Positions 1 to 50,961 of a stretch of DNA of 50,961 bases are shown piece by piece. The stretch covers positions 1 to 50,961 of the forward strand of contig CANFLZ010000015.1 of NCBI GenBank assembly GCA_947448135.1. The letters are read 5' to 3'. Positions within the stretch are counted from its first letter, which is position 1, and each line of letters begins with the position of its first letter. The stretch comes from Flavobacteriales bacterium. Lineage in GTDB: Bacteria > Bacteroidota > Bacteroidia > Flavobacteriales_D > Sanyastnellaceae. The translations under genes and the position numbers were made by a program. Below the pieces are notes generated by a model. That model was not told where the DNA came from, made no database searches, and saw only the letters and a program-made list of their open reading frames with translations.

Positions 1-327
1 AACGGTTTCCTTGTCAAAATCATACATGTCGCCGTAATCTCCCTTTTGGCGTGAATCAAAAAGGTCAGAATACAAACGTCCCATCTCCATTGGGATTTTT
101 CCATTCTTCACGTAATGTAGATTCAATTGATTTCGTAATCCTGCATGTGTTTTGGTTTCAATGCCATCTTTAAGTGTCAATGCAGAAACCAAATAGTAAC
201 AAGTATAATATAGACGATTGATAGAACCATTCCAACTTCCAGATTGAGCCAGTAACAGAGCATCGTTATAAGCCTGGTCGCTTTTCTCGATCCGATATTT
301 TATATAATCGCCTATGAAGTCACTCAT
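1..327 (-). CDS. HEPN-domain protein, 3' end outside window
   Basis: Only the first 109 codons lie in the window. The protein has the look of the small all-helical HEPN family: an N-terminal helix, then an Asn-Arg-Leu-Tyr-Tyr helix (about residues 38-50), a later Thr-His-Ala-Gly segment and an Asp-Ser-Arg-Gln-Lys-Gly-Asp-Tyr segment near the cut. HEPN proteins paired with minimal nucleotidyltransferases are usually toxic RNases or RNA-binding partners. The ATG at 327 overlaps the stop of the upstream nucleotidyltransferase gene as ATGA, so the two are almost certainly co-translated. The usual RNase motif (Arg, 4-6 residues, His) is not clear in the visible part, so toxicity is inferred from the pairing. 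Confidence 0.75.
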   Translation of the reverse strand, partial: MSDFIGDYIKYRIEKSDQAYNDALLLAQSGSWNGSINRLYYTCYYLVSALTLKDGIETKTHAGLRNQLNLHYVKNGKIPMEMGRLYSDLFDSRQKGDYGDMYDFDKETV

Positions 328-638
328 AAGTAAACACCTTCTCGAGTTACATTCTTAAACAACGGAGTCACGCTCATTTTAGAATTCCAATCTGCTAATG
401 TGTAAACGAAAGTGGAAATGGGTTCTTCAACTTCCAATTCTACGTCGTATAGTTTGTGACGAATATTCTGCTCGTCTTTGAACGTGACAAATGGTCGGTC
501 AAGAAGCACCAGAATATCCCAATCGGATTCTTTGGTATCAGTGCCGCGGGCTTTTGAGCCAAACAAAATAATTTTAGCACCAGCAACTTCCTTGTTGATG
601 GTTTCTTTTATTTTTTTAATGATACTCTCCTTGTTCAT
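324..638 (-). CDS. MNT-type minimal nucleotidyltransferase (antitoxin-like)
   Basis: The 104-aa protein carries the minimal nucleotidyltransferase signature: Gly27-Ser28, ten residues, then Asp39-Trp-Asp41 (GSKARGTDTKESDWD), the metal- and NTP-binding core. In characterised MNT/HEPN pairs the enzyme AMPylates a tyrosine of its HEPN partner and so neutralises it; that role is inferred here from the adjacent HEPN gene. The start at 638 gives a normal family length. A TATCTTTA sequence just upstream (645-652 on the reverse strand) resembles the Bacteroidota -7 element but lacks its final G. Such pairs are typical of mobile or accessory DNA. Confidence 0.85.
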   Translation of the reverse strand: MNKESIIKKIKETINKEVAGAKIILFGSKARGTDTKESDWDILVLLDRPFVTFKDEQNIRHKLYDVELEVEEPISTFVYTLADWNSKMSVTPLFKNVTREGVYL

Positions 639-759
639 TGAAGTAAAGATAATGATTTATTTTAGGTAATTATAAATTCAATATTTGTTTGCCTTGCGTT
701 ATCTTTTGGAACGTATGTACTGAAACGGGAAGCTTTTGACAAGGAATTCAATTTGGCAG

Positions 760-1020
760 TCATCTCGGTTCAATCCTCTCCCACAAAACAATCACGGCAT
801 TGTCAAGGATGGTGATGGGGCTTTGCCCCATCACTCGTTTCATTGCGTTGTGCAAGGCGATTACCCTGCGGGCTTGCTGTCGCGACCCGACGAACCCTGT
901 CTCTACCGTTGCATTGTAGGTCTCTACCAATTGCTCTGGGCTGTATTGAATCAGTTCCTCCAAATACTTTTGAATGGGCTCTGCATCTTCTTTGCGTCCG
1001 AAAAACACATACTTATCCAT
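760..1020 (-). CDS. hypothetical protein, last gene of a three-gene operon
   Basis: This 86-aa soluble, mostly helical protein was not recognised. It has a charged N-terminus and a central basic stretch (Ser-Arg-Gln-Gln-Ala-Arg-Arg, about residues 46-52), and no signal peptide or membrane segment. Its start lies 8 bp inside the end of the preceding gene (1013-1453), which implies translational coupling and supports it being a real gene. Roughly 120 bp with no convincing gene separates it from the MNT gene start, so it is not part of that pair. Function unknown. Confidence 0.55.
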   Translation of the reverse strand: MDKYVFFGRKEDAEPIQKYLEELIQYSPEQLVETYNATVETGFVGSRQQARRVIALHNAMKRVMGQSPITILDNAVIVLWERIEPR

Positions 1021-1453
1021 GGCTTACGGTTTTATTGGATTCAACATGATGTGCATGGGCCATGGCGATGAATTCGTCTTGACTGGCGACCAAAGTTCCT
1101 CCCGCAGGAATGGAGTGACTGAACTTCAATCCCTCGGGTTCAAAGTAGTAAGCTTGATTCGGATCCAAGACCACGCACAATCGATTGAAATTGTTTTTCT
1201 GCGCGTCGATGTGCTTTTTGAATTTCCAAATGGCATTGAGCAATATGGAATGTTGTTCTTGAATGTCATCCGCAGGGGTTTGAATCAAGATGCCTCTTAA
1301 TCCTTTTTCATTCTCCTTTACAAAATGAATGGGAATCTGCATGTAGATACCAGAGGAGATGCGGATGATAACGTAAGGGAATTTACCATATCCCATGTCC
1401 ACGTGGCTTCTGCTGATGCCAAAGCCTATTTTATTCTCGGGTTGTGGGCTCAT
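1013..1453 (-). CDS. hypothetical protein, middle gene of a three-gene operon
   Basis: A 146-aa soluble protein of unknown family. It reads as alternating beta strands with a central helix (about residues 66-88) and has a His-rich C-terminus (Ala-His-Ala-His-His near residue 135). There is no signal peptide. The ATG at 1453 overlaps the stop of the upstream gene by four bases (ATGA) and its own end overlaps the next gene by eight, so the three genes form one translational unit. No catalytic motif was recognised; function cannot be assigned from sequence alone. Confidence 0.6.
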   Translation of the reverse strand: MSPQPENKIGFGISRSHVDMGYGKFPYVIIRISSGIYMQIPIHFVKENEKGLRGILIQTPADDIQEQHSILLNAIWKFKKHIDAQKNNFNRLCVVLDPNQAYYFEPEGLKFSHSIPAGGTLVASQDEFIAMAHAHHVESNKTVSHG

Positions 1454-1821
1454 TTTGTTTCTGTATTAGCGATGAATTGAATGGATTGAATGTCTTTTAA
1501 GTCAAACGGAATGGGTAGCGGAATAATCAACACATATGGACATTGTGACTGCACGTCAAAGTCGCCTTGCGGTTGATGATAGGCATAAGTAGCACTTTGA
1601 AATTGGAGATGTCCATCCAGGTGCAAGAGCAGCGCATCGCGCAGTTGCGAAAGATGCAAGGTGGACACCAAAGCCCCATGCGAGAAGTGGAGCAGGATAG
1701 GAAAGTGGTGTTCCTGCACGATGGGAGGAACATCGAGAAAGGTGGAGGTTGCGATAACCTCGGTGGTGTGGAAGTTGATTTCCAGACCTGAAGACAAGCG
1801 AACGGTTAGTTGCTTTTTCAT
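1450..1821 (-). CDS. hypothetical protein, first gene of a three-gene operon
   Basis: A 123-aa soluble protein of unknown family, beta-rich and unusually rich in His and Gln, with no signal peptide. It is the promoter-proximal gene of the 1821-to-760 operon. Its promoter is the reverse-strand half of the mirror-image regulatory region at 1907-2097 (TACATTTG at 1975-1968, about 150 bp upstream of the start), so the transcript has a long leader. Candidate roles (accessory or conflict system) are guesswork; only co-expression with the two downstream genes, and shared control with the divergent gene at 2119, are supported. Confidence 0.6.
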   Translation of the reverse strand: MKKQLTVRLSSGLEINFHTTEVIATSTFLDVPPIVQEHHFPILLHFSHGALVSTLHLSQLRDALLLHLDGHLQFQSATYAYHQPQGDFDVQSQCPYVLIIPLPIPFDLKDIQSIQFIANTETK

Positions 1822-1906
1822 ACAAATAGAATTAAGTGATACAATAATTTTTCTTTGTACTTAAAACGAGAAATGGGAGATACGTTGATTTTGGCTTGTC
1901 GCCCGT

Positions 1907-2097
1907 ATTGTTTTACCACCGTGGTGTCTACACTCGGTTGGTACCATTTAAGGTTCGAAATACGGGGCAAATGTATACAAGATTTTTTGTTTTCAAAATC
2001 AAAGGAAAAATATTTTTATAATTCCTATATATTTGCCCCATCATCAAGACGACAAAAAGTCACCAACCGAGCAACAAAGCCGCGGTGGTAAAACGAT
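1907..2097. promoter_or_regulatory. mirror-image divergent promoter and leader region
   Basis: The gap between divergent genes 1821(-) and 2119(+) is built as two inverted copies of one control unit. Plus half: TATATTTG (2028-2035), CCCC, ACCAACCGAG (2062-2071), CCGCGGTGGTAAAACGAT (2080-2097). Minus half, read on the reverse strand: TACATTTG (1975-1968), CCCC, ACCAACCGAG (1942-1933), CCACGGTGGTAAAACAAT (1924-1907). Spacings agree to within about 1 bp. A TTTG on the reverse strand at 1997-1994, 18 bp from the -7 box, can serve as the -33 element. ACCAACCG and CGGTGGT within each leader can pair imperfectly, so both mRNAs may start with the same hairpin. Confidence 0.7.
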
Positions 2098-2118
2098 GAG
2101 GATTTAAAAATCAAAAAA

Positions 2119-2670
2119 ATGAAAAGCAATTATTCCGACAGGTATTTCCTTGTCCTCTATTTCCATCATTATTTGGTAGATTCCGTCAAAGGCTACTTTG
2201 TACAAGAAAACAATGAGCATATTGAGATACATCGACAGTTGATTGAATTCGATGGTGATCTGGTGGAGAATGAAAATACAGAAATTCAGCTATCCATTCC
2301 TAAAGAAGAATTTTCAGAGGAATCCACCTTGCGATTGTTTTGTCTTCATGAACCCAAACGCTCGGGCGGATTTGATGGTCGCATGCGATTCCTTCAATCA
2401 TCAATCATAACCGAAGCGGAGTTCAACAGCATTTTGGAATCGGAAGACAATCGGAAGGATATGATACGTGAGAAAGCCAAAGGAAATCGAAATGCTGTCA
2501 TTGACCTATTGGAAAAGCAAGGTTACAATCCTATACCTTCGGATGCCAATGAGTTTGTTTGGACGGCAGGCTGCAAATTTCACCAGGGCAAGCACCTGAT
2601 GTTCATCGACACCCGCACCAACATCTGCTCCTGTCCGTATGGAGGGAAGCGAGAGAAGTTGGGGGAATAA
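2119..2670 (+). CDS. hypothetical protein sharing a mirrored promoter with the 760-1821 operon
   Basis: A 183-aa soluble protein that was not recognised. The N-terminal half is beta-rich, the middle holds a charged helix (about residues 112-135), and the C-terminal part has a Cys/His cluster (Cys149, His152, His156 and a final Cys-Ser-Cys-Pro near residue 168) that could bind metal. No signal peptide. It is transcribed divergently from the three-gene operon 1821-760 with the same promoter and leader architecture, so the four genes are likely expressed together. A second open frame over its 3' end (2559-2879) looks like a shadow. Confidence 0.6.
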   Translation: MKSNYSDRYFLVLYFHHYLVDSVKGYFVQENNEHIEIHRQLIEFDGDLVENENTEIQLSIPKEEFSEESTLRLFCLHEPKRSGGFDGRMRFLQSSIITEAEFNSILESEDNRKDMIREKAKGNRNAVIDLLEKQGYNPIPSDANEFVWTAGCKFHQGKHLMFIDTRTNICSCPYGGKREKLGE

Positions 2671-2760
2671 TCAGCTATAGAGTTTTCAGTGCGATAGGAT
2701 TGTTATTTCCTAAAATAATTATTGTAATATGCTCAATTCTATGGAAAGTCCAGTATATCT

Positions 2761-2801
2761 CGATTTATTGCGGTAAATCGCGGTTAACCGCGGTGCACCG
2801 C
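2761..2801. repeat. cluster of overlapping palindromes at 10-bp spacing
   Basis: Two perfect 12-bp palindromes, GCGGTTAACCGC (2780-2791) and GCGGTGCACCGC (2790-2801), share two bases. An imperfect third, GCGGTAAATCGC, lies at 2770-2781. Their starts are exactly 10 bp apart, about one helical turn. A hairpin CGATTTA/TAAATCG (2761-2767 with 2774-2780) overlaps the left end. The layout suits repeated binding of a dimeric protein on one DNA face, or a compact structured RNA. CCGCGGTG also occurs in the leader of the 2119 gene (2080-2087). Confidence 0.6.
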
Positions 2802-2933
2802 ATATTTTGGCCTGGTTCGGATTATTGTTGGTTTTATCTTGACTTGAAAAATACGAAAGAAGAATTAGATTTGATTTAGAATATGAATTGATGTAAAAAG
2901 GACTACTTTCATTTTATAATCCTTTGTATTTCG

Positions 2934-3086
2934 ATGCGAAAAATTCAGATCTTTTATGTTGCTTTTCTTCTTTTTAGTCGAGCTATTAATAGTTCTAATT
3001 CTTTTGAACAGAATCTGGATTTTATTCATTCGGAGGGAAATCTAAGTAGGGTAAACAGGGGCTGTTCAATACCAGGAATGAAGTAG
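2934..3086 (+). CDS. possible small secreted protein (50 aa)
   Basis: A short frame starts at an ATG behind CCTTTGTATTTCG and encodes 50 residues. The N-terminus looks like a signal peptide (basic Met-Arg-Lys, then a hydrophobic run to about residue 14); the rest is polar. No homologue recognised. It may equally be chance coding or the remnant of a longer gene. It is listed because it is the only signal-peptide-like frame in this 465-bp gap. Confidence 0.2.
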   Translation: MRKIQIFYVAFLLFSRAINSSNSFEQNLDFIHSEGNLSRVNRGCSIPGMK

Positions 3087-3135
3087 TTGGATGAAAATTT
3101 TGGGGTGATAATAAGGGTGGAGAAATAAAAATGAA

Positions 3136-3939
3136 ATGGAAATGAAAATAGGTATTCAAGCTTTGATAATGTTAGGATTGATTTTGACGATCCTGTTTGT
3201 TCAGAATCGATTGTATTTGAGGGTTACATCGCTGCGTGCGGCTGCTGAGCAACAAGAAGATGTCGTTGCGGAAGAAAAACCAAAATTGGAGTTGATTGAC
3301 TATTCGGCGTTTTACATGAAAGAAGATACAGTCTATTTGCCCAATCCATCTGGATATACTTTTCAAGTCAATCAAAACGACATCAATCATCTCATTGATA
3401 CATTTCCAGAATTGTTTCAAAAGCACATGATGACGCCTGAAGAAGCCGCTGATACGGCATGGAAACGGAAGTTGATTCAATGTTTTGCAGATGAGGATAA
3501 TTTTTATATCGAATACTATTATTTGATGCGCAAAAGGAATGGAGAGGGGTTTTGCTCAGAGCCACGAGAGAAGCTGCAAACCATTTACATGCTATTGAAT
3601 GATTTGTCACTTTGCGAGGGAATCGGCGGAAATTATCGTGGACATGAGATTGTGGGCATCTTGGCCGATACCGAATACGAAATTTTTGTCTTGCAAGAAA
3701 ATCAGAGCCGATTGAAAGATCACTATAACATGTCCCAGCAAATTCATTTGTATATCGAAACATTGCGTCAATGGGTGAGGGATGAGAATAGTCTACAAAG
3801 AGAGTATGAGGAAGCCGATAGGGTAAAACGAGAAAAGGAATTTCAAGTCATTGTCGATAAACTTGCGAAGGTTATCACCAATGGATATTACTTGGATCAA
3901 GCGCGCGAATATTTTAAAAATACATTGAATAATGGATAG
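3136..3939 (+). CDS. membrane-anchored hypothetical protein
   Basis: A 267-aa protein with one N-terminal transmembrane segment (about residues 6-24) and a long hydrophilic remainder that is largely helical, ending in a charged coiled-coil-like region (about residues 205-255, Arg/Glu/Lys rich). This is probably a periplasm-facing anchored protein. A second in-frame ATG two codons later is an equally good start. Its end overlaps the next gene (3932-4714) by 8 bp, so the pair is co-expressed. No domain was recognised. Confidence 0.65.
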   Translation: MEMKIGIQALIMLGLILTILFVQNRLYLRVTSLRAAAEQQEDVVAEEKPKLELIDYSAFYMKEDTVYLPNPSGYTFQVNQNDINHLIDTFPELFQKHMMTPEEAADTAWKRKLIQCFADEDNFYIEYYYLMRKRNGEGFCSEPREKLQTIYMLLNDLSLCEGIGGNYRGHEIVGILADTEYEIFVLQENQSRLKDHYNMSQQIHLYIETLRQWVRDENSLQREYEEADRVKREKEFQVIVDKLAKVITNGYYLDQAREYFKNTLNNG

Positions 3940-4714
3940 GACAATATTCGTTGTAGCATTGATCCTGCTTTTGGGATGCGATGCCCCTAATAATAACGTC
4001 ACGACAAATTCAATTACCGATGAAACGAAGCTTTTTGTCCTTTCCGTTTTAGATGATGTTGGCGACACCATAGCCAAGGATTTTTCGGTTCGAATGAAAT
4101 TGCCAATGGATACAACGTTTATGGGGTCGGTCCCCCATGTTATTTCTTACACTCAATTTAAGGAGATCGACAGCTTGATTGTACAGGAGGATATGGTCTC
4201 TCTTCGTCGATTTTACGATATTCGTTGTGCTGGTGATTATGTTAGGTTAAAGCGCAGAATTGAAATGAGTGGTCCACAAAAGTATAAGGCCAATTACGTT
4301 CAGGATGTGGACTGGACCAAGGTCAATGCCAACCAAGTCAATTGTATATTTGAAATTTGGGGCATCTATGGCGAGGAGTTTTTTCAGGCAGTCACCCAAG
4401 CCAATCGCCAGGGCAAGTCATTGGCTGAGTTCCATTATGAAAGGACAGAAGGCAATCAAGCCGATAAGGACTTTTTCAAGCATGCCAACGATTCTGTATT
4501 TCGCAAAGCATATTATCCTTCCCAATATTACCTCACATGGGATGATGCAGAGACCGAAGCATTCCGCATCACAGACAAAGGCGTCATCGGTGATTTGAAT
4601 GGAGACGGAGTGGCGGATCGATTGTTGCGATATTGCAAGCAAGGATTCGCAGGGGTTTGTGGCGTGACCAGGAAGGAGAGGGGAGGGAGGTTGGCGTTTT
4701 TTGAGGTGAATTAA
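3932..4714 (+). CDS. putative lipoprotein with a C-terminal Ca-loop-like motif
   Basis: A 260-aa protein whose N-terminus (hydrophobic run ending Leu-Leu-Leu-Gly-Cys16) is a lipobox, so it should be a lipidated envelope protein. Near the C-terminus, Asp-Leu-Asn-Gly-Asp-Gly-Val-Ala-Asp (about residues 216-224) has the spacing of a calcium-binding loop as in dockerin or TSP3/FG-GAP-like repeats. The middle was not recognised. It is coupled to the anchored protein upstream (8-bp overlap) and ends 4 bp inside the convergent gene 4711-5193. Confidence 0.65.
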   Translation: MDRTIFVVALILLLGCDAPNNNVTTNSITDETKLFVLSVLDDVGDTIAKDFSVRMKLPMDTTFMGSVPHVISYTQFKEIDSLIVQEDMVSLRRFYDIRCAGDYVRLKRRIEMSGPQKYKANYVQDVDWTKVNANQVNCIFEIWGIYGEEFFQAVTQANRQGKSLAEFHYERTEGNQADKDFFKHANDSVFRKAYYPSQYYLTWDDAETEAFRITDKGVIGDLNGDGVADRLLRYCKQGFAGVCGVTRKERGGRLAFFEVN

Positions 4715-5193
4715 GGCCCAACTTGGTCAATAGAAGGAATTAAAAATGCAAAAATGGGTACAAATGTCTCAACAAATTGAATCAGTAAAATGATAGAAAC
4801 ATTGTGAAGCAAAAAGAAATAAGTTGCTTTTTTTCGATTTTCTAAGTTATAAATTTGAGGCTTAATTAAAGCGATGAGATAAGGAATGGTCATGAAAAGA
4901 AAAGAAAGAAACCATAAGAGCATTTCAGAAAAAACAACGTCATTTAATTCAGAGCCCCAATATCGCCCTACAGTATGGTCAATATAAGCGCAGACTAAAT
5001 AGACGAAACTCGTTAAAAGGGGTGTTAGCACGGGGAGAGAAATACATGTCTTATTAAGTAATTCAGGGTTTATGTTTTGTCTTAATTTCTCGCTTATAAT
5101 TCCATTTGAAAAATGGTATGCGCAAAAAATGAATGAAAGGCTGTAACCAGCAAAGAATATCAATAAAGAAAGAAACCAAGCTATCGTATCCAT
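4711..5193 (-). CDS. four-helix integral membrane protein
   Basis: A 160-aa hydrophobic protein with about four membrane segments (roughly residues 5-27, 54-71, 85-110 and 123-154) and short loops. Family not recognised. It lies 37 bp downstream of the GH24 lysozyme gene on the same strand and may be co-transcribed with it and the DUF5715 peptidase. Next to a lysozyme, a small membrane protein could be holin-like or protective, but four helices and 160 residues are atypical for a holin, so this is speculation. Confidence 0.6.
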   Translation of the reverse strand: MDTIAWFLSLLIFFAGYSLSFIFCAYHFSNGIISEKLRQNINPELLNKTCISLPVLTPLLTSFVYLVCAYIDHTVGRYWGSELNDVVFSEMLLWFLSFLFMTIPYLIALIKPQIYNLENRKKATYFFLLHNVSIILLIQFVETFVPIFAFLIPSIDQVGP

Positions 5194-5230
5194 GTTCAGT
5201 AGTTTGTTGATTTTTCAAGTTTAGTTTTAG

Positions 5231-5683
5231 TTATCCCTCGATTGAAATTGCATGATTGAAGAACAATTCGGCCTCAGTTCTTCGCCTTTTAATTAGGCCA
5301 TTAATGACAACACCGTTAGCACTGATATATCTGTTCTCGAACCAATCTCTAATTTCTTGTGGTGAAGCGTTGCAATTGATTAACTCGAAAAGTGTTTCTG
5401 ATCCTCCTGTGTTGTAGGTGTGCGAAACCAGCGCGTCGAATTGATTCTGAGATAAGTTAACCTTGATGTTTGTTTTTACGATATTCTCAAATGCTACCAG
5501 ATCGCTTTTCAGTTGAGCTTCGGCATCATCGATGGTGATGATGTTGTTCTCATTTACCGGCCTTCCAAAAATTTGAGTCGAGCCATATCCAATGGTCCAG
5601 CGATTGGCGGTGCATTGATATGCCTTTAATTGCAACCCCTCAAATTTTTGGATTAACGCTATGCCGGTAATTGAAGTTTTCAT
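5231..5683 (-). CDS. GH24 phage-type lysozyme
   Basis: A 150-aa protein with the T4-lysozyme-like (GH24) N-terminal signature: Lys-Phe-Glu15-Gly, then Ala-Tyr-Gln-Cys24, then Trp-Thr30-Ile-Gly-Tyr-Gly. Glu15 and Thr30 match the T4 catalytic Glu11 and Thr26. The Asp20 position is Cys24; Cys is known at this site in other phage lysozymes, and a Cys substitution is reported to be tolerated in T4 lysozyme (from memory). It should cleave the N-acetylmuramic acid-GlcNAc bond of peptidoglycan. There is no signal peptide, so export would need a holin-like or other route. It follows the DUF5715 peptidase by 12 bp. No other phage genes are nearby. Confidence 0.9.
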   Translation of the reverse strand: MKTSITGIALIQKFEGLQLKAYQCTANRWTIGYGSTQIFGRPVNENNIITIDDAEAQLKSDLVAFENIVKTNIKVNLSQNQFDALVSHTYNTGGSETLFELINCNASPQEIRDWFENRYISANGVVINGLIKRRRTEAELFFNHAISIEG

Positions 5684-5695
5684 GTCAAAGGAAAA

Positions 5696-6403
5696 TTAAT
5701 TTCTGGGAACGATGTGAAAACACTTGCTTGTAGCACCAAACTCTTTGGTTTTGTATAATCTTCTTTGCGATTGAAAATCTTCAATAACTTTTTCAAGTGA
5801 TAATTGAAGGTATTTCAATTCATATTGGTCCAGATTCAAGGGTTGATTATATTGATTGAGAAATTCGATATAGGATATATCAATGGCACAACCATTTTTA
5901 TGTGCGCTTTCTGCGCTTGAGCTTGCGGGGTTGTTGTCTTTTAATCTAAACAGCGATGTCACTTTTAATTTGGCATTGAAAAGATCAGATTTACTAATTC
6001 TCTTCTTGAAATTATTTGAAATTTGATAGAGGATTTCCCTGGTTTTCGGAATCACGTATCGCATTTCTTTGTCTTTTATTTTCAATGCATAAGCCCAATT
6101 GGATAATGGAACGGGAACCAGTTTTTGCTTTTTAATTAGACCTTTTAGATTGGCTTTAATCTTCACAGGCTGAACCCCCATCATTCTTACTTCATCCTTA
6201 TAGTCTATCAGTTTATCGTTGGGTAAATATTTGAGTTGTGGCAAGGGATATTCTTTGGAGCATGTATTGTTTCTAATCAGTTGCTTGATTTTATTGGTGA
6301 CACGATTTGAACTACGAGAAACACCCAATAATAAAATAAATCCGATCGATAATAGAAATAAAAATGAGCCAACGGCTATTAAGATTTTGATTTTTTTTCT
6401 CAT
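5696..6403 (-). CDS. DUF5715-like, peptidase M15-superfamily protein
   Basis: A 235-aa protein with an N-terminal membrane anchor (about residues 7-28) and an M15/Hedgehog-type zinc-peptidase C-terminus: Ser-Ala-His168, Asp175-Ile-Ser and Cys-Phe-His230-Ile-Val-Pro-Arg give the His-Asp-His metal site. A preceding Thr-Ser-Leu-Phe-Arg segment (149-153) is typical of DUF5715 proteins in Bacteroidota. The fold cleaves peptide cross-links in peptidoglycan in characterised members, here probably in the periplasm. It lies 12 bp upstream of the lysozyme gene, so two wall-degrading activities are encoded together, 82 bp downstream of an XRE regulator. Confidence 0.75.
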   Translation of the reverse strand: MRKKIKILIAVGSFLFLLSIGFILLLGVSRSSNRVTNKIKQLIRNNTCSKEYPLPQLKYLPNDKLIDYKDEVRMMGVQPVKIKANLKGLIKKQKLVPVPLSNWAYALKIKDKEMRYVIPKTREILYQISNNFKKRISKSDLFNAKLKVTSLFRLKDNNPASSSAESAHKNGCAIDISYIEFLNQYNQPLNLDQYELKYLQLSLEKVIEDFQSQRRLYKTKEFGATSKCFHIVPRN

Positions 6404-6484
6404 GGAGTTGAAGCAGTTGGGTTGAAACTTAAAATAGTATGTATCTAACAGTAAAGGATAAGCTAAAATTTGAAATTAGATTAG

Positions 6485-6811
6485 CTACCCTTCACCACAC
6501 AATTTGCGCAGTCGGTTATTCTCTCTTTCTAGTGCAAGGATATATTTCTCTTTGTAATGATCAGTGGATGGTTGTGTGCCATTTTTATCAGAAGCAGTAT
6601 TGGCGTTGTTGAAATCCAGCAACTGAAGGAGGTCTATTTTTAATTCAATGCAGATTTGTTCTATTCGGGACAAAGGAATATCCGTTTCACCGCGTTCGAT
6701 TTTCCCATAGCCACTGGCGGTCATGCCCAGTCGATCAGCAAAATCCTCGCGGGTGATTTTTTTTGCCTCTCTATAATTCCTGATTTTATTTCCTGCCTTT
6801 TTGTTTATCAT
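6485..6811 (-). CDS. XRE-family helix-turn-helix regulator
   Basis: The start is taken at 6811, giving 108 aa; an in-frame ATG at 6880 would add 23 residues that run through the operator-like palindrome and look non-coding. Residues 5-62 form an XRE/Cro helix-turn-helix (Ile-Thr-Arg-Glu-Asp-Phe-Ala, then Thr-Ala-Ser-Gly-Tyr-Gly-Lys-Ile-Glu-Arg-Gly). The C-terminus is a short coiled coil suited to dimerisation. The gene is divergent from the seven-gene operon starting at 6940, and the palindrome at 6856-6872 lies between them, near where the -33 region of its own promoter should be. Autoregulation and control of that operon are likely but inferred. Confidence 0.88.
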   Translation of the reverse strand: MINKKAGNKIRNYREAKKITREDFADRLGMTASGYGKIERGETDIPLSRIEQICIELKIDLLQLLDFNNANTASDKNGTQPSTDHYKEKYILALERENNRLRKLCGEG

Positions 6812-6855
6812 GGTTAAATAATTATGCCCAAAATATATAAATTTTCTATTGATAT

Positions 6856-6872
6856 TACAACCATTGGTTGTA
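6856..6872. promoter_or_regulatory. perfect inverted repeat, candidate XRE operator
   Basis: TACAACC-ATT-GGTTGTA, 7-bp arms with a 3-bp centre, sits in the 128-bp gap between the XRE gene and the divergent operon. Palindromes of this size with ACAA/TTGT arms are typical of XRE/Cro-family targets. It lies about 20-25 bp beyond a near-consensus -7 box for the XRE gene (TATATTTTG on the reverse strand, about 6833-6825). Confidence 0.6.
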
Positions 6873-6939
6873 TTAAACATCTATTGGAGTTTTTAATTGT
6901 TGCTTTTTAAACCCATTTTTGCTTACTAACCTTAAAATT

Positions 6940-7899
6940 ATGCCCACAGCCAATTACATTAACAATCGCCAGAATTTTGAACCTTCGCAAGCTACCAGAA
7001 TAGCTTGGATTAAAACTCGGAAACAAGAAACACGATATGGATCTACGAGTTTGCCAGGCATGTTTGGAACTACTGGATTTTCAACGGATACTAGCTGGAT
7101 AATTTTGGCTGGAATTATAGAATTGGCAGCGGTTGTGATGACAATATTATTGGGTTATTTTAGGGAGAATGCCTTATTTGGGGCGGTTTTCGCTGTGGTT
7201 CTTTTTTTAGTTCTTGATTATGTCGGGATATTGCTTCATACACATCAGGCTGAGGATAGAGCAAAATGGAAGAACCAGATTTTAGTCGCTCAGACGCCCC
7301 AGGATCATGCTGTATTGAAGAAAAAATTGGGTGATAGAACTTTGAAAGAGGATACAGGTGTTTTATTTCTTTTTCTTTCGGGATTTTTAAAGGTGTTAGC
7401 TATTTCCATTTTGAATAAAAGCGCACTTCCAATGATGGTACTTATATTATTTGCTATGTTTTATCTTATTGTAATATACATCCATGCTAGCCACACTGGT
7501 TATTGGTTTGCAAAGATTGATTTTAACAAGAAGTTGAGGGCTGATTATACACAATGGAGTTTGGGTAATGGTAATGGAGCTCAAGAGTATTTGCATAAAT
7601 TCAAAACCCCATTTTCGCTTCAAATGAAAGTCGGAGATAAAAAAATAGTGAATTGTCAATCTTTAGAATGTGTTTCAAAGACAGGAGAAGACTATAATTT
7701 TAAATTGATCTCTAGAGGATTAATGTGGGATCAAGATATAGCTACTTTGTGCATGGGGCTATTGTACAAAGAAATGCCAATCTTGGCGCTTGAGTGTTTA
7801 CAGTTACAACTTACCCAAATAGTTGCAAATGGTTCGGCAATCATTCATAATGATAATTCATCGAACTCGCCTTTAAGTGAAGGCTCTGATATTAATTAA
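6940..7899 (+). CDS. polytopic membrane protein, first gene of the seven-gene envelope operon
   Basis: A 319-aa protein from the ATG at 6940 (a TTG 21 bp upstream is in frame but less likely). It has an approximately 50-residue polar N-terminus, two membrane helices close together (about 52-73 and 77-99), a charged loop, two more helices (about 140-160 and 165-187) and a C-terminal soluble domain of about 125 residues. Family not recognised. It is the first gene of the run to 19410 and could be the inner-membrane platform or sensor. The gap to the next gene is 16 bp. Confidence 0.7.
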   Translation: MPTANYINNRQNFEPSQATRIAWIKTRKQETRYGSTSLPGMFGTTGFSTDTSWIILAGIIELAAVVMTILLGYFRENALFGAVFAVVLFLVLDYVGILLHTHQAEDRAKWKNQILVAQTPQDHAVLKKKLGDRTLKEDTGVLFLFLSGFLKVLAISILNKSALPMMVLILFAMFYLIVIYIHASHTGYWFAKIDFNKKLRADYTQWSLGNGNGAQEYLHKFKTPFSLQMKVGDKKIVNCQSLECVSKTGEDYNFKLISRGLMWDQDIATLCMGLLYKEMPILALECLQLQLTQIVANGSAIIHNDNSSNSPLSEGSDIN

Positions 7900-7915
7900 G
7901 AAAAAAGAAATTAAA

Positions 7916-9058
7916 ATGAATAGATTAGTATTAATGATAATTGGAGCTGTCGCATTGATGGCAGTTGCTTTTTTTGCATTTAAAGATCAGGTGGTAACAT
8001 CGGGTGCAAGTTCAGATACGGGAAGTATTAAAATGACGGAAGTGGTTCTGAATTTAAATTGCCCTGTAGATCAATCGGTATTAATGAATTTAATTGAGGT
8101 ATACGGGGACAACAGTTGTCCAAAGATTACCATTAAAAGATTAGATCTAAAGAACAATAATCAAACGACAATTGAGCCAAGCTTTTCTTGGTTAACCACG
8201 TTCAAGTCCTCATTTTTTCCATTGGTAAAGGAAGATTTAGAGGAGGATATCAAAGGTTTTAAAAATGCTGCTTTGACAGAGGATGTTCAAAGGCTTTTGA
8301 CAACAGCCCAAGGCGCAGGTGCGGATTGTTATTACAATTCTGTCCAAGCGAATTTTACGTTCAAGTCAACCCAAATGAACAGCAACAATCTTACGGCCTA
8401 TGTCAACAAAGAAGTGGCTCAGGGTAAGAATAAGGTTGTTTTTAAGGTGTTGAAATGTACAGTGCCTCAAAAAGACAGTGATGGTGATGGGTTCCATGAC
8501 GGTATAGATAAATGTCCAAGTGTGTTTGGTAAAATTAATGGTTGCCCTCCTCCTCCAAGAGATAGGGATGGTGATGGTTTCCCTGATAATCAGGATGCTT
8601 GTCCAGATGAAAGAGGACGATTGAGAGGATGTCCTGATTCCGATGGAGATGGGATAGCTGATGATCGCGATAAGTGTAAAGACGAAAAGGGTTCGGTCAA
8701 GAACAATGGTTGCCCTGCAACTACTCCCGTTCGATTCCGATTAGCTGATGATGGAAAAACACTAAGATTTTCGGGAGGAAATATTGGAAATGAATTATTT
8801 CGCATACAGTTCTTTGATAAGAAGGATGGTAAGTCAAGATCATCTGATGTTTTTGAATTGAGACCAGGTGAAACGGAATTTATTATTAGTAAGAAGGCTT
8901 TGGGTCAGTTGTACAAATCAGCTAAGATTGTTGGTCGTGATTATCAACCCAATCAGTCTGACAGAAGCATTCAGCCTTTTACTGTAGAATTGAGAGACCG
9001 AAATTCGAATAGAATCCTTAAACAAGAAGTTTGGTTGAATTGTCAAGCTCTTAATTAA
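7916..9058 (+). CDS. membrane-anchored protein with thrombospondin type 3 repeats
   Basis: The start is taken at 7916 (380 aa): it begins Met-Asn-Arg-Leu followed by a hydrophobic segment (about residues 3-22), whereas an upstream frame start at 7877 lies inside the previous gene. Residues 26-185 are an unrecognised extracytoplasmic domain with four Cys. Residues 187-266 hold three TSP3 units (Asp-Ser-Asp-Gly-Asp-Gly-Phe and variants, each followed by a Cys-Pro), which bind calcium and act as rigid spacers, often in OmpA-like outer-membrane proteins. A beta-rich domain follows (about 270-380). There is no OmpA peptidoglycan-binding motif, so it is not a standard OmpA protein. Confidence 0.8.
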   Translation: MNRLVLMIIGAVALMAVAFFAFKDQVVTSGASSDTGSIKMTEVVLNLNCPVDQSVLMNLIEVYGDNSCPKITIKRLDLKNNNQTTIEPSFSWLTTFKSSFFPLVKEDLEEDIKGFKNAALTEDVQRLLTTAQGAGADCYYNSVQANFTFKSTQMNSNNLTAYVNKEVAQGKNKVVFKVLKCTVPQKDSDGDGFHDGIDKCPSVFGKINGCPPPPRDRDGDGFPDNQDACPDERGRLRGCPDSDGDGIADDRDKCKDEKGSVKNNGCPATTPVRFRLADDGKTLRFSGGNIGNELFRIQFFDKKDGKSRSSDVFELRPGETEFIISKKALGQLYKSAKIVGRDYQPNQSDRSIQPFTVELRDRNSNRILKQEVWLNCQALN

Positions 9059-9065
9059 TCATAGA

Positions 9066-10310
9066 ATGAAACGGATTTTTTTACTGGGGCTATTATTTTT
9101 TGCTCATTGCTTGTCTATGATGGCATCGGCTGACATCCGAATAATTGTCAATACAGCGTCTCGAAACGAGATATTCGGAGAAGAATTGAATGAAAAGAAA
9201 GCGGCCAAACGAATTCAAAGAAAGTTAAGAGGTACCCATATCAAAAAACTAGGTTGCTTAGAAGAAGGTAATTTAGAGGATGGGTTGAGAATTGTCGGCG
9301 GCACTTGTTTTATGCAGGCTGGAAATTGCGGATTTAATGCCGTTAATGAGCTGACTAAGTATGTTCAGTCGTTCATGAACAGTCAAATAGTTTATGTTAA
9401 TTGTTCAGCGAAATTTCTCATGGAAAGAATCCCCGATGGTGTTTCTGTATATACATGGAATGAGGCTATTGATAAAGTGTTGGAATTGCAATCAGATAAG
9501 AATATTGAGAATGTTTTTTTAGTGAGTATTGGTGGTAGTTACAAAAACGAGTCACCTGAATTGGATTTGCAAAAGGACGACGGAAGCGTCAGTGCCAATT
9601 GTGAATTTTGCAATTCCGAAGGATATTATTATTGGATAGTAGATGGCGGAAAACCAAAAAAACAAAGGTCTGCAGAGTATGCTGTAAATAAGTCATTTTC
9701 CTCAATTGAATGTTATTGGGAGGATGATTTAACCGGATGCAAAAGCAATATGTTTTTATTGAAAGGGGAAAATATGTTTGTTCAAAGAGATTGCGATCTT
9801 AGGGTGTCCAACCCATCCTTCAGCAAAAAGGTTGAATACAAAGACGATGGAGGGAAACTTCATAAATTGATTAGTATTGATACTGAATTTAATGATGATT
9901 GCTACATTTTTCATCAATCACCGCATGGTGATTATTACATTCTCATAGATTCTATTTGTGATGTTTCAAAAATCGAGCTTGTGATAAAGGATATTGAAGG
10001 GCAGGCGTTTTCATATCCTGAATTGCTTATTGGGTCATCGAAACTTCTGAATAGGCAATTCTTGAGATTAGAAAAGCAAGCGCAATATGATAATGGAGAA
10101 ATTAAAGCAAGGGACAATTGGTATAGTGAATTGCAAGTTTTGAAATCTCAACCGAGATCTTTTCTATTAACAATTAGCACTAACTCATTCAGTACTGATA
10201 GCATTCCTCGTTTTCATGAGGTTTTTTATCTGTCGGCAGTTTACTATTTAAATAATGGAAAAAAAATAGAGGTTAAGCCAATTAAAGTAGTATTTAATCC
10301 ATGTGAGTGA
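9066..10310 (+). CDS. secreted protein of unknown function
   Basis: A 414-aa protein with a signal peptide (hydrophobic residues 4-20, likely cleavage after Ala-Ser-Ala about residue 22). The first 150 residues look alpha/beta (basic helix around 42-55, strand ending Val-Phe-Leu-Val-Ser-Ile-Gly-Gly). Later parts are beta-rich, with Cys-X2-Cys near residue 182 and more Cys that may form disulfides. No catalytic motif recognised. The stop overlaps the next start by one base, so it belongs to the operon. Likely periplasmic. Confidence 0.65.
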   Translation: MKRIFLLGLLFFAHCLSMMASADIRIIVNTASRNEIFGEELNEKKAAKRIQRKLRGTHIKKLGCLEEGNLEDGLRIVGGTCFMQAGNCGFNAVNELTKYVQSFMNSQIVYVNCSAKFLMERIPDGVSVYTWNEAIDKVLELQSDKNIENVFLVSIGGSYKNESPELDLQKDDGSVSANCEFCNSEGYYYWIVDGGKPKKQRSAEYAVNKSFSSIECYWEDDLTGCKSNMFLLKGENMFVQRDCDLRVSNPSFSKKVEYKDDGGKLHKLISIDTEFNDDCYIFHQSPHGDYYILIDSICDVSKIELVIKDIEGQAFSYPELLIGSSKLLNRQFLRLEKQAQYDNGEIKARDNWYSELQVLKSQPRSFLLTISTNSFSTDSIPRFHEVFYLSAVYYLNNGKKIEVKPIKVVFNPCE

Positions 10311-11761
10311 TGAATGAAAGAATAGTTATTTTGATAATTCTTGGGTTATTAAATTCAATATTATTGACTGCTCAGGACAATATATTTTTAGTAGAATGTC
10401 CAATCAATAATAACAAAGAAACGGATAGTGAAGAGTTCAATAAAATTATCAAGAGCAAAGAGAAGATTTTCGAAAATTTAATGATAATTCGATTCGATAA
10501 TACAAACAATGCGAAAAAAGTGAAGTACCAAGAATTCGCTCGAAATCATGAAAACTGGGGATTCATTTTTTTTGTTTGGAAAAGTCCAGTTTCTAAGGAA
10601 GATTTTGCTTTTATTTCAGAATCAGAAAAGACTATATCTGGAGCACATTTAACTTTTTCCATAAGTAAGTCATTGAATTGTGATAAACTTAATGTCAAAA
10701 CAAGTGATGGTATAATTGTAGATGTAAGCAGAAAGAATGCTAGTTCAAGATTTTATTATGAACTTTCAAAAGACACTTCAAAGTATTCTTGTGTTACAGG
10801 TGAATTGTTGGATTTTTTGTATTTGGATGTTGAGAAAGTTATGGATGAGGTGGAAGATCCTTCAATTTTTGTAAATGACCAAATGCTCCTTTTGAATAAA
10901 AAAATCGAATTGATTGCAATCTCAGTTGATTCATTATTGAACATCAATAAGCGTAATCAATTTATTGTAAAAGAAAAAGAAAGTTCAAAAACTCCAGATA
11001 AGCTGATTCAAACAAAAAAGATTTCAATGGAACTGGGAAATCTGTGTCTTGTGAATCAATTTTCAAGTAATTACTCTTCTAATTCGGTGTCGATTTATTG
11101 GAGTAGGTTGGCAAATTCTGACATCCAGAGCAAATGGAATTTTGGTCTAGGCTTAGGCATTGAAAATGGCAGTTATTTTTATAGTAATTATTCCGATTTA
11201 ATCACGAATAAGGTTGACGATCGGATAGTATTTATTCACAATCTTGACGAGGTAGGAAGTTTAAAATTTACAAGCGCTAAAGCAATGCTCTTGATTAAGA
11301 GAAAGCTATTTTCAGATTTCTTTCCAATGTCGTCGAAAAGAGATGATTATTTCTGGATTTCTGGTAATGTCTCTTTTGGAGCAAATTCGGTATATTCAAG
11401 TAATTACCAATGGACCTCTGGTACAATGGATATCCGTGGTAAAGTAGATGGGATTGGTGATGAAATCATTAATGTTCCGGATATGGGTTATCGTGATGGG
11501 ATTTCTTTGGTGGGGGTGAATGGACAATCAGATATCAAGAGGTTTTTTCCTTCGGCTAGTATCGATGTGGCATTTCATTACAATTTAGAGAAGGTAGATT
11601 TCTTCACTGGAGTGGGATATACCTATTCTTCTCAATTGAAGCCTGTGCATCCTGATGCCATGGTTTCTGACGGGACGCATTTCAATAGTTTGATTTCTAC
11701 GACAAATCCAATTGCTATTCGTACGCCCTATTTTTCCTTTGGTGCAAGTTTAAATTTCTAA
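10310..11761 (+). CDS. putative outer-membrane beta-barrel protein with N-terminal extra domain
   Basis: A 483-aa protein read from the ATG at 10310, overlapping the preceding stop by one base. A signal peptide (to about Ala21-Gln22) is followed by an unrecognised domain of roughly 200 residues and a linker. The C-terminal approximately 260 residues alternate hydrophobic and polar residues, rich in Tyr/Ser/Gly, and end Phe-Gly-Ala-Ser-Leu-Asn-Phe; a terminal Phe is typical of outer-membrane barrels. It could be the outer-membrane element of the operon. Barrel assignment is by pattern only. Confidence 0.6.
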   Translation: MNERIVILIILGLLNSILLTAQDNIFLVECPINNNKETDSEEFNKIIKSKEKIFENLMIIRFDNTNNAKKVKYQEFARNHENWGFIFFVWKSPVSKEDFAFISESEKTISGAHLTFSISKSLNCDKLNVKTSDGIIVDVSRKNASSRFYYELSKDTSKYSCVTGELLDFLYLDVEKVMDEVEDPSIFVNDQMLLLNKKIELIAISVDSLLNINKRNQFIVKEKESSKTPDKLIQTKKISMELGNLCLVNQFSSNYSSNSVSIYWSRLANSDIQSKWNFGLGLGIENGSYFYSNYSDLITNKVDDRIVFIHNLDEVGSLKFTSAKAMLLIKRKLFSDFFPMSSKRDDYFWISGNVSFGANSVYSSNYQWTSGTMDIRGKVDGIGDEIINVPDMGYRDGISLVGVNGQSDIKRFFPSASIDVAFHYNLEKVDFFTGVGYTYSSQLKPVHPDAMVSDGTHFNSLISTTNPIAIRTPYFSFGASLNF

Positions 11762-11763
11762 TC

Positions 11764-14700
11764 ATGAGAATTATTTTCGTCATTATGTTGGTGACTAGCG
11801 CCTTGTTTTCACAGGCGCAGTGCATCGCCACACAACCGGTAAACGCTAGTACCTGCCAGGGTACCAGCGAGCTAGCTACTTTTAGTTTGGTTGCAACTGA
11901 TGCAACGGCTTATGCTTGGCAAGTATATAATTCTAGCACGAGTGCATGGGAGGATATCGTCAACAATGGAAATTATTCCGGTGCAAATACAGCATCTCTG
12001 GCTGTTTCGGGTTTAAATACAAATGCGGTTGTCATTAGTTTTCGTTGCATGGTTACAAATGCAACAGGGCCTTGTGAAACCTCAGCTATTGCGACATTAA
12101 CGGTAAAGCCCAAGCCTGTGTTAACGGTGTCGGGGAATAACTCTGTTTGTTCAGGAGTAACGGGCAATGTGAATTTAACATTAACCAACAGTTTGGGCTC
12201 AAGTGGAGCAACATGGGCTTGGAATCGTGATGTTATGGCAGGAATTACACCGAATACAAGCTCTGGAGTATCTTCTGCCATTGGTGAGACCCTAACCAAC
12301 AGCACATCTTCAAGTATTCAGTTGTCTTATACAGCCACGACCACGACATTAAGCTGTGTAAGTGCACCTGTAACGTATATTGTAATAATCAAACCCAAGC
12401 CCGTATTAACGGTGTCGGGTAATAATTCTGTTTGCTCGGGAGTTACAGGTAATGTGAATTTGACATTAACCAACAGCTTGGGCTCAGGTGGAGCTACATG
12501 GACTTGGAATCGTGATGCTATGGCAGGAATTACACCGAATACAAGCTCTGGAGTATCTTCTGCCATTGGTGAGACCCTAACCAACAGCACATCTTCAAGT
12601 ATTCAGGTGTCTTATATAGCCACAACCACAACTGCGGGCTGTGTAAGTGCACCCGTCAGCTACAATGTTACAATCAAACCTAAACCGGTTTTAACTGTGA
12701 CGGGTAATAACTCTGTTTGCTCGGGAGTTACAGGTAATGTTAATTTGACTTTAACCAACAGCTTGGGCTCAGGCGGAGCTACATGGTCTTGGAATCGTGA
12801 TCTATTATCAGGAATTACACCGAATACAAACTCGGGAACATCATCTTCAATTGGAGAGACGCTAACCAACAGCACTTCCTCAAGTATTCAGGTGTCTTAT
12901 ACAGCCACGACCACGACAGCAAGTTGTGTAAGTGCACCCGTCACCTACAATGTTACCATCAAACCTAAACCGGTAATAACATTAACTGGAAACAACTCTG
13001 TTTGCTCGGGAGTATCGGGCAATGTGAATTTGACATTATCCAATAATTTGGGTTCAAGTGGAGCAACATGGTCTTGGAGTCGTGATGTAATGTCGGGAAT
13101 CGCACCGAATACAAACTCGGGAACATCATCTTCAATTGGAGAGACGCTAACCAACAGCACTTCCTCAAGTATTCAGGTTTCTTATATGGCTACTACCACA
13201 ACTGCGGGTTGTATAAGTTCGCAGCAAACTTTCATTTTGACAATCAAGCCGAAGCCTAATATCCAAAGTGCCAGTTTATCCATTTGCAGCTCAAATCCGA
13301 TAGTTTTTTCTCCAGTAAATGATGCTGACAACATAGTCCCTACTTCAACTTTGTATTCCTGGTCTGCCCCTACGTCATTTTCTTTGTCGGGTATGACTGC
13401 TGGTAATGCACAGAGTGCTTTTGGTCAGACTCTAACCAATACCTCAGGCTCTGATCAGAATATAACGTATACAGTAACTCCCAATTCTGCGGGGTGCCAG
13501 GGATCTGTATTCACCGTGAATGCAAGCATAAAATTTGAACCTTTTCCAGCTCTAATCAGTAGTGCACAATCAATATGTTCTGGTGAGTCGGTGCAATTAT
13601 TTGTCAATGGTGGCGCAACCTATGCCTGGACTCCCAACACGAACATTAACGCGACTTTCATTGAAAATCCAACCGTATCACCAACGGCAAGTACTTCTTA
13701 TAATGTTTTAGTTACAGGATCGAATGGATGTTCTGTCTCTCGCTCGGTGGCTGTTACAGTTAATACCAATCCTACTATTACTAATATTCCATCTTCGGTT
13801 CCGTCAGTTTGTAGTGGAGGAACTTATTCCTTTACGCCAACAACAAGCCCAGGCGCTACATACGAATGGACACGAGAGAACAATGGGGCTTATTCATCCA
13901 ATGTGACCAATGGTTCAAGTGCAATAACAAATACTTTGGTGAATGAGCTACAGGGTCCAACAACAGTTGCCTATCATTTTAATGTGGTCAATTCAACTAC
14001 TGGATGTGTCAATGCGCAAACATTAAATGTCATGGTTTATCCATTGCCTTCTATTGCAAACGCTGCTGATTTTGTCTCTTCTGTTTGTTCCAATGAACCA
14101 TTCAATTATTCTTTGGAAGGCTCCTCAAGCGTAAACTACACTTGGACCAGAACGTTGGGTTCTTCTTTATCCTCCTCGAATCCCAATTCTGGAACTTCAG
14201 CTATTGTCAATCACAGTTTTGTAAACAATTCAAATAGTCAAAAATGGGTAGAATATAGTTTTGCTTTGACAACAACTGCTGGAGGATGTCAAGCAACGGA
14301 AACGCTTGGAATGTGGGTACAACCCAATATTTCTTTGGGTTCTTCGACAGGATCAATATGTTCGGGAAATGCAATTGATTATTTCCCATCGGTGGCCAAC
14401 AATCTCAATGATGTTACTGTTTATTGGACACGCAATTCACTACCTTCAGGTTTAACTTCAACGGGAGCAAGCCAAGGACAGGGCGGCATCAGTCAAACGA
14501 TAATCAATACAACCAGTGCCCCTTTGTCAGTGAGTTATTCATTACAAGGATATTACAATGGTTGTAGTTCAATTACACCCAATGCGAGCTATAGTATTAC
14601 CGTTAATCCAACTCCTGTTATCTCTTTGTCCAATACAAATAATGGGGTTTGTTCCAATAGTAATTGGTCAACAAATTTATTGTCTAATATTACAATTGGA

Positions 14701-16353
14701 AGTAATGTTTATTCATGGACGGGTATTGCCGAGAATCCATTGAATTTATCATCAGGAAGTAACAGTGGTAATTCGAACTCGATTAATCAAATATGGGTTA
14801 ATTCAACCTCGGATATTTTGAATGTTCAGTATAGTGCACAGGTCATAAACAATGGATGTGTAAGCGCGCCATTGACCTGGAATATAGCTGTGAAGCCTTT
14901 ACCAGTATTAATTAACACGCCACAGAACGCGTTTGTGTGTTCAGGTGAGAATTTTTCATTTGCTCCTGTATGGAGCATCTCAACAGCTGCATATACATGG
15001 ACGCGAACCAGTCCAGGGTCAGCTTCAGGATCTACACCAATAAATGAAGTATTATCAAACGTTTCGAATAATCCCGTAAATGCCAACTATAGTATATTGG
15101 GATCGGCAAACGGTTGCAACTCAGGAATTAGTAATTTCTTTGTTTCAATTAATCCATTGCCTGCGCCAGCAAGTTATGGCCCTTTAGTTTTCTGTAATGA
15201 TGAAGTGGCAACCATTCATTTATCCAATTGGACTGGATATGACGTGGAATGGAGCCCTGCGAACTTGTTTACCGATTACCAATCTGCATTGACTGTATTT
15301 GTAGGTTCACAATCTTCAACGGTTACAGCAACAGCTCAAAACACTTATGGTTGCTCTTTGCAGGAGGTTATTGATATAACCATCGGAGAACCATTGGACG
15401 CTTCTTTTTCGTTGGATGGAGGTCCTTGTCAAGGCAGTACAATATCGGTGGCCGCCATCAATCCCAATTATGATTCGTATACATGGAATATAAATGGAAA
15501 TGAAGTCAATTCAGGGTCAACTTCCTTTGCATTGGGCGTATCTGATTCAGTGGCATTGACTGTTCAGGATGAGAATGGGTGTACATCAACAACTTCTCAG
15601 TCATTGGCAGGAATCGCAAATCCACAAAATGAAATATTTGGATCTGATATTTTGTGTCAGAATCAATCTTACGTGACGTTTCATTCGCTTGCGATTGATG
15701 GAGATATTCATTGGAGTGCGGTTAATGCAACTTTGATGGGTGGTCAGGGATTTACTGAGGCTGTTTTTGAATTTGGTCAAAGTAACCAAGCCATTATTTA
15801 TTTGAAATCAACCAATTTGTCGGGATGCAGTACATTGGATTCTTTGGTCATTTCCCTGGCGGGTCAAGCGGACTCGAGCTATTCCATTTATATGTTGGGT
15901 ATTTCAACATTGGTACACCCAGACAGCACTTTTGAGACATATCATTGGGGTAAAACCAATATTGCAACAGGCATTGAAGATTCGGAATGGTCCAGTTATC
16001 AGTATTTCAATTATGGCAATCTGGATTTAACGCAGTATTATTATTGGGTAGAAACCACCAATGGCGAAGGTTGTATTACACGCAGTTATTTCAATTCTCC
16101 GAACATCCCCAATGGACTTGAAGAACAAAAAACTTCTCAAATCAATGTGTATCCCAATCCAACATCAGAGGGTTATATCAAATTCTCCGTTGGACGAGTT
16201 GAAAGTGTTCAGGTTTTTGATCAAATGGGACGCTTTGTTTTGGGTGTTACAAATACAGATGTGGTTGATTTATCTGAATTAGGAAGTGGCGTTTATTTTG
16301 TATTCTTAAAAGTCAACGGCGAATATTCTTCCCACAAATTAATTAAACTCTAA
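11764..16353 (+). CDS. giant T9SS-exported repeat surface protein (adhesin-like)
   Basis: A 1529-aa protein: signal peptide (to about residue 19), an Ig-like N-terminal unit, four near-identical 95-aa repeats (residues 115-494), then about ten more diverged Ig/PKD-like units rich in Ser, Thr, Asn and Gly. The last 75 residues are a type A T9SS sorting domain (Val-Tyr-Pro-Asn-Pro-Thr, later Gly-Val-Tyr-Phe-Val and Lys-Leu at the end), so it should be exported by T9SS and attached to the cell surface. Adhesion or matrix function is inferred from architecture. It sits between the barrel gene (2-bp gap) and the lipoprotein protease (start overlaps the stop as TAATG). Confidence 0.85.
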   Translation: MRIIFVIMLVTSALFSQAQCIATQPVNASTCQGTSELATFSLVATDATAYAWQVYNSSTSAWEDIVNNGNYSGANTASLAVSGLNTNAVVISFRCMVTNATGPCETSAIATLTVKPKPVLTVSGNNSVCSGVTGNVNLTLTNSLGSSGATWAWNRDVMAGITPNTSSGVSSAIGETLTNSTSSSIQLSYTATTTTLSCVSAPVTYIVIIKPKPVLTVSGNNSVCSGVTGNVNLTLTNSLGSGGATWTWNRDAMAGITPNTSSGVSSAIGETLTNSTSSSIQVSYIATTTTAGCVSAPVSYNVTIKPKPVLTVTGNNSVCSGVTGNVNLTLTNSLGSGGATWSWNRDLLSGITPNTNSGTSSSIGETLTNSTSSSIQVSYTATTTTASCVSAPVTYNVTIKPKPVITLTGNNSVCSGVSGNVNLTLSNNLGSSGATWSWSRDVMSGIAPNTNSGTSSSIGETLTNSTSSSIQVSYMATTTTAGCISSQQTFILTIKPKPNIQSASLSICSSNPIVFSPVNDADNIVPTSTLYSWSAPTSFSLSGMTAGNAQSAFGQTLTNTSGSDQNITYTVTPNSAGCQGSVFTVNASIKFEPFPALISSAQSICSGESVQLFVNGGATYAWTPNTNINATFIENPTVSPTASTSYNVLVTGSNGCSVSRSVAVTVNTNPTITNIPSSVPSVCSGGTYSFTPTTSPGATYEWTRENNGAYSSNVTNGSSAITNTLVNELQGPTTVAYHFNVVNSTTGCVNAQTLNVMVYPLPSIANAADFVSSVCSNEPFNYSLEGSSSVNYTWTRTLGSSLSSSNPNSGTSAIVNHSFVNNSNSQKWVEYSFALTTTAGGCQATETLGMWVQPNISLGSSTGSICSGNAIDYFPSVANNLNDVTVYWTRNSLPSGLTSTGASQGQGGISQTIINTTSAPLSVSYSLQGYYNGCSSITPNASYSITVNPTPVISLSNTNNGVCSNSNWSTNLLSNITIGSNVYSWTGIAENPLNLSSGSNSGNSNSINQIWVNSTSDILNVQYSAQVINNGCVSAPLTWNIAVKPLPVLINTPQNAFVCSGENFSFAPVWSISTAAYTWTRTSPGSASGSTPINEVLSNVSNNPVNANYSILGSANGCNSGISNFFVSINPLPAPASYGPLVFCNDEVATIHLSNWTGYDVEWSPANLFTDYQSALTVFVGSQSSTVTATAQNTYGCSLQEVIDITIGEPLDASFSLDGGPCQGSTISVAAINPNYDSYTWNINGNEVNSGSTSFALGVSDSVALTVQDENGCTSTTSQSLAGIANPQNEIFGSDILCQNQSYVTFHSLAIDGDIHWSAVNATLMGGQGFTEAVFEFGQSNQAIIYLKSTNLSGCSTLDSLVISLAGQADSSYSIYMLGISTLVHPDSTFETYHWGKTNIATGIEDSEWSSYQYFNYGNLDLTQYYYWVETTNGEGCITRSYFNSPNIPNGLEEQKTSQINVYPNPTSEGYIKFSVGRVESVQVFDQMGRFVLGVTNTDVVDLSELGSGVYFVFLKVNGEYSSHKLIKL
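12106..13245 (+). repeat. four tandem 285-bp coding repeats
   Basis: Units start at 12106, 12391, 12676 and 12961 and end at 13245. Each is exactly 285 bp (95 codons) and begins with Lys-Pro-Lys-Pro followed by Val-Leu-Thr-Val or similar. Long stretches are identical at the DNA level between neighbours, showing recent duplication or ongoing gene conversion; the units after 13246 are strongly diverged. Confidence 0.92.
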
Positions 16354-17114
16354 TGCGTCGTGTAATTTACATCCTATCACTATTCGTAGTTTCTTGCGAA
16401 ATGCCAAATGGTAATAATCAATCCGGTGATATGTCCCATTGGTTGGATATTGGATACAATGGAGGAGATTCAACAAATGGAAATAGAACTGGTATTACAA
16501 GGGATGATTCTTCGGAACAAGAAACTGGAATATCTGAGGCTATTTCAATTGGAGATGCTTTGAAGGGAACTTATTCGGTTATAATTCGAACAGAAAACGG
16601 AGGCGATGTCATAGGGTCAGGATTTTTAATTGCTCCGGATTTATTGGTCACCAATTTCCATGTTGTAGAAGGGTTTAGTTTCGGATTTGTAAGGCAAAAT
16701 GACAAGTCACCTCGGTATAACATAGACGAGATTTTAAAGGTTGATGCCGTTAATGATGTTGCCATTTTGCGAGTCAAATCCATTCAAGATCCATTTGTTT
16801 TGCCGTTGAGTTCGTACATGCCAAAGCTTGGAGATAGAATATATGCCTTGGGATGCCCAAAAGGATTAGAGGGGACAATGAGCAGTGGAATTATATCACA
16901 ATTTAGAGAGCGAGATGGTCGGGGGATTTGTAGAGATGCAGAGTCGGCTATCTACTACCAAACGGACGTTCAGATCAATCATGGGAGTAGCGGTGGGCCA
17001 ATATTAAATGAGAAAGGGTATGTTATCGCAATAGCGTTAGGAGGATTTGGAGACGGTTTGAATTTCTTGGTGCCAGCGCGGTTTATCGATGTATTGAATA
17101 AGGGTACTTTTTAA
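16353..17114 (+). CDS. lipoprotein trypsin-like serine protease
   Basis: A 253-aa protein whose N-terminus ends Phe-Val-Val-Ser-Cys15, a lipobox, so it is predicted to be lipid-anchored in the envelope. After a polar linker (16-70) comes a trypsin-fold (S1/HtrA-like) domain: Gly-Ser-Gly-Phe-Leu (88-92), Thr-Asn-Phe-His103-Val-Val-Glu-Gly, Asn-Asp135-Val-Ala-Ile-Leu and Gly-Ser-Ser213-Gly-Gly-Pro give the complete His-Asp-Ser triad. No PDZ domain follows, unlike DegP. It starts on the stop of the giant surface protein gene and is followed 10 bp later by a second protease gene. It may process or quality-control operon products. Confidence 0.85.
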   Translation: MRRVIYILSLFVVSCEMPNGNNQSGDMSHWLDIGYNGGDSTNGNRTGITRDDSSEQETGISEAISIGDALKGTYSVIIRTENGGDVIGSGFLIAPDLLVTNFHVVEGFSFGFVRQNDKSPRYNIDEILKVDAVNDVAILRVKSIQDPFVLPLSSYMPKLGDRIYALGCPKGLEGTMSSGIISQFRERDGRGICRDAESAIYYQTDVQINHGSSGGPILNEKGYVIAIALGGFGDGLNFLVPARFIDVLNKGTF

Positions 17115-17124
17115 GATAAATAAT

Positions 17125-19410
17125 ATGAAATTTTTTTTGACAATAGTAACCATTTGCTTTTTGTCTTGTTACGCATTCAGTCAAAAGTACGAGCCTGATA
17201 GTGTGGTCGCTTTTACTGACAAGGGATGCAAACTAATTGATTATTATTTCGAGGATTCTCTTACCTACCTGTGGAGCGGAGAATGTAAATCAGGATGGAT
17301 AGAAGGTGATGGCCTATTAATTAAAATTAGAAAGGGAAAAAAGTATTCAACGACGTCGGCCAGATTCGAAAGAGGAATTTCCCAAGGTAAGGGGATATTC
17401 AAGCTTCATCAAACCAATGAACGATATGAAGGAATATATGTGGATGGGCAAATTAGAGGAATTGGTAAGTATTGGAATGACAATGGTGATTACTACCAAG
17501 GTCAAATTATAAACTTTATTTTGCATGGGAATGGCAAGATGACTTATGCCAATGGATCGACGTTTGAAGGTAAGTTCAATGTATCTAAATATTGGACAGG
17601 AAAATTTACCAACTTAAAAGATGAAGTGTCTTATTTATATCGTAGGACCAATGTAGAAAAGCTTCCCAAGGGGATTGAATATAGTCCTAAGCTTGGCCAA
17701 GAATTAACGGAGTATTTCGATGCTGAGTGGAATCGATGTAGCAAAAAAGACGCAGTTTATTTTCGGAAAGTGACTTATTCAGCGCCCAATATTCCTTCTG
17801 GAAGAGTTAGAGATTACTACATTGATGGGACAATGCAAAATGAATACTTGCCGCTCTATATCGATTACGAGGATGACCAAATGACATTCCATGGGAAGTA
17901 CAAAACGGTCTACTATTATAAGTCAGGAGGTCCGTCTTCTATATGCTTTTATGATCATCAGTCTCGTAAGTCAGGTTATGAGTATGATTTTTATGAAAGT
18001 GGAGAATTGTTTTCAGAGACAATATATGGCAGTTTAGGATTGATGGATGGACCTTATCGTGAATTTTACAAGGACGGGAGTTTAAAGGGTTATGCCAAAT
18101 ATTCGTACGGAGATCGTGTGAATAACGCTTATTGGCAAATATCAGAGAAGGGGAACTGGATAGGCGTGTTTTTATTGAATTTTGCCGAGGAGTTTGAAAA
18201 GTTTGAAATGCTGAATAATTGTGCAAATGTTTTCGAATATTCAAACATGCTTTGCATTAAAATACCGGAGAAGGATTGTTATTATTTTAACCCATCTATA
18301 CTTGAGGTAGATGGCGAGAATTTGTTTTCATTACAACTTGATTTGGTTTTGGATGAGCCAGATGATGAGCGCGTGTTTGGTGTGATTTTTAATTATGAAG
18401 ATGATAAAAATTTTTCTGTTTTGAAGCTAAGCGGTAATAAATTGTATGCCATTTCCAGTTTTCGCAATGGTAATGAAAGTGTAGATATTCCCTGGACAAA
18501 ATTGAATATTATTTTGGATAAAGGCAGTTTGAATTATGATGTCCTTCTCACTTTTTTGAAAGACGAAATGGTACTGGAGATTAACGATTTGGAGGTGAAT
18601 AGAATTCCTTTCCATCGTTCAAGTTCCATGCAGTGTGGTCTATTTGCGCGTGGAAAAGGCTTATCTGTGATTAGAGATTTCGGTGAGGTAGTTTATTTTG
18701 ACGAAGAGTCTTCCAAGGGGTACTCTGATTTTGCAATAGCAGAGAGAGAAGGTAAAAGTACTGAAACCGAATCAGATGGTTTTACGGGAAATGGAAGTGG
18801 ATTTTTGGTTTCCAATGATGGTTATATCGCCACCAATTACCATGTTATCGAAGGGGCGAATACAATTCAAGTGGAATTTGATTTTGAGGAAGGTCGAGAA
18901 GCCTACAAAGCGCAAGTTGTACAATTTGATAAAGAGAATGATGTAGCAATTGTTAAAGTGGATTTTGGCGATAAGGAGATTGAACTACCATATCAGATAG
19001 CCTCTCGATTGCAGGATGTCGGTTCAGAGATTTTTACTTTGGGTTATCCCTATGCAGATGTAATGGGAAGTGAAATTAAATTTACTGACGGGTCAATTAA
19101 TTCACGAACTGGAATTCAAGGGGATATCCGTTTCTATCAAATTTCAGCTCCCATCCAGCCTGGGAACAGCGGTGGACCATGCTTTAATGCAAATGGAGAA
19201 GTTATTGGGATTGTAACCCAAGCGTTGAATAATGATAAGTATCAAAATCAGAATGTTAACTATGTCCTTAAAATTTCATATTTGGAAAACTTAATGGCTT
19301 TGTTGCCTGAAAGGTCGATGAACTATACTCCTCGCGCAATAAATAACAAGTCTATTTCGAACATGGTTAAGTATTACAAAATTTACGTTCCAATTATTCT
19401 AACAAAATAA
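17125..19410 (+). CDS. MORN-repeat / beta-sandwich / trypsin-like protease fusion
   Basis: A 761-aa secreted protein (signal peptide to about residue 19). Residues 55-160 contain classical MORN repeats (Tyr-Glu-Gly-Ile-Tyr-Val-Asp-Gly type) and residues 255-330 hold MORN_2-like units. Residues 380-525 look like a LamG-like beta-sandwich. Residues 555-725 are a trypsin-like domain with triad His573 (Thr-Asn-Tyr-His-Val), Asp606 (Glu-Asn-Asp-Val-Ala) and Ser682 (Gly-Asn-Ser-Gly-Gly-Pro). It is the last gene of the operon and shares the protease type with the gene before it. MORN arrays usually mediate protein or lipid contacts, so the protease may be targeted by them. Confidence 0.82.
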   Translation: MKFFLTIVTICFLSCYAFSQKYEPDSVVAFTDKGCKLIDYYFEDSLTYLWSGECKSGWIEGDGLLIKIRKGKKYSTTSARFERGISQGKGIFKLHQTNERYEGIYVDGQIRGIGKYWNDNGDYYQGQIINFILHGNGKMTYANGSTFEGKFNVSKYWTGKFTNLKDEVSYLYRRTNVEKLPKGIEYSPKLGQELTEYFDAEWNRCSKKDAVYFRKVTYSAPNIPSGRVRDYYIDGTMQNEYLPLYIDYEDDQMTFHGKYKTVYYYKSGGPSSICFYDHQSRKSGYEYDFYESGELFSETIYGSLGLMDGPYREFYKDGSLKGYAKYSYGDRVNNAYWQISEKGNWIGVFLLNFAEEFEKFEMLNNCANVFEYSNMLCIKIPEKDCYYFNPSILEVDGENLFSLQLDLVLDEPDDERVFGVIFNYEDDKNFSVLKLSGNKLYAISSFRNGNESVDIPWTKLNIILDKGSLNYDVLLTFLKDEMVLEINDLEVNRIPFHRSSSMQCGLFARGKGLSVIRDFGEVVYFDEESSKGYSDFAIAEREGKSTETESDGFTGNGSGFLVSNDGYIATNYHVIEGANTIQVEFDFEEGREAYKAQVVQFDKENDVAIVKVDFGDKEIELPYQIASRLQDVGSEIFTLGYPYADVMGSEIKFTDGSINSRTGIQGDIRFYQISAPIQPGNSGGPCFNANGEVIGIVTQALNNDKYQNQNVNYVLKISYLENLMALLPERSMNYTPRAINNKSISNMVKYYKIYVPIILTK

Positions 19411-19457
19411 AGATTATGGCATGAACGTTGGTTTGTGCAAGGGCAAATAATAAAATT

Positions 19458-19940
19458 ATGAAAAAGTATTTTACACTAGCAGTACTATTGTGTGTTGCAT
19501 TAATTTCAAATTCTCAGGTAGTAAATTCAAAACACAAGGGTTTGAAATATAAAACAGTTGAGTGCTCAGAATTGAATCAGAAGTTACAAGGAAAGATAAA
19601 GCCCATAGTCGTTTTCTGTGGTGATTTAAGGGATGAGAAAGATAAGTATACCTATGGATTTAAAAAGATTCCGGGTTCGTTGGTTATTGGAAGTGTGAAT
19701 CAAGACAAATGGAAAGAAAATTTGAGGGCAGCTTTGCTTCTCGCCGAATTAGATAAGTCATTCAAAAGGGAAGTGGTGGTTTATTGTGGTTGTTGCAGTT
19801 CTGATAACTGCCCCAATGTAGAACCTGTCATATTGGAACTGAAGAAAATGGGATTTAAAAATGTTAAAGGACTATACTTTTCCAATGGATATTTGCCAGA
19901 GTGGCATGCCAAGAAGTATTTGGAGGAACCAATAAAATGA
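19458..19940 (+). CDS. secreted rhodanese-like protein with Cys-rich loop
   Basis: The start is placed at 19458 (160 aa) because a good signal peptide begins there (Met-Lys-Lys, hydrophobic to about residue 18, Ser-Gln). The remainder resembles a rhodanese/Cdc25 fold: a strand Val-Val-Val-Tyr-Cys110 leads into the loop Cys-Gly-Cys-Cys-Ser-Ser-Asp-Asn-Cys-Pro (110-119) where the active-site Cys of rhodaneses lies. Four Cys in nine residues is unusual and could suit metal binding or redox chemistry. It follows the operon by 47 bp and may be an independent gene. Confidence 0.6.
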   Translation: MKKYFTLAVLLCVALISNSQVVNSKHKGLKYKTVECSELNQKLQGKIKPIVVFCGDLRDEKDKYTYGFKKIPGSLVIGSVNQDKWKENLRAALLLAELDKSFKREVVVYCGCCSSDNCPNVEPVILELKKMGFKNVKGLYFSNGYLPEWHAKKYLEEPIK

Positions 19941-20010
19941 TAATAATAGCTTTGAATTTTTGGTGCAACTTTAAAAGCATTTCTTTCTATTTTTCTCTAG
20001 GAATGTGAAC

Positions 20011-20310
20011 ATGAAAAACCTATTGCTTATGTGCGCGGCTCTCCTATTCCTTGGTACGTTGCATATGCCCATCGAATTTTACTCTCTTTTGCGGATTGTG
20101 GTTTTTATCGGTTCCATTGCGGTAATCGCCAATGAATTTGGAAAGGGATTTTCCATTTGGATTTTTGTGTTTGGCTTCATGGCGCTCTTGTTTAACCCCT
20201 TTCTTCCGGTATACCTCAAGTCCAAGTCCATTTGGATTTTGATTGATTTACTCGCAGGACTTTTGTTTTTGGTGATGGTGTATTTCCCGTTGGGTAAAGG
20301 GAAAAATTGA
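20011..20310 (+). CDS. small membrane protein, DUF6804-like
   Basis: A 99-aa protein from the ATG at 20011 (an in-frame GTG two codons upstream is possible). It has about four short hydrophobic segments and the pattern Pro-Ile-Glu-Phe-Tyr-Ser-Leu-Leu-Arg, then Leu-Phe-Asn-Pro-Phe-Leu-Pro-Val-Tyr-Leu, then Trp-Ile-Leu-Ile-Asp, which matches my recollection of the DUF6804 family. Function unknown. It is followed 16 bp later by a broken DUF1810 gene. Confidence 0.6.
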   Translation: MKNLLLMCAALLFLGTLHMPIEFYSLLRIVVFIGSIAVIANEFGKGFSIWIFVFGFMALLFNPFLPVYLKSKSIWILIDLLAGLLFLVMVYFPLGKGKN

Positions 20311-20326
20311 TTTAACGCGCCTTTCA

Positions 20327-20743
20327 ATGTTTGCAAATTTCCTTTCTGCTCAAGATCCTATTTGGTTAAATGTTGTGTCTGAACTGAAAAAAGGAAAAAA
20401 GAAAACGCATTGGATGTGGTTCGTTTTTCCGCAATTGAAAGGGCTGGGTAGAAGCGCCAATGCGGAGTTCTATGGTTTAAGTGGTAGAGCCGAAGCTGAG
20501 TTGTATTTGGGTCATGAGATTCTCGGAAATATAATGAAGGAATTGCTGAAGATTTTGTTGTCATCTGCAGAGACCAATCCCCATGTGATCTTTGGATTCA
20601 TTGACGCTTAAAAATTGAAAAGTTCGTTGACGCTGTTTTCTCTTGTGGATACCTCAGGCGAGCAGCTTTTTCAGAAATGTTTGGATAAGTTTTTTGATGG
20701 AGAGAAGGATGAATTCACATTAGAACTTCTTAAAACCAAGTGA
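20327..20743 (+). pseudogene. DUF1810 family protein interrupted by an in-frame stop
   Basis: Residues 1-94 match the N-terminal two thirds of DUF1810 proteins (Phe-Leu-Ser-Ala-Gln-Asp-Pro, then His-Trp-Met-Trp-Phe-Val-Phe-Pro-Gln-Leu-Lys-Gly-Leu-Gly-Arg-Ser). A TAA at 20609-20611 follows Phe-Gly-Phe-Ile-Asp-Ala. Reading on in the same frame gives Lys-Leu-Lys-Ser-Ser-Leu-Thr-Leu-Phe and Phe-Phe-Asp-Gly-Glu-Lys-Asp-Glu up to TGA at 20741-20743, exactly the missing family C-terminus. The stop replaces a position usually hydrophobic (Leu or Met; TTA or TTG to TAA is one change). There is no frameshift, so it is a recent nonsense mutation, a sequencing error, or readthrough. The function of DUF1810 is not established. 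Confidence 0.85.
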
Positions 20744-20807
20744 GGAAAAGCAGTGAAGCGAATGACTTGTTGCAATTTCAAGGCATCATTGATGATGTAA
20801 GAAGTTC

Positions 20808-20885
20808 TCCCTACCCCGGATAGGAGTGGAAAGCCCGCAGGGGAGGGAACCGACCCGAGGACTTGGAACGGATAGCCGGATGGGG
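20808..20885. other. GC-rich structured intergenic element
   Basis: A patch of about 78 bp, far richer in G+C than its surroundings, sits in the 217-bp gap between the DUF1810 pseudogene and the LTD gene. It runs from CCCTACCCCGGATAGGAG through AAGCCCGCAGGGG to AACGGATAGCCGGATGGGG. CCGGATRG-like words recur at both ends, and the outer CTACCCC can pair with GGGG. I recall similar elements between genes of other Bacteroidota but cannot verify this here. It could be a small RNA or an interspersed palindromic element. Confidence 0.45.
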
Positions 20886-20948
20886 TTCAAAGAAATTGCA
20901 TTTGGCCTTTTAACACCACAAACAAATTCCCCATTGCCCCCCAACGCT

Positions 20949-20956
20949 TATATTTG
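20949..20956 (+). promoter_or_regulatory. -7 promoter element TATATTTG of the LTD gene
   Basis: A consensus Bacteroidota -7 box ends four bases before the ATG at 20961, which fixes that start against an upstream in-frame ATG at 20826 and implies an almost leaderless mRNA. Confidence 0.65.
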
Positions 20957-20960
20957 TTAT

Positions 20961-22595
20961 ATGAAAATGAATTTCTTGTTAGCATTGTGTTTACTCGGTG
21001 TCGTGACGGCGCAAGGACAATCTTTGTATATCAACGAACTGGTGGCCTCCAACAACCAAGATCAAATGGATGAGTTCTTTGAGTTTGATGACTGGATCGA
21101 GATCTACAACACAGGAGGGATTACCAACCTGGCGGGGTACTTTTTGTCGGATGATCCTGATTCATTGGATAAATATCTGATCCCCAACGATCCTGCCCTT
21201 ACCACCATCTTGCCCAATGGCTACCTTATTTTCTGGTGTGACAAGGACAACGCTACCCAAGGGAGTAATCATACCAACTTTACGCTGAAGTCAAGCGGAG
21301 AAACTGTTTACCTCACAGCCCCCGATGGGATGACCATTATAGATAGTGTTTCTTATCCCCAGATGGCTTCAGACATTAGTTATGGTCGATCTTGCGATGG
21401 TTGTCCTACATGGCAATATTTTAACAATACCACATGGAATGCAATGAACCAAGAGTTGATCAATCCAAACGGTGAATTGCTTTTTATCAATGAGGTGCAA
21501 TCGATGAATACACATACCATCCATGATCTAGCGTTTGAATTTGATCCTTGGATGGAAATTTATAATCCCAACACGTTTCAGGTGAATTTGGCAGGTTACC
21601 AAATCGCCAATTCAAATGGGGTGTATACAATTCCTATTAATAGCCCAGTCGAAACGATTATTCCAGCCGGCGAATTTCGAGTGTTGTGGTTTGACCATGA
21701 TTTAACACAAGGAGCAATGCATTTGGATTTAGATCTCCTTCAGCAAGGAAGTCTGCAATTGTTGGCGCCCAATGGAAACGCTGTTGTTGATGCCGTGAAC
21801 TACAACTTGGTGGCTGTCGACCATAGTTGGGGAAGAAGCTCTGATGGAGGTAGTTCTTGGATTACATTTAATGTACCCACACCAACAGCCACCAACAATT
21901 TGTTTATCATTCCAGGTTATGCAGTGAAAATCAACGAGGTGATGGCCAAAAATTTAACCACTTGGATGGATAACTATGGGGAATATGAAGATTGGGTGGA
22001 GATATACAATCCACTGGGAACTGCAGTGAATCTGAGTGGTTACTACTTTTCTGACAACCCCGAAATTCGCAACAAATGGCAAATCCCAGGAACTTTTCCG
22101 GATAGTGTCACGGTTCCTGCCCACGGTTGGCGATTGTTCTTTTGCGATGCCGATTTGAATCAAGGTGTATTGCACAACAACTTTAGCCTTTCCAATGGCG
22201 GTGAGTATGTTGGATTATTTGGGCCTGATGGCTTTAGTTTGGTGGATGAAGTGCAATGGACTTTTATGGGAGCGGATACCACCTATGGTCGTTTGTATGA
22301 TGGTGATGTGCAATGGGTCCAGTTCACCACTTTTACGACAGTTTCTCCGGAGGCTAGCAATGGCGTTAATCCAACCGTGCAAGAGTTGCATTCAACTGAA
22401 TGGCGCGTCTTTCCCAATCCGACAATGGATATTTTACAATTTAACGGGCCCGTCTCAGCTCGGATTTACAATGAACAAGGTCTACTGGTGATGAACTTGA
22501 AAAATCAAACTTCAATGAATGTGCAGGATTGGGCTGCCGGGTCCTACATGATTGTCCGAGACGATGGGCGCGCTGTCCGTTGGATCAAGAAATAG
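20961..22595 (+). CDS. T9SS-exported protein with three lamin-tail (LTD) domains
   Basis: 544 aa from the ATG at 20961, chosen because a signal peptide starts there (Met-Lys-Met-Asn-Phe, hydrophobic to Ala-Gln-Gly-Gln) and a TATATTTG box lies just upstream; the frame extends to 20826 without sense. Three LTD beta-sandwich domains begin at Ile-Asn-Glu motifs (about residues 22, 177 and 323), each with Trp-(Ile/Met/Val)-Glu-Ile-Tyr-Asn and a Tyr-Gly-Arg or Trp-Gly-Arg near the end. The C-terminal 70 residues are a T9SS type A domain (Val-Phe-Pro-Asn-Pro-Thr). LTD domains occur in extracellular proteins with nucleases or anchors; this one has no catalytic domain. Confidence 0.88.
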   Translation: MKMNFLLALCLLGVVTAQGQSLYINELVASNNQDQMDEFFEFDDWIEIYNTGGITNLAGYFLSDDPDSLDKYLIPNDPALTTILPNGYLIFWCDKDNATQGSNHTNFTLKSSGETVYLTAPDGMTIIDSVSYPQMASDISYGRSCDGCPTWQYFNNTTWNAMNQELINPNGELLFINEVQSMNTHTIHDLAFEFDPWMEIYNPNTFQVNLAGYQIANSNGVYTIPINSPVETIIPAGEFRVLWFDHDLTQGAMHLDLDLLQQGSLQLLAPNGNAVVDAVNYNLVAVDHSWGRSSDGGSSWITFNVPTPTATNNLFIIPGYAVKINEVMAKNLTTWMDNYGEYEDWVEIYNPLGTAVNLSGYYFSDNPEIRNKWQIPGTFPDSVTVPAHGWRLFFCDADLNQGVLHNNFSLSNGGEYVGLFGPDGFSLVDEVQWTFMGADTTYGRLYDGDVQWVQFTTFTTVSPEASNGVNPTVQELHSTEWRVFPNPTMDILQFNGPVSARIYNEQGLLVMNLKNQTSMNVQDWAAGSYMIVRDDGRAVRWIKK

Positions 22596-22602
22596 TTACC
22601 AA

Positions 22603-22621
22603 TTGTCATGTTGTGTGACAA
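22603..22621. promoter_or_regulatory. inverted repeat upstream of dnaK
   Basis: TTGTCA and TGACAA arms separated by 7 bp, followed by a CATCTTTG -7-like box at 22634-22641. It is not the HrcA/CIRCE repeat. It could be an operator of dnaK, or chance. Confidence 0.3.
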
Positions 22622-22712
22622 AAGGAGGTCGCTCATCTTTGGAAATCTGACATCTTTTCTTATTTTTTTTTTGGGAATAATGGTTGTAAGCCCGATGCCA
22701 AATAAAAAGATT

Positions 22713-24608
22713 ATGAGTAAAATAATAGGAATAGACCTTGGAACTACCAATTCTTGCGTTGCTGTCATGGAGGGTAACGAACCGGTAGTCATCGCGAACA
22801 GCGAAGGCAAAAGAACCACTCCATCCATCGTTGCTTTTGTGGAAGGTGGCGAACGCAAAGTAGGTGATCCTGCCAAGCGTCAAGCCATCACCAATCCGCA
22901 AAAAACCGTTTATTCTATCAAACGTTTCATGGGTTCTTCTTTTAGCGAAGTAGAGCGTGAGGTGGGTCGTGTACCTTACAGTGTTGTAAAAGGCGATGGA
23001 AATACACCTCGCGTGAAAATCGACGATAGAAACTATTCTCCTCAAGAGATTTCTGCCATGATTCTTCAAAAAATGAAGAAGACAGCTGAAGATTATTTGG
23101 GTTATGAAGTATCAGAAGCGGTCATTACCGTCCCTGCTTATTTCAACGATGCGCAACGTCAAGCGACCAAAGAGGCAGGTGAGATTGCCGGTTTGACAGT
23201 AAAGCGTATTATCAACGAGCCTACTGCTGCGGCATTGGCCTATGGTCTAGACAAGAAATCCCAAGACATGAAAATCGTGGTGTTCGACTGCGGTGGTGGA
23301 ACGCACGACGTTTCCGTATTGGAATTGGGAGATGGTGTGTTTGAAGTATTGTCAACAGACGGAGATACCCATTTGGGTGGAGATGACTTTGACCAAGTGA
23401 TCATCGATTGGTTGGTGCAAGAGTTCAAAAACGAAAATGGCAACATTGACTTGACCAAAGATCCAATGGCATTGCAGCGCTTGAAAGAGGGTGCAGAAAA
23501 GGCCAAAATCGAGTTGTCTTCTGGTACAAGTACCGAAATCAATTTGCCTTACATCATGCCCGTTGATGGAATCCCAAAGCACTTGGTGAGAACATTGACC
23601 CGTGCTAAGTTTGAGCAATTGGCGGATAGCTTGATCCAAAGAACCATCGCGCCTTGTGCGTCTGCATTGAAGAGTGCTGGTTTGAGTGTGAATGACATCA
23701 ACGAAGTGATTTTAGTGGGTGGTTCAACCCGTATCCCTTCTATCCAAGATGCAGTGAAGAAATTCTTTGGCAAAGAGCCTTCTAAGGGAGTGAATCCTGA
23801 TGAGGTGGTAGCCATCGGCGCTGCGATCCAAGGTGGTGTATTGACAGGGGAAGTGAAAGATGTGTTGTTGTTGGATGTTACACCATTGTCTTTGGGAATC
23901 GAGACCATGGGCGGAGTTTTCACCAAATTGATAGATGCCAACACGACCATTCCTACCAAGAAGTCTGAGGTTTTCTCAACAGCCGTAGACAATCAACCAT
24001 CCGTTGAAATCCACGTGTTGCAAGGAGAACGCGCCATGGCCAAGGATAACAGAACCATTGGTAAATTCCACTTGTCAGATCTTCCTCCAGCACAAAGAGG
24101 GGTTCCGCAAATCGAGGTTATTTTCGATATCGATGCCAACGGAATCATCAATGTAAGCGCGGTGGATAAAGCTACCAACAAGCAACAAAGCATCAGAATT
24201 GAAGCATCTTCAGGATTGAGCAAAGAGGAAATCGAGCGCATGAAAAAAGAAGCGGAGATGAATGCAGAGGCAGATAAGGTGGCCAAAGAGCAGGCCGATG
24301 TTGTCAACCAAGCAGACTCATTGATTTTCCAAGTTGAGAAACAAATGGGTGAGTTGGGTGATAAGTTGCCAGCCGATAAGAAATCCGAAATAGAAACCGC
24401 TTTGGCCGATTTGAAAAAATCCCATGCCGAGAAGAACTTGGATGCGATCAAATCAGACATGGACAAGTTGAATGGAATTTTCCAAGCGGCGAGTCAACAA
24501 ATGTATGAGCAAGCTGGAGCCAACCCAGGATCTCAAAATACCACAGCGGGAAATGACGGTGAAGTAACCGATGTCGATTTTGAAGAAGTGAAAGACGACA
24601 AGAAATAA
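22713..24608 (+). CDS. dnaK: molecular chaperone DnaK (Hsp70)
   Basis: 631 aa from the ATG at 22713 ([15 protein letters not shown]); the longer frame from 22608 adds a non-homologous tail. ATPase, substrate-binding and lid domains are full length, including [11 protein letters not shown] and the acidic C-terminus Val-Asp-Phe-Glu-Glu-Val. The second phosphate motif reads Asp-Cys-Gly-Gly-Gly-Thr-His-Asp where most DnaKs have Leu and Phe; I believe this variant occurs in other Bacteroidota. Cytosolic ATP-dependent folding chaperone working with DnaJ and GrpE, neither of which is adjacent. A strong terminator follows. Confidence 0.98.
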
Positions 24609-24626
24609 ACTTTTAAAGTTGTTTGA

Positions 24627-24655
24627 AAGGGGAAGATTAAACTTCCCCTTTTTTT
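24627..24655 (+). terminator. rho-independent terminator after dnaK
   Basis: A 9-bp perfect stem AAGGGGAAG/CTTCCCCTT with a 6-base loop is followed by a T run, 18 bp after the dnaK stop. Confidence 0.92.
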
Positions 24656-24677
24656 ATGTCCCAAACTCGTCTGCTAT

Positions 24678-24685
24678 TACTTTTG
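24678..24685 (+). promoter_or_regulatory. -7 promoter element TACTTTTG of the MMPL transporter gene
   Basis: The box ends four bases before the ATG at 24690, just after the dnaK terminator. This gives the transporter its own promoter and predicts an almost leaderless mRNA. Confidence 0.65.
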
Positions 24686-24689
24686 CCGA

Positions 24690-26966
24690 ATGAATAAGGA
24701 CATTAGACGCAGTTGGTATGTCATTGCATTGGTTGCGGTGTTGACTGTGATATCGGGAGTCTTGGTAGCTAAGCTACAGTTCAATTATGATTTCGAGGAA
24801 TTCTTTCCTCAAAACGATCCCGCCACCGAATACTTCATTGATTACAGAAATTCATTTGAATCGGATTTTGATTACTTCATTGTAGTTCTCGAGAACCCTA
24901 CGGGCGTATTTGATTCTACTTTTTTATCTCGAGTGGATTCATTGAACAATCGATTAAAAAAGGTAAACAATATTGTAGAAGCAGTGGGGCCGACACAGGT
25001 GATGGATGTTGTGCAGGATCCCATGTTTGGTGGTTTTTTCTCTTCCCCTTGGTTGGATTATAAGACACCGGAAAATTACGATGCAGACAGTACGAAGATT
25101 TACGAGAATGGACAATGGATTGGGATTTTCTTTTCTCCTGATGGTAAATCAGTGGCTATTAATATGAAGCATACGCCAGGGTTGGCAGTGAAGAAATGTG
25201 ATCAATTGTATGCCGATATAGACAACGTTGTGGTGAATGAATTTGGATTCAAGGACGCGCATTTGATCGGCCGGGCCAAGGGTCAGAAGATGTATGTCGA
25301 ATTGATGGTTAGAGAGCTGGTGATGTTCATCATTATTAGTTTGATTTGCACCATTGGATTCCTCTACATAGCCTTCCGCTCATTGTGGGGAGTGGCCATT
25401 CCATCGATAATCGTCTTGTTATCTATTTTGTTTACCATGGCCTTTATGAAAATAGTGGGCAAGGAGATCGATTTGATGATGACCGTTCTTCCGACCATCA
25501 TTTTTGTGGTGGGTATGAGTGACTCTGTGCATGTTTTGACCAAGTATATGCAAGAAATCAGATCGGGAAAAGAACGAATTCACGCCATCAAATCGGCATT
25601 CAAGAGCATTCGTTTGGCTACATTTCTAACCGCTGTTACTACATCCATTGGTTTTTTGACGTTGGTATTTTCCAATATCAAGCCCATTTCAGATTTTGGT
25701 ATTTATACCAGCGTGGGCGTTTTATTGGCTTATGGATTAACGTACACCATATTGCCCGCCATTATCATTGTGGCGCATCCCAAGCGATTGGCTGATTATG
25801 CGGTAAAAGAAGATTATTGGTATCCCAAATTGCATCGTGCATTGCAATGGATATTTAGAAATCGGAAATTGGTCATGATTACCACTGGGGCTCTTTTGAT
25901 CATCAGTATGTGGGGAATCAGTCGGATTGTGGTGGATAATTTGATGCTTGAAGATTTAAGAGAGACCCATCCTTTGAAGAAAGATTTTACGTTCATGGAA
26001 GCGCGCTTCGCAGGCTGTCGACCCTTTGAACTTTGCGTAGAACTTAAAGATGATGTGAATCCATTTGATCCCGTTGTTTTGAAACAAGTGGATACATTGT
26101 CTCATTATTTGTCCAATGAATATGGCGTTGGGGCGATGTTTTCTTTGTCGGAAATGGTGCGTTCAGCCAATCGATCTTTGAATGCAGGGATGCATGAGTA
26201 TCGCGTGGTGCCCGCTGAAGATTACGAGTTGCGGAAGATTGAGCGATTCTTGAAGCGTAAGGACATGCGCGAGATTACGCGCCTGACGTACAATCAAGAG
26301 CAGAATCGATTGCGATTCGCAGGTCGCTTGAGTGATGTTGGCAGAAAGCATTATGAAGGCAAGAATGTTGAACTGGCTCAGTTTCTTCAAAACAACTGCC
26401 CTGATTTAGTCGAACATCACGTAACCGGAACGGCATTTTTGATGGATTTAAACAATGCCTATTTGGTAGACAATATGCTGCTGGATTTGCTGCTTTCCGT
26501 CACCGTGATTGGTTTGGTAATGGGCATCGTTTACAAAAACTGGAAAATGATTCCACTCACCATTATCCCCAATCTGATTCCATTGATCATTGTTTCTGGA
26601 ATTATGGGTTTTGTGGGAATTCCGCTCAAGGTGAGTACATCCATAGTGTTTAACATTGCATTTGGTATCGCTGTCGATGATACCATCCATTTCCTTGCTC
26701 GTGTTAGAACGTTATTGGGAGAAGGGAGGAATAAAATTTACGCAGTAAAGCGCACATTCATGACAACAGGAAAGGCCATGATTGTGACAACATTGATTTT
26801 GAGTGGTGGTTTTTCGACTTTGATATTTTCAGAATTCTTGGGCACCTTCTATATCGGATTATTGATTTCGATGACATTGTTTATCGCTTTGCTATTTGAA
26901 TTGACAATTACTCCTATTGTAGTAATTACATTCTTTAAGGAGGCGAAGCGAAAACAAAAAGTGTAA
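24690..26966 (+). CDS. MMPL/RND-superfamily transporter
   Basis: 758 aa with the two-fold RND layout: one N-terminal helix (about 9-28), a large extracytoplasmic loop (about 30-205), five helices (about 210-365), a second single helix (about 395-415), a second loop and five more helices (about 610-752). Motifs Gly-Met-Ser-Asp-Ser-Val-His (first half) and Ile-Ala-Val-Asp-Asp-Thr-Ile-His (second half) are the conserved intramembrane Asp positions of MMPL/HAE3-type exporters. Substrates of this subgroup are often lipids or hydrophobic compounds; none can be named. Monocistronic between the dnaK terminator and the 27010 gene. Confidence 0.88.
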   Translation: MNKDIRRSWYVIALVAVLTVISGVLVAKLQFNYDFEEFFPQNDPATEYFIDYRNSFESDFDYFIVVLENPTGVFDSTFLSRVDSLNNRLKKVNNIVEAVGPTQVMDVVQDPMFGGFFSSPWLDYKTPENYDADSTKIYENGQWIGIFFSPDGKSVAINMKHTPGLAVKKCDQLYADIDNVVVNEFGFKDAHLIGRAKGQKMYVELMVRELVMFIIISLICTIGFLYIAFRSLWGVAIPSIIVLLSILFTMAFMKIVGKEIDLMMTVLPTIIFVVGMSDSVHVLTKYMQEIRSGKERIHAIKSAFKSIRLATFLTAVTTSIGFLTLVFSNIKPISDFGIYTSVGVLLAYGLTYTILPAIIIVAHPKRLADYAVKEDYWYPKLHRALQWIFRNRKLVMITTGALLIISMWGISRIVVDNLMLEDLRETHPLKKDFTFMEARFAGCRPFELCVELKDDVNPFDPVVLKQVDTLSHYLSNEYGVGAMFSLSEMVRSANRSLNAGMHEYRVVPAEDYELRKIERFLKRKDMREITRLTYNQEQNRLRFAGRLSDVGRKHYEGKNVELAQFLQNNCPDLVEHHVTGTAFLMDLNNAYLVDNMLLDLLLSVTVIGLVMGIVYKNWKMIPLTIIPNLIPLIIVSGIMGFVGIPLKVSTSIVFNIAFGIAVDDTIHFLARVRTLLGEGRNKIYAVKRTFMTTGKAMIVTTLILSGGFSTLIFSEFLGTFYIGLLISMTLFIALLFELTITPIVVITFFKEAKRKQKV

Positions 26967-26984
26967 AATGTTAAAATGCTTGAC

Positions 26985-26992
26985 TATATTTG
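26985..26992 (+). promoter_or_regulatory. -7 promoter element TATATTTG of the 27010 gene
   Basis: Consensus -7 box 17 bp upstream of the ATG at 27010. It supports that start over the longer frame from 26968, which would have to begin upstream of the promoter. Confidence 0.6.
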
Positions 26993-27009
26993 TGCAAATC
27001 GTGAATAAA

Positions 27010-27585
27010 ATGAAAAAAATCGTTACCATTTTTGTAATTGCGTTGATGGCTTTTAAAGGTCAAACTCAAGGAGTAATCAATACCATGAAATCATCACCTT
27101 GGACTTTTTCTTTGGGATGGGCAGCCATTGATGATGATGGAAAGAAATTTGAGGGATTGTTGAATGCAAAAGACAGCTGGAATTACAATTTGTTCCCAGC
27201 TCAAATCGGAGCATCCAAGAAAATGACTAACAAGTTGAACTTGAATATGTCTTTTGCTTACGTGAATTACGATGCCAAGAATCGCAATGGAGAGAATGCA
27301 TACCAAGAAGGAACATTTTGGGCGTTGGATGCGAATACCCAATATTCATTGATCAAGATCAAAGGTTTGGATATTCAAACCATTCAAGGAATTGGCTTCA
27401 CCAAGAGAGATCCAGGTTTGGATCCCAATATGGCGACATTGAATACAGGTTTGTCGTTTAATTATTGGGTGAAAGAAAATTGGGGAATCGCATTGCATTC
27501 TCAAGCTAAGTGGGGTTTGTCAAACATCTCTGATGGCGGTTCTTATTTGCACCATGGGATTAGTTTGTTTTACGTAGCGAAGTAA
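27010..27585 (+). CDS. putative outer-membrane beta-barrel protein
   Basis: 191 aa from the ATG at 27010, where a signal peptide begins (Met-Lys-Lys, hydrophobic, Gly-Gln-Thr-Gln). The mature part consists of alternating-residue strands rich in aromatic residues, and ends Leu-Phe-Tyr-Val-Ala-Lys. It resembles small OmpW- or OprF-like barrels in Bacteroidota; the terminal residue is Lys rather than Phe. Function unknown. It has its own promoter and a strong terminator. Confidence 0.7.
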   Translation: MKKIVTIFVIALMAFKGQTQGVINTMKSSPWTFSLGWAAIDDDGKKFEGLLNAKDSWNYNLFPAQIGASKKMTNKLNLNMSFAYVNYDAKNRNGENAYQEGTFWALDANTQYSLIKIKGLDIQTIQGIGFTKRDPGLDPNMATLNTGLSFNYWVKENWGIALHSQAKWGLSNISDGGSYLHHGISLFYVAK

Positions 27586-27601
27586 TCAGGTAATCGATAT
27601 G

Positions 27602-27641
27602 ACGCGGGTTGTGGTATATTCCACAAGCCGCGTTTTTTTTT
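27602..27641 (+). terminator. rho-independent terminator
   Basis: A 13-bp stem ACGCGGGTTGTGG/CCACAAGCCGCGT with one mismatch and a 6-base loop is followed by nine T. It separates the barrel gene from the polysaccharide cluster, which begins only 12 bp later, so that cluster must either use a promoter overlapping this hairpin or rely on readthrough. Confidence 0.93.
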
Positions 27642-27652
27642 GATAGGATGAG

Positions 27653-28432
27653 ATGAAAAATGTATTGAGGTTATTTATTGCTATTTTTTTTCTTTTTGAG
27701 ACAGGTTGTACCGACTCAAAGGAAGTGTACTATCTTGGAGATTTGTCTAGCGGATTGACACCTCAATCCAATGCGTTTGAAGATCCAGAAGTTCAGGTTG
27801 GCGACCAGTTGAGCATTTTTGTCAGCTCACCAGATCCAGAGACTGCGATTTTTTTCAATATGTCCAATTTTTCAAGTGTTCAGATGAATCAAGTACAGCA
27901 GGTAACTGCCGCTAGCCCAATTTTGGGATATTTGGTGGATATCAATGGGAACATTCAATTCCCGAAAGTGGGGAGTGTAGCCGTGGCTGGAAAAAGAATG
28001 AGCGAAATAAAAGCAATGATTGAAGAGCAGGTCAAGCCTTATGTCAAAGACGCGGTGGTGAATGTTAGATGCATTAACTTCCGAGTTACAGTTTTGGGTG
28101 AAGTCAATAAAGCAGGAACTTATCATGTGCCATATCACGAAATCAATTTATTGCAAGCTTTGGGATTGGCGGGTGATTTGACCATCAATGGCCAAAGAGA
28201 AAAAATTGCAGTAGTTAGAACTTCATCCAAGGGGCAAGAAACATATTATGTAGATTTGACCAGCAAGGATTTGTTGCAAAGTCCTGTGTTTCATTTGCAA
28301 TCAGGTGATGTGATCTATGTGCGTCCCAACAAAACAAAAATCAATACCAGCAGTACCTTCTTTCAAGTATGGCCCACTGTAACTAGCGCTATCACTTTGT
28401 TGGTTTTGGTTTTGACAAACATCAAGCCTTAA
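27653..28432 (+). CDS. Wza-like polysaccharide export lipoprotein
   Basis: 259 aa. The N-terminus ends Phe-Glu-Thr-Gly-Cys19, a lipobox. Next comes a polysaccharide export (PES) domain (about 50-130, Val-Gly-Asp-Gln-Leu-Ser-Ile, later Gly-Tyr-Leu-Val-Asp-Ile-Asn-Gly), then an SLBB domain (about 140-220, Val-Leu-Gly-Glu-Val-Asn-Lys-Ala-Gly-Thr-Tyr). A C-terminal hydrophobic helix (about 238-257) would cross the outer membrane as in Wza. It should form the outer-membrane exit pore for the polymer made by the downstream genes. The next gene starts 3 bp later. Confidence 0.92.
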   Translation: MKNVLRLFIAIFFLFETGCTDSKEVYYLGDLSSGLTPQSNAFEDPEVQVGDQLSIFVSSPDPETAIFFNMSNFSSVQMNQVQQVTAASPILGYLVDINGNIQFPKVGSVAVAGKRMSEIKAMIEEQVKPYVKDAVVNVRCINFRVTVLGEVNKAGTYHVPYHEINLLQALGLAGDLTINGQREKIAVVRTSSKGQETYYVDLTSKDLLQSPVFHLQSGDVIYVRPNKTKINTSSTFFQVWPTVTSAITLLVLVLTNIKP

Positions 28433-28435
28433 AGT

Positions 28436-30784
28436 ATGATAGAGGATAGAAATCAGATTGCCATTCAAAATGATCCCAAGGTAAATTACTTGGAGGTTAT
28501 TAGAAATACAGTGAGAGCATATTGGCCGCTGTATACGATGGCATTGCTGACTTTTTCTTTGTTTGCTTTTTTGTTTTTGCGTTATACGTCACCTACATTT
28601 CAAATCACATCTAAGATATTGATTAAAGATGAGAAGAAAACCGGAGTTGGCGGTGGAGCAAGTTCTTTGATTAGTGAATTGGATTTGTTTGGCGGTAAGA
28701 AAATAGTTGAAAATGAGTTGGAGATTTTAAAATCAAGGCCCATTATCGAAAAGGTTGTGCGTAAGACGCATTGCAATATCCAGGTGGTTCGAAATGGTCG
28801 AATCCGCGATGTACTTGAAAATTTGAATTTCCCTGTTCGTTTTATTCCTATTTACCCAGATAGTATCATTGAATTTCACAAATTGATTGCTTTCGAGTGG
28901 GACGGCATGAATCTCATCGTTGAAGGCAACGCGAAAAGTGTTGATGACACAATAGTTTGGGTAGGTAAAGGAAAGAAAGACGCTTTTAAAATCGTGGTAG
29001 ACAGGTATCGCGTCTCCGAATTGTTGGGAAAAGAATATTACATCAATACGCAATCGGTTCAGAAGGAGGTGAAGTTTATTTTGGAAGATTTAGAATTGGC
29101 TACAACCAACAAGAATACCTCGGTGATACAATTGTTATTTGAGACAAAGAACATTCAACGAGGAGAGCAGATTGTTAATTTGATTGTTGAGTCCTATTCC
29201 AATGCTGCCATAGATGATAAGCGACAGATTGCGGAGTTTACTTTGAATTTTATTGAGGATCGTTTGCGTTTGGTCACCACACAATTGGATTCCGTAGAAA
29301 AGGACATCGAGTCTTTTAAGGAGGCCAATAGTATTGTCGATTTGAGCCAACAGGGGAAATTGTTTTTGGAGTCTGTCAAAAGTCAGGATGAAGAGTTGAA
29401 TAAAATAGCGATACAATTGAGTGTCGTGAAAGATGTAGAGGCTTATGTGAATGGCAAACAAAATAGTCCAGGTAATTTACCCACATTGGTAGGTGTCAAT
29501 GACCCCATACTCAATACTTTTCTTCCCAAGTTGTATGATTTGGAATTTGCATACAACAAGCGGAAGAAAGTGGTAGGTGATCAGGATGAACAATTGGTCA
29601 TCATGGAAGATGAGATGCGGAAGTTGCGGGCTAACATTCGTGAGTCTGTTTCCACTACCAAGCGAAACTTGGAGATTTCTCAAAGTCAAATCAAGCGTGA
29701 TTTGCAATCAAAAATGGGAACGTTGACAGCTCTGCCTGGAAAGGAAAGAATGTTGTTGGACATTAGCAGACAGCAAGCAATTAAAAATTCTATCTATACA
29801 TTTCTCTTGGAAAAAAGAGAGGAGAGTGCGATATCATTTGCATCTACTGTTTCAGACGTGCGAGTTGTGGAGCCCGCTCAAGGTGATTCGGATCCCATTC
29901 GACCCAATCGGATGTTGGTCATTTTCTTGGCGATGGTTTTGACCATCGTGCTACCGAGTCTTTTTATTTACTACCGTGAGGTTCTGACCGGAAAAATTAA
30001 ATTCAGGTCAGATATAGAATCCCGAACAAGTTTAACTGTGTTGGGAGAAGTTTTGCAAGGAGATATTTCGTCTGAATTTATAATATCTTCAGATAACCGA
30101 AGTCCTGTGGCGGAATCACTGCGTTCCGTGAGAAGCAAGATGAGTTATTATTTGCAGGGAGAGGGTTGTCACGTCGTATTGTTGTCTTCGTGTCTACCAG
30201 GTGAGGGGAAGTCTTTTATTACAACTAACCTGGGATTGAGTTTAGCATTGATGGGTAAACGAACTGTAGTAATAGCAGCAGATATGAGAAAACCTCGATT
30301 GCACAAGTCCTTTGGTGTGCATGGAGCGCAAGGATTGTCACAGATTTTGATTGGTAAATCCGATGTTCAATCCTGTATTGTTTCTACCCAATTTGAAAAT
30401 CTATCCATCATTCCACCTGGCGCTATCCCTCCCAATCCTGCAGAGTTATTGTTGAATGAAGCTTTCTCCAAAATGATTGCAGAGCTACGGAAGTCATTTG
30501 ATTACGTTTTGATCGACACACCTCCATTGGGATTGATTTCTGACGCGGAAATTATGGCAGAGCATGTAGACTTGAGTTTGTTTGTTGTCCGACATGACCA
30601 CAGTATGAAGGAAGCGGTTGCAAAAGTCTTGGGCAATATCAATGCATCCTCGAAATTTTGGCCAGCGGCCATTGTTTTCAATGGATTGAAGGGGAGAGGA
30701 ATGAGCAAGTATGGTCGTGGATATGGATATGGCGGTGGTTATAGTGCAGGTTACGGCTACACATACGGTGATGAGAAAGCTTAA
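28436..30784 (+). CDS. Wzc-like polysaccharide co-polymerase and tyrosine autokinase
   Basis: 782 aa: N-terminal Wzz domain with a first TM (about 35-55), a long periplasmic coiled-coil region, GNVR-like segment and second TM (about 497-517), then a cytoplasmic BY-kinase domain. Walker A is Pro-Gly-Glu-Gly-Lys592-Ser. Walker A' reads Ala-Ala-Asp616-Met-Arg-Lys-Pro, lacking the first Asp of the usual Asp-X-Asp. Walker B is Val-Leu-Ile-Asp-Thr-Pro-Pro. The tail is Tyr/Gly-rich (about ten Tyr in the last 25 residues), the usual autophosphorylation cluster. It controls chain length and export together with the Wza-like protein. Confidence 0.94.
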   Translation: MIEDRNQIAIQNDPKVNYLEVIRNTVRAYWPLYTMALLTFSLFAFLFLRYTSPTFQITSKILIKDEKKTGVGGGASSLISELDLFGGKKIVENELEILKSRPIIEKVVRKTHCNIQVVRNGRIRDVLENLNFPVRFIPIYPDSIIEFHKLIAFEWDGMNLIVEGNAKSVDDTIVWVGKGKKDAFKIVVDRYRVSELLGKEYYINTQSVQKEVKFILEDLELATTNKNTSVIQLLFETKNIQRGEQIVNLIVESYSNAAIDDKRQIAEFTLNFIEDRLRLVTTQLDSVEKDIESFKEANSIVDLSQQGKLFLESVKSQDEELNKIAIQLSVVKDVEAYVNGKQNSPGNLPTLVGVNDPILNTFLPKLYDLEFAYNKRKKVVGDQDEQLVIMEDEMRKLRANIRESVSTTKRNLEISQSQIKRDLQSKMGTLTALPGKERMLLDISRQQAIKNSIYTFLLEKREESAISFASTVSDVRVVEPAQGDSDPIRPNRMLVIFLAMVLTIVLPSLFIYYREVLTGKIKFRSDIESRTSLTVLGEVLQGDISSEFIISSDNRSPVAESLRSVRSKMSYYLQGEGCHVVLLSSCLPGEGKSFITTNLGLSLALMGKRTVVIAADMRKPRLHKSFGVHGAQGLSQILIGKSDVQSCIVSTQFENLSIIPPGAIPPNPAELLLNEAFSKMIAELRKSFDYVLIDTPPLGLISDAEIMAEHVDLSLFVVRHDHSMKEAVAKVLGNINASSKFWPAAIVFNGLKGRGMSKYGRGYGYGGGYSAGYGYTYGDEKA

Positions 30785-30786
30785 TT

Positions 30787-32157
30787 ATGTTGCTAGAGAA
30801 TTTATCCAGGCGGGTCCAATTTATTTTTCAAAGCAATAAGGATGTAGATCGAAGAATCTTTTGGCATTCCATCCTTTCTTTTGTTTTTCGTGGAGGAGGC
30901 ATATTGGCCAATCTTATCATGGTTCCATTGGCTTTGGAATCACTGGATAGAGAGAGCTATGGTGTTTGGTTGGCGATTGGAGCAATGATAACTTGGTTTA
31001 ATTTTTTAGATGTCGGACTGGGCAACGGACTTCGCAATCGTGGTGCAGAAGCGCTCGCCGCCAACGATCTAATCCGAATGCGTAAATTGGTTTCAACTTC
31101 GTTCTGGAGTATTGCGGTTTTGGTAGCCTTGTCCATTGCTGCAGTCGTTGCTTTCTTTCCCATGATCGCTTGGAATCAGATTTTCAATGCACAATCCATT
31201 GCTCCTCAAGAATTGAATGAAGTGTTGTTGTGTGTGGCCATCAGCTTTTTTACAGGTGTTTTATTGCGACTGACAACCTCTATGTACTTGGCTTTTCAGA
31301 TACACTCGATTCAGTCGATAATGAATTTTTTGACCCAAGTGGGAAGTTTAATGGGTGTTTTGTATTTGGTAAAAACCGGTGAACATTCGTTATTGCATTT
31401 TGCTTATATGGTGACGTTAATTCCATTATTGGTTCAACTTGGTGTGACTTTGTATGCATTTTCTACGCGGTTCAAAGATTTAGTACCCCATTGGAAATAT
31501 GTTGAAAGGGGAGAGTTGAACCATGTATTGGGGTTGGGTGTGCGGTTTGTATTGGTTCAATTGATGTGGATGCTAATAACGACAACTGATAGTTATCTGA
31601 TATCTATTTGGATGAGTCCGGAACTTGTTGTGGATTACACAATCTCTTGGAAGTATTTTGGAATGATCAATATAGCATTTGTTCTGCTGATGACGCCATA
31701 TTGGTCTGCCTACACTCAGGCTTATACGAAGAAAGACATAGCTTGGATAATACAAGCCAACTTAAGGGTCAAACGATATGTTTTAGTTTTTACGATTATT
31801 GAAATTGTTATGTTTTTTATTGCCCCAATGGTTATCGATTTTTGGATCTCGGGCAAGGTGGTTATTCAAAATCAAATTCATCTTTCTTTGGCTGTATTTG
31901 CTTGGCTTTATATGTTCCTGGGGTCCAAGAATTATTTTTTAAATGGTATTGGAAAATTGGGTGTTCAAATTCGAATATTGATAGTGACAGCAATCCTGCA
32001 CGTCCCCATATCCTATTTTTTTTGTATCACATTGTCAGGGGGAATTGCAGGTTTAGTTTGGGGAACCAATATCTGTATTTTCATCAATGTATGGGTTAGT
32101 TCTATACAGGTGAAGAAAATTTTGAATCAAACAGCTCAAGGAATTTGGAACCAATGA
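30787..32157 (+). CDS. Wzx-like oligosaccharide flippase
   Basis: 456 aa with about 12-14 membrane helices and the Gly-Val-Trp-Leu-Ala-Ile-Gly-Ala segment followed by Asp-X-Gly-Leu-Gly-Asn-Gly-Leu-Arg-Asn (about 75-86), typical of the MOP polysaccharide transporter family. It should flip undecaprenyl-diphosphate-linked repeat units across the inner membrane. It starts 2 bp after the kinase gene. Substrate cannot be read from sequence. Confidence 0.9.
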   Translation: MLLENLSRRVQFIFQSNKDVDRRIFWHSILSFVFRGGGILANLIMVPLALESLDRESYGVWLAIGAMITWFNFLDVGLGNGLRNRGAEALAANDLIRMRKLVSTSFWSIAVLVALSIAAVVAFFPMIAWNQIFNAQSIAPQELNEVLLCVAISFFTGVLLRLTTSMYLAFQIHSIQSIMNFLTQVGSLMGVLYLVKTGEHSLLHFAYMVTLIPLLVQLGVTLYAFSTRFKDLVPHWKYVERGELNHVLGLGVRFVLVQLMWMLITTTDSYLISIWMSPELVVDYTISWKYFGMINIAFVLLMTPYWSAYTQAYTKKDIAWIIQANLRVKRYVLVFTIIEIVMFFIAPMVIDFWISGKVVIQNQIHLSLAVFAWLYMFLGSKNYFLNGIGKLGVQIRILIVTAILHVPISYFFCITLSGGIAGLVWGTNICIFINVWVSSIQVKKILNQTAQGIWNQ

Positions 32158-32164
32158 GAAGCAT

Positions 32165-33340
32165 ATGAGGCAGACGGATATATTTGGATTCGGCCTACTC
32201 TCTGTAATGGCTGCTTTTGTTTTAAGTTACAATTTCCATCAGTTGTGGTTGGTGTATGATTTAGGACTGCTGATATTATTGGTGAAGTTGATTCTTGAAG
32301 GAGTTTTTTCTCAAGTGAAAAATGTGCGTTGGATATTGCTATTTCTCCTTTTCGTTATCGTTGTCAATGTAGTGGCTATTGGTCACAATAAACTGATAGC
32401 CTGGCTCAGCTTCTGGGATACATATAAGCATATTATTTTCATCGTGGGTGCTGATTATTTTTTGACACATCGATCTCCCGAAGTCAAGCAAAAGGTTATT
32501 CGACAATTCATGGGGTTGTCATTTATATTATTCGCGATTCAATTTTGCTTTGTTATAGTGCAGCATTATAAAGGGCGCCATGTCGACGATGTTGCAGGAA
32601 CATTTGGAGACGGATCATCACATTCCATAGCCTATTTCTCCATTTTTTTAATGGTATATGCATTTGCAAAGCGCTGGGAATTGTGGAGGATTGTTTTGTT
32701 GTCAGTTGTGTGCTCATTGATGAATTATTGGTCTGAGAATATTGGATTTTTTCTCATAATGCTTTTGGTCATTTACTATTATACATCCATCTATCGGTCT
32801 GTTCGTTGGATCATGATAGCGGCTGGGGCATTAGCAGTTTCGTTTTTTTTATTTGGAAGTCGATTGGGAGATGAGTTTGATGAATATCATAGACGAATTC
32901 AAGGTTTCTTTTCTGTGAAGACTTTTGTCTTATCGGATGATTTGAGTAGTGATCGTTCTACTTTAACGGCCTATGCTTTTTTCGAAGGTGGGACTTGGGG
33001 TAGAGGGGCGGGCTATTTTTCTGAGATATATTCCCAAGAAGGTGAAGGTGTAAAAAGATTATACAACAATCAAATCAATATCTCTGAGGTGTCTCATTTG
33101 ATTGCGGAATATGGAATTGTAGGGATGGTAATGACATTTTTAATTTATTTATTGTTGCTAAGCGATGTAGCAAAAATGGCGCATAGAGCTGAGTTGTTTA
33201 TAGCCTGTTTTTTGTTGCTGACATTTTTGTACAATCGTATTTTAATGGATGAACGGATTGTTTTTTTTACTGTATTGTCCGTAATATTGATAAGAATAGA
33301 CCAACAACTTTTTTTCGGATCAAGATTAACGAGAGGTTAG
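32165..33340 (+). CDS. O-antigen polymerase-like (Wzy) membrane protein
   Basis: 391 aa with about ten or more membrane helices and one large periplasmic loop (about 235-310) containing Arg and Asp/Glu residues, the topology of Wzy polymerases. Sequence conservation in this family is low, so the call rests on topology and position between the flippase and glycosyltransferase genes. It would polymerise the flipped repeat units. Confidence 0.75.
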   Translation: MRQTDIFGFGLLSVMAAFVLSYNFHQLWLVYDLGLLILLVKLILEGVFSQVKNVRWILLFLLFVIVVNVVAIGHNKLIAWLSFWDTYKHIIFIVGADYFLTHRSPEVKQKVIRQFMGLSFILFAIQFCFVIVQHYKGRHVDDVAGTFGDGSSHSIAYFSIFLMVYAFAKRWELWRIVLLSVVCSLMNYWSENIGFFLIMLLVIYYYTSIYRSVRWIMIAAGALAVSFFLFGSRLGDEFDEYHRRIQGFFSVKTFVLSDDLSSDRSTLTAYAFFEGGTWGRGAGYFSEIYSQEGEGVKRLYNNQINISEVSHLIAEYGIVGMVMTFLIYLLLLSDVAKMAHRAELFIACFLLLTFLYNRILMDERIVFFTVLSVILIRIDQQLFFGSRLTRG

Positions 33341-33342
33341 AT

Positions 33343-34263
33343 ATGGAGTTTGCACCAATAGTAATTTTTCTGTACAAGCGAATCAATAATCTACAAACGC
33401 TTTTGATAAGTCTTACTCAGAATCCTGAGGCGGCAAAAAGTCCATTGATAATTTTCTGTGATGGCCCCAAGAATGAGCTGGAAAAAAAGGAAACAGATTT
33501 GGTTTTAGCGAGTGTACAAAACTTGAAAGGATTTGGTTCTGTAGTTGTACATCTAAGTCCAGTGAACAAAGGATTGGCCAATTCAATCATTACTGGGGTG
33601 ACAGAAGTTTTGAAGGAGTATGATCGTGTGATTGTTCTAGAAGATGACTTAGAAGTGTCTGATAATTTTTTGGCTTTCATGAATCAATCGTTGAAACAGT
33701 TTGAATCTGAATCGACAGTATATTCGATAGGGGGCTATAGTTTTTCGTTCGATCGATATGAAGACAATTCGGAGGATGGTTATTTTCTGAATAGGTCGTG
33801 GCCTTGGTCTTGGGCTACCTGGAAAAATCGATGGGAGTTGATTGATTGGAGCGTTTCAGATTACGAGAGCTTTTCTAAGGATAAGGCACTTCGAGGTCAA
33901 TTTGCGCAATTGGGATCGGATGTCAACTCCATGTTGGATAAACAGATGCATGGGGAGTTGGATAGCTGGGCAATTCGATGGGTCTTTCATCAATTCAAGA
34001 TGAAAGGTTTGGCCTACTTCCCCAAGAGAAGCAAAGTATGCAACAATGGCTTCGATCACATGGCGACGCATACCAATGGGTCGAATAAGCGTTATATTAC
34101 AACTTTAGATACCACAGGAAAGCGGGAGTTTCAATTTCCAAATTCCATTGCGTTGAATGTATTTTATCAAAGAATGTTTTTGAATCGGATGTCTATTCCA
34201 AGGCGAATATTGTCTCGGCTGAGTTCCGAATGGATTCAATTGAAAAGGAGATTCAATGGCTAA
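33343..34263 (+). CDS. GT-A-type glycosyltransferase (family 2-like)
   Basis: 306 aa. It starts Pro-Ile-Val-Ile-Phe-Leu-Tyr-Lys-Arg, then Ile-Ile-Phe-Cys-Asp-Gly-Pro-Lys, Asn-Lys-Gly-Leu-Ala-Asn-Ser-Ile and Val-Leu-Glu-Asp-Asp-Leu-Glu (about 103-109), the last being the DXD-type metal/nucleotide-sugar site. The Trp-rich segment Arg-Ser-Trp-Pro-Trp-Ser-Trp-Ala-Thr-Trp (about 150-159) is characteristic of this group of sugar transferases. Cytosolic or membrane-associated; sugar unknown. It overlaps the next gene by 8 bp. Confidence 0.85.
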   Translation: MEFAPIVIFLYKRINNLQTLLISLTQNPEAAKSPLIIFCDGPKNELEKKETDLVLASVQNLKGFGSVVVHLSPVNKGLANSIITGVTEVLKEYDRVIVLEDDLEVSDNFLAFMNQSLKQFESESTVYSIGGYSFSFDRYEDNSEDGYFLNRSWPWSWATWKNRWELIDWSVSDYESFSKDKALRGQFAQLGSDVNSMLDKQMHGELDSWAIRWVFHQFKMKGLAYFPKRSKVCNNGFDHMATHTNGSNKRYITTLDTTGKREFQFPNSIALNVFYQRMFLNRMSIPRRILSRLSSEWIQLKRRFNG

Positions 34264-34990
34264 GCAGGGAGTGGTTTTAGAAGAGATGTTATTTGAAGGT
34301 GATGCCGCTTCAGCTTTGTCGATTTGGGAGAATTGGACAATTGCTTCTCCTGCGAGGTATGTCTGTTTTTCAAACGTGCATATGTCTATTGAAGCGTTTG
34401 ATCATTCCGATTTTTTCAGTATTGTTGAAAGCGCTTCCATGGTATGCGCTGATGGTCAGCCGTTGGTTTGGGCATCTCGTTTTCTATTGAAGAAAAAATT
34501 GACGCGATTGTCCGGAATGGATATGTTGCCGCTGATGCTTGATCGTGCGGAACAAAATGGAATACGTTGCTTTTTCGTTGGCGGAAGCCACGAAGCGGAG
34601 CAAAAGACTCAATTGAAATTAAAACAACGTTGGCCTAAATTATTGTTTGCTACTTATTCACCTCCTTTTGAATTTTGGAGTGAGGAAGAGAAATTACATC
34701 AAAGAAAGTTGATTCAAGAATTTCATGCACAATGGACTTTTGTGATTTTGGGATGCCCGAAGCAGGAGCGTTGGATGAAAGAGAATAGCCCATTTCTTTC
34801 AGGTGTATTGTTTGGAGTGGGCGGTGCAATGCCCGTGTTATTGGGTATGCAGAATAGAGCGCCTAAATGGATGCAGCGTTCAGGATTAGAGTGGGTGTTT
34901 CGGTTGATACAAGAACCCCGAAGAATGTGGAAGCGTTATTTGTATACCAATCTCAAGTATCTGTTTCTTTTATTGCGATCCACCTTATAG
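34256..34990 (+). CDS. WecG/TagA/CpsF-family glycosyltransferase
   Basis: 244 aa with the family hallmarks: Asn-Val-His-Met-Ser (about 40-44), Ala-Asp-Gly-Gln-Pro-Leu-Val-Trp (66-73), Arg-Leu-Ser-Gly-Met-Asp-Met-Leu, Phe-Phe-Val-Gly-Gly, Leu-Gly-Cys-Pro-Lys-Gln-Glu-Arg-Trp and Arg-Ala-Pro-Lys-Trp-Met-Gln-Arg-Ser-Gly-Leu-Glu-Trp. Members of this GT26 family add N-acetylmannosamine(uronic acid) or a related sugar to a lipid-linked intermediate. Full length for the family. It starts inside the preceding glycosyltransferase gene. Confidence 0.93.
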   Translation: MAKQGVVLEEMLFEGDAASALSIWENWTIASPARYVCFSNVHMSIEAFDHSDFFSIVESASMVCADGQPLVWASRFLLKKKLTRLSGMDMLPLMLDRAEQNGIRCFFVGGSHEAEQKTQLKLKQRWPKLLFATYSPPFEFWSEEEKLHQRKLIQEFHAQWTFVILGCPKQERWMKENSPFLSGVLFGVGGAMPVLLGMQNRAPKWMQRSGLEWVFRLIQEPRRMWKRYLYTNLKYLFLLLRSTL

Positions 34991-35021
34991 GAAAATCACC
35001 TAACTTTTTAGTAACATTAGA

Positions 35022-35029
35022 TATCTTTG
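35022..35029 (+). promoter_or_regulatory. -7 promoter element TATCTTTG of the acyltransferase gene
   Basis: Internal promoter of the polysaccharide cluster in the 59-bp gap before 35050. The box overlaps a perfect 8-bp inverted repeat, TTTGGATC (35026-35033) and GATCCAAA (35043-35050), that reaches the start codon. Confidence 0.6.
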
Positions 35030-35049
35030 GATCACCTTAACAGATCCAA

Positions 35050-35592
35050 ATGATTCAATCCTTAAAGCGAATACGAGATATCTATCTTGTTTATTTCAAA
35101 TTTCGTCGATATACCATCGGAAAACGATTCCACTCAGGTATTCGTGTTCGGATGTGGTCGAAGAATAGCATTACTATCGGAGACGATTTTTATATAGGTC
35201 GTGATTCACAGATTGAGTGTGATGCAAAAATTGGTGATTCGGTAATCTTTGGTAATAAAGTCGCTTTGGTTGGAAAATACGATCACCATTATCAAACGGT
35301 AGGTTCAGCCATTCGCCAGGGAAGTGAGATCAGAAATAAGGACTATGATTGGAAGGGAAAAAATTTGGTAACCACAATTGAGGACGATGTTTGGGTGGGT
35401 TATGGCAGCATCATCATTCAGGGGGTGCATATTGGAACTGGAAGTATTATAGCAGCCGGCTCAGTAGTTGTCAAAGATGTGGAACCCTATTCGATTTATG
35501 GCGGCAATCCTGCCAGGAAAATTGCTGATCGTTTCGAAACAATTGAAGATTTATCTCGGCATATCGAAATGCGCAAAATGGTGAGTGCGTAG
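35050..35592 (+). CDS. hexapeptide-repeat acyltransferase
   Basis: 180 aa with a left-handed beta-helix made of imperfect hexapeptides (Ile-X-Ile-Gly-Asp-Asp, then Val-Trp-Val-Gly-Tyr-Gly, [12 protein letters not shown]) and the usual closing Tyr-Gly-Gly-Asn-Pro-Ala-Arg. A His-rich loop Asp-His-His-Tyr (about 78-81) may hold the catalytic His. It should transfer an acetyl or similar group to a sugar of the polymer. Its own promoter lies in the gap upstream. Confidence 0.9.
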
Positions 35593-35618
35593 AAAAATAT
35601 TCGCATCTTTGTGTCGTC

Positions 35619-37031
35619 ATGACCAGCAAATACGGATATTCCAAATACTTACCCATAATCAGTGGTCTGATAGATGTTGCGGTAATCAATGCATCTTTTT
35701 TCATCGCTCATTTTATTCGATTTAAAAAATGGATATGGTGGCCCAATGACCATGAGTCTGAGTTTTGGTTCTTGGCCAACTTTTTATTTTTAATAGTGGC
35801 TTTTTATCACAAAGCCTATGATTTTGTTCGGGTCGAATCTACCGAGCAAGTGCTAAAGAAATTCTCTTCTTATTTCATACTTTACGCGGCATCTATTTAT
35901 TTGTTCTTGTTTTCAATGAACTTGGATGAAATAGCACGTCTTTGGGTATTGTATTATGTGATCACTTCTTTTATTCTTTTGGTTTTCACGCGCTGGACAT
36001 CACTCAAGTTCTTTAGTTGGTACCGAGCGCGCGGACGCAATTACAGGCAGGTAGTAATCGTTGGATCGGATACCGTTACTTTTCAACTTCTCGAGTATTT
36101 GATGAACGATGTAACCTTGGGTTATCGCATCATGGGGTGTTTTGATTTTGATGGAGAAGGCAAGGAAATGATTGAGGGAAAACAGTTGCAATATTTGGGA
36201 GATCGGAAAAAAGTAATTCAATATTTACAGCAAGAAAACATTCATGAGATTTTTTGGAAACTAACTTCCGAAGATGATACCTACATCAAGGACGTGATTG
36301 GTTTTTGTGAAAACAATTTGATTCGTGTTCGATTTATTCCTTACTTCGGAGCCGCTTTGATGGGGCGTCGGCCAGTCATCGATATGTTCAATATCATCCC
36401 TGTGGCAACCTTGCGTCCGGAGCCTTTGCAGATTCCTTTCAATCGAGTGGTCAAGAGAAGTTTTGATTTGCTGTTTTCTGTTTTTGTCCTTTTGATTTTA
36501 GGTCCAACACTTTTTCCCATTTTGGCTTTGTTGATACGATTGAATTCCAAAGGCCCAATTTTCTTTAAGCAGCAAAGGACGGGAGAGCAAGGTAATACGT
36601 TTTGGTGTTTGAAATTTAGAACGATGTATGTCAATGAGGCTGCAGATGTAGCCCAAGCGACCAAGAATGATGGACGTATTACCTCTATTGGTCAATTCTT
36701 GCGAAAATCAAATCTCGATGAGTTGCCTCAATTTATCAATGTGATGAAAGGTGAGATGTCAGTTGTAGGGCCTCGACCGCACATGCTCAAACATACAGAG
36801 GATTATCGTCAGCAGGTTAGTAAATTTTTGGTACGTCATTTTGCACGTCCGGGAATTACGGGATGGGCTCAGGTGAGTGGTTTTCGTGGAGAGACCAAAC
36901 AAATATCGGACATGGAAAAAAGAGTTGAGGCAGATATTTGGTATGTCGAAAATTGGTCGCTTCTCCTCGATTTTAGAATCATCTTCAAGACCATTATCAA
37001 TATGATCAAGGGTGAGAAAAATGCCTATTGA
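35619..37031 (+). CDS. polyprenyl-phosphate glycosyl-1-phosphate transferase (initiating enzyme)
   Basis: 470 aa: four to five N-terminal helices (about 8-30, 45-62, 80-102, 108-128), a CoA-binding-like central domain (about 140-260), one membrane segment (about 283-305) and a C-terminal bacterial sugar-transferase domain with Lys-Phe-Arg-Thr-Met (about 330), Asn-Leu-Asp-Glu-Leu-Pro-Gln (catalytic Asp-Glu), Val-Gly-Pro-Arg-Pro and Arg-Pro-Gly-Ile-Thr-Gly-Trp. It transfers a sugar-1-phosphate to undecaprenyl phosphate to start repeat-unit synthesis. CATCTTTG at 35604-35611 may be a separate promoter. It converges with 37025-38020, overlapping by 7 bp. Confidence 0.94.
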   Translation: MTSKYGYSKYLPIISGLIDVAVINASFFIAHFIRFKKWIWWPNDHESEFWFLANFLFLIVAFYHKAYDFVRVESTEQVLKKFSSYFILYAASIYLFLFSMNLDEIARLWVLYYVITSFILLVFTRWTSLKFFSWYRARGRNYRQVVIVGSDTVTFQLLEYLMNDVTLGYRIMGCFDFDGEGKEMIEGKQLQYLGDRKKVIQYLQQENIHEIFWKLTSEDDTYIKDVIGFCENNLIRVRFIPYFGAALMGRRPVIDMFNIIPVATLRPEPLQIPFNRVVKRSFDLLFSVFVLLILGPTLFPILALLIRLNSKGPIFFKQQRTGEQGNTFWCLKFRTMYVNEAADVAQATKNDGRITSIGQFLRKSNLDELPQFINVMKGEMSVVGPRPHMLKHTEDYRQQVSKFLVRHFARPGITGWAQVSGFRGETKQISDMEKRVEADIWYVENWSLLLDFRIIFKTIINMIKGEKNAY

Positions 37032-38020
37032 TGCTGAATAAGCAAGGGCTGAATTTGTGTTGAATTTTTCCCGATTAGTTTCACCAAGTAAAGACCATTC
37101 TCAACATGTGTTACGTCAGATTTGGCTTGATTAGATTTTAAAATGATTTGGCCAAGGTGGTTATATATTTCAACTTTCTGAACGCCGGTTGAGGTTTGTA
37201 TGGATTCATTGGCAGGATTAGGGAAGACCGAAAGAACCTCACGCTCTTCAATGATGCCATTTCCGACGCAGGCGGCTTGACATTCTTCCATCAAGTCATA
37301 GAAGTAGCCCGCATAGTCCGCTCCGTCACTGCCAATCGTGCTGCAACCAGACAAGTAGACACATCCCTCAGCGGTTTGTGCAATTCCCAAAGGCATCGCA
37401 CATTCTCCAAAAGTTACTCCTGTTGGAATGGGGGTGCAAAAGGCTTGACACGGACCTTCTATCCAAGTAGAAACACCATAATGATACATGGCTTCACATG
37501 CGTTGTAATACGTGTGTTCATCGCAGCCGCATACAGGAATGTATTCGGCGATACAGTCTACTGCAAAGTTGATCAAGCTATCTTGAATGCAAGGGATAAC
37601 GATGACTGTATCTTGCATGCATGCGGAGGCACATTCCCATGTTGATCCATAAAAATATCCGGCGTAATCAATGCCGTCAGAACCAATGGAACTACAGCCA
37701 GAAATTGTCACACAGCCACTGTCTGTATTGGCCACTCCTAAGGCAAGTTCGCAGAGCCCAAATGAAACCCCATTGGGAAGGGTTAGGCAAGTTTGTACAG
37801 TGTCAATTGGACATTCTCCATCTGTCCAAGAAGTGACGCCACCAAAATGGATGGCCTCGCAATCATTGCTATAGGTTTGACCATTGCATCCACAGACGGG
37901 TAACCAAATCATGGGGCAAATGGCTGTTGGGTCAATCAATGTAGCATCGATGCATTGTGCTTGCAATGATGCGTTGAGGAAGAATAAATAGGCAAGTGCC
38001 GTTGCAAAAAAAGTCTTCAT
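37025..38020 (-). CDS. T9SS-exported protein with two Kazal-like domains
   Basis: 331 aa: signal peptide (to Leu-Gln-Ala-Gln about 22), Kazal-like domain 1 (about 28-70, Pro-Val-Cys-Gly-Cys-Asn-Gly-Gln-Thr-Tyr-Ser-Asn-Asp-Cys), a Cys-containing linker repeat, Kazal-like domain 2 (about 155-192, Pro-Val-Cys-Gly-Cys-Asp-Glu-His-Thr-Tyr), a second copy of the linker (Gly-Cys-Ser-Thr-Ile-Gly-Ser-Asp-Gly-Ala-Asp-Tyr-Ala-Gly-Tyr-Phe-Tyr), then a T9SS domain (Val-Phe-Pro-Asn-Pro-Ala). The whole is an internal duplication. Kazal domains inhibit serine proteases; an inhibitory role on the surface is plausible but untested. Confidence 0.85.
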   Translation of the reverse strand: MKTFFATALAYLFFLNASLQAQCIDATLIDPTAICPMIWLPVCGCNGQTYSNDCEAIHFGGVTSWTDGECPIDTVQTCLTLPNGVSFGLCELALGVANTDSGCVTISGCSSIGSDGIDYAGYFYGSTWECASACMQDTVIVIPCIQDSLINFAVDCIAEYIPVCGCDEHTYYNACEAMYHYGVSTWIEGPCQAFCTPIPTGVTFGECAMPLGIAQTAEGCVYLSGCSTIGSDGADYAGYFYDLMEECQAACVGNGIIEEREVLSVFPNPANESIQTSTGVQKVEIYNHLGQIILKSNQAKSDVTHVENGLYLVKLIGKNSTQIQPLLIQHQ

Positions 38021-38073
38021 AGCATGAGTTGTGTGTGGGTAAGATGTTTAATTTTTAAAGAAAGTTGCACCGA

Positions 38074-38102
38074 TGAAAAAAAAGGTCTCCGCAAAGGAGA
38101 CC
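38074..38102 (-). terminator. rho-independent terminator of the 38116 gene
   Basis: On the reverse strand, GGTCTCC/GGAGACC (38084-38090 with 38096-38102) with a 5-base loop is followed by about eight T. It lies 14 bp after the stop of the acidic protein gene. Confidence 0.9.
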
Positions 38103-38115
38103 TCTCAATCATTAT

Positions 38116-38460
38116 TTAATCTTCATCTTCATCGTCCTGATCCCCGTCAGCATTATCGCTGTCGTCATCGTCATCATCGTCATCATCATCGGAATTGGAG
38201 TCATCTCCTTTAAATGAATCAAACCCAGAATCTACCATTGAATCATTGCTTTCTTCATCATTCACTACAGCCATATTCTTGTCAATTTTGAATAGATAAA
38301 TGGTGTCATCCGTTCTAATTTCTAAAGCTTTGATAAATTCTCCCTTAGGAGTTGTAAATGAAATCAAATTCTCATTTTCAAATCCATTGGGGAAATGTTG
38401 AGCAATCAAATCAGCATGCTCTTGTGAAATGTTCTTATAATCTTTAATAATCCTTTTCAT
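38116..38460 (-). CDS. small protein with poly-Asp C-terminal tail
   Basis: 114 aa from the ATG at 38460; the frame runs to 38496 but that would overlap the upstream gene. Residues 1-60 form a compact alpha/beta unit (Met-Lys-Arg-Ile-Ile-Lys-Asp-Tyr, later Phe-Ile-Lys-Ala-Leu-Glu-Ile-Arg-Thr-Asp-Asp-Thr-Ile-Tyr-Leu-Phe) that I recall as a conserved Bacteroidota hypothetical. Residues 68-114 are almost all Asp, Ser, Asn and Glu, including ten Asp in a row. The tail is encoded by a GAY-type trinucleotide repeat that could vary in length. Function unknown. The gene ends the minus-strand run with a terminator. Confidence 0.75.
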   Translation of the reverse strand: MKRIIKDYKNISQEHADLIAQHFPNGFENENLISFTTPKGEFIKALEIRTDDTIYLFKIDKNMAVVNDEESNDSMVDSGFDSFKGDDSNSDDDDDDDDDDSDNADGDQDDEDED

Positions 38461-38477
38461 AACACCTATCTTCAATA

Positions 38478-39455
38478 TTATTGATTCAATAACCAAGCAA
38501 AAATTAATGGGGCAACAATCGTCGCATCACTTTCAATGATATACTTTGGCGTAGTGATGTCCAGTTTTCCCCAAGTGATTTTTTCGTTGGGAACAGCGCC
38601 GCTGTAAGATCCATATGAAGTTGTGCTATCTGAAATTTGACAGAAGTACGACCAAAATGGAATGTCATGCATTTCCATATCTTGATAAAGCATTGGAACA
38701 ACACAAATTGGGAAATCACCAGCGATACCACCACCAATTTGAAAGAAACCAACTCCTTTTCCGCTGCTGTTATCGGTATACCATTTGGCCAACCACATCA
38801 TGTACTCAATACCACTCTTCATGGTGGTCGGTTTTAATTCTTCTTTGATGCAGTATGAAGCGAAGATGTTACCCATCGTGCTATCTTCCCATCCAGGAAC
38901 GATAATCGGAAGGTTTCTTTCGGCTGCGGCCAACATCCAAGAATTCTGTGGGTCGATTTGATAATATTGTTCTAAAACACCACTCAATAACATTTTGTAC
39001 ATGAACTCATGAGGGAAGTAACGTTCACCTTTGTCGTTGGCATCCTTCCAGAGTGCATGAATGTGTTTTTGCAAGCGACGAAAAGCTTCTTCTTCCGGAA
39101 TGCAGGTGTCTGTAACACGATTCAATCCTTGCTCCAATAAATCCCATTCTTCCTGTGGTGTCAAATCACGGTAATTGGGAACGCGTCGATAGTGATCATG
39201 CGCCACCAAATTCATTAAGTCTTCTTCCAAGTTTGCTCCTGTGCAAGAGATAATATCTACTTTGCCTTGGCGAATCATTTCCGCCAAGCTGATTCCTAAT
39301 TCAGCAGTAGACATTGCACCTGCTAAAGTGATCATCATTTTTCCGCCTTCTGTCAAATGTTTCTCATAACCTTTGGCTGCGTCTACTACACTTGCTGCGT
39401 TGAAATGGAGATATTGGCTCTCCATAAATTCGCGAATGCTGCTGAATTTTTTCAT
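38478..39455 (-). CDS. deoxyhypusine-synthase-like enzyme (possible homospermidine synthase)
   Basis: 325 aa matching the deoxyhypusine synthase family along its length: Leu-Ala-Gly-Ala-Met-Ser-Thr-Ala-Glu (45-53, NAD site), Thr-Gly-Ala-Asn-Leu-Glu-Glu-Asp, Pro-Gly-Trp-Glu-Asp-Ser and Ile-Thr-Trp-Gly-Lys297, whose Lys matches the aminobutyl-accepting lysine of the eukaryotic enzyme. Bacteria lack the eIF5A substrate, so the reaction is more likely on a free polyamine, such as spermidine or putrescine to homospermidine. Arginine decarboxylase two genes upstream supports a polyamine role. A CATCTTTG box (reverse strand, 39501-39494) precedes it. Confidence 0.85.
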   Translation of the reverse strand: MKKFSSIREFMESQYLHFNAASVVDAAKGYEKHLTEGGKMMITLAGAMSTAELGISLAEMIRQGKVDIISCTGANLEEDLMNLVAHDHYRRVPNYRDLTPQEEWDLLEQGLNRVTDTCIPEEEAFRRLQKHIHALWKDANDKGERYFPHEFMYKMLLSGVLEQYYQIDPQNSWMLAAAERNLPIIVPGWEDSTMGNIFASYCIKEELKPTTMKSGIEYMMWLAKWYTDNSSGKGVGFFQIGGGIAGDFPICVVPMLYQDMEMHDIPFWSYFCQISDSTTSYGSYSGAVPNEKITWGKLDITTPKYIIESDATIVAPLIFAWLLNQ

Positions 39456-39559
39456 TTTTTTTTGTGGTCCTTTTTAAGATTGTAATCTGCGCACAAAGAT
39501 GTACACACAAAGGGAAACTCAAAAAATAAATGAAAGAATTTTTTAATTTTTTTTTGTTA

Positions 39560-40411
39560 TCAATCTTGACCGTACAAAATGACGACAAGTTTTCGTTTCA
39601 AAACCTTCTTCAATTGTACATCTGTGGACTTATCCAAAGGGTCTTTTAGAATGTAATGCAGCTTGCAGTCTGTGAATTCTGCTTTGATAGCAACAGTTTT
39701 GATAGAGAATGTATCAGTGATGATATCGGAGTGCCAAGGCTCGATGAAACTCCAGAGTAATTCTTCCAGATGATCAATGTCATGCGGCGTATTGGCGGCC
39801 ACTTGAAAATCAATTGCACTTTTCTTCAAATCTCTTCGGGTGTAATTGATAATTTCTTCAGAAAAAACTTTGTTGTTGGGAATGTAAATGATGTCGTCGT
39901 CTTCGTTGACAATGTGGACGTTGGTTAACGTGATATCCAAAATCTTTCCCCTGGAACCACCAATGGACACTTGGTCTCCAATATTGACCACCTTGGTAAA
40001 GGTCATGTACATCCCATTGATGACATTAGAGATGTAATCTTTTGTCATGACTACCAAGGCAGCTGCAATAAGGGAAAGAGTTGTCAATGCCTCTTTGATA
40101 CTGATGTTGAGCAATGACATCACCAACGCAGTTAAAAACAGGCCATAAATAATTTTAGAAATATGATTGATTCCGATGGTGAAATTGTCTTTCTTCCTTT
40201 TGGGATCATCGGGTTTGTAGGTAAGTAAAATAACTTGCTTGGCGGCTTCTAAAATCAAGAATCCTATCAACACGCGAAATAGAGTATGCTCAAATAAATT
40301 GGGCAAATGAACGGCTTCTGTGATTTGGGTGTAAAATGGCCTGATGAGCAACATGCATCCAATGCCCAAAACATAAAATAGTAATTTTAAAAAATGATCT
40401 CTTGACATCAA
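39560..40411 (-). CDS. MscS-family mechanosensitive channel
   Basis: 283 aa with three to four N-terminal helices (about 8-24, 42-60, 85-102) and a pore helix followed by the MscS beta domain: Tyr-Ile-Ser-Asn-Val-Ile-Asn-Gly-Met-Tyr, then Ile-Gly-Asp-Gln-Val-Ser-Ile and Ile-Tyr-Ile-Pro-Asn-Asn-Lys-Val-Phe. It should release solutes on membrane tension during hypo-osmotic shock. Its start overlaps the end of the arginine decarboxylase gene by 4 bp, so they are translationally coupled, an unexpected pairing. Confidence 0.92.
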   Translation of the reverse strand: MMSRDHFLKLLFYVLGIGCMLLIRPFYTQITEAVHLPNLFEHTLFRVLIGFLILEAAKQVILLTYKPDDPKRKKDNFTIGINHISKIIYGLFLTALVMSLLNISIKEALTTLSLIAAALVVMTKDYISNVINGMYMTFTKVVNIGDQVSIGGSRGKILDITLTNVHIVNEDDDIIYIPNNKVFSEEIINYTRRDLKKSAIDFQVAANTPHDIDHLEELLWSFIEPWHSDIITDTFSIKTVAIKAEFTDCKLHYILKDPLDKSTDVQLKKVLKRKLVVILYGQD

Positions 40412-41805
40412 TCGTAATATCCTAAAATTTCCAGAACCTCTTTTGGGCGTTGTTCATGACTGAACTCCCGGTATTTTAATTTTCCTTTCGGATCTTTTTC
40501 AATTAAAATATGCCGTGGTGAAGGAACCAAACAATGGTGAATTCCTCCAAATCCGCCGAGGGTTTCCTGATAAGCGCCGGTATTGAAAAAACCAATGAAT
40601 TGATCTTGATCGGGATAAAACTTGGGCATGTAGATGGCATTGATGTGCTGCTCTGAGTTGTAGTAATCATCGCTATCACAGGTGAGGCCACCCAAGAATA
40701 CGCGCTCGTAATTTTCTTTCCAGTTATTGAGTGGCAACATGATAAAGCGACGGTTGATGGCCCAAGTGTCTGGTAATGTTGTCATAAAAGACGAATCAAT
40801 CATGTTCCATTTTTCACGATCATTCTGATCTTTCTGATGCAATATTTTGAAAAGAGCACCGCCTGATTCACCAACGGTGAATGATCCGAATTCTGTGTAA
40901 ATGTGCGGAACAGGCACTTCTGCGTATTCACAAGCGGCTTTGATTTGATTCAAAATTTCAGTAACGATGTATTGATAGTCAAACTCAAATGCCAATGAAG
41001 TTTTGATGGGGAAACCACCACCGATATTTAAGCTATCCAAGGAAGGACAGACTTGTTTTAATTCGCAATAAACTTTCAAACACTTTTGAAGCTCGTTCCA
41101 GTAATATGCAGTGTCCTTGATACCAGAATTGATGAAGAAGTGCAACATCTTCACTTCGAAACGAGAATCTTCGGCAATGTACTTTTGGTAAAATCGTTTG
41201 ACATTTTTGTATCCGATTCCCAATCGTGAAGTGTAAAATTCAAATTTTGGTTCTTCTTCAGAGGCAATGCGAATTCCAATTTTCATGGTTTCCTCACATT
41301 TCTCTTTGAATTTTTCTAGCTCGTAACTGTTGTCAATGATAGGAACAACATTTTCATATCCGTCAGAGCGCAAATCCAATATTCGTTGAACGTATTCTTC
41401 CTTTTTAAATCCGTTGCAAATGATCCATTGATTTTTGTTCAACTTTTTCATCGTTGCCAAACGACGGATCAAGTCGATGTCATAGGCAGATGAAGTTTCG
41501 AGGTGAACATTGTTTTTGAGAACTTCTTCTAAAACATGTCGGAAGTGAGACGACTTGGTGCAGTAGCAATAGTGATACTCCGCTTCGTAGTTCAATTCAG
41601 TTCGGGCATTATTGAACCATTTTTTGGCACGCTGAATATTCTCAGAAATCTTGGGGAGGTAGGTGAATTTTAATGGAGTGCCATATTTTCTCACCAAGTC
41701 CATCAAGGGAATTCCATGAAACTCCAACTCCTCGTTCTCCATTCGGAATTCATCTTGCGGCCAGTTGAACTGTTGTTCAATAAAGTCAATGTATTTCGTT
41801 TTCAT
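40408..41805 (-). CDS. speA: arginine decarboxylase (PLP, fold type III)
   Basis: 465 aa, shorter than the approximately 650-aa E. coli SpeA but, as I recall, like other Bacteroidota homologues. The PLP lysine is Lys84 in Tyr-Cys-Thr-Lys-Ser-Ser-His. Leu-Asn-Ile-Gly-Gly-Gly-Phe-Pro (PLP phosphate), Glu-Phe-Gly-Ser-Phe-Thr-Val-Gly and Thr-Cys-Asp-Ser-Asp-Asp (substrate Asp and Cys) complete the site. It makes agmatine from arginine, the first step to putrescine and spermidine; no agmatinase gene is in the window. TATTTTCG (reverse strand, 41830-41823) may be its -7 box. Substrate could instead be another basic amino acid, but the match favours arginine. Confidence 0.88.
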   Translation of the reverse strand: MKTKYIDFIEQQFNWPQDEFRMENEELEFHGIPLMDLVRKYGTPLKFTYLPKISENIQRAKKWFNNARTELNYEAEYHYCYCTKSSHFRHVLEEVLKNNVHLETSSAYDIDLIRRLATMKKLNKNQWIICNGFKKEEYVQRILDLRSDGYENVVPIIDNSYELEKFKEKCEETMKIGIRIASEEEPKFEFYTSRLGIGYKNVKRFYQKYIAEDSRFEVKMLHFFINSGIKDTAYYWNELQKCLKVYCELKQVCPSLDSLNIGGGFPIKTSLAFEFDYQYIVTEILNQIKAACEYAEVPVPHIYTEFGSFTVGESGGALFKILHQKDQNDREKWNMIDSSFMTTLPDTWAINRRFIMLPLNNWKENYERVFLGGLTCDSDDYYNSEQHINAIYMPKFYPDQDQFIGFFNTGAYQETLGGFGGIHHCLVPSPRHILIEKDPKGKLKYREFSHEQRPKEVLEILGYYD

Positions 41806-41843
41806 CTCTATCTATCGGTCAGCGAAAATAATACAATCCCAAG

Positions 41844-42617
41844 TTAGCCCATCATGAAGCGCGTAATCTTTACAACCCAATTTCTTGGGAAGAATCTGCT
41901 CGCGTTGGCTTGGATGTAATTGATGGTGCCATGAATGGCAACTGATTTCCCTTTTTGCAAAGCCTTGTATCCGAATTCAGCAACTTCTTTGGCTGACGGG
42001 AATTTTTTCTTGCTGTCAAATATGCCATCACTTTTGAAGCCAGCCGCCTCGGCAAATTTGGTTTCGGTAGGGCCCGGACAAAGTGCAGTAACACTGACGC
42101 CAGTACCGTTCAATTCATTGTTGATGGCTTCTGAAAAACTAAGTACGTATGATTTGGTTGCAAAATATACCGCCATGGTTGGACCAGGTTGGAATGCCGC
42201 TGTTGAAGCCACATTGAGGATTTTCCCAAATCCAGCTGCTTTCATGTTTGGAATAAAAAGTCGACACAATTCCGTAAGGGCAGTGATGTTCAATTGAATC
42301 ATGCGCTCATTTTTGATCATGTCAGTATTTTCAAATAACCCAGTATCGCCAAAGCCCGCATTGTTGATCAAATACTGAATAGAAATTTGATTGTCTTGAC
42401 AATATTGCCAGATGTTATGGGCTTGGTTGTGCGCCGTGAGATCCGCAACAAAAACGGATACTTTGACGCCAAATTTGCTTTGAATATCCTGAGCAATTTC
42501 TGTCAACGTTTCATTACTCCTAGCAGAAAGCACCAAATGAATTCCGTCTTTTGCAAAGCAATAGGCCAATTCTTTTCCAATGCCTGATGATGCGCCTGTA
42601 ATCAATGCTGTTTTCAT
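41844..42617 (-). CDS. short-chain dehydrogenase/reductase
   Basis: 257 aa from the ATG at 42617, where the Rossmann motif starts almost at once (Thr-Gly-Ala-Ser-Ser-Gly-Ile-Gly, 7-14); the frame to 42647 adds a non-family leader. Asn85-Asn-Ala-Gly, and the tetrad Asn110, Ser138, Tyr151 and Lys155 are complete, so it is a catalytically intact classical SDR using NAD(P)H. Substrate unknown; the C-terminus ends in a basic/hydrophobic stretch. CATCTTTG (reverse strand, 42642-42635) is a likely -7 box. It lies 38 bp upstream of the arginine decarboxylase gene. Confidence 0.92.
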   Translation of the reverse strand: MKTALITGASSGIGKELAYCFAKDGIHLVLSARSNETLTEIAQDIQSKFGVKVSVFVADLTAHNQAHNIWQYCQDNQISIQYLINNAGFGDTGLFENTDMIKNERMIQLNITALTELCRLFIPNMKAAGFGKILNVASTAAFQPGPTMAVYFATKSYVLSFSEAINNELNGTGVSVTALCPGPTETKFAEAAGFKSDGIFDSKKKFPSAKEVAEFGYKALQKGKSVAIHGTINYIQANASRFFPRNWVVKITRFMMG

Positions 42618-42663
42618 ACTTTTATTTTGTTCAGCAAAGATGTGCATTTAGATCACGAACAGC

Positions 42664-43287
42664 TCATTTTTTTTTAAATATTCCACGGATGACAGAGCCT
42701 TTGCCTTGATGGTATTTACCTTCTGAAAGTTCAACCAATTCTTCTTGTAGGCAAATGGTTTGTAACTCTTGGGTCCAATTTCTTACATCAGAAAAATTAT
42801 AGAGTAATTCAATATCTGCTGGGCCGCCAACATTGCTTAAAGATCGATAGGCTAGGTGATTTTCAGAGAAGCATTCCATGAGTAGTATTCCACCTTCCTT
42901 TAATGATGAAATAGCTTTGATAAAGGCTCTTTTTTGAAGAGATTTTGGAAAATGACTGAAAATAAAAACGACTCCATCATATGCGGCATTTTCAAAATCA
43001 AAGTCACTCAAATCAGAAATGATGTAATCAAAAGCGGCTTTGTTCTGCAACATCAGTTCTTCAGCTTTCATCTTTCCGCTTTCACTAATGTCGAATGCTA
43101 CAGATTGATATCCGAGTTTTGCTGCATGTACTGCATTTCTACCTTCCCCTTCGGCTACGAATAAAATTTTACCACCATCATTGAAGGAAGATAGGTTTTC
43201 CTTAAAAAAAAGATTGGGTTCATCTCCATATGCAAATCCTTCTTCTGCGTATCTTTTATTCCATGTTTCTGCGGGGTTTGGTGTCAT
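42664..43287 (-). CDS. class I SAM-dependent methyltransferase (TehB-like)
   Basis: 207 aa. Trp-Asn-Lys-Arg-Tyr-Ala-Glu-Glu-Gly-Phe-Ala-Tyr-Gly-Asp-Glu-Pro-Asn (9-25) and Leu-Phe-Val-Ala-Glu-Gly-Glu-Gly-Arg-Asn-Ala-Val-His-Ala-Ala (SAM loop, about 42-56) are typical of the small TehB/thiopurine-type methyltransferases. Substrate unknown; members detoxify tellurite, selenium or thiols. It is divergent from the 43309 gene, with only 21 bp between start codons, so the 43297-43304 promoter box lies inside that gap. Confidence 0.88.
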   Translation of the reverse strand: MTPNPAETWNKRYAEEGFAYGDEPNLFFKENLSSFNDGGKILFVAEGEGRNAVHAAKLGYQSVAFDISESGKMKAEELMLQNKAAFDYIISDLSDFDFENAAYDGVVFIFSHFPKSLQKRAFIKAISSLKEGGILLMECFSENHLAYRSLSNVGGPADIELLYNFSDVRNWTQELQTICLQEELVELSEGKYHQGKGSVIRGIFKKK

Positions 43288-43296
43288 ATCCTTGTT

Positions 43297-43304
43297 TATA
43301 TTTG
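43297..43304 (+). promoter_or_regulatory. -7 promoter element TATATTTG of the 43309 gene
   Basis: Ends four bases before the ATG, the same geometry as at 20949 and 24678, so the mRNA should be almost leaderless. Confidence 0.65.
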
Positions 43305-43308
43305 GGCT

Positions 43309-43905
43309 ATGAAAATAGGTCTTTTCGTAGTGGGATTTTTATTTCCCTTTTTGGTTTTGGCGCAAGGTAATTTTCCTTGCTCTTCATTTTGCGTGACAGA
43401 GGTTACACTGGATCCTGTCAATGGAATTTGGAGTGTCAATATTTCTTTCGAGGGTTCATCCAATGATTTCGTCAATTACCCTTATGTAGCATGGATGCAG
43501 AATTCAGCTGGAGATACTGTGGCTCAGGGGCAAATGGAATATTTCGGACAATTAGGAGGGACAAGTCAGGTTTATCATCCTGATGCTTTGTCTGCGGATT
43601 TTTCCTCTGGTCTAATTTTTTTTGTGTTTGATCAGGATACTTGCGCTTTGGCTTATCCTTGTTCAACAGTAGGAGTTAAAAACACCAATCAAGTAGAATT
43701 ATCTGTTGCATGTCTTCCAGATGGCTGGCTTTGGAATGCTTCAGAGAAAATAGAGAGTGTTCTTCTTTATGGTATAGATGGAAAGCAAGTTGGGAGCTGG
43801 AATCAAACTAATTTCGTTTCTTTTCAGTCATTGCCATCGGGTCCATACTTTTTCTCGGTGTGGGTAGGAAACAAATGTTACAAGGGAAAGTTATATCGCC
43901 CTTAG
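43309..43905 (+). CDS. secreted protein with degenerate T9SS-like C-terminus
   Basis: 198 aa: signal peptide (to Leu-Ala-Gln about 19), a beta-rich middle with Cys pairs (Cys-Ser-Ser-Phe-Cys near 24 and two Cys near 112-118), and a C-terminal 65 residues that look like a T9SS sorting domain fold (Val-Leu-Leu-Tyr-Gly-Ile-Asp-Gly-Lys-Gln, Leu-Pro-Ser-Gly-Pro-Tyr-Phe-Phe-Ser-Val) but lack the Tyr-Pro-Asn-Pro opening. Probably a T9SS-exported protein of unknown function. Its stop is 3 bp before the next gene. Confidence 0.65.
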   Translation: MKIGLFVVGFLFPFLVLAQGNFPCSSFCVTEVTLDPVNGIWSVNISFEGSSNDFVNYPYVAWMQNSAGDTVAQGQMEYFGQLGGTSQVYHPDALSADFSSGLIFFVFDQDTCALAYPCSTVGVKNTNQVELSVACLPDGWLWNASEKIESVLLYGIDGKQVGSWNQTNFVSFQSLPSGPYFFSVWVGNKCYKGKLYRP

Positions 43906-43908
43906 AGC

Positions 43909-44223
43909 ATGGAAATTCTGAGAAGTACAATACACTACGGGTTGCATTTTGTATTCCCGATTTTTATCGCACTGCGCTGGAATGGAGAGCGTTTTATCAA
44001 GGTTTATTCAATACTCATTGCAACAATGTTGGTGGATTTGGACCATCTTCTGGCAGTGCCAATGTTTGACCCATGTCGGTGTAGTATTGGATTTCATCCA
44101 TTGCACACTTGGCCTGCAATTTTGGTGTATATCACAATGTTGTTTTTCCCAAAAACGAGAATAGTTGGATTAGGATTGGTGCTGCATATACTTACCGATG
44201 CTCAAGATTGTCTATGGCTTTAG
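43909..44223 (+). CDS. DUF6122-family membrane protein
   Basis: 104 aa with three to four short membrane helices and the family motif Met-Leu-Val-Asp-Leu-Asp-His-Leu-Leu-Ala (about 40-49), then Phe-Asp-Pro-Cys-Arg-Cys-Ser-Ile-Gly-Phe-His-Pro-Leu-His-Thr (53-67) and His92-Ile-Leu-Thr-Asp95-Ala. The Asp/His arrangement recalls the metal site of membrane-bound hydrolases such as the YdjM/DUF457 group, so an enzymatic role is possible. Common in Bacteroidota, function unknown. It is 3 bp downstream of the secreted protein gene. Confidence 0.8.
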   Translation: MEILRSTIHYGLHFVFPIFIALRWNGERFIKVYSILIATMLVDLDHLLAVPMFDPCRCSIGFHPLHTWPAILVYITMLFFPKTRIVGLGLVLHILTDAQDCLWL

Positions 44224-44305
44224 CGGATTGAGTTGGTCTTTTAAAGTTATGAACATTTCTCTCAATTTTATATAGACTCATGAGAGGTGAAACGCTTATT
44301 GTCGC

Positions 44306-44313
44306 TAACTTTG
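44306..44313 (+). promoter_or_regulatory. -7 promoter element TAACTTTG of the first FISUMP gene
   Basis: Consensus TAnnTTTG 16 bp upstream of the ATG at 44330. Confidence 0.5.
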
Positions 44314-44329
44314 ATTTAAAATTGGCGAA

Positions 44330-45652
44330 ATGAGAAATTTTCAACTATCTATTCAATATCCTTTTGCAAGATTAGTTTTGGTATTGTGTTTATTTTCTAA
44401 TGCAATTTGGGCTCAATCTCCTGTTGGAATACCTTATCAAGCTGTGGTAAGAAATGCAGATGGAACAGTGATGGCGAACACCTCGATTGCGCTCGTATTC
44501 AAATTGCATGATAGTACGATGAATGGCGCTGTGGTGTACGAAGAAGACCATACTGTAAGTTCGAATTCGTTGGGCTTGGTGAGTTGTGTTTTTGGTACGG
44601 GAACTCCTGTATCTGGAACTTTTGGATCCATCACTTGGGGAACGAATGCCAAATATCTGCAGGTGTTAATGAATGCCGGCGCAGGTCAAATTGATTTGGG
44701 AACACAGCAATTAATGAGCGTTCCATATTCTTTGTACAGCAGCGATGTTTACATGAAAGTAAGCACAACTGGGGACACCCTTCGAGTGGGTAGTCACTAT
44801 GCTATTGTTCCAGGAATCAGTGTAGCGACATATCCATTGGGATGTATGGATCCCACAGCATGTAATTATGATGTCCATGCTGGTCAGGATGACGGAAGTT
44901 GTCAATATCAAAACACGGCATGTAATGATGGAAATGTTAGCACCGGAAATGATAAGTTGGATGCAACTTGTCAATGTGTTGGAGCGCCATATATTAATGG
45001 AATTTATGTTGATGGTAATGGTGTTACCGATGTAGATGGTAATAATTATCCTACGATCATCTTGACCAATGGCCAGGAATGGATGAAGGATAATTTGGCG
45101 GTGAGTAAGTACAAGAATGGAGATGTAATTCCTCAAGTTTTCAGTGCGACTACATGGTACAATACTACTGTCGGTGGATATGGTATTTATGGCAATTTGG
45201 CTGCCAACAATACCAAGTATGGTAAGCTGTATAATTGGTATGCTGCAAATGATTCTAGAGGCGTTTGCCCAACTGGATGGCATGTTCCAAGTGATGCCGA
45301 ATGGACTACCTTCATCAATTATCTCGATGCAACAGCTGTTGGTGGTGATAATCCCAACAACACTGCGGGTGGAAAAATGAAAGCAACAGGCACCTTGCAA
45401 GCCAATACAGGTTTGTGGAATACGCCCAACACATCTGCGACCAACTTGTCTGGATTCTCTGCTTTGCCAGGAGGAAATAGAGATTTTGGAGGTGGATATT
45501 ACAATGTGAATGTTTTTGGATATTGGTGGGCGAGCTCTGCTTTTAATACAACTTCAGCTTGGGGCAGATATTTGGCTAATGATGATTTTGCTGTGAGCCG
45601 CGATGCTTTTGACAAACACAGCGGATTTAGTGTCCGTTGTTTGAAGGATTAA
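44330..45652 (+). CDS. FISUMP-domain secreted protein (paralogue 1)
   Basis: 440 aa: signal peptide (to Ile-Trp-Ala-Gln about 29), an N-terminal module starting Ile-Pro-Tyr-Gln-Ala-Val-Val-Arg-Asn-Ala-Asp-Gly, an insert with Gly-Cys-Met-Asp-Pro-Thr-Ala-Cys-Asn-Tyr-Asp (about 165) and Asp-Asp-Gly-Ser-Cys, and a FISUMP domain (about 230-440: Asn-Gly-Gln-Glu-Trp-Met, Tyr-Asn-Trp-Tyr-Ala, Cys-Pro-Thr-Gly-Trp-His-Val-Pro, Phe-Ser-Val-Arg-Cys-Leu-Lys-Asp at the end). FISUMP proteins are abundant exported proteins of Bacteroidota and Fibrobacter, role unclear. Related to 47912-49012, which lacks the Cys insert. Confidence 0.88.
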   Translation: MRNFQLSIQYPFARLVLVLCLFSNAIWAQSPVGIPYQAVVRNADGTVMANTSIALVFKLHDSTMNGAVVYEEDHTVSSNSLGLVSCVFGTGTPVSGTFGSITWGTNAKYLQVLMNAGAGQIDLGTQQLMSVPYSLYSSDVYMKVSTTGDTLRVGSHYAIVPGISVATYPLGCMDPTACNYDVHAGQDDGSCQYQNTACNDGNVSTGNDKLDATCQCVGAPYINGIYVDGNGVTDVDGNNYPTIILTNGQEWMKDNLAVSKYKNGDVIPQVFSATTWYNTTVGGYGIYGNLAANNTKYGKLYNWYAANDSRGVCPTGWHVPSDAEWTTFINYLDATAVGGDNPNNTAGGKMKATGTLQANTGLWNTPNTSATNLSGFSALPGGNRDFGGGYYNVNVFGYWWASSAFNTTSAWGRYLANDDFAVSRDAFDKHSGFSVRCLKD

Positions 45653-45703
45653 ATCAGTCGATTTAGACTATTTCATCTTATTTTTGGATCATAATTTCGT
45701 TTT

Positions 45704-47818
45704 ATGAGACAGATCCAAATTTTCTTTTTCTTATTGATTTTTGTTTTCAATGGATATGCCCAGCCCGCGGGGAGCTTAGATGCGTCATTCGGAACGGGGG
45801 GAAGAGTAGTTTCCAACTTTAGTTCGATTGCCGAAGAGGCCAAAGGAGTGGCATTGCAATCGGATGGGAAAATTGTAATTGCTGGTTTTGCTCAGTTTGC
45901 AGCTACTGGAAAAGACTTTTTAGTGGCTCGTTATTTATTGGATGGAAATCTCGATCTAACGTTTGCAAACAATGGTGTTTGGACAATGGATTTGCAATTG
46001 GGTAGTGATGATGTGGCGCATAGTCTGATAATCGATGCTGATGGAAGAATCGTTGTGGCAGGAAGTAGTGATGATGGCATCAATAAAAATGGGGCTATTA
46101 TTCGATTGTTGTCGAACGGAACATTGGACACCTCGTTTGGAAATTCTGGATTGGTAATCACTGATTTCGTAACAGGCGGTCAAGATGAAATAAAGGTCAT
46201 CAAGCAACACTTGTTGACTGGCAAATTGATTGTTGGCGGTCAGAGTGCTACAACTTCTAATTTGGCGGTTCCCATTATCGCTCGTTACAGCAGTGAGGGA
46301 GTTTTGGATACAACTTTCAATGTCTCTGGGATTTTGTCTGCAACAACAACAGCAGGGGATCTGCAACGCAATATGATGGTAGAAGATTTGGAAGTGGCAG
46401 CCAATGGGAAAATATCCGCAGCTGGGTGGAGAAAATACATCAGTACATCGATCTCTTCTGAATTTTGGGCTTGTCGTATTTTATCGAATGGAACGATGGA
46501 CAATACTTTTTCAACGGATGGTGCATTGGCATATTCAGAAGTAGGTGGTTCATGTTATGGTTATTCGTTGATTGTAAATGCCAATCAAGAGATGATTGTT
46601 AGCGGCACACGATCATATTTGGGGAGCAATGATTTTCGAATTCTCGTTATTTCAAGTTCAGGCACTATTGCTACCACATCTTCCAATTATTACTTGAGTA
46701 CTGATGTGGACATTGCCTATGCAATGACCACTGATGTAAATGGTAAGTATATTCTTTCAGGTTCTGCTGGATCATCGACGAGTCGTTCGTTTGGTACATT
46801 GAGGTTGTTGGCTCCGGGCGATTTGCAAGCAGATTACTCTTTCGATACGGATGGTCGGGTAATGACAGCATTTAATGGTAATTTGATGAATGAATGCTGG
46901 GATGTAGTTGTTCAAAGTGACAACAAGATTGTATGTGTCGGTTACACTGGAGGTGATATGGCACTCTGCCGTTATTTGGGAGATGGTATTCCACAGTTGG
47001 ACCAATTTAATTTGGCATCTCCGTCCAATAACAGCAACAATCAGAATTTCGCTACCATTGATCTGACTTGGACTGCGGCTTATGGAGCGTCTGTTTATGA
47101 AGTGGAGATTGCTTCAGATATCAATTTTACTAGTATAGTATCTTCAGGACAAGTATCTACTGAAGCAGGAACAGTGACCAATCTTCAGCCCGCAACTGCA
47201 TATTGGTGGAGAGTAAGATCTGGGGATGGTACCAATTGGGGAACATTTGTGGGTCCATGGAAATTTACTACTATCGGTTTAAATGCCTTTACTTTAACTA
47301 CGCCGGTCAACAATGCGAATAATGTAGCTTATTCTTCCGTTAGTTTCAACTGGACAGATAATGTTGGAGCTACTGGATATCAAATGGTATTGGGAACTGA
47401 TGCTGGATTTGTAAATTCTCCGGTTACTTATAATACAACCACAAGTGCGAAATCAGTAACCAATTTACTTCCATCAACGGCCTATTTTTGGAAAGTTAGA
47501 GCCACGAATGATGGCGTTAACTACGGACCTTGGATTGGACCTTGGATGTTTACAACCCAAGACGCTCCGAATGGAGTCGATGAGTTGAATGATTTGGCTT
47601 TGCAACTTTATCCCAATCCTGCATCTGATTGGATGACATTGAAAGGCGAATCCGTCAAGGAAGGGGAAACAATTTATATTTTCGACCAGAAGGGTCAGTT
47701 GCTAAAATCGATTGTGATAACTCAATCTAGCAATCAAGAGATTTCCTTGGTTGAGATGGCAGCGGGTATATATTGGATGAAAGTAGGTGATGTCGTGATG
47801 CAATTCGTGAAATTGTAA
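45704..47818 (+). CDS. T9SS-exported delta-60 repeat / fibronectin type III protein
   Basis: 704 aa: signal peptide (to Gly-Tyr-Ala-Gln about 20), delta-60 repeats (about 24-425; units with Leu-Asp-X-Ser-Phe-Gly-X-X-Gly and Ala-X-Gln-Ser-Asp-Gly-Lys-Ile-Val) that likely fold as a beta-propeller, two fibronectin type III-like domains (about 437-525 and 530-618; Ala-Thr-Ala-Tyr-Trp-Trp-Arg-Val-Arg and Ser-Thr-Ala-Tyr-Phe-Trp-Lys-Val-Arg), and a T9SS domain (Leu-Tyr-Pro-Asn-Pro-Ala, ending Val-Lys-Leu). A surface or secreted binding protein is likely. TAATTTCG at 45692-45699 is a possible variant -7 box. Confidence 0.87.
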   Translation: MRQIQIFFFLLIFVFNGYAQPAGSLDASFGTGGRVVSNFSSIAEEAKGVALQSDGKIVIAGFAQFAATGKDFLVARYLLDGNLDLTFANNGVWTMDLQLGSDDVAHSLIIDADGRIVVAGSSDDGINKNGAIIRLLSNGTLDTSFGNSGLVITDFVTGGQDEIKVIKQHLLTGKLIVGGQSATTSNLAVPIIARYSSEGVLDTTFNVSGILSATTTAGDLQRNMMVEDLEVAANGKISAAGWRKYISTSISSEFWACRILSNGTMDNTFSTDGALAYSEVGGSCYGYSLIVNANQEMIVSGTRSYLGSNDFRILVISSSGTIATTSSNYYLSTDVDIAYAMTTDVNGKYILSGSAGSSTSRSFGTLRLLAPGDLQADYSFDTDGRVMTAFNGNLMNECWDVVVQSDNKIVCVGYTGGDMALCRYLGDGIPQLDQFNLASPSNNSNNQNFATIDLTWTAAYGASVYEVEIASDINFTSIVSSGQVSTEAGTVTNLQPATAYWWRVRSGDGTNWGTFVGPWKFTTIGLNAFTLTTPVNNANNVAYSSVSFNWTDNVGATGYQMVLGTDAGFVNSPVTYNTTTSAKSVTNLLPSTAYFWKVRATNDGVNYGPWIGPWMFTTQDAPNGVDELNDLALQLYPNPASDWMTLKGESVKEGETIYIFDQKGQLLKSIVITQSSNQEISLVEMAAGIYWMKVGDVVMQFVKL

Positions 47819-47911
47819 GATTGGTTTGAAACCCAACTACTTTTTTATCCCCTTACCAAAGCGATATTCGGATTCAGTATTTACTTATATTCGCTATAAA
47901 CTATTGCCACT

Positions 47912-49012
47912 ATGAAAAAAATTTTCATCTTATCCTTTCTAGTCTGCATCCAGTCCTTCTTGTTTTCTCAGTCTCCCCAAGGCATATCGTATCAAGCTGT
48001 TGTGAGAAACGCGGATGGTTCGATTGTACAGAGTTCTGCTGTTACGATAACATTTATGATTCATGACCTGACAGCATCGGGAAGTGTGGTATATCAGGAG
48101 TCACATAACGCTACAACCAACGCGCAAGGATTGGTGACTTGTATCGTTGGCTCAGGAACTGTTTCAATGGGAAGCTTCAATTCGATCAATTGGGGAGGAG
48201 GTTCGAAATTTTTACATGTCTTGGTTAATTTTGGAAGTGGCAACGTTGATATGGGAACACAACAAATGTTGAGTGTGCCATATGCGAAATATACCGAGAG
48301 CGTTGGATTTCGAATCAGTGCTATTGGAGATACGCTCACAATCGGACAAAATTCTGTGATTGTTCCGGGTATAAGTGCATCCAATCCACAAGGACTCTAC
48401 ACTGCTGGAAATGGAGTAACCGATATCAATGGTAATTTTTATTCGTCGATTATTATTTCTGGTCAAGAATGGATGTCGTCCAATCTAATGGTTTCGCAAT
48501 ACAGAAATGGAGATGTTATTCCAGCAAATTTAAGCGCATCGGCTTGGCAGGGTACAAGTGTTGGTGGGGTTTCCAACTATGATGATCTCTCTGCGAATGT
48601 TTCTATTTACGGGAAGCTTTACAATTGGTATGCTGTGAATGATTCTAGAGGGATTTGTCCTACTGGATGGCATGTTCCAACCGATTCAGAGTGGTCAACA
48701 TTAGAAACCGCTTTGGGTGGAAGTCCAGGAATGAAAATGAAAGAAGCGGGAACGATTGCCATGGGCAATGGTCAATGGCTAACCGGTTTTGAACCCGCAA
48801 CAAATGAGAGCGGTTTTTCTGCTCAGCCAGGAGGGTATCGTTATTTTTCGGGTACTTATAATGGCCAAACAGCGTGGGCAAATTTTTGGGCCAATACGGA
48901 GACAGGACCCGGTTACGCTTGGGATAGAGAGTTATTTTACAACAACTCCAACTTGGGTAGAAATGCCATTGATAAGCACACCGGTTTTAGTGTACGCTGC
49001 TTGAAAGATTGA
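47912..49012 (+). CDS. FISUMP-domain secreted protein (paralogue 2)
   Basis: 366 aa with the same plan as 44330-45652: signal peptide (to Leu-Phe-Ser-Gln about 20), Ile-Ser-Tyr-Gln-Ala-Val-Val-Arg-Asn-Ala-Asp-Gly module, and a C-terminal FISUMP domain (about 165-366) ending Phe-Ser-Val-Arg-Cys-Leu-Lys-Asp. The Cys-rich insert of the paralogue is missing. TATATTCG at 47886-47893 is a possible variant -7 box. A bidirectional terminator follows. The pair flanks the delta-60 gene, suggesting duplication with an intervening gene. Confidence 0.88.
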   Translation: MKKIFILSFLVCIQSFLFSQSPQGISYQAVVRNADGSIVQSSAVTITFMIHDLTASGSVVYQESHNATTNAQGLVTCIVGSGTVSMGSFNSINWGGGSKFLHVLVNFGSGNVDMGTQQMLSVPYAKYTESVGFRISAIGDTLTIGQNSVIVPGISASNPQGLYTAGNGVTDINGNFYSSIIISGQEWMSSNLMVSQYRNGDVIPANLSASAWQGTSVGGVSNYDDLSANVSIYGKLYNWYAVNDSRGICPTGWHVPTDSEWSTLETALGGSPGMKMKEAGTIAMGNGQWLTGFEPATNESGFSAQPGGYRYFSGTYNGQTAWANFWANTETGPGYAWDRELFYNNSNLGRNAIDKHTGFSVRCLKD

Positions 49013-49029
49013 TTTGAAATTCTGAAAAG

Positions 49030-49059
49030 AAAAAGGCTGACTCATATGTCAGCCTTTTT
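49030..49059. terminator. bidirectional rho-independent terminator
   Basis: AAAAAGGCTGAC, a 6-base loop, then GTCAGCCTTTTT. The symmetrical A and T flanks let it work for both convergent genes (47912-49012 and 49078-50310). Confidence 0.93.
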
Positions 49060-49077
49060 TATTGAATCAAAATTGTA

Positions 49078-50310
49078 TTATCCAACAATCGCTTTCTCGA
49101 TGATGGCGATAGCCTCATTCATTTGTTCTGCATTGATGCACAGTGGTGGCGCAAAGCGAATGATGTTGCCATGAGTGGGCTTGGCCAACAATCCCAATTC
49201 AGCCATGCGCACGCAAATGTCCCATGCTTCATGTGAATCTTCATGATCGTTGATGACAATAGCGTTCAACAGACCACGACCTCTGACCAAAACAATTTTA
49301 TCTGTCTTGGATTTTAAATCCTCCATGGCTTGTCTGAATTGGCGACCCAACGCATCAGCATTCTCGGCCATCTTTTCGTCTTTCAAAACTTGCAAAGCTT
49401 CCATGGCTACCGCGCAAGCCAATGGATTTCCGCCGTATGTAGAACCATGCTCACCGGGCTTGATGGTCAACATGATTTCATCATTAGCCAATACAGCACT
49501 CACAGGCATTGCTCCTCCAGAAAGGGCTTTTCCTAAAATTAAAATATCAGGTTTTACTTCTTCATGATCACAAGCCAACATGCGTCCTGTGCGCGCCAAG
49601 CCAGTTTGCACCTCATCGGCGATCATCAATACATTGTATCGGGTACACAACTCACGAACTCCTTTTAAATAACCGTCGTGAGGAACAACAACACCGGCCT
49701 CGCCTTGAATCGGCTCGAACATGAAACCAGCAACATTTGGATTGTTTTTCAATATTTCTTCCAATGCGTTAAGGTCGTTGTAGGGGATGCGCAAGTAGCC
49801 CGTCATGTAAGGGCCAAATCCTGCGTAGCTGCTGGGGTCATTGCTGGAACTGATCGCAGCCAATGTTCTTCCCCAAAAGTTTCCATCAACAAAAACCATT
49901 TGCGCTTCATTGTCTGGAATGCCTTTTACTGTATATCCCCATTTGCGGGCCAATTTGACGGCAGTCTCTCCACCTTCAACACCGGTATTCATCGGTAAAA
50001 CCTTGTCATATTCAAAAAAATCGGTGATGTATTTTTCATATTCTCCCAACTTGCTATTGTAAAAAGCACGAGATGTGAGTGTTAGCTTTTGCGCTTGCTC
50101 AATAAAAGTTTGGATGATTCGTGGATGACAATGGCCTTGATTGACCGCGGAATAAGCTGAAAGAAAATCCAAATATTGTTTGCCTTCCACATCCCAAACA
50201 TGAACGCCTACGCCTCGATCGAGAACCACAGGAAGGGGATGATAGTTGTGCGCTCCATATTGGTTTTCCCATTCCATTGCCAAAGCGCTGGTCATAACTT
50301 CTGTATTCAT
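49078..50310 (-). CDS. rocD: ornithine aminotransferase
   Basis: 410 aa, class III PLP aminotransferase closest to ornithine-oxo-acid transaminases: Tyr-Asn-Ser-Lys-Leu-Gly-Glu-Tyr-Glu (85-93), [12 protein letters not shown] (106-117), Ala-Asp232-Glu-Val-Gln-Thr-Gly and the PLP lysine Lys261 in Leu-Gly-Lys-Ala-Leu-Ser-Gly-Gly. It converts ornithine and 2-oxoglutarate to glutamate semialdehyde and glutamate, linking arginine, proline and glutamate metabolism in the cytosol. TACCTTTG (reverse strand, 50335-50328) lies 17 bp upstream. Confidence 0.96.
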
Positions 50311-50327
50311 TGTAAAATGATTTTTCG

Positions 50328-50335
50328 CAAAGGTA
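50328..50335 (-). promoter_or_regulatory. -7 promoter element TACCTTTG of rocD
   Basis: Reverse-strand TAnnTTTG 17 bp before the rocD start and only 9 bp from the divergent ndk box, so the two promoters are back to back. Confidence 0.6.
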
Positions 50336-50344
50336 ATGTCTTCG

Positions 50345-50352
50345 TAAATTTG
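50345..50352 (+). promoter_or_regulatory. -7 promoter element TAAATTTG of ndk
   Basis: Consensus TAnnTTTG 21 bp before the ATG at 50374. It shows that the longer frame from 50176, inside rocD, is not the real start. Confidence 0.6.
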
Positions 50353-50373
50353 CCCCTCAATAAATTAATAAGC

Positions 50374-50790
50374 ATGTCAAACAGAACTTTCACCATGATC
50401 AAGCCAGATGCAACCGCTGCTGGTAACACAGGAAAAATTATCGATAAAATCATCGAATCAGGTTTCACCATCAAAGCGATGAAATGGACCCAATTGAGCT
50501 TAGCAGATGCTCAAAAATTTTATGCAGTTCACGCTGAGCGTCCTTTCTATGGCGAATTGTGTGAATACATGAGCAGCGCACCTATCGTGGCGGCTATTTT
50601 GGAAAAAGACAATGCTGTTGAATCTTTCCGCAATTTGATCGGAGCTACTGACCCAACGAAAGCTGAGCCAGGAACCATCCGTGCCATGTTTGCTACAAGC
50701 ATTGCTGCAAACGCAGTTCACGGTTCTGATTCTGATGAGAACGCAGCCATCGAAGGTTCATTCTTCTTTGCTGCTCGCGAAATTGCATAA
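50374..50790 (+). CDS. ndk: nucleoside diphosphate kinase
   Basis: 138 aa, family-typical length. It starts [13 protein letters not shown] and contains the phospho-accepting His116 in Asn-Ala-Val-His-Gly-Ser-Asp-Ser, with Arg-Pro-Phe-Tyr (56-59). It transfers the gamma-phosphate of ATP to other NDPs in the cytosol. The isocitrate dehydrogenase gene begins 24 bp later and may be co-transcribed. Confidence 0.98.
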
Positions 50791-50814
50791 TACACCTTAA
50801 AATAAAACCGCGCC

Positions 50815-50961
50815 ATGAATAAAATTAAAGTTGCCAATCCCATCGTTGAGATGGACGGGGATGAAATGACCCGTATCATTTGGAAACACATCAAGGATAA
50901 GTTGATTTTCCCATACTTGGATTTGGATATCAAGTATTTTGATTTGGGAATGGAAAACCGT
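50815..50961 (+). CDS. icd: NADP-dependent isocitrate dehydrogenase, 5' end only
   Basis: The first 49 codons are present: [23 protein letters not shown], the classic N-terminus of the homodimeric, eukaryote-like NADP-IDH (subfamily II), distinct from the E. coli Icd type. It would convert isocitrate to 2-oxoglutarate. The gene is cut by the window end. Confidence 0.93.

Follow-up and report, generated by a model that had tools for sequence, protein, structure and literature searches.

The stretch of DNA analysed here, referred to as the window, comprises 50,961 nucleotides and represents contig C15 of a draft genome that amounts to 2.5 Mb and is split into 103 contigs. It carries a same-strand run of genes, at the end of which the gene for a giant protein of 1529 residues is followed by those for two trypsin-type proteases, named P1 and P2 (Table 1), and by a rhodanese-like gene. 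PKD_5 repeats and a T9SS sorting tail were identified in the giant protein by Pfam, the P1 start overlaps the stop codon of the gene upstream (TAATG), and P1 and P2 are spaced by 10 bases. Also within the operon, positions 7877-9058 encode a thrombospondin type 3 repeat protein with weak likeness to TraB/MtsC models and positions 9066-10310 a secreted-looking protein of 414 residues, for which no significant Pfam or NCBIfam match was obtained; among 60 related genomes the latter gene was found in one, namely the window's own. Divergent from the operon, a phage-lysozyme-like gene adjoins a DUF5715 gene (5231-6403, minus strand), and positions 20826-22595 encode a protein in which three lamin-tail domains are combined with a T9SS sorting tail.

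Table 1. Features of the two proteases and their positions in the window.
Feature	Position	Strand	Basis
P1, lipoprotein-like canonical trypsin-type protease of 253 residues, triad H103/D135/S213	16353..17114	+	Pfam, residue check; lipobox by eye
P1 N-terminal helix and beta1 strand (ISIGDALKGTYSVIIRT), at the usual place before GSGF	16542..16592	+	alignment
P2, MORN / beta-sandwich / permuted (probable) trypsin-type protease of 761 residues	17125..19410	+	Pfam, alignment, residue check
P2 signal peptide, residues 1-19	17125..17181	+	by eye
P2 MORN-type repeats, about residues 101-168	17425..17628	+	Pfam, alignment
P2 second repeat set, MORN_2-like, following the first up to about residue 345		+	Pfam, alignment
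P2 concanavalin-like beta-sandwich, CBM66/galectin-like, about residues 347-527	18163..18705	+	low-confidence model
P2 protease core, GSGF (residue 557) to C-terminal helix (about 724), with H573, D606, S682	18793..19296	+	model, alignment
P2 C-terminal tail, residues 743-761, SISNMVKYYKIYVPIILTK; helix and strand, putative relocated beta1	19351..19407	+	profiles, model

In a preliminary description of this DNA, P1 and P2 were identified as adjacent proteases with intact catalytic triads and without PDZ domains, all of which was confirmed: both reading frames and both triads are as listed in Table 1, and Pfam returned no match to any PDZ family for either protein. What had been overlooked is the C-terminal tail of P2 and the absence of an N-terminal strand from its protease domain. 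Neither protein qualifies as a member of the HtrA/Do family as defined by TIGR02037, the whole-protein scores being 87.3 bits for P1 and 104.2 bits for P2 at a cut-off of 416.2. A defence-system label was not adopted for the two proteins, as the respective PADLOC matches cover the trypsin part only.

P1 is an ordinary protease that happens to share the operon of P2. It is matched by Pfam Trypsin_2 far over the cut-off (2.4e-25), possesses a lipobox-like VVSC as read by eye and, according to the alignment, stops after the C-terminal helix without any tail. At E<=1e-18, 7 of 150 genomes yielded relatives of P1. The protease cores of P1 and P2 are 34% identical when aligned, and the catalytic core of P2 is like that of the PDZ-less canonical S1C-like proteases in general, to which P1 and the proteins L008-L018 from related genomes belong. 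P2 differs from these proteins, in which beta1 is located ahead of GSGF and little sequence usually follows the C-terminal helix.

The Trypsin_2 match to P2 likewise lies far over the cut-off (1.2e-27); it starts at GSGF and stops short of the tail. The triad residues H573, D606 and S682 occur without exception in the 82 proteins of the P2 family (alignment A4). In the N-terminal half of P2, MORN (PF02493) scored 21.0 bits, just below the cut-off of 22.5, and among the 82 family proteins, P2 counted in, Pfam identified MORN_2 in eight and MORN in two. No Pfam match to LamG was obtained in P2. Modelling of the subsequent region (model residues 328-508, i.e., P2 347-527) suggested a sandwich with a fold like that of CBM66 and galectins (Z ~12 over roughly 130-155 aligned residues), but sequence identity is as low as 6-16% and the mean pLDDT of the model is only 64.7. 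Foldseek searches with the whole model of the N-terminal half yielded mostly meaningless long alignments (rmsd ~20). The complete MORN-sandwich-protease layout was also identified in genomes G171 and G084, and shorter versions of it in G035, L054, L064, L065, L068, L071, L075 and L078. The closest relative of P2, L052, matches its N-terminal half over residues 1-361 by BLAST and over the entire half in the alignment, and is likewise counted among the relatives of full layout. A paralogue of P2 is encoded on another contig of the window's genome (L021; G000, contig C103, 170-1423, minus strand), in which a thioredoxin/AhpC-TSA-like N-terminal domain precedes a tailed trypsin domain.

In ordinary S1C proteases, a short helix and a strand of the type "xxVxxSVVxI", which is beta1, are located just ahead of GSGF. 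This helix-strand element was recognised in the alignment of the canonical S1C rows, P1 included, and P2 and its family depart from this strand order: inspection of the alignment by eye revealed no beta1-like stretch ahead of GSGF. In five members (L084, L090, L092, L104 and L118) no more than about 5-15 residues separate the end of the signal peptide, as judged by eye, from GSGF, which leaves no room for an upstream beta1. Instead, the family shares a conserved C-terminal helix and strand of 17-25 residues, which is found among relatives with unrelated N-terminal halves and in secreted as well as in membrane-anchored members, and whose likeness to beta1 is clearest in the proteobacterial and verrucomicrobial proteins. 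Ten family rows possess extra sequence beyond the tail, which was trimmed for the alignment. In L104 and L118, which are rhizobial-type and probably permuted proteases, further sequence is found after the tail, so that the tail is not always C-terminal. The tailed protein L081 was left out of alignment A3 by a pattern miss, and the second open reading frame of L114 was left out as it was judged spurious.

The relation of tail and beta1 was addressed by profile comparison with hhalign, using a 27-column family tail profile and a 40-row canonical profile, the rows of the latter having been drawn from searches of the phylum Bacteroidota. The tail alone gave one match, ungapped, in which tail columns 9-25 fall on template columns 28-44 and hence on exactly beta1, with a score of 15.8 (P 0.0034), which none of 200 column-shuffled tails reached (mean 7.5, SD 1.3). 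The hhalign probability of this match is just 9.6% because the tail is short. When the tail columns were put first, the match to the template was extended from 46-210 to 28-210 and the score rose from 294.1 to 303.8 (304.7 without the last column), whereby the match of the rotated profile runs without a break from beta1 through to the C-terminal helix. None of 200 rotations with shuffled tails reached the rotated score (mean 294.9, SD 1.3, maximum 299.9), and an unrelated segment placed in front instead of the tail gave no gain (292.7). At the level of single sequences, 80 of 81 rows gained upon rotation, yet no more than 10 of the 81 scored above each of their own 20 shuffles; P2 by itself is not among these and gained 0.3 bits, which equals its shuffle mean. 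A coupling of P756 in the tail with L561 in beta2 ranked sixth of 18,915 pairs, which is suggestive only, given 100 rows and an Neff of 73. Among the best 60 of 133 PDB chains matched by the family profile, none covers the tail columns and none extends past column 179 of 207. Alignments and profiles taken together show, at the level of sequence and profile, that the tail matches beta1, that beta1 is missing upstream and that the family is coherent.

AlphaFold2, run on the 81-row alignment, returned a model with a mean pLDDT of 90.5, in which the tail is predicted to be an ordered helix (205-215) and strand (218-221), the last two blocks having a pLDDT of 96-97. The linker of about 15-20 residues that connects core and tail is of lower confidence. 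DegS and HtrA1 were identified as the nearest structures to the model of the P2 family. VIA-align superposed it to DegS/HtrA with a Z of 21, whereby only model residues 13-191 were matched and the tail was not; sequential alignment to DegS, HtrA1 and DegP is expected to leave the tail unmatched if it sits non-sequentially in the fold. We infer that the tail takes the place of beta1 in the N-terminal barrel of its own chain. In the DegP entries, the structural match begins at residue 83. PMC4339722 gives residues 38-79 as the LA loop of DegP and describes inhibitory contacts of this loop near the active site. As the match starts just past this loop, the permutation break is placed within it. 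P2 is probably an S1C/HtrA-like serine protease in which circular permutation occurred naturally, with the cut in the regulatory LA loop.

The coherence of the family is also documented by phylogeny. A core-only tree, from which the tail and beta1 columns were removed and for which 55 of the 81 rows with a tail and 21 of the 40 canonical ones were taken with P1 excluded, separates tailed from canonical proteins by one branch (support 100/99), a split that is present in every one of 200 bootstrap trees (100%). In a preceding quick tree with P1 included, two label changes were required, because P1, having a branch length of 3.57, fell beside a tailed row without support. P2 and the other tailed proteases are best read as a single large branch of the S1C-like proteases that underwent circular permutation. 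A profile of core and tail was searched against 395 genomes of the phylum, where nearly all matches of at least 160 bits reach the last columns; these were found in at least 37 genomes, a lower bound since scoring was limited to the 8 top candidates of each genome. Ordinary HtrA proteins stayed at or below 123 bits in the same search and mostly stop near column 170. Judged by record titles, the best 80 loci in a named genome collection include members of Bacteroidota, Pseudomonadota, Verrucomicrobiota, Planctomycetes, Aminicenantes, Acidobacteriota (Granulicella) and Campylobacterota, as well as a Selenomonadales record; several of these are metagenome-assembled genomes, so that contamination of single records is possible. 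At E<=1e-38, members of the family were identified in 24 of the 299 genomes searched in the order, but in none of the six other genomes of the genus. The N-terminal domains in the 82-protein set are diverse and include MORN_2, PG_binding_1, Sel1, TPR, WG repeats, periplasmic-binding and propeller domains among others, each in one to eight of the 82 proteins. PAN domains were observed in two of the 82.

Within 120 bases of family genes, 63 same-strand neighbours were collected from the 80 loci (three loci were unplaced, and neighbours of more than 1100 residues were meant to be skipped), of which 25 carry Sigma70_r2. The five upstream genes inspected by eye are each located directly ahead of a family member, and the eight linked proteases inspected in the same way possess a short N-terminal domain, one transmembrane helix and a coiled-coil-like stretch, followed by the protease. 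This suggests that pairs of an ECF sigma factor and a membrane protease exist among the relatives of P2. Examples from Sphingobacteria, Cytophagia and Hymenobacter are L085-L130, where the ECF sigma gene directly precedes that of a transmembrane-anchored, presumably permuted protease (about 4700-6600). A Pfam anti-sigma domain was not detected in the two ECF-linked proteins scanned, and no description of ECF-sigma-linked permuted proteases was found in the open-access literature. A comparable arrangement is given by RsgI9, an anti-sigma-I factor of Clostridium thermocellum, for which PMC12203970 describes an S1C-like domain that forms the extracellular portion of this sigma regulator. RsgI9 is absent from the best 60 PDB matches to the profile of the P2 family.

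Several other explanations for the tail and for the function of P2 have to be considered. The tail is terminal in P2, amphipathic and set off from the core by the lower-confidence linker, as might be expected of a regulatory or sorting strand that was added to an ordinary fold and serves as intramolecular ligand or as C-terminal export or anchoring signal. This is regarded as quite improbable, given that the tail matches beta1 specifically and beta1 is missing in front; a terminal sorting signal is further disfavoured because ten family rows have sequence after the tail, and the presence of the tail in both secreted and membrane-anchored members speaks against the explanation as well. A T9SS sorting domain was rejected, as P2 lacks the Por_Secre_tail match that the giant protein has. 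The tail could also provide beta1 to a neighbouring subunit of an obligate oligomer, for which H. pylori HtrA sets a precedent, its N-terminal segments being swapped between subunits according to PMC11642142, and for which the length of the core-tail linker would speak. Such a domain swap is considered unlikely, the tail being placed with high confidence in a single-chain AlphaFold2 model, which is compatible with a swap all the same.

With respect to function, P2 might have no true protease activity and serve as a binding domain of protease origin, a possibility discussed for the S1C-like ectodomain of RsgI9. PMC12203970 describes that ectodomain as polysaccharide-binding, and the model of P2 includes a putative lectin-like sandwich. 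The invariance of the triad throughout the family argues against this, and it is considered unlikely. As for the preliminary description, it had furthermore suggested that P1 and P2 form a targeted cascade at the cell envelope. Two intact and apparently extracytoplasmic proteases in one operon-like run are indeed present, and both the tight spacing and overlap of the genes and the giant protein with its PKD_5 repeats and T9SS sorting tail would fit a cascade that processes this protein and the barrel named in that description. No support was obtained for a joint targeted cascade, which was rejected as highly improbable: the P2 architecture occurs in other neighbourhoods, P1 is canonical while P2 is not, relatives of P1 were found in 7 of the 150 genomes given above, and the operon gene 9066-10310 was found in one of 60, the window's own. 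The proposed link of the architecture to such operons largely fails as well. In G171 the gene for the full P2 layout adjoins those of a secreted repeat protein (by eye) and a transglutaminase-like protein, in G084 those of two small proteins, and in L052 (4363-11290) the relative of P2 is followed by the gene of a small secreted protein, another small gene, a TPR-CHAT gene and a caspase-like gene (Peptidase_C14), which makes for a series of several genes of protease type. No adjacent P1-P2 pair was seen in these three neighbourhoods. As the neighbour genes differ in every case examined, the P2 layout is not tied to the operon of the window.

Assuming that P2 is circularly permuted, the N-terminal helix and first barrel strand would have been shifted from before GSGF to the extreme C-terminus, the protease domain would start at strand beta2 and the tail would complete the N-terminal barrel. 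P2 thus shares the trypsin fold, the H-D-S order and the GNSGGP motif with the S1C/HtrA (Deg) proteases but differs from these in lacking PDZ domains, in having beta1 at the C-terminus and in carrying a putative sensor fused at the LA-loop position. The MORN-sandwich module would come to sit at this former LA-loop position, just outside GSGF, and because the new N-terminus falls there, the fused module may act as a binding or sensing device by which the active site close by is placed or gated. Once a surface or envelope ligand is bound, for which a glycan would be the natural guess from the sandwich, access to this site may change, which would render P2 a secreted, PDZ-less sensor-protease. 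More broadly, we lean slightly towards a scenario in which one ancient permutation of the trypsin fold inside the LA loop gave rise to a widespread bacterial lineage of sensor-proteases that have any N-terminal module wired to that position, with a signalling pair of ECF sigma factor and permuted protease in Sphingobacteria and Cytophagia. As part of the same narrowly favoured scenario, these modules would comprise MORN plus lectin, thioredoxin, PG-binding, periplasmic-binding and propeller domains, or an anti-sigma-like cytoplasmic domain with a transmembrane helix.

A prior description of the tailed or permuted protease family was not found in the open-access literature, may exist elsewhere, and the word stem "permut" does not occur in the available parts of PMC3434108 and PMC6524800. 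The permutation, if true, would account for the filing of such proteins as merely "trypsin-like peptidase domain". Few enzyme folds have been studied as closely as the trypsin fold, and its natural permutation over several phyla, combined with many sensor domains, would be unexpected, if true. For the family, the idea offered is that a gate at the LA-loop position may control a protease that lacks PDZ domains.
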